Assembly (NCBI RefSeq): GCF_031458325.1
Contig: NZ_JAVDYG010000001.1
Coordinates: 2,480,001-2,544,000, forward strand
Length of the DNA stretch: 64,000 nt
Direction: 5' to 3'
DNA from: Nocardioides marmoribigeumensis
Lineage (GTDB): Bacteria; Actinomycetota; Actinomycetes; Propionibacteriales; Nocardioidaceae
A model generated the notes under the pieces. The model made no database searches. It saw only the letters and a list, made by a program, of their open reading frames with translations, and was not told the origin of the DNA. The position numbers and the translations under genes were made by a program. Below are positions 1-64,000 of this stretch, in pieces; positions within the stretch are counted from its first letter, which is position 1, and each line of letters starts with the position of its first letter.

Positions 1-678
1 GAGGCGGGGTGCGCGCTCGTCGGCGGCGAGACCGCCGAGCACCCCGGGCTCCTCGGGCCCGACGAGTACGACGTCGCGGGCTCGACCACCGGCGTCGTCG
101 AGGCCACCCACCTCCTGGGTCCCGGCCGGGTCCGGCCGGGCGACCTGGTGGTGGCCATGCGCAGCAGCGGGCTCCACAGCAACGGCTACTCCCTGGTCCG
201 CCACGTGCTGCTGGAGCAGGCCGGCTGGGCGCTCGACCGCGACGTCCCCGAGCTCGGCCGCACGCTGGGCGAGGAGCTGCTCGAGCCGACGCGCATCTAC
301 GCCAAGGCGTGCCTGGCGCTCGCCCGCGGCACCCGCACCCACGCCATGTCGCACATCACCGGGGGCGGCCTGGCCGCCAACCTCGAGCGTGTCCTGCCGG
401 CCGAGGTGAGCGTCACCCTCGACCGCACCACCTGGACCCCCCAGCCCGTGTTCGGACTCGTCGCGGAGGTCGGCGGGGTGGCCCGCGAGGACCTCGAGCG
501 CACGCTCAACTGCGGTGTCGGCATGGTGGCGGTCGTGGACGCCGACGACGTCGACCGGGTGCTGGCCACGCTGGCCGAGCACGAGGTCGGGTCGTGGGTC
601 TGCGGCGAGGTCGCGCTGGCCGGCTCCGCCGACGACGGGGGCCGGGTCCGGCTGGTCGGCGCCCACCCCGCGGGCTAG
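1..678 (+). CDS. purM: Phosphoribosylformylglycinamidine cyclo-ligase, C-terminal part
   Basis: The frame is open from the first base, so the N-terminus lies outside the window; about 225 residues are visible. PurM makes aminoimidazole ribonucleotide from FGAM and ATP in cytosolic purine synthesis. The visible part opens with the PurM signature GGETAEHPG, continues with DVAGSTTGVVE and the glycine-rich stretch MRSSGLHSNGYSLVR, and later has HITGGGLAANLERVLP, all typical of the AIRS C-terminal half. It ends at a TAG. The next gene on the same strand is a DUF3073 protein, the order also known from Streptomyces. The call is secure; only the start is missing. Confidence 0.95.
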   Translation, partial: EAGCALVGGETAEHPGLLGPDEYDVAGSTTGVVEATHLLGPGRVRPGDLVVAMRSSGLHSNGYSLVRHVLLEQAGWALDRDVPELGRTLGEELLEPTRIYAKACLALARGTRTHAMSHITGGGLAANLERVLPAEVSVTLDRTTWTPQPVFGLVAEVGGVAREDLERTLNCGVGMVAVVDADDVDRVLATLAEHEVGSWVCGEVALAGSADDGGRVRLVGAHPAG

Positions 679-909
679 CCCACGGGCGACAGCCCGGGGC
701 CGGGGCCCGGTGAGGTGCAGGTCTCGTGCCGGAGTGCGGCTTTCTGGGCCGGTCGAGGTGCGGGATTCACCAGGAGCCAGGTAGCCTTGCCCGCACGAGA
801 CAAGTCGATGGTCAGACCGGACGCATGTATCTCGGCCACGTGTTCAGTTGTGACGAAGGACCGTGGCCGCTGCATGACTCCGGCCATATGTGCGAGGGGG
901 TCGGAGGCT

Positions 910-1113
910 ATGGGCCGCGGCCGTGCAAAGGCAAAGCAGACCAAGGTCGCCCGCGACCTGAAGTACCGCACTCACGAGGCGGACTTCGGAGCGCTGGCCA
1001 AGGAGCTGCACGGGTCTTCCGGTGACCCGTCGTCCCCCGGGGCGTCGGAGCCGGACGAGACTCCCGAGGACGACTACGACCAGTGGGCGGACTACGCCGA
1101 GCGGGATCGCTGA
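910..1113 (+). CDS. DUF3073 domain-containing protein
   Basis: A 67-residue hydrophilic protein. It begins MGRGRAKAKQTKVARDLKY, the conserved start of the actinobacterial DUF3073 family, and ends in an acidic tail with the conserved DDYDQWADYAERDR. The ATG at 910 is chosen because it starts this conserved block; purine-rich bases at 893-907 supply a ribosome site. It has no membrane segment or signal peptide. It sits 231 bases after purM, and the gap holds short inverted repeats (CGGGCT at 671-676 against AGCCCG at 691-696) but no convincing U-tract terminator. The molecular function of the family is unknown; the basic head and acidic tail would suit a nucleic-acid or ribosome-associated role, but that is a guess. 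Confidence 0.85.
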   Translation: MGRGRAKAKQTKVARDLKYRTHEADFGALAKELHGSSGDPSSPGASEPDETPEDDYDQWADYAERDR

Positions 1114-1119
1114 CCGCGC

Positions 1120-2238
1120 TCAGACGGTCCAGATCCTCCTGACGCGGGACACCTCCGCGATCCGATGCTCCGCAACGCGGTCGGCAGCGACCGCGGGCGG
1201 CACGCCGTCGCTCTCGGCGAGCTCGAAGATGCGCAGCGTGGTGTCGTAGATCCCGCTCGCGCGTCGCTGCGCACGGGGGAACGAGAACCCCTCGCGCTCG
1301 TCGGCGACCTGGATCAGCCCGCCGGCGTTGACCACGTAGTCGGGGGCGTAGAGCACGCCGTGGTCCTCCAGCCGCTTGGCGATGCCGGGGTGGGCGAGCT
1401 GGTTGTTGGCCGCCCCGCAGACCACCCGGGCCCGCAGCGCGTCGACGGTCGCGTCGTCCAGGGCGCCGCCCAGCGCGCACGGGGCGTAGACGTCGAGGTC
1501 GGAGGCCACCAGCGCCGCGGTGCCGTCAGGGCCGTCGGGGCCGTCGGGGCCACCGACCACGTCGACCTCCGGGTGCGCCGCGCGTACGACGGCCAGCGCC
1601 CGCTCGCTGACGTCGGTCACGACCACGTCGGCACCGTCCTCGAGCAGCAGGTCCACCAGGTGGCGGCCGACCTTGCCGACCCCGGCGACGCCGACGCGGC
1701 GACCGCGCAGGGTGGGGTCGCCCCAGGTGCGCAGGGCCGCGGCCCGCATGCCCTGGAAGACGCCGAACGCGGTGAGGACCGAGGAGTCGCCGGCCCCGCC
1801 GTGCTCCTCGGTGCGGCCGGTGACCACGCCGGGGCCGCACTCGCGGGCCACGACGTCCATGTCGGGGGAGAACGTGCCGACGTCGCAGGCGGTGACGTAG
1901 CGGCCGCCGAGGGTCTGCACGAAGCGGCCGTAGGCCCGCAGCAGCGCCTCGGACTTGTCGAGGGCCGGGTCGCCGATGATGACCGCCTTGCCGCCGCCGA
2001 GGTCGAGGCCCGCCGCGGCGGCCTTGTAGGTCATGCCGCGCGAGAGCTCGAGGACGTCGGCGAGCGCGGACTGCTCGTCGGCGTAGGGGTAGAAGCGGGT
2101 GCCGCCGAGCGCGGGGCCCAGGGCGGTGGAGTGGATCGCGATGATCGCGCGGAGCCCGGTGGGCTCGTCGTGGCAGAACACGACCTGCTCGTGCTGGTGC
2201 AGCTGGTCGAAGACGGACGTGGGGGCGGGTGTGCTCAT
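1120..2238 (-). CDS. Leu/Val/Phe-type amino acid dehydrogenase
   Basis: A 372-residue NAD-dependent dehydrogenase of the Glu/Leu/Phe/Val family, which reversibly deaminates branched-chain or aromatic amino acids to 2-oxo acids. The N-terminal dimerisation domain has [12 protein letters not shown] (42-52) and the catalytic lysines in [16 protein letters not shown] (K72 and K84, the usual spacing). The Rossmann domain follows with GVAGVGKVG near 180. The start ATG at 2238 is preferred over an ATG at 2244 because AGGAG lies 8 bases upstream of 2238 but only 2 bases from 2244. A short Gly-Pro-Asp repeat ([11 protein letters not shown]) near residue 246 is a lineage oddity in a surface loop. Streptomyces has its valine dehydrogenase at the equivalent site beside bldC, so a valine or leucine substrate is likely. 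Confidence 0.9.
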
Positions 2239-2588
2239 GAGCATGTCTCCTGCGGGTGGTCTGCTCGCCGGGGTGTGGCGATGGCTGACGCGGGGCCGCG
2301 GGTGTGCGACCTTGGTCACATGCTATCGACGGGCGCGTGAGCGCGTGCGCAGGTGGCAGGGGTAGTCCGGCCGGAGGATGGGCCCGGGCCGTCCGGCACA
2401 CCCGGAGGGGCACTTGGGCCCGGTTGGGACGGGAAAAGGGCCCGACTTCCGTTTGGTCCTGATTCGTCGCCTGTACCCGTTGTCGCAACTGTCCTACTAT
2501 GGAACGCAGGCCACGGTGCCCCACGCACCAGGGCCCGGATCCTCGTGCGGGGATCTCACCAAGGGAGAGAAAGAAGAGGGGTGGCGTG
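2239..2588. promoter_or_regulatory. Divergent promoter region between the amino acid dehydrogenase and bldC
   Basis: A 350-base gap without a gene. The bldC side holds a TACTAT hexamer at 2495-2500 that could be a -10 element, but no good -35 lies 16-18 bases upstream. The transcribed leader would be about 80 bases and is purine-rich just before the start (about 2566-2580), which includes the bldC ribosome site. The dehydrogenase side has only the AGGAG ribosome site. No riboswitch-like or tRNA-like fold was recognised. Several GGGCCCG repeats near 2385-2445 may form local hairpins. Confidence 0.4.
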
Positions 2589-2807
2589 ATGACCGCTCGA
2601 CCGACTGAGTCGGAGGCTCTGCTGACGCCTGCAGAGGTTGCCGCCATGTTCCGGGTCGACCCGAAGACCGTGACGAGGTGGGCCAAGGCGGGCAAGCTCA
2701 GCTCGATCCGCACGCTGGGCGGCCACCGCCGCTACCGCGAGTCCGAGGTGCGCGAGCTGCTCGCCGGCATGATGCCGACGCAGCGTCGCGGCAACGACTT
2801 CGAGTGA
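2589..2807 (+). CDS. bldC: Developmental regulator BldC, MerR-like DNA-binding protein
   Basis: A 72-residue protein that is almost entirely one MerR-type winged helix-turn-helix: LLTPAEVAAMFRVDPKTVTRW followed by AGKLSSIRTLGGHRRYRESEV. This central block matches Streptomyces BldC closely. In Streptomyces BldC binds head-to-tail on direct repeats and delays the onset of development by repressing sporulation genes. The ATG at 2589 gives the usual length. The gene is monocistronic, with its own terminator directly downstream. In a non-sporulating relative its targets could differ, so only the DNA-binding role is certain. Confidence 0.93.
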   Translation: MTARPTESEALLTPAEVAAMFRVDPKTVTRWAKAGKLSSIRTLGGHRRYRESEVRELLAGMMPTQRRGNDFE

Positions 2808-2845
2808 GCGACCCGCTCCGCTGAGGAGCGACCGACAGCTGTTCC

Positions 2846-2878
2846 GGAGGGGACGGACCCACAGGGTCCGTCCCCTCC
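2846..2878 (+). terminator. Strong hairpin terminator after bldC
   Basis: A perfect 15-bp inverted repeat (2846-2860 and 2864-2878) with a 3-base ACA loop, 38 bases after the bldC stop. There is no long T-run, as is common in high-GC actinobacteria. It may also serve the minus-strand gene ending at 2910. Confidence 0.85.
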
Positions 2879-2909
2879 GTCGTCTGCGCCGTCGGCCCGG
2901 GCGGGGCCG

Positions 2910-5576
2910 TCAGCGCAGGCCGTCGACGTAGCGGCGCAGACGCTCGGCGTCCTTGAGGCGGTGCTCCCAGGTCGCCCCGACCACCAGCAGCAGCACGCCG
3001 CCCACGGCGAAGACCAGGAACGGTCCGACCAGCAGGGCGACCGGCGCCACCATCCGCAGCACCAGCACGGTGCCGACCGCCGCACCCCACACGAACGGCG
3101 CGGCCCAGCGACGGCTCGTGCCGAGCAGCACCAGGCCGAGGCAGACCAGGCCCAGGAGCAGCGCGCGCAGCGAGACCGGGTCGGCCAGCACCCACAGCAG
3201 CGAGGGCACGAGGGCCAGGCCCAGCCCGGAGCTCCAGGCCCGCATCGTGCCGGCGGCGGGGTGCTGCCGCAGGTGGAACCAGCCCACCACCAGGAGCACG
3301 AGCGCCGAGGGGACCGTGTAGGCCTCGGGCTGGTGCACCCCGATGTCGGACAGGCGCACCCAGCTGGCCGCGGTGAGCAGCACGAAGGCGGCCCAGCCGG
3401 CCACCCGTCGCCGCTCCTCCCGGGTCAGCGACACGATGGAGGCCACGACCCCGGCGACGGTGAGGTGGACCGAGGTCCACGGGGCCTGGAGGTCCAGCGG
3501 CGAGAAGACCATCACGCCGACCACCGCGGTGAGGGCCGCCGCGGCGATCGTGCCCACCTCGACCCCGACGACCGGGTCGGTCCAGGGATCGCGAACCGGA
3601 TGCTCGCCGCTCCCCTCGGTGTCGGCCAGCCCCCGCAGGACCACCCAGGCGCCGAGGGCGAGCAGGACCACCAGCGCGGCCCAGTCCCCACGGACCTCGA
3701 GCAGCGAGGTGCCCGCCCACAGCCCCAGGGCGCCCAGCGGCCCGAGCACGAGCCCGCCTCCCCACGCGGCCCAGCCGCCCAGGGCGGGGCTGCGGTGGTG
3801 GAGGGCGGCCAGGCCGCCCAGGACGAGGCAGGCCAGCAGGGTCAGCCACTCGTCGTACGCCGAGAGCGTGAGCGCCAGCGCACCGAGCGCGAAGGAGCTC
3901 CAGGCGGCGGCCGCCTGGGTCATCCGCGGGTGCCCGCGCAGGCCGTCGATGCCGACGCGCAGCGTGGTCAGCAGCATCACCGCGAGCAGGGCGACCACGG
4001 GGGTGCGCAGGACCAGCAGGCCGCCGTGGACCGCCACGATCGCCGAGGTCTCGGACACGCGGCGCACCTGCTCGGCCGAGGGTCGTGACCCGGTCGCGGC
4101 GCGGTGCACGGCGAAGCCGGTCACCACCAGCACCAGCAGCGCCGCGGGGAGCACCCAGGGGGCGGCCAGGCCTCCGACCGGCGGGTCCAGCCGTCCGGTC
4201 AGGGAGCCGTCCCAACCCTTCTCGACCGCGGCGGCGAAGGCCCTGAGGCCTGCGACGAGCAGCTCGAGGCTGTGGGCGACGAGCACCGGCACGGTGACCA
4301 GCAGCCCCGATCCGGCGGCCCGCACCCAGGGCAGCGGGCCGGTCGCGAGGACGACGGCGAGCACGAGCGTGGCCACCGCCATGACCAGGGCGAGCGTGGT
4401 GCCCGACTCGTCGAAGGCCGGCGCGGTCAGCAGCACGGTCAGCGGGGCGACGGCGACCGCGAGGGCGGTCACCCGCGCCGCGCGGAGGCCGGGCAGGAGG
4501 GCCGGCAGGGCGGCGTACACCGCGGCGGCCAGGAGCGGCAGCCCCGAGCCGCCCCAGACGCCGGCGAGGGTGAGGTCGTCGAACACGCGCTCCAGCGCGG
4601 TGCCGGCCAGCGCCAGCCAGGCCGCGACCGTGACCAGCGCGATGCCGGCGGTCTCGGCCTGCATCGGCAGGAGGCGTCGACGCCGCGGGGTCCTGCCGGG
4701 CTCGGGGAGCGGGAGGAAGGCGGAGTCGGAGGGGCCGCCGGGCACGAGCTGCCCGAGCAGGCGGGCCATGACCGCGAGGAGGGCGACGAGCGGGACGGCG
4801 ACCACCAGCCGGCCGGCGGTCGAGCCCCAGCCACTGTCGGCGATGCCGCCGGCCACGCACGCGGCCCCGAGGGCCGCCACGACCTCGCCGGAGACCAGGC
4901 GCCCGGCGCGGGTCCGGGTCAGCGCGAGCGCCGAGGTCGTGCCCGCGACGAGCAGCACCGTGCCCAGCACCAGGGACATCTGCGCGCCGTTGCCCGGGTG
5001 CAGCCAGCCGGCGTCACGGGCGGCGAAGACGTCACCGGCCACGAGCCCCAGGCTCACCAGCCCCAGCGCCTCGGTCGCGCCCCGAAGGTCACGACGGGCC
5101 AGCTCAGCGGTCACCGCGCTGGTGGCGAGGGTCAGCAGCACCAGCACCACCGCCCGACCGTCAGGACCCAGCGCGGCCCAGGTGACGGCGAAGAACAGGG
5201 AGATCGCGACCAGCAGGGTGAGGGCGCCGAGCCCGAGCAGCACCTGCGGCACGCTGGACGCCCGGACCGCGGGACGCGGGGCCGGTGCCGACGGGAACGG
5301 CGCCGGGCCACCGGGGGGTGCCGGCTGGGGCGGCAGGCCCGGACCACCGGCTCCCACCGGCACGCGGGTGCCGGGGGTCGGCGCGCCGGCGGGGACCGGC
5401 GCCGCGCTGCGGGATCGCATCTGCACCAGCACGCTGTCGGCGTCGGTGAGCAGGGTGAACAGCCGCTGACCCAGCTCGCCGCTCAGGTCGAGGCGGCACG
5501 CGGGGCACAGCAGGCTGCCGGGCGTCAGGGTGGCGCGGCAGTCGGGGCAGCGCGCGGGGTCGGCGAACCTGGTCAT
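2910..5576 (-). CDS. Large polytopic membrane protein with N-terminal zinc ribbon (SCO7613-type)
   Basis: An 888-residue protein. The first 40 residues hold a double CxxC zinc ribbon (CPDC near 9-12 and CPAC near 25-28). A short helical segment and a Pro/Ala/Gly-rich linker (about 60-105) follow, then a very hydrophobic region of many predicted membrane helices running to the C-terminus. This architecture matches actinobacterial proteins annotated as 'SCO7613 C-terminal domain-containing membrane protein', whose function is unknown. The ATG at 5576 directly precedes the zinc ribbon; longer reading frames upstream add unconserved Arg-rich sequence. It stands alone on the minus strand, divergent from the GH15 gene. 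A role in envelope sensing or transport is only a guess. Confidence 0.75.
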   Translation of the reverse strand: MTRFADPARCPDCRATLTPGSLLCPACRLDLSGELGQRLFTLLTDADSVLVQMRSRSAAPVPAGAPTPGTRVPVGAGGPGLPPQPAPPGGPAPFPSAPAPRPAVRASSVPQVLLGLGALTLLVAISLFFAVTWAALGPDGRAVVLVLLTLATSAVTAELARRDLRGATEALGLVSLGLVAGDVFAARDAGWLHPGNGAQMSLVLGTVLLVAGTTSALALTRTRAGRLVSGEVVAALGAACVAGGIADSGWGSTAGRLVVAVPLVALLAVMARLLGQLVPGGPSDSAFLPLPEPGRTPRRRRLLPMQAETAGIALVTVAAWLALAGTALERVFDDLTLAGVWGGSGLPLLAAAVYAALPALLPGLRAARVTALAVAVAPLTVLLTAPAFDESGTTLALVMAVATLVLAVVLATGPLPWVRAAGSGLLVTVPVLVAHSLELLVAGLRAFAAAVEKGWDGSLTGRLDPPVGGLAAPWVLPAALLVLVVTGFAVHRAATGSRPSAEQVRRVSETSAIVAVHGGLLVLRTPVVALLAVMLLTTLRVGIDGLRGHPRMTQAAAAWSSFALGALALTLSAYDEWLTLLACLVLGGLAALHHRSPALGGWAAWGGGLVLGPLGALGLWAGTSLLEVRGDWAALVVLLALGAWVVLRGLADTEGSGEHPVRDPWTDPVVGVEVGTIAAAALTAVVGVMVFSPLDLQAPWTSVHLTVAGVVASIVSLTREERRRVAGWAAFVLLTAASWVRLSDIGVHQPEAYTVPSALVLLVVGWFHLRQHPAAGTMRAWSSGLGLALVPSLLWVLADPVSLRALLLGLVCLGLVLLGTSRRWAAPFVWGAAVGTVLVLRMVAPVALLVGPFLVFAVGGVLLLVVGATWEHRLKDAERLRRYVDGLR

Positions 5577-5715
5577 GGCTCCATCAAGCCACACCCGCGC
5601 GTGCGCCTGCGTGCGCCACCCCACTCACCTGGTGTGAGTGTGCGTACTCATCCGCGCACCTCCGCTCACCCGGCGATCGCGCCCCGGGTGACCGTCCCTC
5701 GGCTAGCGTCGCAGC

Positions 5716-7524
5716 ATGGCACTGCCGATCGAGGACTACGCGATCATCGGCGACCGGCACACCGGCGCGCTGGTCGGCCTCGACGGGTCGGTCGACTGGC
5801 TCTGCCTGCCTCGCTTCGACTCCGCCGCCTGCTTCGCGGCGCTCCTCGGCGAGCCCGAGCACGGTCGCTGGCTGATCGGGCCGGCCGATCCGGACGAGGT
5901 CGAGACCACGCGGGCCTACGAGGGCGCCACCACCCACCTGGTCACCACGTTCAGCGGACCCACCGGCACCGTGACCGTGCACGACTCGATGCCGCGCGGT
6001 GACCGCCGCGCCGACCTGGTGCGCACCGTCACCGGGGTGTCCGGGTCGCTGCGGCTGCGGCACGAGTGGGTCGTGCGGTTCGCCTACGGCGCGGTCCGGC
6101 CCTGGGTGCGGCGCGCCCACCGGGCCGACGGCGAGGAGGTGATCGTCGCGGTCGCGGGTCCCGACCAGCTCGTGCTGAGCGGGCCCCGGCTGCCCACCGC
6201 GACCGACCACCGGCACGCCGACGAGCTCGAGGTGCACGAGGGCGACGTGCTCACCTTCGCCCTCACGTGGGCGCCCTCGTGGCACCCGGTGCCGGACGTG
6301 CTCGACTCCTTGGCCGTCGTACGCCGGGACGGGGAGGAGCAGGAGCGCTGGGCCGAGCCCTGCGCCCACGACCTGCCGCACCGCGACCTCGTGGTGCGCA
6401 GCCTGGCCACACTCCGGGCGCTCACCCACGTCGAGACCGGCGGGATCGTGGCGGCGCTGACGACCTCGCTGCCGGAGGACTTCGGAGGGGAGCGCAACTG
6501 GGACTACCGCTTCTGCTGGCTGCGCGACGCCAGCCTGACCCTCACCGCGCTGCTCGACGCGGGCTACACCGAGGAGGCTGAGGCCTGGCGCCGGTGGCTC
6601 GTCCGCGCGGTCGCCGCCGAGCCCGCCGACCTGCAGATCATGTACGGCGTCGACGGCTCCCGCGAGCTGCCCGAGCGCGAGCTGGACCACCTGCCGGGCT
6701 ACGCGGGGTCGCGGCCCGTGCGCATCGGCAACGGCGCCGCCGCGCAGCTGCAGACCGACGTCTTCGGCTCGATGATGATCGCCTTCGACACCGCCCGCCG
6801 GGCCGGTCTCGAGGAGGACCTCAACTCCTGGCGGATCCAGTGCGCGATGCTCGACCACCTCGCCGGGGCCTGGCGCGAGCCCGACCACGGGATGTGGGAG
6901 GTGCGGGGTCCGCGGCAGCGGTTCACCCACTCCCAGGTGATGGCGTGGGTGGCGTTCGACCGCGGGGTGAGGGCGGTCGAGGAGCTGGGGCTCGAGGGGC
7001 GCGTGGATCGGTGGCGGGAGGCGCGCGACGCGGTCCGGGCGGCGGTGCTCGCCGACTGCGTGGACCCCGAGCGGGGCTGCTTCGTCCAGCACCCGGGCAC
7101 CACCGAGGTGGACGCCGCCCTGCTGCAGGTCCCGATGGTCGGCTTCCTGCCCGGGGACGACCCGCGGGTCCTGGCCACGATCCGCGCGGTGGAGGAGGAC
7201 CTGCTCCGCGACGGGCTGCTCCTGCGCTACCGCACCGGCAGCGGCGTCGACGGCCTGGCCGGGGACGAGCACCCGTTCCTGGCGTGCTCGTTCTGGTTGG
7301 TGGACGCCTACGTCCTGGCGGGGCGCACCGACGAGGCCGCCGAGCTCCTCGACCGTCTGGTCGGCCTGGTCAACGACGTCGGCCTGCTCAGCGAGGAGTA
7401 CGACGTGGCGGGGGCCCGCATGGTCGGCAACTTCCCGCAGGCCTTCAGCCACCTGGCGCTGGTCCGGTCGGCGATCTCGCTGCGCCGCGAGCGGGCGTCC
7501 GACCCGAATTCAGCCCAGCGCTGA
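5716..7524 (+). CDS. Glycoside hydrolase family 15 protein (glucoamylase/trehalase-like)
   Basis: A 602-residue cytosolic enzyme; no signal peptide is visible. The N-terminus PIEDYAIIGDRHTGALVG and LDGSVDWLCLPRFDS are typical of the bacterial GH15 group that includes mycobacterial trehalase. The conserved NWDYRFCWLRDA lies near 261-272 within the (alpha/alpha)6 barrel. Candidate catalytic glutamates are in GMWEVRG, after the middle of the barrel, and in LLSEEYD near the C-terminus, inferred from family knowledge. The likely reaction is inverting hydrolysis of alpha-glucosidic bonds in trehalose or maltodextrins. It is preceded by a minus-strand gene and followed after 30 bases by the SatD gene, whose operator lies in that gap, so the two are probably separate transcription units. 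Confidence 0.88.
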   Translation: MALPIEDYAIIGDRHTGALVGLDGSVDWLCLPRFDSAACFAALLGEPEHGRWLIGPADPDEVETTRAYEGATTHLVTTFSGPTGTVTVHDSMPRGDRRADLVRTVTGVSGSLRLRHEWVVRFAYGAVRPWVRRAHRADGEEVIVAVAGPDQLVLSGPRLPTATDHRHADELEVHEGDVLTFALTWAPSWHPVPDVLDSLAVVRRDGEEQERWAEPCAHDLPHRDLVVRSLATLRALTHVETGGIVAALTTSLPEDFGGERNWDYRFCWLRDASLTLTALLDAGYTEEAEAWRRWLVRAVAAEPADLQIMYGVDGSRELPERELDHLPGYAGSRPVRIGNGAAAQLQTDVFGSMMIAFDTARRAGLEEDLNSWRIQCAMLDHLAGAWREPDHGMWEVRGPRQRFTHSQVMAWVAFDRGVRAVEELGLEGRVDRWREARDAVRAAVLADCVDPERGCFVQHPGTTEVDAALLQVPMVGFLPGDDPRVLATIRAVEEDLLRDGLLLRYRTGSGVDGLAGDEHPFLACSFWLVDAYVLAGRTDEAAELLDRLVGLVNDVGLLSEEYDVAGARMVGNFPQAFSHLALVRSAISLRRERASDPNSAQR

Positions 7525-7554
7525 ACTTCGTAGAAGTTCAGCTATGATCTGAAC
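7520..7554 (+). promoter_or_regulatory. Palindromic operator and promoter of the SatD gene
   Basis: A perfect 10-bp inverted repeat, GCTGAACTTC (7520-7529) and GAAGTTCAGC (7533-7542), separated by GTA. A TATGAT -10-like hexamer follows at 7543-7548. A third half-site, CTGAAC (7549-7554), runs right up to the ATG at 7555. The arrangement would let a bound dimer block the promoter. With so little leader, the transcript is probably leaderless or nearly so. Confidence 0.65.
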
Positions 7555-8148
7555 ATGTATGCGGTCATCGGTGACCTGGTCGGCTCCCGGCAGGCCGGCG
7601 ACCGTGCTGCGATCCATCGGGCGCTGGTCGCCGCGCTCGCGGCCACCAACCGCCTCGTCCCCGCCGAGCAGGAGCTCGAGCCGACGGTCGGCGACGAGTT
7701 CCAGGGCGCCTACGCCCGGCTCGTCGACGCCGCGCACGCCGCGCTGCTGGTGCGGCTGCACCTGCTGCCCCAGGTCGACGCGCGCGCCGGCATCGGTCAG
7801 GGCGACGCGCGGACCCTGGACGCCGCCCGCACCCCGCGGATCCAGGACGGCCCGGCCTGGTGGGCCGCGCGCGAGGCCCTGGTGCACCTGGGCAGGCCCC
7901 GTCACTCCGCGCTGCGGACGTGGTACGCCGGCGAGGGCGCCGACGCGGAGAACGCCTATCTCACGTGCCGCGACGGCCTGGTCGAGCGGCTCAACGAGCG
8001 CAGCCACCGCATGCTCGCCCTCGCCCTCGCCGGCCGCACGCAGCGGGAGGTCGCCGAGGCGGAGGGCGTCTCCGCCTCGGCGGTGTCCCAGGCCTTCGCG
8101 CGCGGCATCGGGGCCGTCCGGGACGCCGAGCGGCTGCGGCGCGGTTGA
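7555..8148 (+). CDS. SatD family protein with C-terminal helix-turn-helix
   Basis: A 197-residue protein starting MYAVIGDLVGSR, the hallmark of the SatD family, with the conserved VGDEFQGAY near 44-52. The last 45 residues form a helix-turn-helix (RTQREVAEAEGVSASAVSQ), so the protein can probably bind DNA. In other bacteria satD genes sit next to a small integral membrane protein gene, and the same is seen here at 8224. The function of the family is not established; it was named from a streptococcal secretion and acid tolerance locus. The palindrome overlapping its own promoter suggests autoregulation (inference). Confidence 0.8.
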   Translation: MYAVIGDLVGSRQAGDRAAIHRALVAALAATNRLVPAEQELEPTVGDEFQGAYARLVDAAHAALLVRLHLLPQVDARAGIGQGDARTLDAARTPRIQDGPAWWAAREALVHLGRPRHSALRTWYAGEGADAENAYLTCRDGLVERLNERSHRMLALALAGRTQREVAEAEGVSASAVSQAFARGIGAVRDAERLRRG

Positions 8149-8223
8149 CCCGCGGCGGGCGGCCCGGGCGGGTCGCCGTCGCGCCTGACGCCCGACGTCG
8201 GTGGTGGCTGCTAGACCGGACGC

Positions 8224-8940
8224 ATGACGGAGGTCGGGGTGTGGTTGCTCGTGGTGGGTCTGGTCGACCTCGTCCGCGCGGCGCGCGACGTCACCCGCTC
8301 CGGCCGACGCCTGCTGATGGCGGTGCTGGGCGTGCTGCTCCTGGCCGGGGCGGTCCTCGCCTACGCCCCCTCCGTCCGGGTGGGACTGCTCGACCTGGCC
8401 GTGTGGAGCGCCGCGTTCCTCAGCTGGCTCCTCGGCTCGGCGGTCGCGCTGTCCACACGCTCCGCCCGGGCCCGCGTGGTGGCGTTCGCCGGGTGGGCGG
8501 TCGGGCTCGCCTGGTCGCTCCTCGCCGGAGGCCGCCTGGCCGCCGCGCTCCCGGCGCAGGTGGAGGGCCCTCTCTCCTCGGTCTCGCCCGACCGGCTGGT
8601 GCTGGTGCTCGGGGTGCTGGTGGCCCAGCTCTCGACGGTCAACCTGCTCGTGCGGCTCGTCCTCGACGCCGTCGGGGTCCCGGCCGCGACCAACGAGAAG
8701 TCGCTCAAGGGTGGCCGGCTGCTCGGGCCGATGGAGCGGCTGCTCATCGTCGGCCTCGGCCTCGCCGGCCACGTCACGGCCGCCTCGATCGTGGTGGCGG
8801 CCAAGGGCCTGCTGCGCTTCCCCGAGCTGCAGCGCGGCGCGGCGACCAGCGGCCCGAGCGACGTGACCGAGTACTTCCTCATCGGCTCGTTCGCCAGCTG
8901 GCTGCTCGCGCTGGGAGGCGTGGCGCTGTGCGCCTGGTGA
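8224..8940 (+). CDS. SatD-linked integral membrane protein (DUF3307-like)
   Basis: A 238-residue protein with six or seven hydrophobic segments. The C-terminal part, with a conserved-looking PMERLLIVGLGLAGH, AAKGLLRFPEL and TEYFLIGSFASWLLA, resembles the membrane proteins found beside satD in Firmicutes and Actinobacteria, which often carry a DUF3307 domain; that assignment is from memory of the motif. It starts 75 bases after satD with no terminator between, so the two are probably co-transcribed. No catalytic residues were recognised. A sensor-plus-regulator pair is one reading of the operon. Confidence 0.6.
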   Translation: MTEVGVWLLVVGLVDLVRAARDVTRSGRRLLMAVLGVLLLAGAVLAYAPSVRVGLLDLAVWSAAFLSWLLGSAVALSTRSARARVVAFAGWAVGLAWSLLAGGRLAAALPAQVEGPLSSVSPDRLVLVLGVLVAQLSTVNLLVRLVLDAVGVPAATNEKSLKGGRLLGPMERLLIVGLGLAGHVTAASIVVAAKGLLRFPELQRGAATSGPSDVTEYFLIGSFASWLLALGGVALCAW

Positions 8941-8947
8941 CCCGCGT

Positions 8948-8985
8948 CGAGTGAAGCCGAGCGCTTCACTCGGCCCGAGTGAAGC
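8948..8985. repeat. Triple CGAGTGAAGC repeat forming alternative hairpins
   Basis: Three copies of a 10-mer follow the SatD operon. CGAGTGAAGC (8948-8957) pairs perfectly with its complement at 8963-8972 across a 5-base loop, and a direct copy recurs at 8976-8985. The middle arm can therefore pair with either flank. A second hairpin terminator lies just beyond. Confidence 0.7.
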
Positions 8986-8996
8986 CCTGGCATGGA

Positions 8997-9025
8997 ACGA
9001 GGACCGCCTGGTGGGCGGTCCTCGT
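8997..9025. terminator. Bidirectional hairpin terminator between SatD operon and tRNA genes
   Basis: A perfect 12-bp stem (8997-9008 with 9014-9025) and a 5-base loop. It ends the plus-strand SatD operon and lies directly downstream of the minus-strand tRNA-Phe gene, so it can serve both. Confidence 0.8.
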
Positions 9026-9029
9026 GGGC

Positions 9030-9106
9030 TGGTGGCCAGGGGCGGGGTCGAACCGCCGACCTACCGATTTTCAGTCGGTCGCTCGTACCAACTGAGCTAC
9101 CTGGCC
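9030..9106 (-). tRNA. tRNA-Phe (GAA)
   Basis: The reverse complement folds as a standard cloverleaf: acceptor GGCCAGG with CCTGGCC, D-arm TAGCTCAGTTGGTA, anticodon loop ACTGAAAATC with anticodon GAA, and T-arm GGTTCGACCCC. The discriminator A is followed by an encoded CCA (9030-9032). It is the last gene of a three-tRNA minus-strand cluster. Confidence 0.97.
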
Positions 9107-9149
9107 TAGCCGCGAACAGCCGCTCCGGAAAGGGAACGGCTGGTCGTCG

Positions 9150-9223
9150 CGACCCCGACGGGACTCGAACCCGCGGCCTCCGCCGTGACAGGGCGGCGCG
9201 CTAACCAACTGCGCTACGGGGCC
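9150..9223 (-). tRNA. tRNA-Asp (GTC)
   Basis: The reverse complement has acceptor GGCCCCG with CGGGGTC, D-arm GCGCAGTTGGTTAGCGC, anticodon loop CCTGTCACGG with GTC, and T-arm GGGTTCGAGTCCC. The discriminator is G and CCA is not encoded. It lies 43 bases from tRNA-Phe. Confidence 0.97.
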
Positions 9224-9310
9224 TGGTGGTGCCCTCCACGCGGGAGGACGGAGGGAACTCTAACAGTTGCGGCTCCCACCTCCGAATCGGGGGCGGAGCC
9301 GCAGAACGAG

Positions 9311-9383
9311 CACCCCCAACGGGATTCGAACCCGTGCTACCGCCGTGAAAGGGCGGGGTCCTGGGCCGCTAGACGATGGGGGC
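9311..9383 (-). tRNA. tRNA-Glu (TTC)
   Basis: The reverse complement has acceptor GCCCCCA pairing with TGGGGGT, the first pair being G-U, anticodon loop CCTTTCACGG with TTC, and T-arm GGGTTCGAATCCC. CCA is not encoded. It is the first gene of the cluster and follows soxR on the same strand. Confidence 0.97.
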
Positions 9384-9410
9384 CCGTCCCGCGGACGGGA
9401 CCGGCACATC

Positions 9411-9854
9411 CTAGCCAGGCTCGAGCTCGACGGCGCCCGGGCCTCGGGCGGCCTTGGCGTCGTCGGGGTTGTGCAGCGCGCAGGACCGCAGGCTCAGGCA
9501 CCCGCAGCCGAGGCAGCCGTCGAGCCGGTCGCGCAGGCGCTCGAGCCGCTCGATCCGGGCGTCGAGCAGGTCGCGCCAGCTCGCACTGAGCCGGGTCCAG
9601 TCCCGCTTGGTGGGGGTGCGGTCGTCGGGGAGCGTGGCCAGCGCCCGGGCGATCTCGTCCAGGCTGAGCCCGACGGCCTGCGCGGCGCGCACGAAGGACA
9701 CCCGCCGCAGCGTCGCCCGGGCGTACCTCCGCTGGTTGCCGGCCGTCCGCCGCGACGCGATGAGACCGAGCTCCTCGTAGTACCGGAGCGCGCTCGGGGC
9801 GACGCCGGACCGCGCCGACAGCTCGCCGACGCTGAGCTCGCCGCGACCGGTCAT
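9411..9854 (-). CDS. soxR: Redox-sensing MerR family activator SoxR
   Basis: A 147-residue MerR-family regulator. The N-terminal helix-turn-helix (LSVGELSARSGVAPSALRYYE) is followed by the wing and a long dimerisation helix. The [2Fe-2S] cluster cysteines C114, C117, C119 and C125 show the diagnostic SoxR spacing CX2CXCX5C, in the typical context CLGCGCLSLRSC. In actinobacteria SoxR responds mainly to redox-active antibiotics and quinones rather than acting through a soxS gene. A good match to the SoxR operator lies in its own upstream region at 9874-9891. The target genes could be itself or the divergent metallopeptidase; no obvious monooxygenase or efflux target is adjacent. Confidence 0.93.
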   Translation of the reverse strand: MTGRGELSVGELSARSGVAPSALRYYEELGLIASRRTAGNQRRYARATLRRVSFVRAAQAVGLSLDEIARALATLPDDRTPTKRDWTRLSASWRDLLDARIERLERLRDRLDGCLGCGCLSLRSCALHNPDDAKAARGPGAVELEPG

Positions 9855-9873
9855 CGAGACCTCCGGGGTCAGA

Positions 9874-9891
9874 CGTCACGTGGACGTGAGG
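9874..9891. promoter_or_regulatory. Putative SoxR box
   Basis: On the minus strand it reads CCTCACGTCCACGTGACG, which agrees at 13 of 18 positions with the enterobacterial soxS operator CCTCAAGTTAACTTGAGG and contains a perfect TCACGT-GG-ACGTGA palindrome (9876-9889). It lies 20 bases before the soxR start in the soxR/metallopeptidase divergent gap, as expected for autoregulation by a MerR-type protein. Confidence 0.6.
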
Positions 9892-9971
9892 TCGTCCCAT
9901 CGTCGCACGACGACCCGCACCGCCGAGCCGGGCGCCGCCGGCCTCACCAGGAGCCTGGGACACTGGCTCGC

Positions 9972-10322
9972 ATGATCGAGATGGGGCGCGAGCGGTTCGA
10001 GGAGCTGGTCTCCGACGCGCTGGACTCCGTCCCGGGGGAGCTGCTGGACCTGGTCGACAACTGCGTGGTGCTCGTCGAGGACGAGCCGCCGCCGGACGAC
10101 CCCGACCTGCTCGGACTCTACGACGGCATCGCGCTGACCGAGCGCGACAGCAGCTACACGATGGTGGCGCCGGACCGGATCTTCCTCTACCGCGGTCCGC
10201 TGACCCGGATGTGCGGCTCGGAGGACGAGCTGGTCGACGAGGTTCGCATCACCGTGGTGCACGAGATCGCCCACCACTTCGGCATCGACGACGACCGCCT
10301 GCACGACCTCGGCTACGCGTAG
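9972..10322 (+). CDS. Small zincin-like metallopeptidase family protein
   Basis: A 116-residue single-domain protein. The zinc motif HEIAHHFGIDDDRLHDLGY begins at H97 (HExxH, then a downstream Asp as third ligand candidate), typical of the 'metallopeptidase family protein' group of small bacterial and archaeal zincins (DUF1025-like). The N-terminus MIEMGRERFEELVSDALD is also family-typical. No signal peptide is seen, so it should be cytosolic. The substrate is unknown. It is divergent from soxR and stops 5 bases before the convergent holin-like gene. Confidence 0.85.
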   Translation: MIEMGRERFEELVSDALDSVPGELLDLVDNCVVLVEDEPPPDDPDLLGLYDGIALTERDSSYTMVAPDRIFLYRGPLTRMCGSEDELVDEVRITVVHEIAHHFGIDDDRLHDLGYA

Positions 10323-10327
10323 GGGCC

Positions 10328-10753
10328 CTACTTCTTGCGGAGCAGGGTGTCCTTGGTCTCCTGGGCCTGGTGGATCGAGCGCTCGGGCGGGCGCACCTTG
10401 GTGATCCTCTTGTAGCCCACGAAGCCGAGCAGGCCCGCCACGAGCAGGTAGACCAGCACGACGATGCCGTAGGACCACACCAGGCCGAGCCCGGTCAGGT
10501 GCACGAGGTAGACGAAGAAGAACGACAGCAGGATCACCGCGAGCAGCGCGACGAACCCGGCGGCCGCGAACAGCGCGATGCTCAGGCCGCCGAGCCTGAC
10601 GCTCACCTTGACCTCGGACTTGAGCAGGGCGATCTCCTGCTTGACCAGCGAGGAGAGGTCCTTCTGCGCCGAGGTGATCAGCTGGCCGATGCTCGGCTCG
10701 ACCTCGGTGTCGACCTCAGCAGCCGGGCGTCGTGCGGGTGCGTGCTCGCTCAT
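10328..10753 (-). CDS. Phage-holin-family (DUF1469-type) small membrane protein
   Basis: A 141-residue protein. A hydrophilic N-terminus is followed by an amphipathic helix (SIGQLITSAQKDLSSLVKQE), two long hydrophobic segments (about 55-80 and 90-117) and a basic tail. This matches the actinobacterial 'phage holin family protein' group. Despite the name these are chromosomal genes, not phage genes, and no phage gene is nearby. It lies 10 bases upstream of nhaA, so the two are probably co-transcribed. A role in membrane or envelope homeostasis is inferred. Confidence 0.8.
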   Translation of the reverse strand: MSEHAPARRPAAEVDTEVEPSIGQLITSAQKDLSSLVKQEIALLKSEVKVSVRLGGLSIALFAAAGFVALLAVILLSFFFVYLVHLTGLGLVWSYGIVVLVYLLVAGLLGFVGYKRITKVRPPERSIHQAQETKDTLLRKK

Positions 10754-10763
10754 GCCGCGAACA

Positions 10764-11957
10764 CTACCCAGGCGAGCCCGCGTGCACGCGGTTGCGGCGG
10801 CGCAGGATCACCGCGGCCAGGGCGGCGCTGACCACGGAGCCGGAGAGGACGGCGGTCTTGGCTGCCTCCGCCTCGGCACCGGTGAAGGACAGCTCGGCGA
10901 CGAGCAGGGCCACGGTGAAGCCGACGCCGGCGAGGACCGCCACGCCCACCAGGTCGCGCCACTGGAGGTCGCCGAGCTCGGCGCGGGTGAGCCGCACGGT
11001 CAGCCAGGTGCCGAGCAGGACGCCTGCCGGCTTGCCGAGCACGAGGCCGGCGAAGACGCCGAGGACGACCGGGTCGCGGACCAGGTCGCCCCCGCCGTGC
11101 ACGGCCACGCCCGCGGACATGAGGGCGAAGAACGGCACGGCCAGGCCGCTGCTGAACGGGGTGAGGGTGTGCTCGAGCACCTCGGCGGGGGAGCACTCCT
11201 CACCCTCGTCGGGCACGACCCTGGTGAGCAGGCCCATCGCCACGCCGGCCACGGTCGCGTGGATGCCGCTCTCGTGGGTGGCCCACCAGATGCCCAGGGC
11301 GAGCGGGACGTACCACAGCCACGACTCCCCGCGGATCTTCTGCAGGACGGCGAAGACCCCCAGGCCCACCAGGGCCGCGCCGACGGCCAGGAGGTCGATC
11401 GAGGAGGTGTAGAAGACCGCGATGATGACGATCACGACGAGGTCGTCGACCACCGCCAGCGTGAGCAGGAACGCCCGGAGCGAGCTGGGCAGCGCCCCGC
11501 CCACGACCGCGAGCACGGCCAGGGCGAAGGCGATGTCGGTCGCGGCCGGGATCGCCCACCCCCCGGAGCGGCCCTGGTCGAGCGTGGTGTTGAGGACCAG
11601 GTAGACCGTGGCCGGGACCAGCACGCCGCACACCGCGGCCACCGCGGGCACGGCGGCGTCCGAGGGCCGGCGCAGCGAGCCGACGAGCAGCTCGCGCTTG
11701 AGCTCGAGGCCCGCGACGTAGAAGAACAGGGTCAGTGCCCCGTCGGCCGCCCAGTGCTCGAGGTCGAGCGGCCCGAGCTCGAGGTGCCGCAGGTCGTCGT
11801 ACGCCTGCGACCAGGGGGAGTTGGCCCACAGCACGGCGACCACCGCCGCGACGAGGACGACCGCACCGCCGATCGTCTCCTGCCGCAGCAGGTGACCGAG
11901 GAAGGTCTCCTCGTGGGTGCTCGGGCGGGGGAGCAGCGGGCGACGGGTGCGGCTCAC
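10764..11957 (-). CDS. nhaA: Na+/H+ antiporter NhaA
   Basis: A 397-residue polytopic antiporter that exports Na+ in exchange for protons. Recognisable NhaA segments include GGAVVLVAAVVAVLWANSPW near the start, LTLFFYVAGLELKREL, and AATDIAFALAVLAVVG with the conserved TDIAFALAVL containing the ion-binding aspartate region. The GTG at 11957 is preferred because GAAGGA lies 4 bases upstream; the frame extends further but without family similarity. It follows acsA on the same strand but a hairpin terminator (12023-12060) lies between. Sodium extrusion beside Na+-driven acetate symporters would close the Na+ cycle, though co-regulation is not shown. Confidence 0.93.
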   Translation of the reverse strand: MSRTRRPLLPRPSTHEETFLGHLLRQETIGGAVVLVAAVVAVLWANSPWSQAYDDLRHLELGPLDLEHWAADGALTLFFYVAGLELKRELLVGSLRRPSDAAVPAVAAVCGVLVPATVYLVLNTTLDQGRSGGWAIPAATDIAFALAVLAVVGGALPSSLRAFLLTLAVVDDLVVIVIIAVFYTSSIDLLAVGAALVGLGVFAVLQKIRGESWLWYVPLALGIWWATHESGIHATVAGVAMGLLTRVVPDEGEECSPAEVLEHTLTPFSSGLAVPFFALMSAGVAVHGGGDLVRDPVVLGVFAGLVLGKPAGVLLGTWLTVRLTRAELGDLQWRDLVGVAVLAGVGFTVALLVAELSFTGAEAEAAKTAVLSGSVVSAALAAVILRRRNRVHAGSPG

Positions 11958-12022
11958 GGGTTCCTTCGGGGTCGGCGACCGGACGCCGACCAGACTTCCC
12001 GGCACACCAGCCCGAGCGTGAC

Positions 12023-12060
12023 CGGGCCTGTCGAGATCATCCCAGATCCCGACAGGCCCG
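12023..12060 (-). terminator. Hairpin terminator after acsA
   Basis: A perfect 11-bp inverted repeat (12023-12033 with 12050-12060) around a 16-base loop, between the acsA stop (12081) and the nhaA start. Its arms resemble the CTGTCGAG core of the dispersed repeats found elsewhere in this window, so it may be a repeat recruited as a terminator. Confidence 0.65.
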
Positions 12061-12080
12061 ACCGACGCGGCCCGGGGGAC

Positions 12081-14084
12081 CTACTCGTCGCCGGACTTGC
12101 CGCCCATGCCGTCGGAGATCAGGTCCATGACCGTGGAGTCGGCGAGGGTGGTGACGTCACCGACCTCGCGGTTCTCCGCCACGTCCTTGAGCAGGCGACG
12201 CATGATCTTGCCGGAGCGGGTCTTGGGCAGCTCGGGGACGACCATGATCTGGCGCGGCTTGGCGATCGCGCCGATCTCCTTGCGCACGTGGTTGCGCAGC
12301 TCCTCGACGATGTCCTTGCCGCCGTCGCCCGCGGACTCCCGCAGGATGACGAAGGCGCAGACCGCCTGGCCGGTGTCCTCGTCCTTGGCCCCCACCACCG
12401 CGGCCTCGGCGACCTTGGGGTGGGAGACCAGCGCAGACTCGATCTCGGTGGTGGACAGGCGGTGGCCCGAGACGTTCATGACGTCGTCGACCCGGCCGAG
12501 CAGCCAGATCGCACCGTCGTCGTCGAGCTTGGCGCCGTCCCCGGCGAAGTAGGTGTCCTCGAAGCGGGACCAGTAGGTCTCCTTGAACCGCTCGTCGTCG
12601 CCCCAGAGCGTGCGCAGCATCGCGGGCCACGGCTCCTTGAGCACGAGGTAGCCGCCCTGGCCGTTGCCCACCTCCTTGCCCTCGTCGTTGACGACCGCGG
12701 CGACGACGCCGGGGATCGGTGCCATCGCGGAGCCGGGCTTGCCGGCCGTGACGCCCGGCAGCGGGCTGATCATGATCTGGCCGGTCTCGGTCTGCCACCA
12801 GGTGTCCACGACGGGGCAGCGCTCGGCGCCGATGACCTCGCGGTACCACATGTAGGCCTCGGGGTTGATCGGCTCACCGACCGACCCGAGGAGGCGCAGC
12901 GAGGACAGGTCGCGCTGGTCGGGGATCTCGCGGCCCTGCTTCATGAACGAGCGGATCGCGGTGGGGGCGGTGTAGAAGATCGTGACGCCGTACTCCTCGA
13001 TGATCTGCCACCAGCGGCCCTTCTCCGGGGAGTCGGGCGTGCCCTCGTACATCACCTGCGTGGTCGCGTTGGCCAGCGGGCCGTAGACCATGTAGCTGTG
13101 GCCGGTCACCCAGCCGACGTCGGCGGTGCACCAATAGACGTCGGTCTCGGGCTTGAGGTCGAAGACCGCCCAGTGGGTCCAGGAGGTGCCCACGAGGTAG
13201 CCGCCGGTCGTGTGGAGGATGCCCTTGGGCTTGCCGGTGGTGCCCGAGGTGTACATGACGTAGAGCGGGTGCTCGGAGTCGAAGAACTCGCACTCGTGCG
13301 CAGGTGAGGCGGAGTCCACGACGTCGTGCCACCAGACGTCGAGGTCGTCGTTCCACGCCACGTCCTCACCTGTGCGCTTGACCACGAGGACCTTCTTGAC
13401 CAGGTCGTCGCGCTCCTCGGCGACCTTGGCGACGGCCTCGTCGACGGCCGGCTTGAGGGCCGAGGGGGCGCCGCGGCGGTAGCCGCCGTCGGAGGTGACG
13501 ATGACCGACGCCTCGCAGTCGAGCACCCGGCTGGCCAGGGCGTCGGAGGAGAAGCCGCCGAAGACCACCGTGTGGATCGCACCGAGCCGCGCGCAGGCGA
13601 GCATCGCCACCGCGGTCTCCGGGATCATCGGCATGTAGATCGCGACGCGGTCGCCCTTCTGCACGCCCAGGTCGGTCAGCGCGTTGGCGGCCCGGCAGAC
13701 CTCGTCCTTGAGGTCGGCGTAGGTGATCGTGCGCTTGTCGTCGACCGGCTCGCCCTCCCAGTGGAAGGCGACGCGGTCACCGAGACCCGCCTCCACGTGG
13801 CGGTCGACGCAGTTGTACGCCGCGTTGAGCTTGCCGCCCACGAACCACTTGGCGAACGGCGGGTTGCTCCAGTCGAGCACCTCGTCGAACGGCTCGGCCC
13901 AGTCCAGCCGCTCGGCCGCCTTGGCCCAGAACGCCAACCGGTCCTCGGCCGCCTCGTCGAAGGTCGCCTGGGTGACGTTGGCATTCTCCGCGAGCTCCGT
14001 GGGCGGGTCGAAGGTGCGGTCCTCCTGCATCAGGTTGGACAGCGTCTGGTTCGTCTGGTTCGTCTCGCTGGACTCGTCTGACAT
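12081..14084 (-). CDS. acsA: Acetyl-CoA synthetase (AMP-forming)
   Basis: A 667-residue ANL-family enzyme that activates acetate to acetyl-CoA through acetyl-AMP in the cytosol. It has the N-terminal ACS domain (WFVGGKLNAAYNCVDRH), the P-loop-like YTSGTTGKPKG, YWCTADVGWVTGHSY, DTWWQTETGQ and the C-terminal PKTRSGKIMRRLL, in which K626 is the regulatory lysine acetylated in this family. A Ser/Thr/Asn/Gln-rich start (MSDESSETNQTNQTLSNL) precedes the conserved region. It lies downstream of the ActP/DUF485 and LytS/LytTR genes on the same strand, although the terminator at 14166-14199 separates it from actP. Together they form an acetate uptake and assimilation block. Confidence 0.96.
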   Translation of the reverse strand: MSDESSETNQTNQTLSNLMQEDRTFDPPTELAENANVTQATFDEAAEDRLAFWAKAAERLDWAEPFDEVLDWSNPPFAKWFVGGKLNAAYNCVDRHVEAGLGDRVAFHWEGEPVDDKRTITYADLKDEVCRAANALTDLGVQKGDRVAIYMPMIPETAVAMLACARLGAIHTVVFGGFSSDALASRVLDCEASVIVTSDGGYRRGAPSALKPAVDEAVAKVAEERDDLVKKVLVVKRTGEDVAWNDDLDVWWHDVVDSASPAHECEFFDSEHPLYVMYTSGTTGKPKGILHTTGGYLVGTSWTHWAVFDLKPETDVYWCTADVGWVTGHSYMVYGPLANATTQVMYEGTPDSPEKGRWWQIIEEYGVTIFYTAPTAIRSFMKQGREIPDQRDLSSLRLLGSVGEPINPEAYMWYREVIGAERCPVVDTWWQTETGQIMISPLPGVTAGKPGSAMAPIPGVVAAVVNDEGKEVGNGQGGYLVLKEPWPAMLRTLWGDDERFKETYWSRFEDTYFAGDGAKLDDDGAIWLLGRVDDVMNVSGHRLSTTEIESALVSHPKVAEAAVVGAKDEDTGQAVCAFVILRESAGDGGKDIVEELRNHVRKEIGAIAKPRQIMVVPELPKTRSGKIMRRLLKDVAENREVGDVTTLADSTVMDLISDGMGGKSGDE

Positions 14085-14165
14085 GCGCGCTCCTCGTGTG
14101 TGGTTCGAGCGGTGTGACCGGGCTCTCTTCCGACCCTAGCCACGGGGGGATGGACGAAACAGGGG

Positions 14166-14199
14166 CCGGCCGCGCCCGCGGACTCGCGGGCGCGGCCGG
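14166..14199 (-). terminator. Strong hairpin terminator after actP
   Basis: A perfect 15-bp GC-rich inverted repeat (14166-14180 with 14185-14199) and a 4-base GACT loop, starting 12 bases after the actP stop on the minus strand. There is no U-tract. It separates actP from acsA. Confidence 0.85.
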
Positions 14200-14210
14200 A
14201 CGGGGCCGGA

Positions 14211-15953
14211 TCAGTGCGCGACGGCGCCCTCGGCGCCCGCACCGGTGAGGGAGCGGACCTCGAGCTCGTCGAACTCCTGGACCGCCTCGCGGTCCTTCGT
14301 CGTGACGGTGCCGAGGAAGCCCAGCAGGAAGCCGATCGGGATCGACACGAGGCCGGGGTTCTCCAGCGGGAACCACGAGATGTCGACGCCGGCCGGCAGC
14401 AGGGACAGGTTGGCCCCGGTGACCGGGTCGGTCTTGCCGGACATCACCGGCGAGAACAGCACCAGCCCGAGGGAGCTGATCAGGCCGCCGTAGATGCTCC
14501 ACACCGCGCCGCGGGTGTTGAAGCGACGCCAGAACATGTTGTAGAGGATCGCCGGCAGGTTGGCCGAGGCGGCGACCGCGAAGGCCAGCGCCACGAGGAA
14601 GGCGATGTTGAGGTTCTGCGCGGGGATGGCCAGCCCGATCGCGATCGCGCCGAGCACGAACGCGGTCGTCTTGGCGACCTTGATCTCCTCCTTGTCGGTG
14701 GCCTCGCCGCGGCGCAGCACCGAGTTGTAGAGGTCGTGGGCGACCGAGGTCGACGAGGCCAGGGTCAGCCCGGCCACCACGGCCAGGATCGTCGCGAAGG
14801 CGATCGCGGCGATGACGGCGAGCAGGATCGCGCCGCCCGTCGTACCCTCGCCGCCGCCGACGGCCTGGGCCAGCAGCGGGGAGGCGAGGTTGCCCTTGCT
14901 CTCGACCACCTTGGCCATGTCGTCGCCGTTGAGCAGGGCGCGGGCGCCGAAGCCGAGGACGAGGGTGAACAGGTAGAAGGTGCCGATCAGGCCGATCGCC
15001 CAGAGCACCGACTTGCGCGCGTCGCGGGCGGTCGGGACGGTGTAGAAGCGGATCAGGATGTGCGGCAGGCCGGCGGTGCCGAGCACCAGGGCGAGACCGA
15101 GCGAGAAGAAGTCGAGCTTGCTGGTCATGTTGAGGCCGTACTTCAGGCCCGGCTCGAGGAACTGGCCGGCCGTCGCGGCCTCCGGCTTGCCCGCCGCGGC
15201 AGCGGCCGCGTTGGCGCCCTCGGCGTAGCGGTCGCCCGCGGTGCCGAGCAGGTCGGAGAGGTTGAAGCTGAACTCCTTGAGGACCAGCACCACGATCACG
15301 GCCGAGCCGACCATGAGCAGGCAGGCCTTGATGATCTGCACCCAGGTCGTGCCCTTCATGCCACCGACGGTGACGTAGAAGATCATCAGCGCGCCGACCC
15401 CCACGATCGTGAAGTTCTTGACGCCCTGGTCCTCCACGCCGAGCAGCAGCGCGACGAGCGCGCCGGCGCCGACCATCTGCGCGAGCAGGTAGAACACCGA
15501 GACGACGACGGTGCTGACCGCGGCCGCCGTGCGGACCGGGCGCTGGTGCATCCGGTAGGCGAGCTGGTCGGCCATCGTGTAGCGGCCGGAGTTGCGCAGC
15601 AGCTCGGCGACGAGCAGCAGGGCGACCAGCCAGGCGACGAGGAAGCCGATCGAGTAGAGGAAGCCGTCGTAGCCCGCCAGCGCGATGGCGCCGGAGATGC
15701 CGAGGAACGACGCGGCCGACATGTAGTCGCCGCCGATCGCGAGACCGTTCTGGAAGCCGGAGAAGTTGCGCCCGCCGGCGTAGTAGTCGGCCGCGCCGGA
15801 CGTGGACCGGCTGGCCCACACGGTGACGCCGATGGTGGCGAGCACGATCGCGCCGAAGAGCAGGGAGGTGAACAGCTGGTGGTCGGTGCCACCTGACTCC
15901 GCTGCCTTGGCGGCGACGTGCGGGAGCGCGTGCGCGACGGACAGGGCGCTCAT
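14211..15953 (-). CDS. actP: Cation/acetate symporter ActP (sodium:solute symporter family)
   Basis: A 580-residue protein with about 13 membrane helices of the SSS family. Family marks include YYAGGRNFSGFQNGLAIGGD and YMSAASFLGISGAIALAGYD (Na+ site region), GTAGLPHILIRFYTVP, and LASSTSVAHDLYN. ActP takes up acetate and short monocarboxylates with a cation. Its ATG overlaps the stop of the DUF485 gene by 4 bases (ATGA), so the two are translationally coupled, the arrangement seen for yjcH-actP in other bacteria. The C-terminus has a hydrophilic tail, EAVQEFDELEVRSLTG. Confidence 0.94.
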   Translation of the reverse strand: MSALSVAHALPHVAAKAAESGGTDHQLFTSLLFGAIVLATIGVTVWASRSTSGAADYYAGGRNFSGFQNGLAIGGDYMSAASFLGISGAIALAGYDGFLYSIGFLVAWLVALLLVAELLRNSGRYTMADQLAYRMHQRPVRTAAAVSTVVVSVFYLLAQMVGAGALVALLLGVEDQGVKNFTIVGVGALMIFYVTVGGMKGTTWVQIIKACLLMVGSAVIVVLVLKEFSFNLSDLLGTAGDRYAEGANAAAAAAGKPEAATAGQFLEPGLKYGLNMTSKLDFFSLGLALVLGTAGLPHILIRFYTVPTARDARKSVLWAIGLIGTFYLFTLVLGFGARALLNGDDMAKVVESKGNLASPLLAQAVGGGEGTTGGAILLAVIAAIAFATILAVVAGLTLASSTSVAHDLYNSVLRRGEATDKEEIKVAKTTAFVLGAIAIGLAIPAQNLNIAFLVALAFAVAASANLPAILYNMFWRRFNTRGAVWSIYGGLISSLGLVLFSPVMSGKTDPVTGANLSLLPAGVDISWFPLENPGLVSIPIGFLLGFLGTVTTKDREAVQEFDELEVRSLTGAGAEGAVAH

Positions 15954-16330
15954 CGACGCTCACCCCGCTTGGCCTCGTACTCCGCGTTGAGCTTGTCGGC
16001 CAGCGGGTCGAACTGGTGGGCCGCGTGCGTGGAGTAGAGCCACGCGATGCCGAAGGTGGTCACGAACTGCAGCAGCCCCATGACCAGGCCCAGGTTGATG
16101 TTGCCGAGCACCTTGGTGCCCATGAAGCCGGGCGCCCAGTTGGAGAGGGCGACGAACAGCAGGTACCAGACCAGGAACGCGATCGTCCACGGGAAGACGA
16201 AGGCGCGGTAGCGCCGGCGGAGCTCCTGGAAGTCCTCGCCGGCCGCCAGCTCGGCGTAGAGCGGGTCGTTGGGGTCGGCGTGCGTGTGCAGGCGCGCCGC
16301 ACTGCGCTCGGGAGGCATCGCTTGGGTCAC
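15950..16330 (-). CDS. DUF485 domain-containing membrane protein
   Basis: A 126-residue protein with two membrane helices (about 46-68 and 80-103) inside a DUF485 domain: LRRRYRAFVFPWTIAFLVWYL, followed by NLGLVMGLLQFVTTFGIAWLY. These small proteins are nearly always encoded directly upstream of acetate symporters (YjcH in E. coli) and are thought to support the transporter, though the mechanism is not known. It overlaps actP by 4 bases. The region from 16331 to 16496 upstream holds no gene and probably contains its promoter. Confidence 0.9.
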   Translation of the reverse strand: MTQAMPPERSAARLHTHADPNDPLYAELAAGEDFQELRRRYRAFVFPWTIAFLVWYLLFVALSNWAPGFMGTKVLGNINLGLVMGLLQFVTTFGIAWLYSTHAAHQFDPLADKLNAEYEAKRGERR

Positions 16331-16496
16331 GGGTGACAGCCCTTCTGTGGCTCACGGGGTCGACCACCGGCGGGAGGCGGCGACGTGAGGTGGCTCACGC
16401 TAGGAACGCGCGGCGGACGTCGGCGAGAGGCGGGCGGTCACCAGTCGGCGGACGGACCGCGGCGTCGGTCAGCGGTCGCGCAGGCGCGACGAACGG

Positions 16497-18050
16497 TCAG
16501 CGCAGGGCGGGACCGCGGTCGAGCGGCAGGGCCTCGGGCGTGTGCAGGCGCACCATCGTGGTGTCGACGTGCAGCGGCACCCGGTGGGGGGTCAGCCAGG
16601 ACACGACGACCATGGCGGCGAACGCCAGGGGCGCCGACCACGCCGCCGGATGGGTGAGCAGGACCCCGAGCCAGCCGCCGTGGGCGGTCCCCAGCCAGGT
16701 GTCGACGATGGCGACTCCGGCGGCGGCGCCGCCCACGGCCATGCCCGCGAGCGCGCCCGCGTCGGTCAGCCCGCGCCACCAGATGCCGAGCAGGATGAGC
16801 GGGGCGAGCGTCGAGGCGGCGAAGGCGAACGCCAGGCCGACCGCCTCCGCCACGCCGACGCCCTGCACGGCGAGCGCGACGAGCAGGGGCAGCGCGAGGG
16901 CGACGACGGCGGACGCCTGGAAAGGGCGCACACCGGCACGGGGGTCCCGCACGGTCGTGGCGGCCCGTCGCCGCTGCAGCTCCTGGCTGAGCACGCCGGC
17001 GACCGCGACGGTCAGGCCGCCCGAGGTGGAGAGGAACGCCGCGAACGCGCCGGCCGCGGTGAGCGCCGACAGGGCGGTCCCGAGGTCCCCGCCGACCATC
17101 CGGCCGGGCAGTGTGAGGACCACCGAGTCGGCCTTGCCGGCGGCGACCAGGTCGGAGGCGTAGAGCCGGCCGAGGGCGGCGTACACCGGGGGCAGGACGT
17201 AGAACAGGCCGAGCAGCACCAGCACCACCAGCGTCGTGCGGCGGGCCTGGCGGCCGTCGGGGTTGGTGTAGAAGCGGACGACCACGTGCGGCAGGCCGAC
17301 GGTGCCGAGGAACGTCGCCACGATGATGGAGTACGTCGAGTAGAGACCTGGGCCGACCGACCCGCCGGAGGTGGCGGCCGGGTCCGCCCAGGCGGCTCCG
17401 CCCACGCCCTCGGCGGGGCTCGGGGCGCCGTCCCCGAGCCACACCCCGAGCAGGAACAGGACGGGCACGAGCAGGGCGGAGAGCTTGAGCCAGTACTGGA
17501 ACGCCTGCACGAACGTGATGCTGCGCATCCCTCCGAGCAGCACGTTGCCGAGCACGACCGCGCCGACGACGGTGGCGCCGGGCCACGGCTCGGTGCCGGC
17601 CACGATGCCCAGCGCGAGGCCGGCCCCCTCGAACTGCGGGATGAGGTAGAGCGAGCCGAGGGCGACCACGAGCAGGGCGGTGAAGCGACGCACCTGCAGC
17701 GACTCGAGCCGCGCCTCGGCGAAGTCGGGGACCGTGTAGGCCCCCGAGCGCCGGAGCGGCGCGGCCACGAGGGCGAGCATCACCAGGTAGCCGCCGGTCC
17801 AGCCGATGGGGTACCAGAGCATGTCGGACCCGAAGGCGAGCACGAGCCCGGCGACCCCGAGGAAGGAGCCGGCGGAGAGGTACTCCCCGCCGATCGCACT
17901 GGCGTTCCACCCGGGTCCGACCGACCGCGACGCGACCAGGAAGTCGCTCGTGGTGCGCGAGAACCGCCACCCGTAGGCGCCGATTGCGAGCGTCACCACC
18001 GCGACCAGGGCCACCGCCACGATGCCGGCCACCGACTGCGTGTCGTTCAC
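16497..18050 (-). CDS. Second sodium:solute symporter (monocarboxylate-type)
   Basis: A 517-residue SSS-family transporter with about 13 helices, distinct from ActP downstream. It has DFLVASRSVGPGWNASAIGG, EYLSAGSFLGVAGLVLAFG, GTVGLPHVVVRFYTNP and LSTSGGLTVAVAGVLS. The GTG at 18050 overlaps the stop of the preceding small membrane protein gene (GTGA), marking translational coupling in an operon with the LytTR regulator and LytS-like kinase. In Corynebacterium a related SSS protein (MctC) carries pyruvate, acetate and propionate, and LytS/LytTR systems in enterobacteria sense pyruvate, so pyruvate or a similar acid is a good candidate substrate (inference). Confidence 0.88.
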   Translation of the reverse strand: MNDTQSVAGIVAVALVAVVTLAIGAYGWRFSRTTSDFLVASRSVGPGWNASAIGGEYLSAGSFLGVAGLVLAFGSDMLWYPIGWTGGYLVMLALVAAPLRRSGAYTVPDFAEARLESLQVRRFTALLVVALGSLYLIPQFEGAGLALGIVAGTEPWPGATVVGAVVLGNVLLGGMRSITFVQAFQYWLKLSALLVPVLFLLGVWLGDGAPSPAEGVGGAAWADPAATSGGSVGPGLYSTYSIIVATFLGTVGLPHVVVRFYTNPDGRQARRTTLVVLVLLGLFYVLPPVYAALGRLYASDLVAAGKADSVVLTLPGRMVGGDLGTALSALTAAGAFAAFLSTSGGLTVAVAGVLSQELQRRRAATTVRDPRAGVRPFQASAVVALALPLLVALAVQGVGVAEAVGLAFAFAASTLAPLILLGIWWRGLTDAGALAGMAVGGAAAGVAIVDTWLGTAHGGWLGVLLTHPAAWSAPLAFAAMVVVSWLTPHRVPLHVDTTMVRLHTPEALPLDRGPALR

Positions 18051-18433
18051 GCCTCGTCCTCCGGGTGGACCAGGGAGGTGAAGGTGGCCTCGTTGGCCTC
18101 GGCCCGCCGCACGAAGAACCAGCCGGCGACCACGAAACCGGGGTAGGCCGCGAACGCGAGGACCACCCACGGCAGGGGGACCCCGAGCACGATCACGCGG
18201 CTCAGGCCGGGCAACCAGGCGAAGAGCAGGGGGAGGGCACCGGTCACGAGCAGCACCGTGCCCAGCACGCCGCCCGCGAGCCGCAGCTGGGCGCGGAGCA
18301 GCGAGCCGAGGTAGACCGAGCCCAGGGAGGTGCGCCGGTCGATCTCGGAGGTCAGCGGCGCCGGTCGCTGGCGGGCCGCGCCGGCGGACGTCCGGGGGCT
18401 GGTGACCCGCACCCGCCGGGGCGGCTGGTTCAC
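18047..18433 (-). CDS. Small two-helix membrane protein coupled to the symporter (DUF485-like position)
   Basis: A 128-residue protein with a basic N-terminus (NQPPRRVRVTSPRTSAGAARQ) and two hydrophobic segments (about 55-75 and 80-103). It takes the place that a DUF485 protein takes before actP: directly upstream of a sodium:solute symporter with a 4-base overlap. The sequence is not obviously DUF485, so it may be a divergent functional equivalent. The GTG at 18433 overlaps the response regulator stop (GTGA), so regulator, this protein and transporter are read as one coupled message. Confidence 0.7.
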   Translation of the reverse strand: MNQPPRRVRVTSPRTSAGAARQRPAPLTSEIDRRTSLGSVYLGSLLRAQLRLAGGVLGTVLLVTGALPLLFAWLPGLSRVIVLGVPLPWVVLAFAAYPGFVVAGWFFVRRAEANEATFTSLVHPEDEA

Positions 18434-19149
18434 CGGCTTCCGCCCGACCGGCGCACGAGCAGGTCGCGCACCTCGCGCGCGTGCCGCCGCGAGACGACCA
18501 GCTCCTCGTCGCCCACCAGCACGATCACGGTGCCGTTCTCCACGCGCACCTCGCGCACGTGGGCCAGGGCGACCAGCGTCGAGCGGTGGATGCGCACGAA
18601 GCCGGCGTCGGCCCACTCGGCCTCCAGCCTGGCCAGCGGGATGCGCACCAGCGGGTTCCCCTGCGGGGTGTGCAGACGGGTGTAGTCGCCGTGTGCCTCG
18701 ACGTAGCGCACCTCGCCGCGCCGCACGAACCGGGTGACCCCGCCGACCTCGACGGCGATCGGCTCCTCCTCGCCCGGCGCCGCACCCGGCGCCTCGATCG
18801 CCCGGCGGATCGCCTCGGCCAGCCGGGTCTCGCGCACCGGCTTGAGCAGGTAGTCGACGGCCCCGACCTCGAACGCCTCGACCGCGTGGGCGTCGTACGC
18901 CGTCACGAAGACGACCTGGGGCGGCTCGCGGAAGCGCCGCAGCACCTGGGCCAGCTCGAGCCCGCTGAGCCCCGGCATGCGGATGTCGGAGAGGACGAGG
19001 TCGACCTGGTGCTCCTGGAGCAGGCGCAGGGCGTCGGCGGCCGAGTCGGCGACCAGGACCGTGCCCACCCGCTCGTCGCGCTCGAGCAGCCAGCCGATCT
19101 CGTCGAGGGCGGGGCGCTCGTCGTCGACGGCGAGCACGGTCAGGCTCAC
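18430..19149 (-). CDS. LytTR-family response regulator
   Basis: A 239-residue regulator. The receiver domain (1-120) has the acidic pocket D9-D10, the phosphoacceptor D55 in LVLSDIRMPG, the switch threonine in VFVTAYD and lysine in DYLLKPV. The C-terminal LytTR DNA-binding domain (about 135-235) shows FVRRGEVRYVEAHGDYTRLHT and FVRIHRSTLVALAHVREVR. It is paired with the LytS-like kinase upstream (70-base gap) and coupled to the symporter genes downstream. LytTR proteins usually bind paired direct repeats in target promoters; the 16331-16496 and 14085-14165 gaps are candidate sites. Confidence 0.93.
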   Translation of the reverse strand: MSLTVLAVDDERPALDEIGWLLERDERVGTVLVADSAADALRLLQEHQVDLVLSDIRMPGLSGLELAQVLRRFREPPQVVFVTAYDAHAVEAFEVGAVDYLLKPVRETRLAEAIRRAIEAPGAAPGEEEPIAVEVGGVTRFVRRGEVRYVEAHGDYTRLHTPQGNPLVRIPLARLEAEWADAGFVRIHRSTLVALAHVREVRVENGTVIVLVGDEELVVSRRHAREVRDLLVRRSGGSR

Positions 19150-19196
19150 GTCTCCACCGCCTTCGCTGCGCCCGGCGGCGGAGCCAGGCGTGAGTC

Positions 19197-19224
19197 GGTG
19201 GCTCGCTCGCTGCGCTCGCTCACG
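19197..19224. repeat. Dispersed GAGCGAGCGCAGCGAGC-type repeat
   Basis: The minus strand reads GTGAGCGAGCGCAGCGAGCG followed by AGCCACC. This purine-rich near-palindrome is a familiar dispersed repeat type in actinobacterial genomes. It fills part of the 70-base gap between the kinase and response regulator genes and touches the kinase stop codon. Confidence 0.5.
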
Positions 19225-20362
19225 CGTGCACCCCCGCCGCGAACTTGGGCACCCGCAGCGTCACCTTGGTGCCGGCTCCCAGCGCCGTCTCGACGACCAG
19301 GCCGTACTCGTCGCCGAACGCCGAGCGGAGCCGCCCGTCGACGTTGCCGAGCCCGACCGAGTCGCTGTCGGAGGTGCCGGCCAGCACCTGGCGGACGTGC
19401 TCGGGGTCCTCGCCGACGCCGTCGTCCTCCACCGAGATCACCGCCTCCTGGTCGCGGTTGACCGCGACGATCTCCACCAGCCCGGGGCCCTCGCGGGACT
19501 CCAGGCCGTGGCGGACGGCGTTCTCCACCAGCGGCTGGAGGCAGAGGAACGGGACGGTCACCCCGAGCACCTCGGGGTCGACCTGGAGGCTCACGCGCAG
19601 CCGGTCCCCGAAGCGGGCCTGCTCGAGCACGAGGTAGCGCTCGATCGACCGCAGCTCCTCGGCCAGGGTCGTGAACTCGCCGTGACGGCGGAAGGAGTAG
19701 CGGGTGAAGTCGGCGAAGTCGAGCAGCAGCTCGCGCGCCTTGCCCGGGTCGGTGCGCACGAACGAGGCGATCGCGTTGAGCGAGTTGTAGATGAAGTGCG
19801 GGCTGATCTGCGCGCGCAGCGCCCGGACCTCGGCCTCCATCAGCCGGGTGCGGCTGGCGTCCAGCGCGGCGAGCTCGAGCTGGCCCGAGACCCAGGCCGC
19901 GACCTCCTCCACCGCGCTGAGCAGGCCGGCGTTGGCCCGCACGGTGAAGACCTGGACGGTGCCGACCACGACGCCCTCGACCACGAGCGGGCACACGACC
20001 GCGGCGGCGACCGGGCAGGGGAGGTCCTGGCACTCCACGTCGCGCCGTCCGAGGACCACGGTCTGGTGGGGCCGCCCGCGCGCTGCGGCCTCGGCGTGCT
20101 CCCGGTGGTGGTCGAAGTCCCCGGACCAGGCCATCACGCGACTGTCGTCGGTGAGGACCAGCGAGGCGCTGCCGACCAGCGAGCGCAGGTCGTCGACCGA
20201 CCGCTGCGCGGCCTGCTCGGTGAGGCCGCCGCGCAGGGCCGAGGCCGTGCGCAGCGCGGTCCGCAGCGCCCGCAGCGTCGCCCGGTCGGTGTCGCTGCCG
20301 AGGTGCGAGCCCCACCGTCCGCGGCGCCACCGCCGGCGCCGTGGGGTGGGCGGGCTGGTCAC
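19220..20362 (-). CDS. LytS/YpdA-like sensor histidine kinase, soluble
   Basis: A 380-residue kinase. It has no membrane helices; after a basic N-terminus there is a GAF-like sensory region (about 40-170) with several cysteines (VECQDLPCPVAAAVVCPL) that could bind a ligand or metal. The His_kinase domain has the phosphoacceptor H189 in QISPHFIYNSLNAI, the N-box LVENAVRHGLE and the G-box VGLGNVDGRL. The GTG at 20362 is chosen as the first start near the conserved region. It lies upstream of its LytTR partner and the symporter. Because it is soluble, it probably senses an intracellular metabolite such as pyruvate or acetyl-CoA (inference). Confidence 0.9.
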   Translation of the reverse strand: MTSPPTPRRRRWRRGRWGSHLGSDTDRATLRALRTALRTASALRGGLTEQAAQRSVDDLRSLVGSASLVLTDDSRVMAWSGDFDHHREHAEAAARGRPHQTVVLGRRDVECQDLPCPVAAAVVCPLVVEGVVVGTVQVFTVRANAGLLSAVEEVAAWVSGQLELAALDASRTRLMEAEVRALRAQISPHFIYNSLNAIASFVRTDPGKARELLLDFADFTRYSFRRHGEFTTLAEELRSIERYLVLEQARFGDRLRVSLQVDPEVLGVTVPFLCLQPLVENAVRHGLESREGPGLVEIVAVNRDQEAVISVEDDGVGEDPEHVRQVLAGTSDSDSVGLGNVDGRLRSAFGDEYGLVVETALGAGTKVTLRVPKFAAGVHA

Positions 20363-20407
20363 GCGCTCACGATAGGACGCCGCCCAGCGCTCCCCTAGGG
20401 TTTGCGC

Positions 20408-20617
20408 ATGGCCGACACCGGACCCGTGCACTTCCTGTCCTCGGAGGACGCCGACGAGCTCGCCAAGGCGCTGAAGGCCGAGGGCTACCGCGCGGAGGGG
20501 TCGCCCGTGGACGGCCCCGGCGACGTGCGCTGGGAGCTGCGCGTCACGCCGTACGACGACGGGGTGGCCGCGCTCGTCGACGTGTACGGCGGGTGGATGC
20601 CCGAGGAGACGCCCTAG
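20408..20617 (+). CDS. Small hypothetical protein
   Basis: A 69-residue acidic protein of the form MADTGPVHFLSSEDADELAKALKAEGY ... ending DVYGGWMPEETP (middle not shown). It has no membrane segment or cysteine. The alternation of short helix and strand segments resembles RraB-like or other small alpha/beta proteins, but the match is too weak to name. The ATG at 20408 starts 45 bases from the divergent kinase start; it stops 3 bases before the end of the convergent methyltransferase gene. Codon use is typical, so it is probably real. Confidence 0.6.
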   Translation: MADTGPVHFLSSEDADELAKALKAEGYRAEGSPVDGPGDVRWELRVTPYDDGVAALVDVYGGWMPEETP

Positions 20618-20620
20618 CCG

Positions 20621-21517
20621 TCAGCGGAAGTCGATCAGCGTGGTCGCCGGGTCGTCCTCGTGGGGCACGGCCGTGGCGGACGGGCCGTCGGGCCCCTGCG
20701 CGTCGCGGACGGCCCGGGCCGCCTCGGTCAGGTCGCGGCTGTGCTCGGGCTCCTCGATGATGCCGCGCGGTCGCACGACGGCGCGGAAGCAGCGGGTGAG
20801 GTAGGGGAGCAGCAGGCCGTCGGGGCCGCGGTCGTAGGCGTCGAACAGCTCGTCGACCTTGCGCAGCAGGCGGTCCTGGGCCATGGGGTCCATCACCGCG
20901 ACGTAGGAGCGGGACAGCACCAGCTCGCGCAGGTCCTGCTTGCGCAGCGGCTGCCAGTGGCGGAACGTCTCGGTCTCGACGTAGCCGAAGAGGCCCGAGG
21001 AGATGAGCACCTCGGCCCAGTCGGTGTCGTCCGGCGGCTCGCCCAGGAGGGCGGTCAGCTTGCGCACCCACGGCACGCGCTCGTCGCGCTGGTTCCACAC
21101 CAGGGCGATGCGGCCCTCGGGCTTGAGCACCCGGGCGATCTCCTTGAGCGCGACCGGGTGGTCGAACCAGTGGAAGGCCTGCGCGGCGACCACGGTGTCC
21201 ACGCTGCGGGTCGCGGCCGGGATCTGCTCGGCGGGGGCCTGCGCGACCCGCACGTCGGGGTGCTGCTCGACGAGGTGGTCGAGCATCTCCTGCAGCGGGT
21301 CGGTGGCGAGCACGTCGTGGCCGAGCTCGAGGAGGCGCGCGGTGAGCTTGCCGGTGCCGGCGCCGAGCTCGATGACCGAGGAGGGACGGGTCCCGACCAG
21401 CCAGCGCGCGGCCTCGACCGGGTAGCCGGGGCGGGAGCGGGCGTACTCGTCGGCCACGAGGGCGAAGGAGGTGCGCTGCTGGTCGCGGGCGGCGCCGGGG
21501 CGGGAGGAGGAGTCCAT
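20621..21517 (-). CDS. Class I SAM-dependent methyltransferase
   Basis: A 298-residue cytosolic protein. The Rossmann methyltransferase domain has motif I VIELGAGTGKLTARL (near 46-60), an acidic residue at the end of strand 2 (LATDPLQEM), and AFHWFDHPVALKEIARVLKPEGR, which places it in the UbiE/COQ5-like Methyltransf_11 group. The C-terminal third is helical, as in proteins annotated as trans-aconitate or small-molecule methyltransferases. The substrate cannot be read from sequence. The ATG at 21517 is favoured; the frame is open further upstream but overlaps the divergent Fic-like gene. The two starts are 50 bases apart, so promoters are back to back. Confidence 0.85.
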   Translation of the reverse strand: MDSSSRPGAARDQQRTSFALVADEYARSRPGYPVEAARWLVGTRPSSVIELGAGTGKLTARLLELGHDVLATDPLQEMLDHLVEQHPDVRVAQAPAEQIPAATRSVDTVVAAQAFHWFDHPVALKEIARVLKPEGRIALVWNQRDERVPWVRKLTALLGEPPDDTDWAEVLISSGLFGYVETETFRHWQPLRKQDLRELVLSRSYVAVMDPMAQDRLLRKVDELFDAYDRGPDGLLLPYLTRCFRAVVRPRGIIEEPEHSRDLTEAARAVRDAQGPDGPSATAVPHEDDPATTLIDFR

Positions 21518-21566
21518 GTCGGCGCCCAATCTACCCCGCGGCGAGCCGGGTACTAGCCTGCCGCTC

Positions 21567-22295
21567 ATGCCCGACGCGACCCCTGACCCCCTCGCCGCAC
21601 TGGCCTCCCTGGAAGGCGTCGGCTCCGCGATGGCGGGCACCCGGGACGGCATCGACGCGATGCTCCGCGACCGCGGGCTCCGTCGTACGACGGCCGACCT
21701 GACCGGGGAGTCGCTGCTCCGCGGCGCGCACGCGAGTGCGGTCCTCGAGGGGTCCGCGTCGTCGCTGGAGGAGTCGCGCGCCGGGTCCGGCGACGAGGTC
21801 GCGACCGCCGCGCTGCGGGTGTCCACCGAGCTGATGTCGCTGCTGCCCGTGCTCGAGCACTCGCCGCTGCAGGTGCTGGTGCGGCTGCACATGACGGCCG
21901 CCAAGGGCTACGTCGTCGACGAGGACCTCGGCCGTCCCCGGGCCGACGTCGACCGCGGCCGCCTGCGCAGCCTGGCCTCGGTGCTGACCGGCCGCACGTC
22001 CGCGCCGGGCCTGGTGGTCGCCGCGGTGGCGCACGCCGAGGTGCTCACCCTCGCGCCGTTCGTGTCCCACAACGGCATCGTCGCCCGCGCGCTCGAGCGG
22101 CTGGTGCTGGTCGCCCGCGCGGTCGACCCCACCTCGCTCACCGTCCCGGAGGCCGGGCACCTGGCCAACCGCCCGCAGTACGAGTCCAACCTCCGCGGCT
22201 ACGCCCAGGGTGGCCGCAGCGGCGTCCACGCCTGGCTGCTCTACGCCGCCGAGGCCTACGCCGCCGGCGCCGAGGCCAGCCCGCTCAAGGGCTAG
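21567..22295 (+). CDS. Fic-like protein with degenerate active-site motif
   Basis: A 242-residue protein. The mid-part, ESLLRGAHASAVLEGS, resembles the Fic N-terminal segment. The region corresponding to the Fic motif HPFxxGNGRxxR reads APFVSHNGIVAR (163-174). The catalytic histidine is therefore alanine, the first Gly is His and the first Arg is Ile, while P164, F165, N169, G170 and R174 remain. Such proteins are often annotated as 'oxidoreductase' or 'Fic family' in actinobacteria and sit near the ssd/tad and acs genes, as here. Loss of the histidine argues against AMP transfer, so the protein may be a scaffold or a decayed enzyme. The ATG at 21567 gives the conserved start. Confidence 0.65.
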   Translation: MPDATPDPLAALASLEGVGSAMAGTRDGIDAMLRDRGLRRTTADLTGESLLRGAHASAVLEGSASSLEESRAGSGDEVATAALRVSTELMSLLPVLEHSPLQVLVRLHMTAAKGYVVDEDLGRPRADVDRGRLRSLASVLTGRTSAPGLVVAAVAHAEVLTLAPFVSHNGIVARALERLVLVARAVDPTSLTVPEAGHLANRPQYESNLRGYAQGGRSGVHAWLLYAAEAYAAGAEASPLKG

Positions 22296-22325
22296 GCGGG
22301 CACCCTCGGGGGCTCCGCACGCAAC

Positions 22326-22359
22326 AGTGGGCGGCGCTCCCGGAGGAGTGCCGCCCACT
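22326..22359. terminator. Bidirectional hairpin terminator
   Basis: A 15-bp stem (22326-22340 with 22345-22359, one G-U pair) capped by a CGGA tetraloop. It lies 30 bases after the Fic-like gene on the plus strand and 18 bases after a short minus-strand reading frame (22378-22449), so it can end both. Confidence 0.8.
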
Positions 22360-22377
22360 GACACACAGGACCTCGGG

Positions 22378-22449
22378 CTACCAGGCGTGCACCATGTACG
22401 TCGCCCGGGGGATGTCCCCGGTGCTGACGGCCTCAAGAAGGTCGGTCAC
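22378..22449 (-). CDS. Candidate 23-residue peptide in a short minus-strand transcript
   Basis: A GTG-started frame of 23 codons, beginning with TDLLEAVSTGDIP after the start residue and ending MVHAW. Third-position GC is high (21 of 24 codons counting the stop), like real genes here. It lies between a promoter-like pair (22502-22530) and a strong hairpin terminator (22326-22359). An upstream micro-frame, MGWVPTR, ends in a TGA that overlaps its GTG. There is no clear ribosome site. It may be a small protein gene, a leader or simply part of a small RNA; no homologue is recognised. Confidence 0.3.
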   Translation of the reverse strand: MTDLLEAVSTGDIPRATYMVHAW

Positions 22450-22501
22450 CGCGTGGGTACCCAGCCCATGTGTGGGTCTGTGTCGAGTTGTCCGTGCCTC
22501 A

Positions 22502-22530
22502 TTTGTACGCCGGAGCGGGGGGCCGGACAA
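22502..22530 (-). promoter_or_regulatory. Promoter candidate for a short minus-strand RNA
   Basis: On the minus strand TTGTCC (22530-22525) and TACAAA (22507-22502) are separated by exactly 17 bases. Transcription would begin near 22495 and run about 170 bases to the hairpin at 22326-22359, covering the candidate short peptide. Confidence 0.4.
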
Positions 22531-22569
22531 GGCTTGACATCGCCCCCGGGACCCGGGTGGGCGTGTCGG

Positions 22570-23385
22570 TCAGGCTCCCGCGCCGTCGAGCCGCCGGCGC
22601 ACGGAGAGGTAGATCGCGCTGCCGACCACGACCGCCGTGCCGACGCCGAGGGCGGTCATCGTGGACCTGCTCCCCGGCAGCTTCATGCGCGCGCCGAGCG
22701 CGACCGGTCGGGTGAAGGAGAGGACGGGCCAGCCGCGGCTCTCCGCGACCCGGCGCAGCTCCTTGTCGGGGTTGACCGCGTAGGGGTGGCCGACGACCTC
22801 GAGCATGTGCACGTCGGTGATGGAGTCGGAGTAGGCGAAGCTGCGGTCGAGGTCGTAGCCGCGGCGGCGGGCGAGCTCCTGGATCGCGGTGGCCTTGTTC
22901 TCGGCGTAGGCGTAGTACTCGATGCCGCCGGTGTAGCGACCGGCCTCCACCGCCAGACGGCTGGCGATGACCGCGTCTGCGCCGATGAGCTCGCCGATCG
23001 GCTCGACGATCTCGGAGCCGCTGGCCGAGACGATGATGACGTCGCGGCCCGCGAGGTGGTGGTCCTCGATCAGGCTGACCGCCTCGTCGTAGACGATCGG
23101 GTCGACGATGTTGTGCAGGGTGTCGGCGACGATCTCCCGCACGCTGTCGACGGGCCAGCCGGTGACCATCTGGGAGAGGAAGCGGCGCATCTTCTCCATC
23201 TGGTCGTGGTCGGCGCCGCCGACGAGGAACATGAACTGCGCGTAGGCGCTGCGCAGGACCAGGCGGCGGTTGATCAGGCCACGGGCGTAGAACGACTTGC
23301 TGAACGCGAGCGCGCTGGACTTGGCGATGATCGTCTTGTCCAGGTCGAAGAACGCCGCGGGACGGCCGAGTCGACGGGTGCTCAC
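22570..23385 (-). CDS. HAD-IB family hydrolase with C-terminal membrane anchor
   Basis: A 271-residue HAD-superfamily phosphatase of the SerB-like IB group. Motif I is FFDLDKT with nucleophile D14 and acid/base D16; motif II is IIVSAS; motif IV is FAYSDSITDVHML. A single hydrophobic helix near the C-terminus (TALGVGTAVVVGSAIYLS) followed by Arg residues suggests a tail-anchored protein facing the cytosol. The GTG at 23385 starts 10 residues before motif I. Its mycobacterial counterpart (Rv3661) likewise lies beside the ssd gene with 6C RNA between. The substrate is unknown; phospholipid or lysophosphatidate phosphatase activity is a common guess for this group. Confidence 0.87.
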   Translation of the reverse strand: MSTRRLGRPAAFFDLDKTIIAKSSALAFSKSFYARGLINRRLVLRSAYAQFMFLVGGADHDQMEKMRRFLSQMVTGWPVDSVREIVADTLHNIVDPIVYDEAVSLIEDHHLAGRDVIIVSASGSEIVEPIGELIGADAVIASRLAVEAGRYTGGIEYYAYAENKATAIQELARRRGYDLDRSFAYSDSITDVHMLEVVGHPYAVNPDKELRRVAESRGWPVLSFTRPVALGARMKLPGSRSTMTALGVGTAVVVGSAIYLSVRRRLDGAGA

Positions 23386-23509
23386 AGCTTCCAGTGTGCC
23401 GGGTCGTCCCCGAGCCCGGACCACAACCGTCGCATCCGTCACACGACGCGCGCCGCGACAGGGCCACCTTTCCTATCCGCAGCGCGGCGAGTTCCGGTAC
23501 TATCCCGTT

Positions 23510-23660
23510 CGATGCACCGCGCCGGGTCTCCGCGAGACTGACCCGGCTCGGACGCACCCAGCGATCCCCCCTCGCTGGTCGTGATCCGGGTCGATCCCCC
23601 CTGATCCGGATGACTGTGGGCCCCTGGCTTTCCCCCCTCGCCAGGGGCCCGCTCATTTTT
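23510..23660 (+). ncRNA. 6C small RNA with its terminator
   Basis: This lies in the 386-base gap between the HAD hydrolase and Ssd-like genes, the known location of the actinobacterial 6C RNA (B11 in mycobacteria, scr3559 in Streptomyces). Hairpin 1 is a 7-bp stem (23558-23564 with 23572-23578) with a TCCCCCC loop. Hairpin 2 (23584-23593 with 23602-23611, two G-U pairs) also exposes CCCCCC. The terminator is an 11-bp stem (23618-23628 with 23640-23650) whose loop carries a third CCCCCC, followed by TTTTT at 23656-23660. A 5' stem (23521-23527 with 23541-23547) precedes them. A TACTAT hexamer (23498-23503) is the likely -10; the exact 5' end is inferred. In other actinobacteria, 6C binds mRNAs through its C-rich loops. 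Confidence 0.9.
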
Positions 23661-23771
23661 CCTCCGCGCCCCCGGGCCGGTCCCCGTCCACAGGGCCCCG
23701 GGTCCCGTGCGTCGTGCACAGGCGTCGCCCCGCGCCCGGGCGCGAGCCGCCGCTCGGGCCACCCTGGCCGC

Positions 23772-24845
23772 ATGACCGACCCGGCCCTGCTCCTCGTCAC
23801 CGCTCACCCGACCCTGCGTGGAGAGGTGATGCGGCTCGCCGCGGCCGCCAACGTCGGGGTCGAGCTGCTGGCGCCCGCCGACGCACCGCGGCTCGCCGAG
23901 CGCTGGCGGGCCGCACCCGCGGTGCTGGTCGGCGACGACGTGGCCCCGACCGTGGCCGACCGGCTCCCCGGCCGGCGCGACGAGGTCTGGGTCGTCGTGG
24001 ACGGTCCCGCCGACGAGCCGACGCTGCGCGGCGCCCTGGCCCTCGGCGCCGGCGGCGTGGTCGAGCTGCCCGGCGACGCCCCCGCGCTCCGGGCCTGGCT
24101 CTCCGACCTCGGGGACAGGTCCGGGGACCCGGTGGCGGGACAGGTCGTGGGCGTGCTCGGAGCCTCGGGCGGGGTGGGCGCGAGCGTGCTGGCCCTGGCG
24201 GTGGCAGAGCTCGCGGCCCGGGACTCACCGGCACTCCTGGTCGACCTGGACCCGTGGGGCCTGCCGGCAGGTGCGTTGGCAGGCACCTCGCCGGACGGGA
24301 CGACGAGCACGGGCTGGGCCGAGCTGGCCGAGCTCGACGGCCGGGTCGGGGCGCGGGCGCTGCGCGAGAGCCTGCCCTCCCGCGACGGGCTGGGGGTGCT
24401 GGGGTGGGCCGCCGACACCCCGACGGCCGAGCTGCCTCGACGGGTCGTGCACGAGGTGCTCACGGCGGCCCGGCGGGGGCACGGCCTGGTCGTGCTCGAC
24501 GTGCCGCGCTCCACCACGACCCGGGAGCTGCTCGCGCTGTGCGACGCGGTGGTCGTCGTGGCCTCGCCGTCCCTCGCCGGCACGGCCGGGGCGGCGCGGG
24601 TCCGGGCCCTGGTCCCGCCCGGGGTCGCCGCCGGGGTCGTCGTACGCACGGAGCGCGGAGCGCTGCCCGAGGACGTCGCGCGGCTGGCGGGTCTCCCGCT
24701 GTGGGGAGTGCTGCGGGCGCAGCGGAGCCTGGACGAGCACCTCGCGGCCGGTCTCGGCGCTGTGCGGTCGCGCCGTTCGCCCCTCGCCCGGGCGGCCCGG
24801 GACGTGCTCGCCGCCGTGGCGCGGGAGGTTGGTCGTCCTGTCTAG
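23772..24845 (+). CDS. Septum-site-determining / CpaE-like ATPase (Ssd)
   Basis: A 357-residue MinD/ParA-superfamily protein at the head of the Tad-like cluster. The N-terminal 120 residues form a receiver-like domain without phosphorylation residues, as in CpaE. The ATPase domain has a deviant P-loop GASGGVGAS (130-138), with no signature lysine, then LLVDLDPWG and LVVLDVPRS. In mycobacteria the equivalent protein Ssd (Rv3660c) affects septum formation, while CpaE/TadZ proteins place Tad pili at the pole. The lack of the lysine suggests weak or altered ATP turnover. The ATG at 23772 lies 112 bases after the 6C RNA terminator. The MFS gene follows 9 bases later. Confidence 0.85.
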   Translation: MTDPALLLVTAHPTLRGEVMRLAAAANVGVELLAPADAPRLAERWRAAPAVLVGDDVAPTVADRLPGRRDEVWVVVDGPADEPTLRGALALGAGGVVELPGDAPALRAWLSDLGDRSGDPVAGQVVGVLGASGGVGASVLALAVAELAARDSPALLVDLDPWGLPAGALAGTSPDGTTSTGWAELAELDGRVGARALRESLPSRDGLGVLGWAADTPTAELPRRVVHEVLTAARRGHGLVVLDVPRSTTTRELLALCDAVVVVASPSLAGTAGAARVRALVPPGVAAGVVVRTERGALPEDVARLAGLPLWGVLRAQRSLDEHLAAGLGAVRSRRSPLARAARDVLAAVAREVGRPV

Positions 24846-24854
24846 GTTGAGCGG

Positions 24855-26303
24855 GTGCGAGGGTCGACCGGGGTGGGGCAGGGCGCCCCCGACCCGGCAC
24901 GCTGGCGGATCCTCGGCGTCACGCTGACGGTCGGGTTCATGGTGCTGCTCGACGTGACGATCGTGAACGTCGCGATCCCCTCGATGCGCTCGGCGCTGGA
25001 GACCTCAGCCGGCTCGATCCAGTGGGTGGTCTCGGGCTACGCGCTCACGTTCGGTCTCACGCTGGTGACCGGCGGCCGGCTCGGCGACGCCTACGGCCGC
25101 CGCCGGATGATGCTGATCGGCCTCGCCGGCTTCATCGCCGCGAGCGCCGCGGCCGGGCTGGCGCCCTCGATCGGGGTGCTGGTCGCCGCGCGACTGGTGC
25201 AGGGGTGCGCCGCGGGGCTGCTCACGCCGCAGAACTCCGGGCTCATCCAGACCCTCTTCAAGGGGCCCGAGCGCGGCACGGCCTTCGGCCTGTTCGGCCT
25301 CACCGTCTCGGTGTCCTCCGCGGTCGGCCCGGTCCTCGGTGGGCTGATCATCGCGCTGGTCGGGCCGGACTCGGGGTGGCGCTGGATCTTCCTGGTCAAC
25401 GTGCCCATCGGGCTGGTGCTGCTCGTGGCGATCCGGGCGATGGTGCCGGGACGCGACCCGGACGGCGACGGGGACACCCGGCTGGACCTGGTCGGCGCGC
25501 TGCTCCTCGGGCTCACCGTGCTGCTCGTGCTCTTCCCTGTGGTGCGGGTCGAGGGCGGGTCGCGCACCCCGCTCCTGCTCCTGCTGCTGGTGCCCGTGCT
25601 GACGACCGGGTTCGTCCGGTGGGAGCGCCGGGTGGTCCGGCGGGGAGGCGCGCCGCTGCTCGACATCGGGCTGCTGCGCCAGGTGCCCGGCTATGCCAGT
25701 GGCATCGTCGTGGGCACGCTCTACTTCACCGGGTTCACCGGGATCTTCCTGGTGCTCAGCGTCTACCTCCAGGACGGCGTCGACCGCACCGCCCTCGCGA
25801 CCGGCCTGCTGCTGGTGCCCTTCGCGGTCGGGTCCGCGGTCGCCTCGCCGGTGGCCGGTCGGGTCGTGTCGAGGATCGGTCGCCGGGTCACGGTCGGGGC
25901 CCTCCTGGTGATGATCAGCGGCATCCTGTCGGTGACGCTGATGGTCCCGCCGGTCGGTGGCGGCAGGTGGCTGTGGCTCGTCCTCGGCGTCCCGCTGCTC
26001 GTGGCGGGGCTGGGCGGCGGTGCCGTGGTCTCGCCGAACTTCACCCTGACCCTCGCCGACGTCCCGACCCGCATGGGCGGGGCGGCCGGGGGTGCGGTGC
26101 AGACCGGTCAGCGCATCGGCGCCTCGATCGGCGCCGCGGTGGTGATGACGACCTACCAGGTCGCGCTCTCGTCGTACGACGACCCGGGCGTCGCGCTGCG
26201 CTGGGCCCTCTCGTTCTCGCTGGTGGTCCTGACCACCGCGCTGGGCGCGGCCGTGTGGTCGTGGCGCTACGACCCCGAGTCCTCGGTCACCGTGCGCCCG
26301 TGA
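24855..26303 (+). CDS. MFS transporter, DHA2-type drug efflux family
   Basis: A 482-residue protein with about 14 predicted helices. DHA2 marks are LDVTIVNVAIPSM in helix 1, GRLGDAYGRRRMM in the 2-3 loop, and a GPVLGGLI motif in helix 5 (SSAVGPVLGGLIIALVG). Such pumps export drugs or metabolites using the proton gradient. It starts 9 bases after the Ssd-like gene on the same strand and separates it from tadA, which is normally directly downstream. The GTG at 24855 is the first start. Base composition and codon use match the neighbours, so any insertion is not recent. The substrate is unknown. Confidence 0.88.
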   Translation: MRGSTGVGQGAPDPARWRILGVTLTVGFMVLLDVTIVNVAIPSMRSALETSAGSIQWVVSGYALTFGLTLVTGGRLGDAYGRRRMMLIGLAGFIAASAAAGLAPSIGVLVAARLVQGCAAGLLTPQNSGLIQTLFKGPERGTAFGLFGLTVSVSSAVGPVLGGLIIALVGPDSGWRWIFLVNVPIGLVLLVAIRAMVPGRDPDGDGDTRLDLVGALLLGLTVLLVLFPVVRVEGGSRTPLLLLLLVPVLTTGFVRWERRVVRRGGAPLLDIGLLRQVPGYASGIVVGTLYFTGFTGIFLVLSVYLQDGVDRTALATGLLLVPFAVGSAVASPVAGRVVSRIGRRVTVGALLVMISGILSVTLMVPPVGGGRWLWLVLGVPLLVAGLGGGAVVSPNFTLTLADVPTRMGGAAGGAVQTGQRIGASIGAAVVMTTYQVALSSYDDPGVALRWALSFSLVVLTTALGAAVWSWRYDPESSVTVRP

Positions 26304-26450
26304 GCACCCCGCCGGGACGGGAGCGGGCTCCTGCCGGTGGTCGAGCCGGTCGGGGCCACTTCCCGTCCGCAGGTCGACCGAGCAGCCGGCTGTCCCCACG
26401 ACGGGACGGGCGGGCCGGCACCGTCGCCGCCGCGCAGGATCGTGCCAGGC

Positions 26451-27695
26451 ATGCCGCTCTCGTCCGTGCCGCCCGCCGACCGTCCCGCCCCGCCCGCCCC
26501 GGCCGCCCCGCCCGCCTCGCCCGCCCTGCCCGCCTCGCCCGACCCGGCCCTCGTCGCCCGCGTCCGTGACCGCCTGGCCGCCGAGGGAGGGGAGGGGTCG
26601 CTGACCCCGGCGGCCGTGGCGAGGGTGCTGCGCAGCGAGGGCCGACCGGTGGGCGACGCGACCGTGCTGACGGTGCTCGACGCGCTCCGCCGCGACGTGG
26701 TCGGGGCCGGTCCCCTCGAGGACCTGGTGCGGCTCGACGGGGTGACCGACGTGGTCGTCAACGGGCCCGACCAGGTCTTCGTCGACCGCGGTGAGGGCCT
26801 GGAGCCGGCGGCGGTCACGTTCCCCGACGACGCCGCGGTGCGCCGTCTCGCGCAGCGGCTCGCGGCCCGGGCAGGGAGGCGGCTCGACGACGCGACTCCC
26901 TATGCCGACGTACGCCTGGCCGACGGGACCCGCTTCCACGCCGTGCTCGCCCCGCTGGCCCGGCCGGGCACGTCGATCTCGCTGCGGGTGCCGCGGCGGC
27001 GGGTGTTCACCCTGGCCGAGCTGGAGGCCGCGGGGTCCCTCACCGGCGACGGGGCGGCACTGCTGCGGCAGGTGGTCGACGCGCGGCTGGCGTTCCTGGT
27101 CGGGGGCGGGACCGGGGCCGGCAAGACCACCGTCCTCAACGCGCTGCTCAGCCTGGTCGACCCGCGTGAGCGCCTCGTGCTGGTCGAGGACACCGCCGAG
27201 CTCGACCCGGCCCATCCCCACGTCGTCGGGCTGGAGGCGCGGCCGGCCAACGTGGAGGGGGCCGGTGCCGTCGACCTGCGCACGCTGGTGAGGCAGGGCC
27301 TGCGCATGCGCCCGGACCGGCTGGTGGTCGGCGAGGTGCGGGGCGCCGAGGTCGTGGACATGCTGGCGGCGCTCAACACCGGCCACCGCGGCGGCTGCGG
27401 CACCGTCCACGCCAACTCCGCGGCCGACGTCGTGACCCGCGTGGAGGGCCTCTGCCTCGCGGCCGGGCTCCCGTCCTCGGCGGCCCACGCCCAGCTGGCC
27501 AGCGCGGTCGAGGTGGTCCTGCACTGCGGGCGCGACCCCGACGGGCTCCGCCGCCTGGGGGAGGTGGCCGTCCTGCACCGGTCGGGCGACGGCGCGTGCC
27601 GGGCGGAGTCGGCGGTGCGGTTCCCCCGCGACGGCGCGGCCCTCGAGGGGCCCGGCGCCGACCGGCTCGCCGCCCTGCTCGCGGGTCGGTCGTGA
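26451..27695 (+). CDS. tadA: TadA family secretion/pilus assembly ATPase
   Basis: A 414-residue type II/IV secretion ATPase that would power assembly of a Tad-type pilus at the cytosolic face of the membrane. A Pro/Ala-rich low-complexity N-terminus (about 8-35) precedes the N-domain (DVVVNGPDQVFVDR). The Walker A GGGTGAGKTT has K225, followed by LVEDTAEL (Asp box), DRLVVGEVRGAE (Walker B) and GCGTVHANS (His box). It shares a GTGA overlap with tadB. The ATG at 26451 is chosen; a GTG 9 bases upstream is also possible. The preceding 147 bases hold no gene and may contain a promoter. Confidence 0.93.
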   Translation: MPLSSVPPADRPAPPAPAAPPASPALPASPDPALVARVRDRLAAEGGEGSLTPAAVARVLRSEGRPVGDATVLTVLDALRRDVVGAGPLEDLVRLDGVTDVVVNGPDQVFVDRGEGLEPAAVTFPDDAAVRRLAQRLAARAGRRLDDATPYADVRLADGTRFHAVLAPLARPGTSISLRVPRRRVFTLAELEAAGSLTGDGAALLRQVVDARLAFLVGGGTGAGKTTVLNALLSLVDPRERLVLVEDTAELDPAHPHVVGLEARPANVEGAGAVDLRTLVRQGLRMRPDRLVVGEVRGAEVVDMLAALNTGHRGGCGTVHANSAADVVTRVEGLCLAAGLPSSAAHAQLASAVEVVLHCGRDPDGLRRLGEVAVLHRSGDGACRAESAVRFPRDGAALEGPGADRLAALLAGRS

Positions 27696-28501
27696 CCGCC
27701 TGGGTGGCCGCGGCGGCGGCTGCGCTCGCCGTGCTCGTGGCGCTGCCGGACCGGCCGACCGGACCGGCCGTGGTGCAGGCACCGGCAGAGGCGGGGTCCC
27801 GCGCGCGCGGACGTCCGCTCAGGCCGGTCGCCGAGGCCGGGGTGCTCGGGGGCGGTGTCCTCCTGCTCGCGACCCTGTCGCCCGCCGGGCCTCTCGTGCT
27901 GGGGGCGGTCGCGGTGGCCGGTCTCGTGGTGGTCCGGCTGCGGGCGGCGGCCCGCGCCGAGCGGGACGCGGCGGGTCGGCAGCAGTCGGTGCTCGACGCC
28001 TGCGAGGCCCTCGTGGGCGAGCTGAGGGCCGGCCGGCCCCTCGCGCCGGCCCTCGACGGAGCGTCCCGGGTGTGGCCCGACCTCGCCCCGGTCGCCCTGC
28101 GTGCCCGGCTCGGCGGCGACGTGCCCGACGCGCTGCGCGACCTCGCCGCCCGTCCGGGCGCCGACGTGCTCCGGCGTGCGGCCGGAGCCTGGGAGCTGTG
28201 CGCGAGCAGTGGCTCGGGCCTCGTGCACGCCCTCGACCTCGTGCTCGAGACGGTGCGCGCCGACCAGGCCGCGCGGCGACAGGTGCGCACCGAGCTGGCC
28301 GCCACCCGGGCGACGGCGCGCATGGTCTCGGCGCTCCCGTTGCTCCTCCTCGTCGGGGCGCAGGGTGCCGGGGCCGACCCGTGGCACGTGCTCCTGGCCA
28401 CCGTGCCGGGGCAGGTCTGCCTCCTCGCCGGCACCGGCCTCCTCGGGGTCGGGCTGATGTGGATCGAACGCATCGCGCGCAGCGCGGTGGAGGACCAGTG
28501 A
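27692..28501 (+). CDS. tadB: TadB-like type II secretion F-family membrane protein
   Basis: A 269-residue membrane platform protein. Hydrophobic helices lie near the N-terminus (about 1-18 and 45-75) and the C-terminus (about 210-255). Between them is a helical cytoplasmic T2SSF domain with QQSVLDACEALVGELRAGRPL and ALDLVLETVRADQAARR. It overlaps tadA by 4 bases and tadC by 4 bases, so the three are translationally coupled. These proteins form the inner-membrane base on which TadA acts. Sequence conservation in this family is low, so the assignment rests on topology and position. Confidence 0.85.
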   Translation: MTAWVAAAAAALAVLVALPDRPTGPAVVQAPAEAGSRARGRPLRPVAEAGVLGGGVLLLATLSPAGPLVLGAVAVAGLVVVRLRAAARAERDAAGRQQSVLDACEALVGELRAGRPLAPALDGASRVWPDLAPVALRARLGGDVPDALRDLAARPGADVLRRAAGAWELCASSGSGLVHALDLVLETVRADQAARRQVRTELAATRATARMVSALPLLLLVGAQGAGADPWHVLLATVPGQVCLLAGTGLLGVGLMWIERIARSAVEDQ

Positions 28502-29217
28502 CCACCGCCTGGGTGGCCGCCGTCCTCGCCGCGGCGGCCGCCGCCCTGTGCCTCCCACCGGCGCCGCGGCCCGTGCCCGGGCGCGACCGCGAGGCCCGGC
28601 CCGCACGGGCACGAGCTGCCCCGGCCCCCGCGACGTGGGCTGCCCTGGCCGCCGGCGCGGGCGTGCTGCTGGTCGCCCCGGGCCCGCTGGGACTGGTGGC
28701 GGCCGCCGTGGTCGCGCTCGGCGTACGCCGCAAGGTGGCGTCCGCCGAGACCCGGACCGCACGACGACGGCGCGTGGCGGTCGAGCAGGAGCTCCCGCAC
28801 GTGGTGGACCTCCTCGCCTCCCTCATGGTCGCCGGCGCTGCTCCGGAGGAGGCGCTCGAGCGCGTGCGGCGGGTGGTGCACCCCGCCATGGCCGAGGAGC
28901 TGCGCCCGTGGTCCGAGCGGCTGCGCCTCGGGGCCGACCCCTCGACGGTGTGGACCGAGCTCGCGGACGACCGCCTGCTCGGTCGGCTCGGGGCCTGCCT
29001 GAGGCGGGCCACGGCCAGCGGGGCCCCCGTCGCCGACGCGCTCGACCGGCTGGGCGCCGACCTGCGCGCGGCCACGCGCGCCGGCACGCTCGAGCGGGTG
29101 CGCCAGGTCGAGGTGCGGGCCACCGCGCCGCTGGCCGCCTGTCTCCTCCCCGCCTTCGTCCTGCTCGGCGTGGTCCCCCTGGTGGCCGGCACCGTCGGCC
29201 GCCTCGGCATCGGCTGA
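28498..29217 (+). CDS. tadC: TadC-like type II secretion F-family membrane protein
   Basis: A 239-residue second platform protein. The N-terminus is hydrophobic, followed by a Pro/Arg/Ala-rich stretch, a helix pair near 45-75, and the T2SSF domain with QELPHVVDLLASLMVAGAAPEEAL (quoted in part) and RLGADLRAATRAGTLER. A C-terminal hydrophobic segment (LAACLLPAFVLLGVVPLVAG) ends the protein. The GTG at 28498 overlaps the tadB stop. Then 190 bases follow with no gene before the pilin genes; a promoter for the pilins could lie there. Confidence 0.85.
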   Translation: MTTAWVAAVLAAAAAALCLPPAPRPVPGRDREARPARARAAPAPATWAALAAGAGVLLVAPGPLGLVAAAVVALGVRRKVASAETRTARRRRVAVEQELPHVVDLLASLMVAGAAPEEALERVRRVVHPAMAEELRPWSERLRLGADPSTVWTELADDRLLGRLGACLRRATASGAPVADALDRLGADLRAATRAGTLERVRQVEVRATAPLAACLLPAFVLLGVVPLVAGTVGRLGIG

Positions 29218-29407
29218 GGGCCGCGCGCGGCCGTCGTGCGGCCGTCGTGCGGCGGCCCGCGCGGGGCCCGATGCCCTCCCCAGGCCGAGGGAGTGGCCCC
29301 CTCTCCGCAGATCGGCGGCCGCCCCAGCGGGAGGTGCCCGACCGCGACGAGAGTCGGCCCGTCAACACAGCCCGGGCACCGAGCCCGGACGATCGAGGAG
29401 GTCAAGG

Positions 29408-29593
29408 ATGGTCACGTCACCGGTGGCGCGGACGCGTCGAGAGATGGGCGCGGTCAGCGCGGAGTACGCCGCGGTCACGGCCGCGGGCTGCGGGTTCGCG
29501 GGGGTGCTGATCAAGTTCCTCACCAGCGAGGCCGGCATGGCGATCCTGAAGAGGATCCTGGAGTTCTTCCTGGGTCTCGTCGGGGTCCGCTGA
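29408..29593 (+). CDS. DUF4244 Flp-like pilin
   Basis: A 61-residue protein. After a short basic start it has GAVSAEYAAVTAAGCGFAGV followed by a second hydrophobic stretch, the usual form of actinobacterial DUF4244 proteins that replace Flp pilin in reduced Tad clusters. The G/A-x-x-x-E motif (GAVSAEY) is where prepilin peptidase would cut; the glutamate is needed for assembly. No prepilin peptidase gene is in this window. An AGGAGG-like site (about 29396-29402) precedes the ATG. Confidence 0.85.
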   Translation: MVTSPVARTRREMGAVSAEYAAVTAAGCGFAGVLIKFLTSEAGMAILKRILEFFLGLVGVR

Positions 29594-29594
29594 G

Positions 29595-30044
29595 ATGGCC
29601 TGCGTGGAGGTCCGCGGAGGTCACCGGGCCTCCGCGCGGCCGGCGATCGTGCGCCGGGGCCGCCGCGCCGGCGGGCCCCCGGCCCCGGGCACCGCGCGGG
29701 CGGAGACGGGGGCCGTGACCGCGGAGGCGGCGGCGGTGCTGCCCGTCCTGGTCGCGCTCTGCCTCGGGCTCGTCTGGTGCCTCTCGCTCGTGGTCGCCCA
29801 GGTCAGGGTCGTCGACGGCGCCCGCGAGGTGGCCCGGGTGGGGGCCCGGGGTGACGGCGACGCGGTGGCGGTGCGGGCCGGGCGGCAGGTCGCCCCCGAC
29901 GGGGCGAGCGTCCGGCTCGAGCGCCACGGCGACACCGTGGTCGCGGTGGTCAGGGTCCGCGTGCGAGGGCCGGGCGGGGTGTTCCGGCACCTCCCGGCCC
30001 CGACCGTGCACTCCCGCGCGGTGGCCGCGGCGGAGCCGTCGTGA
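29595..30044 (+). CDS. TadE-like minor pilin
   Basis: A 149-residue protein. An Arg-rich leader of about 35 residues precedes ETGAVTAEAAAVLPVLVAL, a class III signal-like segment with the conserved Glu, and one membrane helix. The C-terminal domain (about 65-149) is rich in Val/Arg and probably lies outside. It starts one base after the Flp-like gene stop and overlaps the next gene by 4 bases. In Tad systems TadE-like proteins are pseudopilins needed for fibre formation. A second possible start nearer the hydrophobic segment cannot be excluded. Confidence 0.8.
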   Translation: MACVEVRGGHRASARPAIVRRGRRAGGPPAPGTARAETGAVTAEAAAVLPVLVALCLGLVWCLSLVVAQVRVVDGAREVARVGARGDGDAVAVRAGRQVAPDGASVRLERHGDTVVAVVRVRVRGPGGVFRHLPAPTVHSRAVAAAEPS

Positions 30045-30400
30045 CCCACGGCGAGGGCGGGTTCGCCGTCCCGGTCGCCCTGGGTCTCGGTGGCGTGCTC
30101 GTCGCTCTCGGTCTGGCCGGCACGGCCGGCGGGCAGGTGCTGGTGGCCCAGCGCCGTGCCGCGGCGGCGGCCGACCTGGCCGCGCTGGCCGGTGCGGTCG
30201 CGGTGCAGCACGGCCAGGACGCCTGTCCGGCGGCGGTCCGGATGGCGCGGCTCGACCGGGCGTCACTGCGGTCGTGCCGCGTGGTCGGCGAGCAGGTCCG
30301 GGTGGTGGGGTCGGTGTCCGTCGTGCTCATGGGGCACCGGGTCGTGGTGCAGGCGCGTGCCCACGCCGGGCCACGCGACCGTCAGGAGCCGGCCGGGTGA
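30041..30400 (+). CDS. Rv3654c-type TadE-like protein
   Basis: A 119-residue protein with one N-terminal hydrophobic helix (FAVPVALGLGGVLVALGLAG) followed by QRRAAAAADLAALAGA, the conserved block of the Rv3654c/TadG-like family found last in actinobacterial Tad clusters. Two cysteines (in DACPAAV and RSCRV) could form a disulfide after export. The GTG at 30041 overlaps the TadE stop. Its last 19 bases overlap the 3' end of the convergent helicase gene, with no room for a terminator between the two operons. Confidence 0.82.
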   Translation: MTHGEGGFAVPVALGLGGVLVALGLAGTAGGQVLVAQRRAAAAADLAALAGAVAVQHGQDACPAAVRMARLDRASLRSCRVVGEQVRVVGSVSVVLMGHRVVVQARAHAGPRDRQEPAG

Positions 30401-32814
30401 GACGGCTCGTCCTCGTCCGCCTCCGCCAGCAGCAGGTCGAGCAGGACCAGGGCGGCGGCCTTGTCCAGCGGGTCGTTGCCGCTCCCGCAACGAGGGGACT
30501 GCACGCACGAGGGGCACCCGTCGGTGCAGTCGCAGGACGCGACCGCGTCGTGGGTGGCGCTCAGCCACGCCCGTGCGCGGGCGAAGCCCTGGTCGGCGAA
30601 CCCCGCCCCTCCCGGGTGGGCGTCGTGGGCGAAGACCGTGAGCTCGCCGGTGTCGGGGTGGACCACCGCCGAGAGGCCGCCGAGGTCGCTGCGGTCGCAC
30701 CCTGCCACCAGGGGCAGCAGACCGACCGCCGCGTGCTCGAGCGCGTGCACGCCGCCGGCGACGGTCGTCCTGGTGAGGCCGGCCGCCGCCCAGCGCGTCT
30801 CCGGGACGGTCCACCACACCGCGACCGTCGGGAGGCAGCGGGCCGGGAGGTCCAGCAGCTCCTCGCCGAGGACGACCCCGGTGTCCGCGGCGCGGCGGAG
30901 GAACGACACGACCTGCCGGGTCACCTCGACCTCGCCCCGCACCACGCGACTGTCCCCCCACGTGCGCTCGGCCGTCTCGTGACGCACCTCGAGCTCGGTG
31001 ACGGAGCGGGCGGTGGTGGTGAAGCCCGGGTCCTCGCGGTGCAGCTCGGCCACGCCCTCGTCGAGGTCGAGCCGGTCCACCAGCCAGGTCTCGCCCTGCA
31101 CCAGGTGGACGGCACCCTGGTGCACCAGGGCCGGCGCCGAGGCCACGTCGACCGTGCCGACGACCCGGCCGCTGCCCGTCTCGACGAGGGCGACGGGCGC
31201 CCCGCCGGAGGAGCGCAGGTCCGCGAGGTCGGAGGGCCGGCCGGCGCCGGTCCAGAACCACCGCGCACCCCGTTGCCGCAACAGCCCGGCCGCCGCGAGC
31301 GCGATCGCGCCCTCCAACGCCCGGTCCCCGAAGAGCCCCAGGTCGTCGTCGGTGAGGGGCACCTCGGCCGCCGCCGCGCAGAGGTGGGGCCCGACGACGT
31401 GCGGGTTGGTCGGGTCCAGTGCCGTCGGCTCCAGCGGGGCACCGAGGAGGACGTCCGGGTGGTCGACGAGATAGGTGTCGAGGGGATCGTCGCGGCCCAC
31501 GAGCACGGCGAGCGCGGGCCCCCGGTCGCGCCCGGCCCGGCCGACCTGCTGCCAGAACGACGCGCGGCTGCCGGGGTAGCCCGCGATCAGCACCGCGTCG
31601 AGCCCGCTGATGTCCACGCCCAGCTCGAGCGCGTTGGTGGCGGCGACGCCGACCAGCTCGCCGCTGCGCAGGTCCGCCTCCAGGCGCCGGCGCTCCTCCG
31701 GCACGTAGCCACCGCGGTAGGCCGCCACCCGCCCGGCCAGGGCCGGGGCGACCGGGCGCAGCCGCTGCGAGGCCTGCAGGGCCACGGTCTCGGCGGCGTG
31801 ACGTGACCGGACGAAGGTGAGGGTGTGGACGTCGTGGGCGACCAGGTCCGCCATGAGGTCGGCGCACTCCGCCGTGGCGCTCCGCCGCGTGCGGGCGTCC
31901 TGCTCCCCACCGCCGTCGAGGAGCGGGGGCTCCCACAGGGCGAGGGTGACCGGGCCGCGCGGTGCGGTGTCCTCCTGCACCGGCACGCACTCCAGGCCGG
32001 TCAGCGCCAGGGCCGAGGCGGCCGGGTCCCGCACCGTGGCCGAGGCCAGCACGAAGGTCGGGGACGCGCCGTACGCCGTGCAGACCCGGCGCAGCCGCCG
32101 CAGCACGGCCGCGACGTGGGCCCCGAAGACGCCGCGGTAGTGGTGGCACTCGTCGACCACGACGTAGGACAGCCGCGACAGGAAGCCTGCCCAGCGCTGG
32201 TGGCCCGGCAGCAGTCCGTGGTGCAACAGGTCGGGGTTGGTCAGGACGTACTCCGCGTGCTCCTGGGCCCACTGCCGCTGCTCCGGCGAGCTGTCGCCGT
32301 CGACGGTGCACGCGGCGAGGCCCGGCACACCGAGACGGCCGAGACCAGCCAGCTGGTCCTGCGCGAGCGCCTTGGTGGGGCTGAGGTAGAGCACCGTCGC
32401 CCCGCGCCGCCGGCCCCGGCGCGAGCCGAGCACCGCGGTCAGCGCCGGGAGCTGGAAGGCCAGTGACTTGCCCGAGGCCGTCCCCGTGGCCAGGACGACG
32501 TGCCGGCCCGCGTGCGCGTGCTCGGCGGCGAGCACCTGGTGCTCCCACGGCTGGTGCACGCCGCGGGCCTGCAGCGACCGCACCAGCTCCGGCGCGGCCC
32601 AGTCCGGCCACGGCGCCGTACGCCCCTCGCGGGCGGGGAGACGCCGGACGTGACGGAGCCGGTCGGCGCGCTCCGGGTCGACGGCGAGGAGCCGCGACAG
32701 CGCGCCGGACGACTCGTCCGTCAGCGGGTCGGGACGGGGGTCCCCGACCCGGTCCGAGCCCACCCGGGAGCCGCCCTCCTGACGATCCGCAGGGGCGGAG
32801 GGTGGTGATGCCAC
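30382..32814 (-). CDS. DEAD/DEAH-box helicase with C-terminal Cys-rich domain (MrfA/YprA-like)
   Basis: An 810-residue superfamily 2 helicase. Motif I is [12 protein letters not shown], motif [10 protein letters not shown], motif III ASAT, then [10 protein letters not shown] and GRAGRDRG (motif VI). The last 120 residues form a DUF1998-type domain with cysteines in [16 protein letters not shown], which would bind zinc. This matches the Bacillus MrfA (YprA) and mycobacterial Rv3649 group; MrfA works with an exonuclease in repair of mitomycin lesions. No MrfB-like nuclease gene is seen here. The GTG at 32814 is chosen because longer forms would cross the bldG promoter region. The gene is divergent from bldG and overlaps the Tad cluster at its 3' end. 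Confidence 0.88.
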
Positions 32815-32897
32815 CCGGACAGTCTCGCAAGTCTGATTCAATGAGCGCTGGGACGGGACCACCCCGTCGGCACCAATACTTGCGACCAGGAGTTCAC

Positions 32898-33245
32898 GTG
32901 GACCTGTCTCTCGAGACCCGGCAGGACAACGAGCACACCGTCCTGGAGGTGGGTGGTGAGATCGACGTCTACACCGCACCCAAGCTCCGCGACCGCATCA
33001 CCGAGCTCGTCGACGCCGGCAACCTCAACCTCGTCGTCGACCTGGAGGGTGTGGAGTTCATGGACTCCACCGGCCTCGGTGTCCTCGTCGGCGGGCTGAA
33101 GAAGGTGCGCACCAACGGCGGCTCGCTCAGCCTGGTCTGCACCCAGGAGCGCCTGCTCAAGATCTTCCGCATCACGGGCCTGGGCAAGGTCTTCGCGATC
33201 CACGCCACGCAGGCCGAGGCGACCTCCGCCGAGCCGGCTCACTGA
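32898..33245 (+). CDS. bldG: STAS-domain anti-anti-sigma factor BldG
   Basis: A 115-residue STAS protein. The start [20 protein letters not shown] and [18 protein letters not shown] match Streptomyces BldG closely, and the phosphorylation serine is S57 in [15 protein letters not shown], the same number as in BldG. Unphosphorylated BldG binds anti-sigma factors and so releases stress and development sigma factors. The GTG at 32898 has CAGGAG 5 bases upstream. The next gene encodes an anti-sigma-like protein, the conserved pairing. The likely promoter lies within 32815-32897, shared with the divergent helicase. Confidence 0.93.
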
Positions 33246-33279
33246 GCGCGGGCCGAGACCGACCGGGCCTCCTCCCCTC

Positions 33280-33720
33280 ATGACTGCCGGCACCCTTCCC
33301 GGAGACACGCACGACCGCGAGGTCTCCCTCACCATCACGCGTGACCCGTCGCTGGTCCGCACGGTCCGACTGGTCGCGGCCTCCCTCGCGCGGCGCGCCG
33401 GCCTCGACGCCGCCGCCGTGGAGGAGGTGCGCCTGGCCATCGGCGAGACCTGCGCGGTGATGGTCGGTGTGGCACCCGAGGACGAGTCCGTGGCGAGTGC
33501 CTCCGCCGACCAGGTCAGCGTCACCCTCCGCGTGGAGGAGGGGTTGGTCGCCGAGATCAGTGGCCCGTCGGTCGCCCCGTCCGAGGACGCCGCGGGCGGC
33601 CCTGCCGAGCTGGCCGCGCTGGCCACCGACCCGTGGGCGCTGGTCCGCGGGCTCCTCGAGGACGTCGACGTCGTCGAGGACGGCGGGGCCACCTCGGTGC
33701 GGCTGCGCTGGTCGGCCTGA
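33280..33720 (+). CDS. Anti-sigma factor-like ATP-binding protein, BldG partner
   Basis: A 146-residue protein encoded 34 bases after bldG, where Streptomyces has the anti-sigma factor gene SCO3548. It has the layout of a HATPase_c anti-sigma factor: an N-terminal strand-helix segment (VSLTITRDPSLVRTVRLVAA), an N-box-like helix (VEEVRLAIGETCAVMVG), and a C-terminal GLLEDVDVVEDGGATSVRLRW. The ATP-binding motifs are weak, as in this whole subgroup, so phosphorylation of BldG by this protein is not assured. The partner sigma factor is not in the window. Confidence 0.82.
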   Translation: MTAGTLPGDTHDREVSLTITRDPSLVRTVRLVAASLARRAGLDAAAVEEVRLAIGETCAVMVGVAPEDESVASASADQVSVTLRVEEGLVAEISGPSVAPSEDAAGGPAELAALATDPWALVRGLLEDVDVVEDGGATSVRLRWSA

Positions 33721-33974
33721 GCCCGACCCGCACCCGGTCGCCGCACGCACACCTCCCGGGCCTCCGGCGGGACACGCCGGGGTCCCATGCGGTGGGCCGC
33801 GTCCCGGTGACCGGGGCCGACACGTAGACTCCGGGCCGTTCGCGTGAGCCGCGTCACTGCTGGCTCCGCGTCGTCACGCACCCACCGGTCGGGCGAGTCT
33901 GCTCTCCGGGCCTTCCTGCGGGTACGCGACGGCGCCTCACCACGGAGGGCGCAAGCCCGAATCGGAGGAAACGG

Positions 33975-36380
33975 ATGTCCCGGGTCTCATCCAGCGTGCG
34001 CAGCGCTGAGACCGCGGTGGACCTCTCCGGTGGCAACCTGACCCTGGTCATCATCGTCGCCGTCATCGCGCTCGTCGCGCTGGCCATGGCTGTGGTGTTC
34101 CGGAAGCAGGTCCTTGCCGCCGGCGAAGGCACCACCAACATGCAGAACATCGGTCAGGCCGTGCAGGAGGGCGCCTCGGCGTACCTCGCCCGGCAGTTCC
34201 GCACGCTCGCGGTCTTCGCGGTCATCGCGTTCGCGCTGCTGTTCGTGCTGCCCGCAGAGAGCGGCTCCATCAGGATCGGCCGGTCGATCTTCTTCGCGGT
34301 CGGCGCGGGCTTCTCGGCCGCCATCGGCTACCTCGGCATGTCGCTCGCGGTCCGCGCCAACGTGCGCGTCGCCGCGGCCGCGCAGACCGAGGGCCGTGAC
34401 CCGGCGATGAGGATCGCCTTCCGCACCGGTGGTGTGGTCGGCATGGCGACCGTGGGCCTGGGCCTGCTCGGCGCCGCCACGGTCGTGCTCATCTACAAGG
34501 GAGACGCTCCGGCGGTCCTCGAGGGCTTCGGCTTCGGCGCCGCGCTGCTCGCGATGTTCATGCGAGTCGGCGGCGGCATCTTCACCAAGGCCGCCGACGT
34601 CGGTGCTGACCTGGTCGGCAAGGTGGAGCAGAACATCCCGGAGGACGACCCGCGCAACGCCGCGACCATCGCCGACAACGTGGGCGACAACGTGGGCGAC
34701 TGCGCCGGCATGGCGGCGGACCTGTTCGAGTCCTACGCCGTCACGCTGGTCGCCGCGCTGATCCTCGGCAAGGTGGCCTTCGGCGACCAGGGACTCGTGT
34801 TCCCGCTGATCATCCCGGCCATCGGTGCGCTCACCGCGATCATGGGCATCTACCTGTGCCGCCCCAAGCCCACCGAGTCGGGCCTGACCACCATCAACCG
34901 GGCGTTCTACATCTCCGCCGCGGTCTCCGCGGTCGTGTGCGCGGTGGCGGCGTTCATCTACCTGCCGACCGCGAGCAAGGACCTCGACAACGCCGGCTCC
35001 GGGGGTGGCCTCCTGGGCCGACTCCTCCCGAGCGCCGGGTCGACGGACTTCAACCCCGCCCTCATCGGCGCCCTCGCGGTGCTCATCGGCATCGTGCTGG
35101 CCGCGGTGATCCTCTACATCACCGGCTACTACACCGGCACCGAGCACAAGCCCGTCCAGGACGTCGGCCGCACCTCCCTCACCGGTGCCGCGACCGTGGT
35201 GCTGTCGGGCATCGCGGTCGGCCTGGAGTCGGCGGTCTACACCGCGCTCGTCATCGGGGCAGCCGTGTTCGGCGCGTTCCTCCTGGGTGGCGCGTCCGTC
35301 ACGGTCTCGCTGTTCGCCGTCGCCCTCGCCGGCTGCGGCCTGCTGACCACGGTCGGCGTCATCGTCGCGATGGACACCTTCGGCCCGGTCTCCGACAACG
35401 CCCAGGGCATCGCGGAGATGTCGGGTGACGTCGACGTCCACGGCGCGGCGATCCTGACCGAGCTCGACGCGGTCGGCAACACCACCAAGGCGATCACCAA
35501 GGGCATCGCGATCGCGACGGCCGTGCTCGCCGCGACCGCGCTGTTCGGCTCGTTCACCGACGCGATCACCAACGCCACCCTGGACCTCAAGGGTTTGGAC
35601 CAGGCCGCCGGTGACCTCTCGGCCAACGAGCAGCTCGGCCTCCTCGGTGTGCTCAACATCGCCGACCCGGCCAACCTGGTCGGCCTGCTGATCGGCGCCG
35701 CGGTCGTCTTCCTCTTCTCGGGCCTCGCGATCAGCGCCGTCGGCCGCGCCGCCGGTGCGGTCGTGTTCGAGGTGCGTCGCCAGTTCCGCGACATCCCCGG
35801 GATCATGGAGGGCACCGGCCGTCCGGAGTACGGCAAGGTCGTCGACATCTGCACGCGCGACTCGCTGCGCGAGCTGGCCACCCCCGGCCTGCTGGCGATC
35901 CTGGCCCCGATCGCGGTCGGCTTCGGCCTCGGCCCGGGCCCGCTGGGCGCCTACCTCGCCGGTGCGATCGGTGCAGGCACCCTGATGGCGGTCTTCCTGG
36001 CCAACTCCGGTGGTGCCTGGGACAACGCCAAGAAGCTCGTCGAGGACGGCGTCCACGGCGGCAAGGGCTCCCCGGCGCACGAGGCGACGATCATCGGTGA
36101 CACCGTCGGTGACCCGTTCAAGGACACCGCCGGACCGGCGATCAACCCGCTGCTCAAGGTGATGAACCTCGTCTCGCTGCTCATCGCCGCGGCCGTGGTC
36201 AAGATGACCTACGGCGACGACGCCAACACCGCGCTGCGCATCGCGATCGCCCTCGTGGCGACCGCGATCATCGTGGCCGCGGTGATGATCTCCAAGCGTC
36301 GCAGCGTGGTCATCGGGGAGGACCCCGAGCCCCACCCGGCCTCGCACGACGCGACGGGGCACATCACCCGGGTCGACTGA
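33975..36380 (+). CDS. hppA: K+-insensitive pyrophosphate-energised proton pump
   Basis: An 801-residue membrane pyrophosphatase with about 16 helices, which pumps protons out using PPi hydrolysis. The PPi site is seen in GGGIFTKAADVGADLVGKVE and in DNVGDNVGDCAGMAADLFES. The stretch GNTTKAITKG carries lysine where potassium-dependent forms have alanine, so it is of the K+-independent type. The C-terminal half has SGGAWDNAKK and GDTVGDPFKDTAGPA, also ligand-binding. GGAGG lies 6 bases before the ATG. The 254-base gap upstream holds no gene and presumably its promoter, with no clear hexamers. A strong terminator follows. Confidence 0.96.
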   Translation: MSRVSSSVRSAETAVDLSGGNLTLVIIVAVIALVALAMAVVFRKQVLAAGEGTTNMQNIGQAVQEGASAYLARQFRTLAVFAVIAFALLFVLPAESGSIRIGRSIFFAVGAGFSAAIGYLGMSLAVRANVRVAAAAQTEGRDPAMRIAFRTGGVVGMATVGLGLLGAATVVLIYKGDAPAVLEGFGFGAALLAMFMRVGGGIFTKAADVGADLVGKVEQNIPEDDPRNAATIADNVGDNVGDCAGMAADLFESYAVTLVAALILGKVAFGDQGLVFPLIIPAIGALTAIMGIYLCRPKPTESGLTTINRAFYISAAVSAVVCAVAAFIYLPTASKDLDNAGSGGGLLGRLLPSAGSTDFNPALIGALAVLIGIVLAAVILYITGYYTGTEHKPVQDVGRTSLTGAATVVLSGIAVGLESAVYTALVIGAAVFGAFLLGGASVTVSLFAVALAGCGLLTTVGVIVAMDTFGPVSDNAQGIAEMSGDVDVHGAAILTELDAVGNTTKAITKGIAIATAVLAATALFGSFTDAITNATLDLKGLDQAAGDLSANEQLGLLGVLNIADPANLVGLLIGAAVVFLFSGLAISAVGRAAGAVVFEVRRQFRDIPGIMEGTGRPEYGKVVDICTRDSLRELATPGLLAILAPIAVGFGLGPGPLGAYLAGAIGAGTLMAVFLANSGGAWDNAKKLVEDGVHGGKGSPAHEATIIGDTVGDPFKDTAGPAINPLLKVMNLVSLLIAAAVVKMTYGDDANTALRIAIALVATAIIVAAVMISKRRSVVIGEDPEPHPASHDATGHITRVD

Positions 36381-36392
36381 CCCTCTGCTCTT

Positions 36393-36444
36393 GTCCGGTC
36401 GAGCGGGCGCTCCGGCGCCCGCTCGACCGGACGAGGCGTTTTTT
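36393..36444 (+). terminator. Intrinsic terminator after hppA
   Basis: A perfect 18-bp stem (36393-36410 with 36415-36432) with a TCCG loop, then TTTTTT at 36439-36444. It is among the clearest terminators in the window, 12 bases after the hppA stop. Confidence 0.95.
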
Positions 36445-36476
36445 GGGGGCCGCGCCATCACGTAGGTTCGGGGCTC

Positions 36477-37982
36477 GTGGACGCACCCCTCCTCCCCGAC
36501 CCCGTCACCGACCGTCTCGCCGAGGCGCTGGACGCCGCCGGCTTCCGGTACGACGCCGTGGCCGGCCTGCTCGGCCCCCTCGCCCACGCCGCCCTGTCGC
36601 GCAACGAGACGACCCCCGCCATGCGGGCCACGACCGGTGGGTCGCCGCTCGAGACGCTGACCCGGCTGTGGCCGCTCCAGGCGCCGGTCGACGTCGACGC
36701 GGTCGAGCGCGCGCTGCCCGGTCTGCTCGACCCGCTCTGCGTGGCGGGGGTGCTCGAGCGCAGCGTCGGGAGCGTCCGCGCCCGCCTCGACGTCCGCCCG
36801 TACGCCGACGAGGACCACGACTGGTGGGTGGTCAGCGACCTCACCCCCGGCCTCGACGGCACGGGGACCCGGCAGGTCTCCGACCACGTGCTGGGGATCT
36901 CGTCGGCCTCCTCGTCCCTCGCCCAGCTGACCGTACGACGGCCGGTCGGCCGCGCGCTCGACCTCGGCACGGGGTGCGGGGTCCAGGGGCTGCACCTCGC
37001 CGCGCACGCCCGCCACGTGGTGGCCACCGACGTCAACCGGCGGGCGCTCGCCGTCACCCGGCTCAACGCCCGCCTCAACGGGGTCACGCTCGACGTGCGG
37101 GAGGGGTCGCTCTACGAGCCCGTCCGCCGCGAGGAGTTCGACCTCGTCGTGACCAACCCGCCCTTCGTGGTCTCGCCGGCCACGGGTGAGCGGCTGGTCT
37201 ACCGCGACTCCGGCTTCCCCGGTGACGAGATGGTCCGCCGGGTCGTCACCGGTGCGGCCGAGCACCTGGCCCCGGGCGGGGTCGCGCAGGTGCTGGCCAA
37301 CTGGGTCCACGAGGACGGGCTGCCGTGGGAGGACCGGGTGCGCGGGTGGCTCGGTGACGACCTCGACGCCTGGGTGGTGCAGCGCGAGGTGCTCGACCCC
37401 GCGCAGTACGTCGAGCTGTGGCTGCGCGATGCCGGCCACGACCGCTCCGCGGACTACACATCCCGCTACGACGCGTGGCTGCGGTGGTTCGAGGAGCAGC
37501 GGGTCACCGCGATCGGGATGGGCTGGCTGGCGCTGCGCCGCACGGCCGGAGCGGGCCGAACACCCGTCGTGCGCCTCGAGGACTGGCCCTACGACGTCGA
37601 GCAGCCGCTCGGCACCGAGATCGCCGACTGGCTGGACCGGGTCGAGCTGCTCGCCGGGCTCGACGACGCGGCGCTGCTCGCGGGCACCTGGCGCACGCGC
37701 GCCGACGTACGCCAGGAGACCCTCGGGCCGCCCGGGGCGCCCGACCCGGAGGCGATCGTGCTGCGCCAGCAGCGGGGGTTCCGGCGTGCGCGGCACGTCG
37801 ACACCGTCGAGGCCGCGCTCGTGGGCGCCAGCGACGGGGACCTGCCTGCCGGGCGCCTGCTGGAGGCGATCGGCGAGCTGCTGGGGCAGCCGGTGGACGT
37901 GGCGGCGGGGGCCGCGACGGTCCGCGGGCTGGTCACCGACGGGTTCCTGGTGAGGCCGTCCACCGCCCATGTGGCACCCTGA
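36477..37982 (+). CDS. Predicted N6-type methyltransferase with NPPF motif
   Basis: A 501-residue protein. An N-terminal helical domain (1-120) is followed by a Rossmann methyltransferase with ALDLGTGCGVQGLHLA (near 160-175), VVATDVNRRALAVTRLNARL and DLVVTNPPFVV (near 220-230). The NPPF motif marks enzymes that methylate an amide or exocyclic nitrogen, such as PrmC/HemK or RsmC-like enzymes. The C-terminal 170 residues form an additional helical domain seen in the actinobacterial family next to topA. The target (protein glutamine, rRNA or DNA) is unknown. GTG at 36477 is the first start after the hppA terminator. It precedes topA, with 37 bases between. Confidence 0.85.
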   Translation: MDAPLLPDPVTDRLAEALDAAGFRYDAVAGLLGPLAHAALSRNETTPAMRATTGGSPLETLTRLWPLQAPVDVDAVERALPGLLDPLCVAGVLERSVGSVRARLDVRPYADEDHDWWVVSDLTPGLDGTGTRQVSDHVLGISSASSSLAQLTVRRPVGRALDLGTGCGVQGLHLAAHARHVVATDVNRRALAVTRLNARLNGVTLDVREGSLYEPVRREEFDLVVTNPPFVVSPATGERLVYRDSGFPGDEMVRRVVTGAAEHLAPGGVAQVLANWVHEDGLPWEDRVRGWLGDDLDAWVVQREVLDPAQYVELWLRDAGHDRSADYTSRYDAWLRWFEEQRVTAIGMGWLALRRTAGAGRTPVVRLEDWPYDVEQPLGTEIADWLDRVELLAGLDDAALLAGTWRTRADVRQETLGPPGAPDPEAIVLRQQRGFRRARHVDTVEAALVGASDGDLPAGRLLEAIGELLGQPVDVAAGAATVRGLVTDGFLVRPSTAHVAP

Positions 37983-38019
37983 GCCCGGGAACCACCGTCT
38001 GCAGAGAAGAGAACCGCAC

Positions 38020-40713
38020 GTGGCACAGGACGCGACCGGCTCGGGCCAGAAGCTCGTGATCGTCGAGTCGCCCGCCAAGGCGAAGACGATCGCCGGCTAC
38101 CTCGGCCCCGGCTACGTCGTCGAGTCGTCGATCGGCCACATCCGCGACCTCCCGCAGAGCGCCTCCGACATCCCTGCCTCGATCAAGGGTGAGCCGTGGG
38201 CGCGTCTCGGGGTCGACGTGGACAACGACTTCACGCCCTACTACGTGGTCAGCAGCGACAAGAAGTCGCACATGACCAAGCTCAAGAAGCTGCTCAAGGA
38301 GTCCGACGAGCTCTACCTCGCCACCGATGAGGACCGCGAGGGCGAGGCCATCGCGTGGCACCTGCAGGAGGAGCTCAAGCCCAAGGTGCCCGTGCACCGC
38401 ATGGTCTTCCACGAGATCACCAAGCAGGCCATCCAGGCCGCGGTCGCCAACCCCCGCACGCTCGACACCGACCTCGTCGAGGCGCAGGAGGCACGCCGCA
38501 TCCTCGACCGGCTCTACGGCTACGAGGTCTCGCCGGTCCTGTGGAAGAAGGTCATGCCGCGGCTGTCGGCCGGCCGGGTCCAGTCGGTCGCCACGCGTCT
38601 CGTGGTGGACCGCGAGCGGGCGCGCATCGCCTTCCGCTCCGCGTCCTACTGGGACATCGAGGGCACCTTCGACGCCGGCGAGAGGCACGAGGACCGGATG
38701 TTCCCGGGCCGCCTGCACGCCGTCGACGGCTCCCGCGTCGCCCGTGGGTCGGACTTCGAGTCCACCGGGCAGCTCAAGTCCTCAGGCGTGGTCCACCTGG
38801 AGCGCGCCCGGGCCGAGGCGCTGGTCAACGCCCTGCACGACACGACGTTCGAGGTCCGCTCGGTCGAGTCCAAGCCCTACCGCCGCCAGCCCTACGCGCC
38901 GTTCCGCACCACGACGCTGCAGCAGGAGGCCTCCCGCAAGCTCGGGATGACCGCCTCGCAGGCGATGTCGGTGGCGCAGCGGCTCTACGAGAACGGCTTC
39001 ATCACCTACATGAGGACCGACTCGACGACGCTGTCGCAGTCGGCGGTCAACGCGGCCCGCGACCAGGTGCGCGACCTGTACGGCGCGGAGTACCTCCCCG
39101 ACAGCCCGCGGACCTACGCCTCCAAGGTGAAGAACGCCCAGGAGGCCCACGAGGCGATCCGCCCCGCCGGCGAGACGTTCCGCACCCCGGCGCAGACCGG
39201 GCTGGCGGGCCAGGAGTTCCGGCTCTACGAGCTGATCTGGATGCGCACCGTCGCCTCCCAGATGAAGGACGCGGTCGGCCAGTCGGTCTCGGTGCGCCTC
39301 GGCGGCCAGGCGAGCACCGGCGAGGACGTGGTGTTCGCCGCGTCGGGCCGCGTGATCACCTTCCACGGCTTCCTCAAGGCCTACGTCGAGGGTCGTGACG
39401 ACGAGTCCGAGAGCGACGACAGCCAGGCCCGGCTCCCCGCGGTCGAGGAGGGCGACGAGGTCTCCGCGGCCGCGCTGCAGGCGGCGGGCCACGAGACCAA
39501 GCCGCCGGCCAGGTTCACCGAGGCCACGCTGGTCCGGGAGCTCGAGGAGCGCGAGATCGGGCGCCCGTCGACGTACGCCTCGATCATCGGCACGATCATC
39601 AACCGCGGCTACGTCTACAAGAAGGGCTCCGCCCTCGTGCCCTCGTGGGTGGCGTTCTCCGTGGTGCGGCTGCTGGAGGAGCACTTCGAGCGGCTGGTCT
39701 CCTACGAGTTCACCGCGGGCATGGAGGACATCCTCGACGAGATCGCGGGCGGCCGGAAGGACCGGGTCAGCGAGCTCGCCGAGTTCTACTTCGGCAGCGA
39801 CTCGGTCGAGGGCCTGCACAAGCTGGTCACCGAGCTCGGTGACATCGACGCCCGCGAGCTCGCGACGTTCCCCGTGCCCGACCCCCAGGGCGAGGGCGAC
39901 CACGGCATCGTGCTGCGGGTCGGCCGCTACGGCCCCTACGTCGAGGACCGCGACGGCGAGCGCGGCAACGTGCCCGACGACCTCCCGCCCGACGAGCTGA
40001 CCCCCGAGAAGGCGCGCGACCTGATCGCCAACCAGTCCGGCGGCGACGTCGAGCTGGGCACGCATCCCGAGACGGGCTTGGCGATCGTGGCCAAGGCCGG
40101 TCGTTACGGCCCCTACGTCACCGAGGTGCTCCCCGAGGACGCGCCCAAGAAGGAGAAGCCGCGCACGGCCTCCCTCTTCAAGTCGATGTCGCTGGAGGAG
40201 ATCACCCTGGAGCAGGCGGTCCAGCTGCTCACCCTGCCGCGGGTGGTCGGCGTCGACCCCGAGTCGGGGGAGGAGATCACCGCCCAGAACGGCCGCTACG
40301 GGCCCTACCTCAAGAAGGGCACGGACTCCCGCTCGATCGAGTCCGAGGAGCAGCTGCTCACGATCACCCTCGACGAGGCGCTCAGGATCTACGCCCAGCC
40401 CAAGCAGCGCGGGCGCGCGGCGGCCAACCCGGGCAAGGAGCTCGGCGAGGACCCGGCCAGCGGCAACAAGGTGACGGTCAAGAGCGGGCGCTTCGGCTAC
40501 TACGTCACCGACGGGGAGTACAACGCGACCCTGCGCCAGGGCGACGACCACGAGACGATCACGCTCGATCGCGCCGCCGAGCTGCTCGCCGAGAAGCGCG
40601 CCAAGGGCCCTGCGCCCCAGAAGCGCGGCGCCAAGAAGACGGCGAAGAAGTCGACGGCCAAGAAGACCACCAAGAAGGCGACCGCCAAGAAGACCACGGC
40701 GAAGAAGAAGTAG
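38020..40713 (+). CDS. topA: DNA topoisomerase I
   Basis: An 897-residue type IA topoisomerase that relaxes negative supercoils. The Toprim domain begins with KLVIVESPAKAKTIAGYLG and has the acidic LATDEDREGEA. The active-site tyrosine is Y330 in ENGFITYMRTDS. Four C-terminal repeats of the Topo_C type are seen (RVGRYGPYVE, KAGRYGPYVT, QNGRYGPYLK, KSGRFGYYVT) instead of zinc fingers, the actinobacterial pattern. The last 30 residues are a Lys/Thr/Ala tail that helps DNA binding in mycobacterial TopA. The GTG at 38020 starts just before the Toprim domain. A pair of inverted dispersed repeats follows the stop codon. Confidence 0.96.
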   Translation: MAQDATGSGQKLVIVESPAKAKTIAGYLGPGYVVESSIGHIRDLPQSASDIPASIKGEPWARLGVDVDNDFTPYYVVSSDKKSHMTKLKKLLKESDELYLATDEDREGEAIAWHLQEELKPKVPVHRMVFHEITKQAIQAAVANPRTLDTDLVEAQEARRILDRLYGYEVSPVLWKKVMPRLSAGRVQSVATRLVVDRERARIAFRSASYWDIEGTFDAGERHEDRMFPGRLHAVDGSRVARGSDFESTGQLKSSGVVHLERARAEALVNALHDTTFEVRSVESKPYRRQPYAPFRTTTLQQEASRKLGMTASQAMSVAQRLYENGFITYMRTDSTTLSQSAVNAARDQVRDLYGAEYLPDSPRTYASKVKNAQEAHEAIRPAGETFRTPAQTGLAGQEFRLYELIWMRTVASQMKDAVGQSVSVRLGGQASTGEDVVFAASGRVITFHGFLKAYVEGRDDESESDDSQARLPAVEEGDEVSAAALQAAGHETKPPARFTEATLVRELEEREIGRPSTYASIIGTIINRGYVYKKGSALVPSWVAFSVVRLLEEHFERLVSYEFTAGMEDILDEIAGGRKDRVSELAEFYFGSDSVEGLHKLVTELGDIDARELATFPVPDPQGEGDHGIVLRVGRYGPYVEDRDGERGNVPDDLPPDELTPEKARDLIANQSGGDVELGTHPETGLAIVAKAGRYGPYVTEVLPEDAPKKEKPRTASLFKSMSLEEITLEQAVQLLTLPRVVGVDPESGEEITAQNGRYGPYLKKGTDSRSIESEEQLLTITLDEALRIYAQPKQRGRAAANPGKELGEDPASGNKVTVKSGRFGYYVTDGEYNATLRQGDDHETITLDRAAELLAEKRAKGPAPQKRGAKKTAKKSTAKKTTKKATAKKTTAKKK

Positions 40714-40715
40714 TG

Positions 40716-40777
40716 GGTGGTCGAGCTTGTCGAGACCACGACGAGCCGACGAGGTGATCTCGACAGGCTCGATCACC
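40716..40777. repeat. Inverted pair of dispersed palindromic repeats
   Basis: Unit A (40716-40739) has arms GGTGGTC and GACCAC around GAGCTTGTCGA. Unit B (40753-40777) has arms GGTGATC and GATCACC; its reverse complement matches A except for paired arm changes (G-C to A-T). The two lie head to head 14 bases apart, in the short gap between topA and the tmk fusion. Unit B contains the GTG that probably starts the next gene. Confidence 0.8.
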
Positions 40778-42802
40778 GGGGACGGGCCCGTCCTACGGGT
40801 CCCGGGGTTCCGCCGGCTGTGGATCGGGCTCGGGCTCTCCAGCCTCGGTGACTGGCTGGGGCTGCTGGCGCTGACCGCGATGGCCAACCTCATGGTCGAG
40901 GGGTACGCCGCGCGCAACTACGCGATCGCCGGCGTGCTCTTCCTCCGCGTCGTCCCGGCGCTGGTGGTCGGACCGGTCGCGGGCTACGTCGCCGACCGCA
41001 CCGACCGCCGTACGGTCCTGGTCTGGGGCGACTACGTCCGCGGGCTGCTGTTCCTCTCGATCCCGTTCGTGGGCGAGCTGTGGTGGGTCTTCGTGGTCAC
41101 CGTGCTGGTCGAGTCGGTCAGCCTGGTGTGGGGGCCGTCCAAGGACGCCACCGTGCCCAACCTGGTCTCGCCCGCGCAGCTGGAGTCGGCCAACGCGATC
41201 AGCACGACGACGACCTACGCCTCGGCCGTGCCCGCGGCCGCGCTCTTCGCGCTGCTCACCACGGTCGACCGGCTCTTCCCGTCGCTGCTGGGCTTCCTCG
41301 AGCGGGGCGCGGTCGACCTGGCCCTGTGGCTCAACGGCATCTCGTTCATCGTCTCGGGCCTGGTCATCGCCTCCCTGCACCAGATCCCGCGCGGCCCCGC
41401 CGACCTGCACGGCGAGACCAACCTCGTCGCAGCGGTGCTGCACGGCTGGAGGTACGTCGTGGGCACGCCGCTCGTGCGCGGGCTGGTCACCGGCATGGTC
41501 GGTGCGTTCGCCGCCGGAGGGGTGGTGGTCGGCCTGGCGAGGACCTACGTCGACGACCTCGGCGGCGGCGACGCGGGCTACGCCGTGCTCTTCGGAGCGG
41601 TCTTCGTCGGCATGGGGCTCGGGATGTGGCGCGGGACGCGGCTGCTGAGGCGGATGAACCGCCGTCGCGTGTTCGGCTTCGCCCTCGTCGGGTGCGGGCT
41701 CCTCCTGGTGCCGCTGGCGCTGGTGCCCCACCTCGAGGTCGTGGTCGGGCTCGCCGTCGCGGTCGGGTTCCTCGCCGGGACGGCGTGGATCAACGGCATG
41801 ACGATGCTCGGTCTCGAGGTGCCCGACGAGGTGCGCGGGAGGACGTTCGCGTTCGTCGGGTCCGCCGTACGCCTGGCGCTGGCGCTGGTCCTGGCCGTCG
41901 CCCCGCTGCTGGCGGGCCTGGTCGGCACCGTCGCGTTCGGCCCCGAGGTGGCCGGCGGTGGGAGGCTGTTCGAGTACGGCGGCGCCGCGGTCACCATCGT
42001 GCTCGCGGCCCTGCTGCTCACGGTTGTCGGCGTGCTGGCCTACCGTCTGATGGACGACCACGAGGGAAGGTCCCTGTTGAGCGATCTGAGCGGCGCCCTG
42101 CGGCGCGAGGCGGGCGCGGCCACCGACCCGCTGGCGGCGACCGGCGCCGGCGTCTTCACCGAGCGCGGCGTCTTCGTCGCCTTCGAGGGCGGCGAGGGCG
42201 CGGGCAAGTCGACCCAGGCGCGACGCCTGCAGACGTGGCTCGAGGCCGAGGGCTACTCCGTGCTGCTGACCCACGAGCCCGGTGACACCGAGGTGGGCCG
42301 CGAGCTGCGCCGCATCGTGCTCGACCCGCAGACCGGCGTGATCTCGCACCGCGCCGAGGCGCTGATGTACGCCGCCGACAAGGCCGAGCACGTCGACCGC
42401 GTCGTGCTGCCCGCCCTGACCCGCGGCGAGGTGGTGGTCACCGACCGCTACGTCGACTCGACGATCGCCTACCAGGGCGCGGGCCGCGACCTGCTCGACG
42501 ACGACGTGGAGCGCATCGCCCGGTGGGCCACCGGCGACCTGCGACCCCACCTCACCGTGCTGCTCGACGTGGCGCCCGAGCACGGCCTGACCCGCTTCGA
42601 GGAGCGCGACCGCATCGAGGCCGAGTCGGCCGACTTCCACGAGCGGGTGCGCGCGATGTTCCTGCGGCTGGCCGAGGCGCAGCCCGACCACTACCTCGTC
42701 GTCGACGGCCGGCAGACGCCCGAGGAGATCGAGGAGCAGGTGCGCGAGCGGCTGCGGCCGCTGCTGGTGGGAGCGTCCCCGCGGGACGGAGCCACCGCGT
42801 GA
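40754..42802 (+). CDS. tmk: MFS-type membrane domain fused to thymidylate kinase
   Basis: A 682-residue fusion. Residues about 20-440 form an MFS-like membrane domain of about 11-12 helices (VPGFRRLWIGLGLSSLGDWLG, YVADRTDRRTVLVWGDYVRG). Residues about 473-675 are a complete dTMP kinase: P-loop FEGGEGAGKST (K485), the DRX motif TDRYVDSTIAYQG and the lid region FEERDRIEAESADF. The kinase makes dTDP for DNA synthesis. The same fusion is known next to topA in Streptomyces (SCO3542). The GTG at 40754 falls inside a dispersed repeat, and a TTG at 40727 is a further option, so the true start is unsure. It overlaps holB by 4 bases. Confidence 0.9.
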   Translation: MISTGSITGDGPVLRVPGFRRLWIGLGLSSLGDWLGLLALTAMANLMVEGYAARNYAIAGVLFLRVVPALVVGPVAGYVADRTDRRTVLVWGDYVRGLLFLSIPFVGELWWVFVVTVLVESVSLVWGPSKDATVPNLVSPAQLESANAISTTTTYASAVPAAALFALLTTVDRLFPSLLGFLERGAVDLALWLNGISFIVSGLVIASLHQIPRGPADLHGETNLVAAVLHGWRYVVGTPLVRGLVTGMVGAFAAGGVVVGLARTYVDDLGGGDAGYAVLFGAVFVGMGLGMWRGTRLLRRMNRRRVFGFALVGCGLLLVPLALVPHLEVVVGLAVAVGFLAGTAWINGMTMLGLEVPDEVRGRTFAFVGSAVRLALALVLAVAPLLAGLVGTVAFGPEVAGGGRLFEYGGAAVTIVLAALLLTVVGVLAYRLMDDHEGRSLLSDLSGALRREAGAATDPLAATGAGVFTERGVFVAFEGGEGAGKSTQARRLQTWLEAEGYSVLLTHEPGDTEVGRELRRIVLDPQTGVISHRAEALMYAADKAEHVDRVVLPALTRGEVVVTDRYVDSTIAYQGAGRDLLDDDVERIARWATGDLRPHLTVLLDVAPEHGLTRFEERDRIEAESADFHERVRAMFLRLAEAQPDHYLVVDGRQTPEEIEEQVRERLRPLLVGASPRDGATA

Positions 42803-43929
42803 GCGTCTTCGACTCGCTCGTCGGGCAGGCCCCGGCGATCCAGACCCTCCAGGCGGCGGCTCGTGGGCACGGCATGAGCCACGCATGGCTGGTCACCGGT
42901 CCGCCCGGCTCCGGGCGCTCCAACGCGGCGCTCGCGTTCGCCGCGGCGCTCCAGTGCGAGCAGGCCGGGTGCGGCGAGTGCGAGGCGTGCCGCACGGCGC
43001 TGGCGGGCAGTCACCCCGACGTGCTCGTGCAGAGCACCGAGCGGATGATCATCTCCGTCGACCTGGCCCGGGAGTGGGTGCTGCGCGCCGCCCTCAAGCC
43101 CATGCGTGGGCGCTGGCAGATCCTCGTCGTCGAGGACGCCGACCGGCTCAACGAGCACGCCAACAACGCGCTGCTCAAGGCGATCGAGGAGCCCCACCCC
43201 CGCACGGTGTGGATCCTCTGCGCGCCCAACCCCAGCGACGTCCTGCCCACCATCCGGTCCCGCTCGCGGACGCTGCAGCTCACGACCCCCCACCTCGAGG
43301 AGGTGACGCGCTTCCTGGTCGAGCGCCACGGCGTGCCCGAGGCCCTCGCGGCCTACTCCGCCCGTGCCGCCCAGGGTCACATCGGCCGGGCCCGTGCGCT
43401 CGCGCTCGACGAGGCCGTGCGCAACCGGCGCCGCGAGGTGATCACGTTGCCCGCCAGGCTGCGCGGCCTCGGCGACTGCATGACGGCGGCGGCCAACATC
43501 GCCGACCTGGCCAAGCAGGACAGCGCCGAGCAGATCGAGGCGTTCCGCACGCGCGAGTTCAAGAACGTCGAGATGGTCTACGGCGAGGACCGCAAGGCCC
43601 GCTCGACGGTGTCCGCACGGGCAGCGGTCTCCCAGCTCGACAAGGAGGTCAAGGCGCGGGAGCGGCGCGCGGTCAACGACAGCGTCGACCGGGTGCTGAT
43701 GGACCTGGTCTCGGTCTACCGCGACCTGCTCCTGCTCCAGCTCGGCTCCACCAAGCCGCTGGTCAACGAGGAGCTGCGGCCCGACCTGACCGAGCTGGGC
43801 CGCCGCACGACGCCCGAGAGCAACCTCCAGCGCATCGACGCGATCTACGCTGCCCGCGAGCAGATGCTCGAGTTCAACACCCCACCCCTCCTGGCGCTGG
43901 AGTCGATGATGGTGGCACTTCGTGCCTGA
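42799..43929 (+). CDS. holB: DNA polymerase III delta-prime subunit
   Basis: A 376-residue clamp-loader subunit. The start SVFDSLVGQAPAIQTLQAAA, the P-loop-like GPPGSGRSNAALAF, the zinc-binding cysteines in QCEQAGCGECEACRTAL and the sensor LLKAIEEPHPRTVWIL are all typical of HolB, as is RSRSRTLQL. The P-loop has Arg in place of Lys, as is common in delta-prime, which does not hydrolyse ATP. The GTG at 42799 overlaps the tmk stop, a conserved tmk-holB coupling. The C-terminal 180 residues are helical. Its last bases overlap the start of the peptidase gene. Confidence 0.94.
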   Translation: MSVFDSLVGQAPAIQTLQAAARGHGMSHAWLVTGPPGSGRSNAALAFAAALQCEQAGCGECEACRTALAGSHPDVLVQSTERMIISVDLAREWVLRAALKPMRGRWQILVVEDADRLNEHANNALLKAIEEPHPRTVWILCAPNPSDVLPTIRSRSRTLQLTTPHLEEVTRFLVERHGVPEALAAYSARAAQGHIGRARALALDEAVRNRRREVITLPARLRGLGDCMTAAANIADLAKQDSAEQIEAFRTREFKNVEMVYGEDRKARSTVSARAAVSQLDKEVKARERRAVNDSVDRVLMDLVSVYRDLLLLQLGSTKPLVNEELRPDLTELGRRTTPESNLQRIDAIYAAREQMLEFNTPPLLALESMMVALRA

Positions 43930-45493
43930 GCCCGCCCGTCTCCGCTCGACCCTCGCGACCGCGCTGGTCGCCGCCCTCGCCCTGTCCGCCTGCTCCGGCG
44001 CCGGCGACGCCGGTCCCGAGCCGCGGCCGGTCGAGACCAGCACGTCGACCTCGGCGTCGGCGTCGTCCTCCAGCGGCACGCCGGCCACCGAGGACGTCCC
44101 CGCGGGTCTCGAGGACTACTACGGGCAGACCCTGGACTGGCAGGACTGCCGCAAGGGTGACCAGTGCGCCACGCTCGAGGTCCCGCTCGACTACGCGCAG
44201 CCGCAGGGCCGCACGATCGAGCTGTCGCTGCTGCGCGTGCCGGCCGGCGACCAGGACAGCAAGGTGGGGTCGCTCCTGGTCAACCCCGGCGGCCCGGGCG
44301 CGTCCGGGGTCGACTACGCCGCCGCCGCCACGACCTACTTCAACAAGCCGATCCGCACCTACTTCGACATCGTCGGCTTCGACCCGCGCGGTGTCGGTCG
44401 CAGCGACCCGATCGACTGCCTGAGCGACGAGCAGCTCGACGAGTTCGCCGCCTCCGACCCCGACCCCGACGACGTGCCCGAGCAGCAGCTGTCCGACGCG
44501 CTGCTGCGCCAGTTCGGCGAGGGCTGCCTGGCTCGGTCGGGCGCGCTCACCCGCCACGTCTCCACCGAGGAGGCGGCCCGCGACATGGACGTGCTGCGGT
44601 CGGCGCTGCGGCAGCCCAAGATGCTCTACTTCGGCGCCTCCTACGGCACCTTCCTCGGCGGGACCTACGCCGACCTGTTCCCCGACAAGGTCGGGCGGAT
44701 GGTCCTCGACGGTGCCGTCGACCCGACGGTCAGCCTGGTCAAGGGTGCCGAGGTCCAGGCCAAGGGGTTCGAGACCGCGCTGCGGGCCTACGTCGGCCAC
44801 TGCGTCGACAAGGGCGACTGCTACCTCGGCGACAGCGTCGACGAGGGGATCGGCAGGATCCAGGACCTCCTCGAGCAGACCGACGCCGAGCCCCTGCCGG
44901 CCGCCGAGGGCCGGCCGCTCACCGAGGGCCTCGCGGTGCTGGGGATCTGGGCGCCGCTCTACAACCGTGACTTCTGGTACGCCCTGGACGTCGGCCTCAA
45001 GTCGGCCTTCGCGGGCAACGGCAAGGTGCTGCTCCAGCTCGCCGACGCCTACCTCAACCGAGGCAAGGACGGCTACAAGGACAACTCGGGCGAGGCGATC
45101 TACGCCGTCAACTGCCTCGACCGCGACGAGTGGGTCGACCCCGGCGAGGTGGCCCGCGTGCAGGGGCCGATCATCAAGGCGTCCCCGACCTTCGGCCGGC
45201 TGTTCGCCTGGGGCCTCACCGCGTGCGGGTCATGGGCTGTCCACAGTGGCAAGAAGCCGCACCCGCTCCGGGCGACCGGGTCCGCGCCGATCATGGTCGT
45301 GGGCACCACGCGCGACCCGGCAACGCCGCTGTCGTGGGCCGAGGGCCTGGTGAGGCAGCTCGACGACGCCGTGCTGGTCAAGCGCGACGGCGACGGGCAC
45401 ACCGGCTACAAGGCCGGCAACAAGTGCGTCGACGAGGCGGTCGAGGCCTACCTCGTCTCCGGCACGGTCCCCCCGGACACCGTCAGCTGCTGA
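43922..45493 (+). CDS. Lipoprotein alpha/beta-hydrolase, tripeptidyl aminopeptidase family
   Basis: A 523-residue exported enzyme. The signal peptide ends in the lipobox LSAC (C near 23), so it should be a membrane-anchored lipoprotein; a Ser/Thr-rich linker follows. The catalytic domain has the oxyanion loop NPGGPGASG, nucleophile S240 in GASYGT, and the C-terminal TAP-like domain with CGSWAV, GTTRDPATPLSWA (Asp) and DGHTGY (His). It resembles secreted Streptomyces tripeptidyl aminopeptidases (SlpD/Tap). The GTG at 43922 overlaps the holB stop by 8 bases. The stop codon is the first of five in-frame TGAs in a 9-bp tandem repeat. Confidence 0.9.
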   Translation: MPEPARLRSTLATALVAALALSACSGAGDAGPEPRPVETSTSTSASASSSSGTPATEDVPAGLEDYYGQTLDWQDCRKGDQCATLEVPLDYAQPQGRTIELSLLRVPAGDQDSKVGSLLVNPGGPGASGVDYAAAATTYFNKPIRTYFDIVGFDPRGVGRSDPIDCLSDEQLDEFAASDPDPDDVPEQQLSDALLRQFGEGCLARSGALTRHVSTEEAARDMDVLRSALRQPKMLYFGASYGTFLGGTYADLFPDKVGRMVLDGAVDPTVSLVKGAEVQAKGFETALRAYVGHCVDKGDCYLGDSVDEGIGRIQDLLEQTDAEPLPAAEGRPLTEGLAVLGIWAPLYNRDFWYALDVGLKSAFAGNGKVLLQLADAYLNRGKDGYKDNSGEAIYAVNCLDRDEWVDPGEVARVQGPIIKASPTFGRLFAWGLTACGSWAVHSGKKPHPLRATGSAPIMVVGTTRDPATPLSWAEGLVRQLDDAVLVKRDGDGHTGYKAGNKCVDEAVEAYLVSGTVPPDTVSC

Positions 45494-46206
45494 CCCTGCT
45501 GACCCTGCTGACGCTGCTGACCCTGCTGAGCCGGTCGAGGCGCCGAGCGCGCCTCAGGGCCTGGCGCTGACCGACCACGCCCGGTGCACGACGCGAACCC
45601 CAGCCACGTGTGCCGGTTGTTCCACCAGCACCACCCGACCTTGGGCGCACCCCGGCGCCCGGCACCGTCGCGGCCGGTCCCGCGGCTGATCCAGATCGCG
45701 GGCGTGCGCGCGTCGTACCCGCTCGGACGGGGGCGCCGGCTGCCGACGGTCATGAAGCAGTGGTTGTCGGCCAGCACCGCGGGCACCTGGAGCAGCCAGG
45801 AGATCCCCTCCTGCAGCGTGAGCGGGCTGCGTCCGCGGCGCTCGAGCTCGGGCAGTGCCTCGGACGGCCGCCGGTCACGAAGGTCGTCACCCCGGTCGAG
45901 CCCGTGGACGAGGTAGGCCTGCCCCGCGGGAAGCCCCACGGTCGGCAGGAACTTCTCCACGTCGGTCAGGTCCTCGACGACGAAGCCCGTCCGGTCGCCC
46001 AGAGTGAGCAGGGTGGCGAGGAGATCGACCGGCACACTGCCGGGAGCCAGCGCCACGAGCGCGCCGTCCGTCCCGTGGTCGAGCGGCTCCCGAGGGTGGA
46101 GCTCGTCGAGACCAGGCACCTCCAGACCCAGCGACCGCAGGCGCGCGACCTGCTCGGCGATCGGTGGCAGTGCGGGCACGACAGACGTGAGCGGGTCGGT
46201 GGCCAT
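45448..46206 (-). CDS. DUF5701 family protein
   Basis: A 252-residue protein of unknown function. The body (1-215) has SLGLEVPGLDELHPREPLDHG, DVEKFLPTVGLPAGQAYLVHG and KVGWCWWNNRHTWLGFASC, typical of actinobacterial DUF5701 proteins. It has no signal or membrane segment. The last 35 residues (APRPAQQGQQRQQGQQ and onward) are encoded by the 9-bp tandem repeat and by antisense of the peptidase gene, overlapping that gene by 46 bases. The native stop may have been lost, so this tail is probably not part of the ancestral protein. The ATG at 46204-46206 is the first start. Confidence 0.75.
   Translation of the reverse strand: MATDPLTSVVPALPPIAEQVARLRSLGLEVPGLDELHPREPLDHGTDGALVALAPGSVPVDLLATLLTLGDRTGFVVEDLTDVEKFLPTVGLPAGQAYLVHGLDRGDDLRDRRPSEALPELERRGRSPLTLQEGISWLLQVPAVLADNHCFMTVGSRRPRPSGYDARTPAIWISRGTGRDGAGRRGAPKVGWCWWNNRHTWLGFASCTGRGRSAPGPEARSAPRPAQQGQQRQQGQQGQQLTVSGGTVPETR
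45489..45530. repeat. 9-bp tandem repeat with five in-frame stop codons
   Basis: GCTGACCCT is repeated about 4.7 times (45489-45530), with one unit reading GCTGACGCT. Because the period is a multiple of three, TGA recurs in the peptidase frame at 45491, 45500, 45509, 45518 and 45527. On the minus strand it encodes a Gln/Gly-rich tail in the DUF5701 frame. Confidence 0.9.
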
Positions 46207-46298
46207 GGACCGCCAACGTGGCAGGTCAACCGGTTGTTCCCGGCTCGCCGACGCCCCCTATACTCGGCTCCCGTGGCTCGCCGACGTGCGAGCCGCTG

Positions 46299-46374
46299 GC
46301 CGCCTTAGCTCAGTCGGTAGAGCGATTCACTCGTAATGAATAGGTCGTCGGTTCGATTCCGACAGGCGGCTCCA
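46299..46374 (+). tRNA. tRNA-Thr (CGT)
   Basis: A standard cloverleaf: acceptor GCCGCCT with AGGCGGC, D-arm TAGCTCAGTCGGTAGAGC, anticodon loop ACTCGTAA with CGT, and T-arm TCGGTTCGATTCCGA. The discriminator T is followed by an encoded CCA (46372-46374). No integrase gene or repeated 3' end was found near it. Confidence 0.97.
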
Positions 46375-46485
46375 TCTCCAAGCCCTCGCTCCCGCCCGAG
46401 CACGCCGACAGCCTGGAGGCGATGACGCGGATGACCACCACCCGACGACGCCGGTTCGGCGCTGCCCGACGGCCACGAGGTCGAG

Positions 46486-47457
46486 GTGCTCGTGGTCGGT
46501 GCCGCGCCGGGGCCCGTGGTCGAGGTGCTCACGCTCGGGGCGGCGCTGCACACGCTGACCGTCACCTGCGGGGACGGGGTCCGTCGCAACGTGGCCCTCG
46601 GGCACCGCAGCGTGGAGGACCGCCTGGCCAGTCCGGCGTACGTCGGCGCGACCGTGGGGCGCTATGCCAACCGGATCGCGGGGGCGTCCTTCGAGCTCGA
46701 CGGGCGCGAGGTCCGGCTGGCCGCCAACGAGGACGGGAACTCGCTGCACGGCGGACCGGACGGGTTCGACCGGCGACTGTGGGAGGTGGTCTCCCAGACC
46801 GAGGACGAGGTCGTGCTCGAGCTGGTGAGTCCGGACGGCGACCAGGGCTTCCCGGGGACGGTGACGGCGCGGGTCGCCTACCAGGTGGACGGGGACGGCG
46901 TGACCATCGAGCTGACCGCCACCACGGACGCACCGACCGTGGTCAACCTGACCCACCATGCCTACCTCAACCTCGACGGCCAGGACGCCGGCACCGTGGA
47001 CGACCACGTGCTCGAGGTGCCGTCGGACCACTACCTGCCCGTCCTGGAGGGGATCCCGACCGGCATCGCACCGGTCGACGGCACCCCGTTCGACCTGCGA
47101 GCGCCGACCCGGGTGGGCCAGGCCGCCCGCAGCGGCCACGAGCAGGTGGCAGCGGCGTGCGGTCTCGACCATTGCCTCGCCGTGCGCGGCGACGGCCTGC
47201 GCCGGCACGCGACCCTGTCGACGCCGACCACCAGCACGCGGGTGGAGCTGTGGTCCGACCAGCCCGGGCTGCAGGTGTTCACCGCCAACTTCGACGCACC
47301 GGTCCCGTCGCTGGCCGGCGGCATCTACCGCATGGGGGACGGCCTCGCCCTGGAGCCGCAGCTGTTCCCCGACACCCCGCACCACCCGCAGTGGCCCTCG
47401 GCCGTCCTGCGACCCGGTGAGACCTACCGCTCGCGCATCGAGTGGCGCTTCGCCTGA
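46486..47457 (+). CDS. Aldose 1-epimerase (galactose mutarotase-like)
   Basis: A 323-residue protein from the GTG at 46486. Family marks are VGRYANRIAGASFELDG, the catalytic-histidine regions LHGGPDGFDRRLW and NLTHHAYLNLDG, HYLPVLEGIPTG and the C-terminal catalytic Glu region LALEPQLFPD. It interconverts anomers of aldoses in the cytosol. Sequence upstream of the chosen start (46462-46485, LPDGHEVEV in this frame) looks like the usual GalM N-terminus, yet an ATG at 46431 lies in another frame, so the 5' end may carry a frameshift. It lies 112 bases after tRNA-Thr and is convergent with the LysR gene. Confidence 0.85.
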   Translation: MLVVGAAPGPVVEVLTLGAALHTLTVTCGDGVRRNVALGHRSVEDRLASPAYVGATVGRYANRIAGASFELDGREVRLAANEDGNSLHGGPDGFDRRLWEVVSQTEDEVVLELVSPDGDQGFPGTVTARVAYQVDGDGVTIELTATTDAPTVVNLTHHAYLNLDGQDAGTVDDHVLEVPSDHYLPVLEGIPTGIAPVDGTPFDLRAPTRVGQAARSGHEQVAAACGLDHCLAVRGDGLRRHATLSTPTTSTRVELWSDQPGLQVFTANFDAPVPSLAGGIYRMGDGLALEPQLFPDTPHHPQWPSAVLRPGETYRSRIEWRFA

Positions 47458-47479
47458 CGCTGGTCCCGCCGGGCCGGGC

Positions 47480-48394
47480 TCACACCAGCTCCTGGCCGAG
47501 CGACGCAGCGGCGTCGCGCACCAGGGTCGCCACCGCCTCGACGGCCTCGACGTCACCGGTGTCGCGCTGACGCAGGACGATGCGGCGGGTGCCGAGACCG
47601 GGGACGTCGAGCACGTCCACGCCCTCCATGGTCTGCAGGTGCAGGGCCAGCGACGGGAGCAGCGTGAAGCCCTCCCCGGCCGCGACCAGTGCGACGGCGC
47701 TCTGGAAGTTGGCGAACGTGTGGACGGGCGCGGTGCGCACGCCGAGCGAGCGCCGCACGCGCCGCACGGCCTGCCAGCTCGCGGCCGACGGCTCGGCGCC
47801 GAGCCAGGGCAGCGGGAGCCGCGCCAGGTCGACGACGTCACCCGCGATCGTGGTGCCGGCCGGGACGACGAGCTTCCACGGCTCGTCGAGCAGGGGCGTC
47901 TCGCGCACGCCGCGAGGGAGCGCGCGGTTGGGCTCGCCGGCGTCGAGCTCGACGACCGCGAGGTCCAGCTCGCCGGAGCGCAGGGAGCGCACCAGGGTGT
48001 CGCGGTCGGACTCGACGATGTCGAGGTGGATGCGCGGGAACCGTGCACGCCACTGCGGCAGCTGCGGCAGCAGGACCGTCACCAGGAAGGTCTGGAACGT
48101 CCCGAGGTGCGCCGAGCCGACCGTGTCGGAGTCCTCCCCGACCAGGCGGGCCCGGGCCTCCTCGAGCGACCGCTCCACCTCCTCCGCGGTCTCGGCGAGG
48201 GTGTGCCCGGCGGCAGTGAGCACCGCCCCGCGAGGCGTGCGGTCCAGGAGCGGGCGGCCCACCTCCAGCTCGAGCCGGGCGAGCTGCTGGGACACGGCTG
48301 ACGCGCTGACGCCGAGCTCGTCAGCCGCCGCGAGCACGCCGCCGGCGCGCGCGACCGCGAGCAGGAAACGCAGGCGTCGGGGGTCGATCTCCAC
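47480..48394 (-). CDS. LysR family transcriptional regulator
   Basis: A 304-residue LysR protein. The N-terminal winged helix-turn-helix runs RRLRFLLAVARAGGVLAAAD and LGVSASAVSQQLARLE; the effector domain spans about 90-300. The GTG start at 48394 directly abuts a palindrome (48395-48409) of the LysR T-N11-A type, which suggests autoregulation. It is divergent from a small membrane protein gene, the usual place to seek a target. The effector is unknown. The protein resembles the ArgP/IciA-like and HdfR subgroups only in general layout. Confidence 0.9.
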   Translation of the reverse strand: MEIDPRRLRFLLAVARAGGVLAAADELGVSASAVSQQLARLELEVGRPLLDRTPRGAVLTAAGHTLAETAEEVERSLEEARARLVGEDSDTVGSAHLGTFQTFLVTVLLPQLPQWRARFPRIHLDIVESDRDTLVRSLRSGELDLAVVELDAGEPNRALPRGVRETPLLDEPWKLVVPAGTTIAGDVVDLARLPLPWLGAEPSAASWQAVRRVRRSLGVRTAPVHTFANFQSAVALVAAGEGFTLLPSLALHLQTMEGVDVLDVPGLGTRRIVLRQRDTGDVEAVEAVATLVRDAAASLGQELV

Positions 48395-48409
48395 TTAAGC
48401 AATGCTAAA
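48395..48409. promoter_or_regulatory. LysR-type palindrome
   Basis: TTAAGCAATGCTAAA is an interrupted palindrome (TT-AGCA / TGCT-AA) of the T-N11-A form bound by LysR proteins. It is AT-rich against the local background and touches the LysR start codon, so bound protein would block its own transcript and could act on the divergent gene. Confidence 0.6.
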
Positions 48410-48520
48410 GGCGGAGTGCAGAGATCTGCGATTGATCTGAACGTCTGGGGACCTCACCATTGTCCTCGGACGGGCGCGGATCGCGACGTCATGGCTGCGA
48501 GGACAACGGAAGGCGGGCGC

Positions 48521-48775
48521 ATGATCGCGGCGTCGCTGGGCTGGATGGGCACGATCGGGACGATGCTGGCCTACGTGCTGATGGCCAACGGGAGACTGGT
48601 CGCGACGTCACGGACGTACGCCGCGATGAACGTCGCCGGAGGCGTGCTGGCCGGCGTGGGCGCCATGGCGTACGCCGCGTGGCCGAGCGTCGCGTCCAAC
48701 GTGATGTGGGCCGCCATCGGGGCCTGGTCCTTCCTCAGCGCCACCCGGGTCGCGCACGCGCGTCGTACCGCCTGA
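48521..48775 (+). CDS. Small membrane protein, CBU_0592-like
   Basis: An 84-residue protein with three hydrophobic segments: LGWMGTIGTMLAYVLMANG, MNVAGGVLAGVGAMAYAAW and ASNVMWAAIGAWSFLS. This pattern fits the CBU_0592-type small membrane proteins found in many bacteria, of unknown function. The ATG at 48521 is chosen because GGAAGG lies 7 bases upstream; an ATG at 48491 would add ten polar residues. It is divergent from the LysR gene and may be its target. Confidence 0.72.
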   Translation: MIAASLGWMGTIGTMLAYVLMANGRLVATSRTYAAMNVAGGVLAGVGAMAYAAWPSVASNVMWAAIGAWSFLSATRVAHARRTA

Positions 48776-48812
48776 GCCCCTTCCCGTCGGGCCCTTGGCC
48801 GGCGACTGTCGG

Positions 48813-48822
48813 CGATATATCG
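48813..48822. promoter_or_regulatory. PadR operator candidate
   Basis: CGATATATCG is a perfect 10-bp palindrome, strikingly AT-rich for this genome, 36 bases before the PadR start. A GACTAT hexamer at 48826-48831 is a possible -10. PadR proteins often bind ATAT-containing palindromes over their own promoters. Confidence 0.55.
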
Positions 48823-48858
48823 TCTGACTATCGCGAACGGTCGTGAGGGAGGTCGGCG

Positions 48859-49479
48859 ATGCCGAACAAGCACTGGCAGGGAGGCCGCGGAGGCGGCTGG
48901 TCCGAGTGGTCCGACTGGGGCCACCAGCAGGCCTGGAGATCCTCAGGGCCCCCACCGTGGCTGACCGGGCTCTTCGGGCTCGCGCAGGCCGGGCAGTCCG
49001 CCAAGGGCGCGCCGAAGGTCCGCCGCGGTGACGTGCGCTCCGCGATCCTCGACGTGCTCTCGGGGGAGCCGATGAACGGCTACCAGGTGATCCAGCAGAT
49101 CGCCGAGCGCAGCAACGGCCTCTGGAAGCCCAGCCCCGGCTCGGTCTACCCCACGATCCAGCAGCTCGAGGACGAGGGCCTGGTCGAGGGCACGAGCCCG
49201 GAGGGCCGCCGGCTCCTCCAGCTCACCGCCGCGGGGCGGGTCTACGTCGAGGAGCGCGCCGAGGAGCTCGCCGAGACCTGGCGCCCGTTCGACGAGGCGC
49301 AGCAGCCCACGTCCGGCGGGGAGGCGGGCGACCTCAAGCCGGTCATCGGGCAGGTGATGGGTGCGGTGTGGCAGGTGATCACCACCGGCACGCGCCAGCA
49401 GCAGGCCGAGGCCGCGGAGATCCTCTCCGAGACCCGTCGACGGCTCTACACGCTCCTGGCCGACGGGGAGCCGTCATGA
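48859..49479 (+). CDS. PadR family transcriptional regulator
   Basis: A 206-residue regulator. A Gly/Trp-rich N-terminus (about 1-50) precedes the PadR winged helix: VRRGDVRSAILDVLSGEPMNG, YQVIQQIAERSNGLWKPSPG and SVYPTIQQLEDEGLVEG. The C-terminal helices would make the dimer. GAGGGAGG lies 7 bases before the ATG. The stop overlaps the next gene's ATG (ATGA), so it is coupled to a DUF1707 membrane protein, a common pairing in actinobacteria. The palindrome at 48813-48822 suggests autoregulation. Confidence 0.92.
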   Translation: MPNKHWQGGRGGGWSEWSDWGHQQAWRSSGPPPWLTGLFGLAQAGQSAKGAPKVRRGDVRSAILDVLSGEPMNGYQVIQQIAERSNGLWKPSPGSVYPTIQQLEDEGLVEGTSPEGRRLLQLTAAGRVYVEERAEELAETWRPFDEAQQPTSGGEAGDLKPVIGQVMGAVWQVITTGTRQQQAEAAEILSETRRRLYTLLADGEPS

Positions 49480-50036
49480 GCTGCGGCCCCCACACCGGCC
49501 CCCACACCGGCCCCCACACCGGCCGCTACGACGACCGCTGGGCGCGCCGCGCGGAGGTCGAGCGGATCAAGCAGCAGCAGCGCGCGATGTGGACCGCGGC
49601 CCTCACCGGTGCGGTGTCCGGGGCGGTCAACGGAGCTCGCGGCGGTGGCCCCCAGGTGCGCATCGGCGACGCCGAGCGCGAGTCCGCGATCGCCGCCCTG
49701 GGTGAGCACTACGTCGCCGGTCGGCTCACCAAGGAGGAGCTCGACGAGCGCGCGGACGCGGCTTGGTCGGCCCGCACCTCCGGTGACCTGGCGCCCCTGT
49801 TCCGCGACCTGCCTGCGCTCGCCCCGCCGGCCCCGGTGCGCCCGCCCCGCCGGCCGGCGCAGCGCCGGTCGTGGTGGATGGGCGTGCGGCTGACGTGGGT
49901 CTTCCTGCTGCTCATGGTGCTGGCCGTCACCAGCCACCTGCCGTGGTTCGCCGTGCTCGTGTTCATGGGCTTGTGGTGGAGCGGGCTGTTCAGCGGGCTC
50001 CGGCGCTGGACGTCTCGGCAAGCTCGACGACCGTGA
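49476..50036 (+). CDS. DUF1707 (SHOCT-like) membrane protein
   Basis: A 186-residue protein. Three perfect 12-bp repeats (49485-49520) near the start encode GPHT three times. The DUF1707 segment is seen in VRIGDAERESAIAALGEHYV and GRLTKEELDERADAAWSART. A Pro-rich linker leads to two membrane helices (about 135-175). DUF1707 proteins bind membranes and are often found with PadR regulators; their role is not settled. The C-terminal residues (TSRQARRP) are encoded by a dispersed repeat copy at 50012-50032, so the natural tail may have been replaced. Confidence 0.83.
   Translation: MSCGPHTGPHTGPHTGRYDDRWARRAEVERIKQQQRAMWTAALTGAVSGAVNGARGGGPQVRIGDAERESAIAALGEHYVAGRLTKEELDERADAAWSARTSGDLAPLFRDLPALAPPAPVRPPRRPAQRRSWWMGVRLTWVFLLLMVLAVTSHLPWFAVLVFMGLWWSGLFSGLRRWTSRQARRP
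50012..50032. repeat. Dispersed repeat copy at the DUF1707 gene 3' end
   Basis: GTCTCGGCAAGCTCGACGAC followed by C is a slightly diverged copy of the GTCTCGACAAGCTCGACCAC unit seen at 62108-62129. It encodes the last residues of the DUF1707 protein and ends one base before its stop codon. Confidence 0.6.
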
Positions 50037-50073
50037 CGGCACGGTAGCCCGCGGTCGGTCCTATCCTCTGGCC

Positions 50074-52878
50074 ATGCCGGACGCGCCCTCCTCCCGCCGG
50101 GTGCTGTCCACCCGGCGGGTCGTCTTCATGGTCATCGCCGCGGCGGCCCCGATGGCCGCGGTCGCGGGCAACGCGCCCCTCGCGCTGGCCCGCGGCGACG
50201 GGATCACGCTCCCGGCGGCGTACCTCCTGGCCGGGCTCGTGCTGCTCTGCTTCGCCGCGGCGTACTCCTCGATGACGCGGCGCGTGGTCAACAACGGCGC
50301 GTTCTACGTCTACGTCGCCAAGGGGCTCGGCAAGCGCGCCGGCATCGCGTCGGGGTACGTCGGGGCGCTGGGCTACCTGGGCCAGACCCTCGGGCTCGCC
50401 GCGGCGTTCGGCTACTTCGTCTCGCTGGTGGCCGCCGAGTCCGGGATCGACCTGGCGTGGGGTTGGCCGGCCGCGGTGGGCACGGTGGTCGTCGCGGTGT
50501 TCGGCTACCGCAGCGCCGACGTGTCCGCGCGCTTCCTCGGCGTGCTGATGGTGCTGGAGTTCGCGGTGCTGCTCGTGCTCGACGTGCTGGTCGTGGGGGA
50601 GAAGGGCGGTGGCGCGTTCCCGGCCGGCTCGTTCAGCCCGGCCGAGGTGGCGGGCGGCTCGCTGGGCATCGCGCTGATGTTCGCCTTCACCAGCTTCATC
50701 GGCTTCGAGTCCGCGGCGCTCTACGGCGAGGAGACGAAGCACCCGGAGCGCAGCATCCCGGGCGCGCTCTACATCAGCGTCTCGGTGATCGCGGTGTTCT
50801 ACGTGCTCACCTCGTGGATCATCATCGGCGGCGCCGGAGGGGAGGCCGCGCCCGGACGCGCGAAGGACGAGCTGGGCGACCTGGTCTTCAACCTCGCCGA
50901 GCAGTACGGCGGCACGGCGCTCCTCGACGCCGCCGCGGTCCTGCTGTGCACCAGCGTGCTGGCGTCGTGGATCGCGCTGCACAACGCGGCGTCGCGCTAC
51001 CTCTTCGCGCTGGGCTTCGAGGGGGTCGCACCGGCCGCGTGGGGGCGCTACCACCCCGTGCACCAGAGCCCGCACGTCGGCAGCGGGGTCGTGACGCTGC
51101 TGACCGTCGGTGTGGTCGGCGCACTGGGTGTCGCGGGCGCGGATCCCTACGAGGTGATCGCCTCGGCGCTGGTGGGGCTCGGGACGCTCAGCCTCGTGCT
51201 CATGCAGGGGATCACGGCGTTCTCCGTGCTGGCGTTCTTCCGCACGCGGCACGACCGCCACTGGTTCGGAGGGCTGGCCGCCCCGGTCGTGGCGAGCCTC
51301 GGCCTGACCGCGGCGTTCGTCCTCGCGTGCCTGCACTACGCGACGCTCACCGGGGCCACGAACCCGGTGGTCAACGGCGTGCCGCTGGTGATCGTGCTCG
51401 CGGCGGTCGCCGGGTGGGTCGCCGCGGACCGGTTGCGACGCCGGAGCCCTCGCCGGTTCGCCGGCCTCGCGCACACCACGCACCGTCACCGACCGGACAC
51501 CCGGACCACGAAGCCCAGCTACACGAGGCGTTACTGCGTCGTCGGCGCCGGCCCGGCGGGCATGGTGATGGCGCGCGCGCTCCTGCGCGAGGGTGTGCCG
51601 TTCGACTGGTTCGAGCGCCACGACGAGCTCGGTGGGATCTGGAACGCCGACGCCCCCGGGTCGCCGATGTACTCCTCGGCGCACTTCATCAGCTCGCGCT
51701 GGACCAGCGGGTTCTACGGCTACCCGATGCCCAGCCACCTGCCCGACTACCCGCGTTGGGACGAGGTGCGCGACTACCTGCACGCGTTCGCCCGCCGCTA
51801 CGGCCTCGACCGGATGGTCACGCTCGGCACCGCGGTCGAGCGGGCCGAGCCCCTTCCCGACGACCGATGGAGGGTCACGCTGCGCGGCGCGGGAGGCACC
51901 ACCCAGGTCCGGGAGTACGACGGCCTCGTCGCGTGCCCGGGGGTCACCTGGCACCCGAACCTCCCCGCCCTCGAGGGTCGGGACGAGTTCCGGGGGACCG
52001 TGCGCCACTCCAACACGTTCGGCGACGGGATCGAGCTGCGCGGCAAGAGGGTGCTCATCGTCGGTGCGGGCAACTCGGGCGTCGACATCGCCTGCGACGC
52101 GGCCCGGCACGCGGACGCGGCGTACCTCTCCGTGCGCCGGGGCTACCGCTTCGTGCCCAAGCACATCGCGGGCCTGCCGACCGATGCCCTGCTGACCGGC
52201 AGGATCGAGCCACCGAAGGGGATGGTGCTCTCCCGGGACGTCGACGAGATGCTCGACGCCCTGGTGGGCGACCTGACCCGCTTCGGCCTCCCCGCGCCCG
52301 ACCACGAGGCGCTGAGCAGCCACCCGATCATGAACACCCAGGTGCTCCACCACCTCGCGCACGGCGACCTCGTCGCGAAGCCCGACGTCGAGCGGCTGAC
52401 CCCGGGCGGCGCGGTGTTCGCCGACGGCAGCGAGGTCGAGCTCGACGAGGTGATCCTGGCGACGGGCTACACCTACGCCCTGCCCTTCCTCGACGAGTCG
52501 CTGCTGACCTGGGACCGCGGCCATCCCCAGCTGTGGCTGAACATCTGCGCCCGCGAGCACGACTCGCTCTACGTGCTGGGCTTCGTGGAGCTCGCCGACG
52601 CGGCCTACCAGCGCTTCGACGAGATGGCGCAGCTGGTCGTGATGGACATCCACGCCCGCGAGACCGGTCGGCACAAGGCCGAGCTGAGCGAGCTCAAGCG
52701 CACCGACCACCCCGACCTGCGCGGCGGGATCGACTACGTCGACAGCCCGCGGCACGCCAGCTACGTCGAGCGCACGACCTACATCGACCACCTGGCAGGG
52801 CTGCGCGAGCGCTTCGGCTGGTTCGACGTCGACGACGACACGTACGCCGACCTGGTCGTCGAGCCGGACGGTCAGTAG
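50074..52878 (+). CDS. APC amino-acid permease fused to flavin-containing monooxygenase
   Basis: A single 934-residue frame. Residues 1-455 are an APC-superfamily permease of about 12 helices (MVIAAAAPMAAVAGNAPLAL, then FAFTSFIGFESAALYGEETK). A basic linker (about 454-488) leads to a flavin monooxygenase: FAD site GAGPAG (491-496), FxGxxxHxxxF signature FRGTVRHSNTF (639-649), NADPH site GAGNSG (664-669) and LDEVILATGYTYALPF. No in-frame ATG or GTG lies between the permease and the first Rossmann glycine; only a TTG at 51433 could start a separate enzyme. The permease could deliver a substrate for N- or S-oxygenation (inference). It is convergent with the next gene, overlapping by 7 bases. Confidence 0.8.
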   Translation: MPDAPSSRRVLSTRRVVFMVIAAAAPMAAVAGNAPLALARGDGITLPAAYLLAGLVLLCFAAAYSSMTRRVVNNGAFYVYVAKGLGKRAGIASGYVGALGYLGQTLGLAAAFGYFVSLVAAESGIDLAWGWPAAVGTVVVAVFGYRSADVSARFLGVLMVLEFAVLLVLDVLVVGEKGGGAFPAGSFSPAEVAGGSLGIALMFAFTSFIGFESAALYGEETKHPERSIPGALYISVSVIAVFYVLTSWIIIGGAGGEAAPGRAKDELGDLVFNLAEQYGGTALLDAAAVLLCTSVLASWIALHNAASRYLFALGFEGVAPAAWGRYHPVHQSPHVGSGVVTLLTVGVVGALGVAGADPYEVIASALVGLGTLSLVLMQGITAFSVLAFFRTRHDRHWFGGLAAPVVASLGLTAAFVLACLHYATLTGATNPVVNGVPLVIVLAAVAGWVAADRLRRRSPRRFAGLAHTTHRHRPDTRTTKPSYTRRYCVVGAGPAGMVMARALLREGVPFDWFERHDELGGIWNADAPGSPMYSSAHFISSRWTSGFYGYPMPSHLPDYPRWDEVRDYLHAFARRYGLDRMVTLGTAVERAEPLPDDRWRVTLRGAGGTTQVREYDGLVACPGVTWHPNLPALEGRDEFRGTVRHSNTFGDGIELRGKRVLIVGAGNSGVDIACDAARHADAAYLSVRRGYRFVPKHIAGLPTDALLTGRIEPPKGMVLSRDVDEMLDALVGDLTRFGLPAPDHEALSSHPIMNTQVLHHLAHGDLVAKPDVERLTPGGAVFADGSEVELDEVILATGYTYALPFLDESLLTWDRGHPQLWLNICAREHDSLYVLGFVELADAAYQRFDEMAQLVVMDIHARETGRHKAELSELKRTDHPDLRGGIDYVDSPRHASYVERTTYIDHLAGLRERFGWFDVDDDTYADLVVEPDGQ

Positions 52879-53450
52879 CGCTGCAAGCCGCGGATGTGGA
52901 AGCCGCCCCAGCCGCTGACGAAGTCCTGCGAAGCGTGCGGGTAGCGCTTGGTGGACTTGCGCACCCAGCCGTCGGACGTCCATCGGAAGGTGCTGATGCG
53001 GGCGTCGAACGTCCGGCAGTCGTCGTTGCGGTCGGCACGCTTGAGGCGCACGACACCGGGCGGCTCGTCCTGGCGGCGCCACCAGCCGTACTCGATCGCG
53101 TAGGCGCCGTCGATCGTCCACACCCCGCCACGAGGGCTCGGCGCGTGACGCTCGACGAGCTTGCCGCCCTGGTAGGCGAGGGCGGCGAAGAACTGCGTGT
53201 GGGCGCCGGCCATGACCCCGAGGAACAGCTCCTTGCCGGGGCGCCCGTCGACGTTCGCCGCGCCCTGCCACGGCGACCCGTACCAGCCGGCGGTCTTGCG
53301 CGTCGCCGTCACCACCCGGGAGCCGACCGACACCCGCACGGTCCACGACCCGTTCTGGGTGTCCCCGCGGCGGACGAGGCCCACCTTGTTGGGCGTGCCG
53401 TTGCCGTTGACGTCGACGTCCAGCCGACCCGCGGAGCCTACGACCATCAC
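52872..53450 (-). CDS. FG-GAP/VCBS-like fragment, possibly N-terminally truncated
   Basis: A 192-residue frame from the ATG at 53450, with an earlier in-frame GTG beside it. It has two FG-GAP/VCBS-like blades: DVDVNGNGTPNKVGLVRRGD and NVDGRPGKELFLGVMAGAHT. The rest is rich in Trp, Tyr and Gly, as in secreted beta-propeller or wall proteins. No signal peptide is present, and only 23 bases separate it from the divergent S9 peptidase gene. Proteins of this type are usually secreted, so the 5' part may have been lost, leaving a remnant. Codon use is still normal. Confidence 0.5.
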   Translation of the reverse strand: MMVVGSAGRLDVDVNGNGTPNKVGLVRRGDTQNGSWTVRVSVGSRVVTATRKTAGWYGSPWQGAANVDGRPGKELFLGVMAGAHTQFFAALAYQGGKLVERHAPSPRGGVWTIDGAYAIEYGWWRRQDEPPGVVRLKRADRNDDCRTFDARISTFRWTSDGWVRKSTKRYPHASQDFVSGWGGFHIRGLQRY

Positions 53451-53473
53451 GCCCGGCGTCCTAGGGTCGGGGG

Positions 53474-55345
53474 ATGCAGACCCTTCCCTTCGGCACCTGG
53501 CCCTCCCCGATCAGCCCGGAGGACCTCGCCACCGGCACGGTCGGCCTCGACGAGGTGCGGGTCGACGGTCCGTCGACGTACTGGCTGGAGCTGCGGCCCA
53601 CCGAGGCGGGGCGCGTCGCGCTCGTGCGGCACGACGGCTCGACCGCCGCGGACGTGCTGGGCACGGAGTGGAACGTCCGCTCGCGCGTCCAGGAGTACGG
53701 CGGCGGGAGCTACGCCGTGCAGGACGGCACGGTCGTGTTCTCCCACTTCGACGACGGGCGGCTGCGGCGGCTGGACCGCGGCGCCGAGGAGCCGGTCGCG
53801 ATCACGCCCGAGGGCCCCTGGAGGTACGGCGGCCTGGTGCTGCACGGCGACCGCGTCTACGCGGTGCGCGAGGACCACTCGCGCGAGCCCGAGCCCGCCA
53901 ACGAGCTGGTGCGCCTCGACCTGCGCGGCGACAACGAGGGCGGGGGCACGGTGCTCCACACGGGCAACGACTTCGTCTCGCGGCCGGCGGTCTCCCCGGA
54001 CGGCGCCGAGATCGCGTTCGTGACCTACGACCACCCCCACATGCCGTGGGACTCGACCCGGCTGCTCCGCGCGCGGCTGACCGCCGACGGGGTCGCCGAC
54101 GTCGTCGTGGTCGCCGGCCGCGAGGGCGTCTCGGTGCTGCAGCCGCAGTTCGGGCCCGACGGGGCTCTGTGGTTCATCGGCGACGAGTCCGGCTGGTGGC
54201 TGCTGCACCGTGACACCGGCGACGGTCCGGTGGCGGTGCACGAGGAGCGGGCCGACCACGGCAGTCCTCAGTGGGTGCTGGGGATGCGCGACTTCGCCGT
54301 CCTCGACGCCGACCGCGCGCTGGTGCGGTGGTGGCGGCTCGACGGACAGGGCGTCGGCGTGCTCGACGCCCGGACCGGGGTGACCGAACCGCTCGCCCAG
54401 GCGGGGACCTTCAACGACCACCTCGTCGCCACCGACGGCGAGGTCGCGTTCGAGCGCGGCGACGGGCAGGGGCCGTCCGTGGTGCTGCGCGGCCCGGCGG
54501 CGGGCCCGCTGCGGGTGCTCAACCCCCGCGACGAGACGCCCGACCCGGCGCACGTCTCGCTGCCGCTGCCGTGGACCTGGCGCAACTCCGAGGGCGACGA
54601 GGTGCACGGCGTCCGCTTCGAGCCGCGCAACGCCGACGTGACGGGGCCCGAGGGCGACCTGCCCCCACTGGTCGTGATGGCGCACGGCGGCCCGACCGGT
54701 CGCGCGGAGATGCGCTACTCCGCGGCGACGCAGTTCTGGACCTCTCGCGGCTTCGCGGTCCTCCTGGTCAACTACTCCGGCAGCACGGGCTTCGGTCGCG
54801 CCTACCGCGACCGCCTCCTCGGTCGCTGGGGCACCGTCGACATCGACGACATCGTCACGGGTGCCCGCTCGGTGGCCGAGGCGGGGCACGCCGACGGTTC
54901 GCGGCTGGTGATCCGAGGCGGGAGCGCCGGTGGCTACGCCGTGCTGCGCGCGATGACCACCAGCGACGCGTTCGCCGCCGGCACGAGCCTCTTCGGCGTC
55001 GCTGACCTCGGGGCGCTGGCCGAGCACACGCACAAGTTCGAGTCGCGCTACCTCGACCGTCTCGTCGCCCCGTGGCCCGAGGGGCGGGCGACCTACGACG
55101 AGCGCTCCCCGATCAACCACATCGCCGACCTCCACGGGGAGCTGCTGCTCCTGCAGGGACGCGACGACCTCGTCGTACCCCTTGCGCAGGCGGAGGAGCT
55201 GGCGGCCGCCCTGCGCGAGGCCGGTCGCGACGTCGAGCTCCAGGTGTACGACGGCGAGGGGCACGGCTTCCGCCGCAAGGAGACGATCATCGACGCCCTC
55301 GAGCGCGAGCTGGCGTTCTACGTCCGCGTGCTCGGCCTCGCCTGA
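53474..55345 (+). CDS. S9 family (prolyl oligopeptidase-type) peptidase
   Basis: A 623-residue serine peptidase. The N-terminal 370 residues form a beta-propeller (VQEYGGGSYAVQDG, RPAVSPDGAEIAFVTYDHP). The alpha/beta-hydrolase domain has VMAHGGPTG, the nucleophile S484 in GGSAGGY, the Asp in LLLQGRDDLVVP and the His in GEGHGF. No signal peptide is seen, so it is cytosolic and probably removes dipeptides or cuts short peptides. The ATG at 53474 starts just before the conserved FGTWPSPI. The sulfatase gene begins 103 bases later. Confidence 0.92.
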   Translation: MQTLPFGTWPSPISPEDLATGTVGLDEVRVDGPSTYWLELRPTEAGRVALVRHDGSTAADVLGTEWNVRSRVQEYGGGSYAVQDGTVVFSHFDDGRLRRLDRGAEEPVAITPEGPWRYGGLVLHGDRVYAVREDHSREPEPANELVRLDLRGDNEGGGTVLHTGNDFVSRPAVSPDGAEIAFVTYDHPHMPWDSTRLLRARLTADGVADVVVVAGREGVSVLQPQFGPDGALWFIGDESGWWLLHRDTGDGPVAVHEERADHGSPQWVLGMRDFAVLDADRALVRWWRLDGQGVGVLDARTGVTEPLAQAGTFNDHLVATDGEVAFERGDGQGPSVVLRGPAAGPLRVLNPRDETPDPAHVSLPLPWTWRNSEGDEVHGVRFEPRNADVTGPEGDLPPLVVMAHGGPTGRAEMRYSAATQFWTSRGFAVLLVNYSGSTGFGRAYRDRLLGRWGTVDIDDIVTGARSVAEAGHADGSRLVIRGGSAGGYAVLRAMTTSDAFAAGTSLFGVADLGALAEHTHKFESRYLDRLVAPWPEGRATYDERSPINHIADLHGELLLLQGRDDLVVPLAQAEELAAALREAGRDVELQVYDGEGHGFRRKETIIDALERELAFYVRVLGLA

Positions 55346-55448
55346 CCGCCGGTCGAGGACGGGCCGGTCGTACCCCTGCCCGGGTACGACCGACTCTGCC
55401 GGTGACGCGTCCGGACCCCTACGGTGGGTGCCGACCGAAGGGGGTGAC

Positions 55449-57113
55449 ATGGTGGGCCGGTGGCGGGGGGCGCTCGTGGTGCTGCTGGCGGCCGCGGTCG
55501 CGGGCATCCCGTCCTCACCCAGCACCGGACGGACGGCACCGGGGACGACGTCCCTCGGGCAGGCCCAGCAGGTCCAGCAGGTCGAGCCCCGCGTCGTGCT
55601 GCGGCCGCGGCCCAACGTCGTGTTCATCATGACCGACGACATGCGGGACGACGACCTGCGCTTCATGCCGTGGACCCGCCGGATGATCGGCGACAAGGGC
55701 GTGCGGTTCCGCAACTCGTTCTCGCCCTACCCGCTGTGCTGCCCGGCCCGTGCCTCGGTGCTCACCGGGCGCTACGCCCACAACCACCGCGTGATGAGCG
55801 TGCTGCTGCCCTACGCCTTCCCGTCGTTCGACGACCGGTCGACGTTCGCCACCTGGCTGCACGACTCCGGCTACACCACGACCTACGTCGGGAAGTACCT
55901 CAACGGCTTCGGCAAGTGGCCGGCGCCGCGGTCGTCGGGAGGGACCTCGCTGTCCTACGTGCCGCCCGGGTGGACCGACTGGAGGGCGTCGTTCGACCAG
56001 GGCTTCGCTCCGTTCAGCCCCTACGCCGGGGACACCTACGACTTCTTCGACACCACCCTGAGCCGCAACGGCCACGGCTTCACCCCCTACGAGGGTCGCT
56101 ACCAGACGCGGGTCTACGGCCGCCTCAGCGAGCGGATCATCGCCCGGAGGGCGGCGTCCGAGCGGCCGTTCCTCTTCTACCTCTCCTTCGCCGCGCCGCA
56201 CCACGGCTGGCCGGTCGAGCCCGACGACCCGGGCCCCGTCGTGCGCGACGACGGTGAGGTGACGACGTTCCCCACGACCGCGCGGCCGAACGACGTCAAG
56301 GGGGCCTTCGACCGCAGGATCCGCCAGGCGCCCGGGGTGTCGTGGGTGGACCCCGACTTCCGCGACAAGCCCGGCTACCTCCAGAAGCCTGCGCTCAACG
56401 CGGCCGAGAAGGCAGCGCTGCTGGAGGTGACGCGCCAGCGGGCCGAGGCCCTGTCGGTCGTCGACGAGCAGGTGCGGCGGACCGTTCGTGCCCTCCGGCG
56501 CAGTGGCGAGCTCGGCCGCACGCTGGTGGTGTTCACCTCCGACAACGGCTACTTCCTCGGTGAGCAGCGGATGCGCGAGGGCAAGATCTGGCCGCACGAG
56601 CCGTCGCTGCGGGTGCCGCTGCTGATGCGGGGGCCGGGCATCCCCGCGGGCCAGGTCAGGAACGACCCGTTCAGCTCCATCGACTTCGCCCCGACCATCG
56701 CCGAGCTCGCCGGCGTGACCCCGCGGACCCAGGTCGACGGGGTGTCGCTGCTCGGGGTGGCGCGGCACGGCGACCGCGGCTGGACCCGCGGCGTGCTGAC
56801 CGAGACCGGACCGCAGCACCCGGAGATCGAGCGGCGGACCGACTGGGCCGGCCGGGCCGTGCTGCCGGGAGGCGACCGCGACGTCCGGTTCGCCATCGGC
56901 CTGCGCACGCCGCGCTACCTCTACGTCGACCTGGCCTCCGGGGCCCACGAGCTCTACGACCTACGCCGCGACCCACGCGAGTACGTCAACCTCGCGCGCC
57001 GGCCGTCGTACGCCGGACGTCTGCGCCTGCTGGCCGACGTCCTCGCGCGACTGCGCGACTGCCAGGGCGAGGAGTGCAGCCGTCCGCTCCCACCGGACCT
57101 CGCGGGACGGTGA
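55449..57113 (+). CDS. Exported sulfatase
   Basis: A 554-residue alkaline-phosphatase-fold sulfatase. An N-terminal signal peptide (MVGRWRGALVVLLAAAVAG) is followed by a polar linker. Metal-binding residues are in VVFIMTDDMRDDD. The formylglycine motif CxPxR is C97-C98-P99-A100-R101 in LCCPARASVLTGR, so C97 would need a formylglycine-generating enzyme, which is not in this window. Other marks are VGKYLNGFG, AAPHHGWPVEP and TSDNGYFLGEQRM. The likely substrate is a sulfated glycan or ester outside the cell. The ATG at 55449 gives the signal peptide. lutA begins 31 bases after the stop. Confidence 0.92.
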   Translation: MVGRWRGALVVLLAAAVAGIPSSPSTGRTAPGTTSLGQAQQVQQVEPRVVLRPRPNVVFIMTDDMRDDDLRFMPWTRRMIGDKGVRFRNSFSPYPLCCPARASVLTGRYAHNHRVMSVLLPYAFPSFDDRSTFATWLHDSGYTTTYVGKYLNGFGKWPAPRSSGGTSLSYVPPGWTDWRASFDQGFAPFSPYAGDTYDFFDTTLSRNGHGFTPYEGRYQTRVYGRLSERIIARRAASERPFLFYLSFAAPHHGWPVEPDDPGPVVRDDGEVTTFPTTARPNDVKGAFDRRIRQAPGVSWVDPDFRDKPGYLQKPALNAAEKAALLEVTRQRAEALSVVDEQVRRTVRALRRSGELGRTLVVFTSDNGYFLGEQRMREGKIWPHEPSLRVPLLMRGPGIPAGQVRNDPFSSIDFAPTIAELAGVTPRTQVDGVSLLGVARHGDRGWTRGVLTETGPQHPEIERRTDWAGRAVLPGGDRDVRFAIGLRTPRYLYVDLASGAHELYDLRRDPREYVNLARRPSYAGRLRLLADVLARLRDCQGEECSRPLPPDLAGR

Positions 57114-57144
57114 CGACGGCCCGGGCGCAGTGCAGGATGGCGGC

Positions 57145-57879
57145 GTGAAGGTCGCCCTGATGGTCACGTGCATCAACGACGCGCTGGTGCCGCAGACCGG
57201 CCGAGCCGTGGTGACGCTGCTGCGGCGACTGGGCGTGGACGTCGACTTCCCCGAGGGACAGACCTGCTGCGGCCAGCCGATGGTCAACACCGGCTACCTC
57301 GACGAGGCGGTGCCGGTGGTGCGCACCTTCGTCCGCGCCTTCGAGGGGTACGACGCCGTGGTCACGCCGAGCGGCTCGTGCGCCGGGTGTGCGCGGCACC
57401 AGCACGCGATCGTGGCCCGTCGCTCGGACGACCCTGCCTTCGTCGCAGCCGTCGAGGAGACCGCGCCCAAGGTCTTCGAGCTGAGCGAGTTCCTTGTCGA
57501 CGTGCTGGGGGTGGAGGACGTGGGTGCGTCGTTCCCGCACCGCGTGACCTACCACCCGACCTGCCACTCGCTGCGGATGCTCGGCGTCGGGGACCGCCCG
57601 CTGCGGCTGCTGCGCGCGGTGCGCGGCATCGACCTGGTCGAGCTGCCCGGAGCCGAGCAGTGCTGCGGCTTCGGCGGCACCTTCGCGGTGAAGAACGCCG
57701 ACACCTCGGTGGCCATGGGCGCGGACAAGGCCCGCCACGTGCGGTCCACGGGGGCCGAGGTGCTGGTCGCCGGCGACAGCTCGTGCCTGATGCACGTGGG
57801 CGGACTGCTCTCGCGCGAGCGGGCCGGCGTACGCGTGATGCACCTCGCCGAGGTGCTGGCCGCGCAGGAGGGGACGTGA
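57145..57879 (+). CDS. lutA: L-lactate utilisation protein LutA (Fe-S oxidoreductase)
   Basis: A 244-residue protein with two cysteine-rich CCG domains: PEGQTCCGQPMVNTGY (near 40) and GAEQCCGFGGTFAVKN (near 175), plus GSCAGCARH. LutA, LutB and LutC form a cytosolic-membrane complex that oxidises L-lactate to pyruvate. The GTG at 57145 has AGGA 8 bases upstream. The stop overlaps the lutB GTG (GTGA), and lutB overlaps lutC the same way, so all three are coupled. No lactate permease or LutR-like regulator lies next to the operon. Confidence 0.93.
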   Translation: MKVALMVTCINDALVPQTGRAVVTLLRRLGVDVDFPEGQTCCGQPMVNTGYLDEAVPVVRTFVRAFEGYDAVVTPSGSCAGCARHQHAIVARRSDDPAFVAAVEETAPKVFELSEFLVDVLGVEDVGASFPHRVTYHPTCHSLRMLGVGDRPLRLLRAVRGIDLVELPGAEQCCGFGGTFAVKNADTSVAMGADKARHVRSTGAEVLVAGDSSCLMHVGGLLSRERAGVRVMHLAEVLAAQEGT

Positions 57880-59303
57880 CCGGGACGTTCCTCGGCATGC
57901 CGCCTTTCCCCGAAGCGGCGCGCATCGCGCTGGCGAACACCCAGCTGCGCACCAACCTGGCGCACGCCACGGCGACGATCCGGGACAAGCGCGCGCGGGT
58001 GGTCGCCGAGGTCGACGACTGGGAGGAGCTGCGCACCGCGGGCGCGGCGACCAAGGACCGCGTGCTGCTCGACCTCGACACCCACCTGGTGCGTCTGGAG
58101 GAGTCGCTGATCCGCGCGGGAGCGACCGTGCACTGGGCGCGCGACGCCGAGGAGGCCTGCCGGATCGTCGCCGACGTGGCGAAGGCGCACCACGTCGACG
58201 AGGTCGTGAAGGTCAAGTCCATGGCCACGCAGGAGATCGGGCTCAACGAGGCCCTCGCCCAGGAGGGGATCTCGGCGTGGGAGACCGACCTCGCCGAGCT
58301 CATCGTGCAGCTCGGCGACGACCTGCCCAGCCACATCCTCGTGCCGGCGATCCACCGCAACCGGGCGGAGATCCGCGAGATCTTCCTTGCCGGCATGGCG
58401 AGAGCCGGTCGCCCGGCGCCGGAAGGTCTCGACGACGAGCCCGCGCACCTGGCCGAGGCAGCGCGGCTGCACCTGCGCGAGAAGTTCCTGCGCGCCGAGG
58501 TCGCCGTCTCCGGCGCCAACTTCGCGGTCGCGGAGACCGGCACGCTCGTCGTGGTCGAGTCCGAGGGCAACGGCCGGATGTGCCTGACGCTGCCCCAGGT
58601 GCTGGTCTCCGTGGTGGGCATCGAGAAGGTCGTGCCGACCTGGGCCGACCTCGACGTCTTCCTCCAGCTGCTGCCGAGGTCGTCCACCGGTGAGCGGATG
58701 AATCCCTTCACCTCGACGTGGACCGGCGTGACGCCCGGCGACGGCCCGCAGGAGGTGCACGTCGTCCTGCTCGACAACGGCCGCACCCGCGCGCTCGCCG
58801 ACGAGGTCGGCCGCCAGGCGCTGCGGTGCATCCGCTGCTCGGCCTGCCTCAACGTGTGCCCGGTCTACGAGCGCACCGGCGGCCACGCCTACGGCTCGGT
58901 CTACCCCGGCCCGATCGGCGCGATCCTCAACCCGCTGCTGCGCGGCGTCGGTGTCGACGACCAGGTCGACTCGCTGCCCTACGCCTCCTCGCTCTGCGGG
59001 GCCTGCTACGACGTCTGCCCGGTCAAGATCGACATCCCCTCGGTGCTGGTCGACCTGCGGGCGCAGGTCGTCGATGCCCATCGCGGCGGCGTGCCGAGGC
59101 CCGAGGCGGTCGCGATGAAGGCCGCCGCCGCGACCTTCCGGCGGCCCGGGCTCCTGCGAGCGGCCGAGCGGCTCACGCGGCCCGGCCTGGCCGTCGTACG
59201 CCGCGTGGGGGCGTCGGCCTGGACCGGCGCCCGCGACCTGCCCCCCGCGCCGAAGGAGTCGTTCCGCGCCTGGTGGAAGCGCACCGACGGAGGCCGGTCG
59301 TGA
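57876..59303 (+). CDS. lutB: L-lactate utilisation protein LutB (Fe-S cluster protein)
   Basis: A 475-residue protein. The N-terminal LUD domain has VKVKSMATQEIGLNEAL and AVAETGTLVVVESEGNGRM. Two ferredoxin-like cluster motifs are in CIRCSACLNVCPVYE and CGACYDVCPVKI, followed by a helical C-terminal part ending FRAWWKRTDG. It would pass electrons between the lactate site and the acceptor. The GTG at 57876 overlaps the lutA stop by 4 bases. Length and motifs are normal for the family. Confidence 0.94.
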   Translation: MTGTFLGMPPFPEAARIALANTQLRTNLAHATATIRDKRARVVAEVDDWEELRTAGAATKDRVLLDLDTHLVRLEESLIRAGATVHWARDAEEACRIVADVAKAHHVDEVVKVKSMATQEIGLNEALAQEGISAWETDLAELIVQLGDDLPSHILVPAIHRNRAEIREIFLAGMARAGRPAPEGLDDEPAHLAEAARLHLREKFLRAEVAVSGANFAVAETGTLVVVESEGNGRMCLTLPQVLVSVVGIEKVVPTWADLDVFLQLLPRSSTGERMNPFTSTWTGVTPGDGPQEVHVVLLDNGRTRALADEVGRQALRCIRCSACLNVCPVYERTGGHAYGSVYPGPIGAILNPLLRGVGVDDQVDSLPYASSLCGACYDVCPVKIDIPSVLVDLRAQVVDAHRGGVPRPEAVAMKAAAATFRRPGLLRAAERLTRPGLAVVRRVGASAWTGARDLPPAPKESFRAWWKRTDGGRS

Positions 59304-59944
59304 ACGCCCGCGAGGAGATCCTCGGCCGCGTCCGCGCGGCGCTCGAAGGAGCCCCGCCACCCCCGGTGGTCGAGCCACGATCGGTGGTCGAGCCACGAGC
59401 GGTGGTCGAGCAGGGAGCGCAGCGACCGATCAGTCGAGACCACTCCGCCACGGACCTCGTCGACCTCTTCGCCGAACGGGTCGCCGACTACACGGCGACC
59501 GTCCACCGCTGCACCGCCGACGAGGTGGAGGCGGTGCTGACCGAGCTGCTCGGCGACCGCACCACGGTCGTGCCCCCCGGCTTCGACCGGGCCGTCCCTC
59601 ACCCCGTGGAGGACACGGGGCTCACACCCACCGAGCTCGACGGGATCGACGCGGTCGTCACCATGGCCACGCTCGGCATCGCCGAGACCGGCACGATCGT
59701 GCTCACCCACGGTCCGGGTCAGGGGCGTCGTGCGCTCAGCCTTGTGCCGGACCTGCACGTCTGCGTGGTCCGCGAGGACCAGGTCGTGCCGGGCGTGCCG
59801 GACGCCGTCACGGCTCTCGACCCCACCCGCCCGCAGACCTGGATCAGCGGCCCGTCGGCGACCAGCGACATCGAGCTCGACCGGGTCGAGGGCGTGCACG
59901 GGCCGCGCACGCTGCGGGTCGTCCTGGTCGCGGGCGACGCCTGA
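59300..59944 (+). CDS. lutC: L-lactate utilisation protein LutC with repeat-derived insert
   Basis: A 214-residue LUD-domain protein: AREEILGRVRAALEG at the start, LGIAETGTIVLTHGPGQGRR and PDLHVCVVREDQVV in the core, and IELDRVEGVHGPRTLRVVL near the end. It completes the lutABC operon. Residues about 22-48 (VVEPRSVVEPRAVVEQ and beyond) are encoded by a 79-base repeat cluster, placed in the variable segment between the first helix and the core, and the frame is kept. The GTG at 59300 overlaps the lutB stop. Confidence 0.92.
   Translation: MNAREEILGRVRAALEGAPPPPVVEPRSVVEPRAVVEQGAQRPISRDHSATDLVDLFAERVADYTATVHRCTADEVEAVLTELLGDRTTVVPPGFDRAVPHPVEDTGLTPTELDGIDAVVTMATLGIAETGTIVLTHGPGQGRRALSLVPDLHVCVVREDQVVPGVPDAVTALDPTRPQTWISGPSATSDIELDRVEGVHGPRTLRVVLVAGDA
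59365..59443. repeat. Dispersed repeat cluster inside lutC
   Basis: Three 18-bp units each begin GGTGGTCGAGC (59365, 59383, 59401), the first two nearly identical. The cluster ends in the inverted GTCGAGACCAC (59433-59443), so the outer ends form an imperfect hairpin. The period keeps the lutC frame. Confidence 0.8.
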
Positions 59945-59952
59945 CCGCACCG

Positions 59953-61461
59953 TCAGGCGGCCCACGAGGGGACGTGCGGCACCCAGGTCCGGCGACGCCG
60001 ACTCGGCCAGCGGTGCTCGAAGGTGATCGAGCCGTCGGGATGGACGCGATGCTCGTAGAGCGGGTCGTGGATGCGGCGATGGTGATGACCGCACAGCGGG
60101 ACCGCGTTGTCCAGGTCGGTGGGTCCGAGGCAGGACCACTCGAGCAGGTGGTGGAGGTCGCACCAGGCGAACGGCCTCTCGCAGTCCTGCGCGGCACACG
60201 TGTCGTGCTGGGCGGACAGGACGATCGCCTGATGTCGGGAGAACAGCCGTTTGTCGCGGCCGAGGTCGATCGGGACCGAGTCGCCGGAGAGGACGAGCGG
60301 CAGGATGCCGGCGTTGCAGGCCAGCCGGCGCGCCTCGCTCGCGGAGAGGTCGCCCCCGGTGGCGAGCGGCGCGCTGCCGAGGCCGGCCCGCAGCTTGCCC
60401 TCGTCGATGTGGACCACGATCGCGGCGTCGACGGCCCCGCCACGGCCGAACCCGTCGGTCGGGAGGTGCTCGATGATCTCGCAGAGCGCTCGACCGAGCC
60501 GCTCCCCGTGCGTGAGGGTGGCGCCGTCGGTCGGCTCGACGGTGATCGAGCCGTGACCCTCCTCGCCGGCGGCGACGCGCTGGGCGGCGCGGCGGGGAGC
60601 GGTCAGGTGCTCGAGGCGGTTGCGGAGCGCCTGCCCGGCCAGCGGCGGGAGGACGAACTGGCCCGCCCAGCAACCGTCGTCGCGCTCGTGGAGGAAGAGG
60701 TAGGTCTCGCGCAGCGCGGCGTCCTCCGCGTCGCGGACCTGCTCGTCCTCGACGACCAGGGCGAGGTCGACCTCGGTGAGCTCACCGGTGACCGGGTCGA
60801 CCTCGGGCAGACGGACCTCCACGCGCTTGCGCAGCGGCGCCAGCACACGACGTGCGGCTGCGGTCAGTCGCTTGGGGGACATCATGAGGGCCTTGTCGAC
60901 GAGGACGCGCTCGCACGCGGCGAGCTCCTCGGGCGAGACGGTCGGCACCGCGTCGGCGACCTGCTCCTCGGTGAGCCCCCGGTCGCGTGCGTCCCTGCGC
61001 AGCCGCTCGACGATGCCCCCGACCTTCTCGCAGGCGCGGACGATGATGCGCGCGTGGTCGTCGGTGATGCGGCCCTCCGCGAGGGCTGCGCGGACGTGCG
61101 CGTAGGTGCTCTCCAGGTGCTGGGCGACGCCGAGCGAGCCCCAGCTCCGCTCGCGGTTGCGTCCGGCCGCGCGCGAGGCCCAGGTCTCGGTGTGGGTGGC
61201 GGCGGTCGTCGCCTTGGCGTCCGAGGCCTCCGCGGCCGCGAGGACGTGCAGGCCGAGACCGGCCATGCGCGCCTCGAGGGAGGCCTGCAGCCGGATCGCC
61301 TCGGCGAGCTCGTCGGAGTCGAGGCCGGCCATCGAGGCCCAGCCGACGACCTGGCCACGGTCGTCCCGGAGGAGTCCCCGGTCAAGGGCAGCATGAGCGT
61401 CGCGCAGCCCCTCGAGCACGGCGACGCCGCTCGGCGCCGTCATCGGGGTGAGGGTCTGCAT
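59953..61461 (-). CDS. DUF222/HNH endonuclease domain protein (13E12 repeat family type)
   Basis: A 502-residue protein. The DUF222 region covers about 30-330 with SWGSLGVAQHLESTYAHVRAA (in part) and DHARIIVRACEKVG. The C-terminal HNH motif spans CAAQDCERPFAWCDLHHLLEW and NAVPLCGHHHRRIHDP, with the paired His and Cys residues intact. Proteins of this kind are multi-copy in actinobacteria and include the 13E12 repeats of mycobacteria, several of which are induced by DNA damage. The promoter here is unusually clear, with an SOS-like box. The enzyme is presumably a nuclease; its role is unknown. Confidence 0.88.
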   Translation of the reverse strand: MQTLTPMTAPSGVAVLEGLRDAHAALDRGLLRDDRGQVVGWASMAGLDSDELAEAIRLQASLEARMAGLGLHVLAAAEASDAKATTAATHTETWASRAAGRNRERSWGSLGVAQHLESTYAHVRAALAEGRITDDHARIIVRACEKVGGIVERLRRDARDRGLTEEQVADAVPTVSPEELAACERVLVDKALMMSPKRLTAAARRVLAPLRKRVEVRLPEVDPVTGELTEVDLALVVEDEQVRDAEDAALRETYLFLHERDDGCWAGQFVLPPLAGQALRNRLEHLTAPRRAAQRVAAGEEGHGSITVEPTDGATLTHGERLGRALCEIIEHLPTDGFGRGGAVDAAIVVHIDEGKLRAGLGSAPLATGGDLSASEARRLACNAGILPLVLSGDSVPIDLGRDKRLFSRHQAIVLSAQHDTCAAQDCERPFAWCDLHHLLEWSCLGPTDLDNAVPLCGHHHRRIHDPLYEHRVHPDGSITFEHRWPSRRRRTWVPHVPSWAA

Positions 61462-61467
61462 GCGATC

Positions 61468-61508
61468 AGTATAGCTGCGAGGCGGACGATATACAAACGC
61501 ACATTCGA
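61468..61508 (-). promoter_or_regulatory. Promoter of the DUF222/HNH gene with SOS-like box
   Basis: On the minus strand TTGTAT (61496-61491) and TATACT (61473-61468) are 17 bases apart. Transcription would start near 61461, the first base of the ATG, giving a leaderless message. ACAAACGCACATTCGA (61493-61508) matches the mycobacterial SOS box TCGAACRNRTGTTCGA with three or four mismatches on the minus strand and overlaps the -35. Confidence 0.6.
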
Positions 61509-61556
61509 ATATGAACCCGTGCGGTTCGGCGTCGACGAGCGCCCTAGCCTGGCCCG

Positions 61557-64000
61557 GTGACTCCTCCTGCGCTCCCCAGCCGCGCCCGCGTCGTCGTGAT
61601 CGGTGGCGGGGTGATCGGCTGCTCGATCGCCTACCACCTCGCCCACGCGGGCTGGACCGACGTGCTCGTCCTGGAGCGCGACCGGCTGACCTCCGGCACG
61701 ACCTGGCACGCCGCCGGGCTGATGACCTGCTTCGGCTCGACGTCGGAGACGAGCACCGGGATCCGCCTCCACTCCCGCGACCTCTACGCCCGGCTCGAGG
61801 CCGAGACCGGCCAGTCGACGGGGTTCAAGCCGGTCGGGCTGATCGAGGCCGCGGCCGACACCGACCGGCTGGAGGAGTACCGCCGGGTCGCCGCCTTCCA
61901 GCGCCACCTCGGCCTCGAGGTCGAGGAGATCTCCCCGCGCGAGATGTCGGAGCTCTTCCCGTGGGCGAGGACCGACGACCTGCTCGCCGGCTTCCACGTC
62001 CCCGGCGACGGGCGGGTCAACCCGGTGGACGTGACCACCGCGCTGGCCAAGGGTGCGCGGCAGCTCGGCGTGCGGGTGGTCGAGGGCGTGCGGGTCGAGG
62101 AGGTGCTGGTCTCGACAAGCTCGACCACCGAGAGAGTGACCGGCGTACGCACGTCCACCGGCGAGACGGTCGAGGCGGAGTACGTCGTCAACTGCGCCGG
62201 CATGTGGGCACGCGAGCTCGGCGCGCAGAACGGCCTGGTGATCCCCAACCAGGCCGCGGAGCACTACTACCTGATCACCGACACGATCGACGGGATGGAC
62301 CCGGACGCACCGATCTTCGAGGACCCCGCGTCCTACGGCTACTACCGCGAGGAGGGCGGCGGCATGATGGTCGGGCTCTTCGAGCCCCGGGCCTCGCCGT
62401 GGAAGGTCGAGGGCATCCCTCGGGACTTCTCGTTCGGCACGCTCCCGCCCGACTGGGACCGCATGGCGCCGTTCCTGGAGAAGGCCATGGCGCGCGTGCC
62501 GGTCACGCTCGAGGTCGGCGTGCGCACGTTCTTCTGCGGTCCGGAGTCGTTCACGCCGGACCTCTCGCCCGCGGTCGGCGAGGCGCCGGGGATCCGCGGC
62601 TACTTCGTCGCCGCCGGGATGAACTCCGTGGGCATCCTGTCGGCCGGCGGGCTCGGCCGCGTCCTCGCGCACTGGATCGTCGAGGGCCGCCCCGACGTCG
62701 ACGTCACCGGCTTCGACGTGGCTCGCTTCCGGCCCTGGCAGGCCGACGACGCCTACCGGGCCGCGCGCACGACCGAGATCCTCGGCACGGTGTACGCCGC
62801 GCACACACCCGGCAAGCAGCTCACCTCCGCACGCGACCAGCTGCTCTCACCCGTGCACGACCGGCTCGTCGAGCAGGGCGGACTCATGCGCGAGGTCTCC
62901 GGGTGGGAGGGGGCCGACTGGTTCGCCGGTCCCGGCGAGCACCCGGATCCCCAGCCCACGTGGGGACGCGCGCCGTGGTTCGAGCAGTGGGAGGCGGAGC
63001 ACCGCGCGGTCCGCGAGGCTGTGGGCCTGATGGACATGAGCTTCATGGCCAAGCTCCGCGTGCGGGGCGAGGGTGCCGGCCGTGTGCTCGACCACCTGTC
63101 TGCGGGCCCCGTCGACGGGCCGACCGAGACGATCACCTACACCCAGTGGCTCAACGAGGGCGGTCGCATCGAGGCCGACCTCACCGTCACCAAGCTCGCC
63201 GACGACGACTTCCTCGTCGTCGCCTCCGACACCGCCCACGGCCACGTGCTCGCGTGGCTCGGTCGCCACCTGACCGACGGGGTCACGGTCACCGACGTGA
63301 CCACCGACTACGGCCAGCTCAACGTCCAGGGCCCTCGCTCCCGCGAGGTCCTCGCGACCCTCACCGACGCCGACCTGTCGACCGAGTCGTTCCCGTTCCG
63401 CACGGCCCGCTGGGTCACCCTCGCCCACGTCGAGGTGCTGCTCGTGCGCATCACCTACCTCGGCGAGCTCGGCTACGAGCTCTACGTCCCCGCCGGCCAC
63501 GCCGTCGGGGTGTACGACGCCGTCGCGGCGGCGGGCGCGGCGTACGGCCTGCGGCCGGTGGGCCTCAAGGCCCTTGCCTCGTTGAGGATGGAGAAGGCCT
63601 ACCGCGACTTCGGCCACGACATCGACAACACCGACTGCCCGCTCGAGGTCGGTCTCGGGTTCGCCCTCGACCTGGACAAGCCGTTCCTCGGCCGCGACGC
63701 GGTGCTCGCGCGCAAGTCAGCCGATGGGGAGCGGGGCGGCATGAGGCAACGGCTGGTCCAGCTGCGCCTCACCGACCCTGAGCCCCTGCTGTTCCACGCC
63801 GAGGTCGTGCACCGCGACGGTGAGGCGGTCGGCTACGTCCGCGCGGCGTCGTACGGCTGGACGCTCGGCGGGGCGGTCGGTCTCGCGTTCGTCTCCCACG
63901 GCGACGAGCCGGTCACGCCGGAGTGGCTGCGCACCGGCACGTGGGAGGTCGACGTCGCCGGCACCTGTCACCCGGCCGAGGTGTCGCTGCGGCCGATGTA
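61557..64000 (+). CDS. Dimethylglycine/sarcosine dehydrogenase-like FAD protein with GcvT domain, 3' end cut
   Basis: At least 814 residues, running off the window. The N-terminal FAD domain has VVVIGGGVIGCSIAYHL and the motif TTWHAAGL, whose H51 is the covalent flavin site in dimethylglycine dehydrogenases. An FAO_M linker domain follows (PVHDRLVEQGGLMREVSGWE in part), then a GcvT folate-binding domain (VGLMDMSFMAKLRVRG, LGELGYELYVP) and its C-terminal barrel. Such enzymes demethylate dimethylglycine, sarcosine or related methylamines and pass the one-carbon unit to tetrahydrofolate. Near residue 185 an insert VSTSSTTE comes from a dispersed repeat (62108-62129). The GTG at 61557 is the first start. 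The stop should lie within a few codons beyond 64000 by family length. Confidence 0.9.
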   Translation, partial: MTPPALPSRARVVVIGGGVIGCSIAYHLAHAGWTDVLVLERDRLTSGTTWHAAGLMTCFGSTSETSTGIRLHSRDLYARLEAETGQSTGFKPVGLIEAAADTDRLEEYRRVAAFQRHLGLEVEEISPREMSELFPWARTDDLLAGFHVPGDGRVNPVDVTTALAKGARQLGVRVVEGVRVEEVLVSTSSTTERVTGVRTSTGETVEAEYVVNCAGMWARELGAQNGLVIPNQAAEHYYLITDTIDGMDPDAPIFEDPASYGYYREEGGGMMVGLFEPRASPWKVEGIPRDFSFGTLPPDWDRMAPFLEKAMARVPVTLEVGVRTFFCGPESFTPDLSPAVGEAPGIRGYFVAAGMNSVGILSAGGLGRVLAHWIVEGRPDVDVTGFDVARFRPWQADDAYRAARTTEILGTVYAAHTPGKQLTSARDQLLSPVHDRLVEQGGLMREVSGWEGADWFAGPGEHPDPQPTWGRAPWFEQWEAEHRAVREAVGLMDMSFMAKLRVRGEGAGRVLDHLSAGPVDGPTETITYTQWLNEGGRIEADLTVTKLADDDFLVVASDTAHGHVLAWLGRHLTDGVTVTDVTTDYGQLNVQGPRSREVLATLTDADLSTESFPFRTARWVTLAHVEVLLVRITYLGELGYELYVPAGHAVGVYDAVAAAGAAYGLRPVGLKALASLRMEKAYRDFGHDIDNTDCPLEVGLGFALDLDKPFLGRDAVLARKSADGERGGMRQRLVQLRLTDPEPLLFHAEVVHRDGEAVGYVRAASYGWTLGGAVGLAFVSHGDEPVTPEWLRTGTWEVDVAGTCHPAEVSLRPM
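62108..62129. repeat. Dispersed repeat copy inside the GcvT-fusion flavoprotein gene
   Basis: GGTCTCGACAAGCTCGACCA followed by CC is a near-exact inverse copy of unit A at 40716-40739. It is read in frame as VSTSSTT within a surface region of the FAD domain and does not break the gene. Confidence 0.8.

Follow-up and report, generated by a model that had tools for sequence, protein, structure and literature searches.

A single reading frame joining an APC-type permease to a flavin-containing monooxygenase-like protein in Nocardioides marmoribigeumensis and in scattered bacterial relatives

The genome of Nocardioides marmoribigeumensis consists of a single contig, and a stretch of 64,000 nucleotides of it, hereafter the window, was analysed. 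At positions 50074-52878 it carries a single open frame of 934 codons, running from an ATG at 50074 to a TAG at 52876-52878, with a coding-like third-position GC of 0.97 as compared with 0.49 at position 2 over the entire frame. This frame joins a permease to a protein resembling the flavin-containing monooxygenases (FMOs). Close to its 3' end, a convergent ORF of 192 codons without Pfam match (52872-53450) overlaps the end of the fused gene by 7 bases. A promoter and terminator scan found none. The features of the locus are the following.

48859..49479, forward strand: regulator of the PadR family (Pfam PadR), upstream of the fused gene and on the same strand
50074..51438, forward strand: permease half of the APC type (residues 1-455), predicted to have 12 membrane helices (Pfam AA_permease; hydropathy and charge count)
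51433..51435, forward strand: TTG codon of Leu454, in frame, the sole start-like codon near the junction
51439..51522, forward strand: linker, residues 456-483, basic, without ATG, GTG or TTG
51523..52875, forward strand: FMO-like flavoprotein half, residues 484-934 (Pfam FMO-like; PDB matches 8z16, 6sek and 8odw)
51544..51561, forward strand: GAGPAG, FAD-binding motif, residues 491-496
51688..51690, forward strand: Ile539, which stands where classical FMOs have their active-site Asn (alignment to 8z12 and to ancestral FMO5)
51988..52020, forward strand: FRGTVRHSNTF, FMO identifying motif, residues 639-649
52063..52080, forward strand: GAGNSG, NADPH-binding motif, residues 664-669

Both halves are recognized by Pfam, AA_permease matching residues 16-386 (71.8 bits; gathering cut-off 24.6) and FMO-like residues 485-853 (159.8 bits; gathering cut-off 22). 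The permease half shows 12 hydropathy peaks, none of them past residue 455, and its loops hold 24 Lys and Arg on the side of both ends as compared with 4 on the opposite side. According to this simple method, which uses hydropathy and a charge count rather than a structure, both termini, and hence the FMO half, are predicted to be cytosolic. The sequence match of the permease half to solved carriers is weak (best E 7.7e-9), and the PDB alignments begin only after helix 1. APC permeases carry a Gly-x-Gly substrate-binding stretch in this helix, which reads AAAPxAA in the three fused proteins aligned. The nine NCBIfam families listed for this half all scored below their cut-offs, as did the best 25 of 29 listed for the whole protein. 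AlphaFold2 run on the single sequence gave a mean pLDDT of 38 and no usable model.

Ten distinct fused proteins, including that of the window, were collected, all free of internal stops and nine of them complete. Eight come from other sampled genomes of the window's class (denoted here by G numbers), which belong to several bacterial families and are 54-62% identical to the window protein: G430 and G1515 (62% each), G1457 (61%), G1445 (60%), G1335 (59%), G946 (56%), G1532 (55%) and G1288 (54%). The last one (49%) is encoded by a plasmid of Agrobacterium sp. T29 that was typed as conjugative, and this copy would belong to a phylum other than the window's, judging from the relatives of the latter. 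The G946 copy is truncated at its 5' end where the contig stops, and no alignment was obtained over its first residues; the contig end (L074:12100-12224) encodes a stretch which we take to resemble the start of an IS3-type transposase, and the copy may thus have been interrupted. Since nine further records carry this single frame, chance is excluded, as are a sequencing error and a false join, an error at the junction being one of the cases that the initial annotation had named as able to overturn the fusion. The frame of 934 codons it described is likewise borne out by both Pfam domains, and the search of relatives that it had called for shows the same single protein recurring, so that the fusion is real and conserved.

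The idea that the fusion is common to the genus or the family was rejected, since only the window's own genome carried it among 5 genomes of the genus and among 149 of the family. Fused genes were found in two of 391 genomes of the order (the window's own and G430), in 7 of 394 genomes in the class search (the window's own, G1457, G1515, G1445, G1335, G1532 and G1288) and in one of 396 in the phylum search (the window's own), in genome sets that overlap and with E-value limits from 1e-20 to 1e-140; in the large searches two to five candidates were scored per genome, so that distant fusions may be missed. G430 was the only one among 215 genomes of its genus, G946 (the sole genome in its genus) the only one among 301 of the family of G502, and none was present in the 30 genomes of the order of G709. 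Phyla other than the window's were covered through plasmid records, where a single one of the 1138 matching records contained most of the query. Viral contigs gave no match to the fused protein, a search of genome contigs gave one distant permease (22% identity), and two weak matches in PHROGs were of no use.

The stretch from residue 455 to residue 484 is 30-32 residues long in all ten fused proteins, and its mean pairwise identity (33%) is the lowest, as compared with 55% for the permease and 63% for the FMO half. Its pN/pS is 0.42-0.49 in three closer pairs, above both halves, and reaches 1.0 over 27 codons between the window and G430, so that selection is not shown for the linker of this pair. 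The initial annotation had seen no ATG or GTG in the linker and only the TTG at 51433 as a possible separate start, which a codon scan confirmed: the window gene has no ATG, GTG or TTG among the 36 codons preceding the GAG motif, and the TTG, which sits just outside this stretch, has no Shine-Dalgarno-like stretch just upstream (by eye). Six of the ten fused genes have none of these codons there or within the GxG motif. The four others have a GTG in the 36 codons or in the motif, at no place common to more than two genes and with no Shine-Dalgarno-like stretch within 16 bases. Production of two separate proteins, through an internal start near the junction or through cleavage of the linker, could draw on these GTGs and on the in-frame TTG, which recurs at the same place in G946 among the four of the ten genes examined for it. 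However, six of the ten genes have no such codon before the GxG motif, no GTG place is common to more than two, and none of the GTGs has a Shine-Dalgarno-like stretch, which makes separate translation, including the start near 51433 that the initial annotation had kept as a refuting case, unlikely, and we consider the two-protein reading hardly credible. We propose that the fused gene encodes one protein of about 100 kDa.

The three motifs that the initial annotation had read as intact (GAGPAG, FxGxxxHxxxF and GAGNSG) are indeed present in the window protein and largely kept in its relatives. Gly491 and Gly493 are found in all 48 FMO sequences compared, and the glycines at 491, 493, 496, 664, 666 and 669 in all ten fused proteins, save one Ser at 496. 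Similarly, Gly641 and His645 are constant in the ten, where the first residue of the FxGxxxHxxx(F/Y) motif is F in eight and Y in G430 and G1515, and residue 649 is F in six and Y in four. Several functional assignments were rejected. The scores for trimethylamine monooxygenase (NF058570; 84.9 bits, curated score 675) and for ArsO (NF040505; 116.2 bits, curated score 425) are far too low. Baeyer-Villiger monooxygenases have HxxxW in the identifying motif, and residue 649 is F or Y in all 48 sequences. An NADPH- and O2-dependent oxygenation would be the reaction expected of this half as an FMO. The residue aligned with Ile539 is Asn in both 8z12 and ancestral FMO5 and, in 8odw, a Gln adjacent to Asn; entry 8z16 has Ala where 8z12 has Asn, which looks like a test of the active-site Asn by the depositors. 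As the active-site Asn is replaced by Ile, classical FMO chemistry (S- or N-oxygenation) cannot be assumed. The Ile occupies this place in all ten fused proteins and also in 35 of 38 single FMOs, and therefore marks the subfamily rather than the fusion.

The tree of 48 FMO sequences groups the ten fused proteins in one clade with moderate support (88/77; 86% of bootstrap trees), to which the FMOs of the Rhodococcus plasmid pCRE138 and of G994 are sister (100/98 for the twelve). The permease tree (38 sequences) does not unite the ten fused permeases in a clade (AU p 4.5e-5, for a group set by architecture and a test run once the tree was known). Nested among them are eleven single permeases, namely one of G1438 and ten of the genus g70, these being the ones with loci fetched out of 14 found. 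Such nesting suggests that the permease is able to function on its own. In G1438, the permease is sister to the fused permease of G1532 (100/99) and stops inside the linker stretch, and the four g70 permeases compared end at about the same place of the linker. The G1438 locus (L104:8977-11198) shows the permease and, just past its end, a facing SDR of the kind seen in G1532 and ordered as there, with the FMO half missing, and could represent either a clean loss or a pre-fusion state. At E 1e-50, no FMO was detected in G1438 nor in ten of the 14 g70 genomes with such permeases; the four others had a match, none above 33% identity. When only fused proteins are considered, the permease and FMO trees have four of seven splits in common and differ in three, which suggests that the two halves broadly followed one history, parts of which are poorly resolved. 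The simplest account of these trees would be one fusion followed by two losses of the FMO half, three separate fusions being formally still admissible.

The neighbourhood of the fused gene varies. A dehydrogenase or reductase gene lies beside it in seven of the ten loci, a raw count that pools both sides and several enzyme families and includes some genes picked by codon composition. These neighbours are an epimerase-type SDR in G430, an SDR in G1457, G1445 and Agrobacterium, a facing SDR in G1532, an aldo-keto reductase in G1335 and a hydroxyisobutyrate-dehydrogenase-type gene, located upstream, in G1288. By eye, the start codon of the SDR and the stop codon of the fused gene overlap as TGATG in G430 and as ATGA in G1457 and G1445. 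The window, G1515 and G946 have no dehydrogenase or reductase beside the fused gene, and the G1532 SDR found no match in the window genome at E 1e-20. Both G430 and Agrobacterium have TetR-type regulators in divergent orientation to the fused gene. In G430 (L054:6419-9712), a gene of the penicillin-amidase family comes second downstream of the fused one, which would suit cleavage of an amide outside the cell followed by uptake of the amine. On the Agrobacterium sp. T29 plasmid, genes like those of HODM alpha, DmmA and a PDR/VanB reductase (L053:15791-18243) lie upstream of the fused gene past two TetR genes; they resemble haem-dependent oxidative N-demethylase or dimethylamine monooxygenase and give a hint of methylated-amine use.

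Single FMOs are also found next to SDRs, as in Burkholderia and G345. The unfused sister FMOs of Rhodococcus pCRE138 and G994 share a cluster with an APC permease, so that permease and FMO are linked even without fusion. This conserved cluster (L056:2708-14326 and L080:5345-14990) comprises an APC permease, an SDR, an NMO/FabK-like gene, the FMO, an AMP-dependent (acyl-CoA) ligase and FabG. The NMO/FabK-like gene is annotated as nitronate monooxygenase and matches Pfam NMO, its best NCBIfam match being FabK (248 bits, below cut-off). The annotation hints at N-oxygenation and is kept here only as a lead.

The likeliest reading, in our opinion, is an oxidation coupled to uptake. Residues 1-455 would form a 12-helix importer of the APC type with both ends in the cytosol, and the basic linker of about 30 residues would hold a complete FMO-like oxygenase that binds FAD and NADPH at the inner face of the membrane, next to the exit of the transporter. 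The permease would import a small substrate, amino-acid-like or amine-like according to its family, which the tethered flavoenzyme would oxidise on arrival; the enzyme would thereby meet a higher local substrate concentration and uptake would be kept downhill. In the relatives with such a neighbour, the product may then pass to an NAD(P)-dependent dehydrogenase or reductase. The single frame and its conservation, the topology from charge, the cofactor motifs and the dehydrogenase or reductase neighbours in seven of ten loci are observed, whereas the direction of import, a substrate common to both halves, the oxygenase activity and the class of substrate are inferred, and we give import by the permease with oxidation by the tethered FMO half, taken as the whole explanation, an even chance of being right. 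This reading, already put forward in the initial annotation, agrees with the topology, with a linker of almost constant length and with the unfused permease and FMO that share a cluster in two other bacteria. Its proposal of an amine or sulfur compound as the substrate is a weaker guess, drawn from family names and weakened by the Ile in place of the active-site Asn. We counted against uptake-coupled oxidation the window gene that has no dehydrogenase beside it, the nested single permeases, Ile539, the three discordant splits of seven and the linker pN/pS of 1.0. A stronger version, in which the protein would be a dedicated machine that hands the substrate directly to the tethered oxygenase, with oxidation trapping the import and pulling transport, and which would have a single origin, a later spread to distant bacteria and two losses of the oxygenase half, has in our view a clearly less than even chance.

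The main rival, to which we grant a real though distinctly lesser chance, is that fusion merely provides equal amounts of the two proteins and a place at the membrane, the FMO half acting on a separate substrate (lipid-soluble or foreign) without any transfer. The single permeases nested in the fused clade indicate that the two functions are separable, and the neighbours vary between loci, with no dehydrogenase-type gene at all by the window gene. Eukaryotic FMOs are membrane-anchored without a transporter. However, mere placement at the membrane does not sit well with a near-constant linker length in ten proteins, nor with the presence of an APC permease and the sister FMO in one cluster where they are unfused.

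A role in detoxification or secretion, with the permease half working as an exporter of the oxidised product or swapping product for substrate, is rather unlikely. Some APC-type carriers are exchangers, and the divergent TetR-type regulators of G430 and Agrobacterium would suit such a role, but a catabolic character is suggested by the nearby genes of G430, Agrobacterium and the Rhodococcus cluster (amidase, thioesterase, acyl-CoA ligase and aldehyde dehydrogenase). Even less probable is a flavoprotein half that is no longer a monooxygenase and serves as an oxidase or as a redox sensor gating the permease. The Ile found in all ten fused proteins points in this direction; yet its presence in nearly all single relatives makes it a mark of the subfamily, the pN/pS is alike in both halves, and the nucleotide-binding glycines checked and the identifying motif are kept, with the exceptions of the Ser at 496 and of the first Phe, replaced by Tyr in G430 and G1515. 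Uptake-coupled oxidation remains our preferred reading.

The Agrobacterium copy is annotated in the public database merely as 'amino acid permease', a name that hides the enzyme and is an annotation trap. If the halves share a substrate, the fusion would offer a natural test of the coupling between transport and oxidation in one polypeptide, and would also hint at what is oxidised by this FMO subfamily, in which the classical active-site Asn is missing. Transporter-enzyme fusions are known as a kind. A permease-FMO fusion was not seen in the part of the open-access literature covered by a limited search, which agrees with the initial annotation, to which no described system of this architecture was known, and we know of no other case of an oxygenase coupled to uptake by direct hand-over.

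The permease half has the 12 helices and the Pfam match in common with APC-type amino acid permeases such as the bacterial amino acid transporter of PDB 5oqt and 6f34, and differs from them by the flavoenzyme attached at its C-terminus and by its weak match to solved carriers. Similarly, the FMO half shares the FAD, NADPH and FxGxxxHxxx(F/Y) motifs and a length of about 450 residues with flavin-containing monooxygenases (PDB 8z12-8z17, ancestral FMO5 6sek and 8odw), whereas the Ile at the active site and the tethering to a permease, in place of a C-terminal helix, set it apart from classical FMOs. The clusters of Rhodococcus erythropolis pCRE138 and G994 also associate an APC permease with a sister FMO (53-55% identity), but the two are unfused and their permease (40%) falls outside the fused permease clade. 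A more distant parallel is the IICB glucose transporter of the phosphotransferase system, which belongs to other families and relies on phosphorylation, whereas oxidation would take its place in the fused protein. This transporter (PMC11393339) takes up its substrate and modifies it chemically within a single membrane system.
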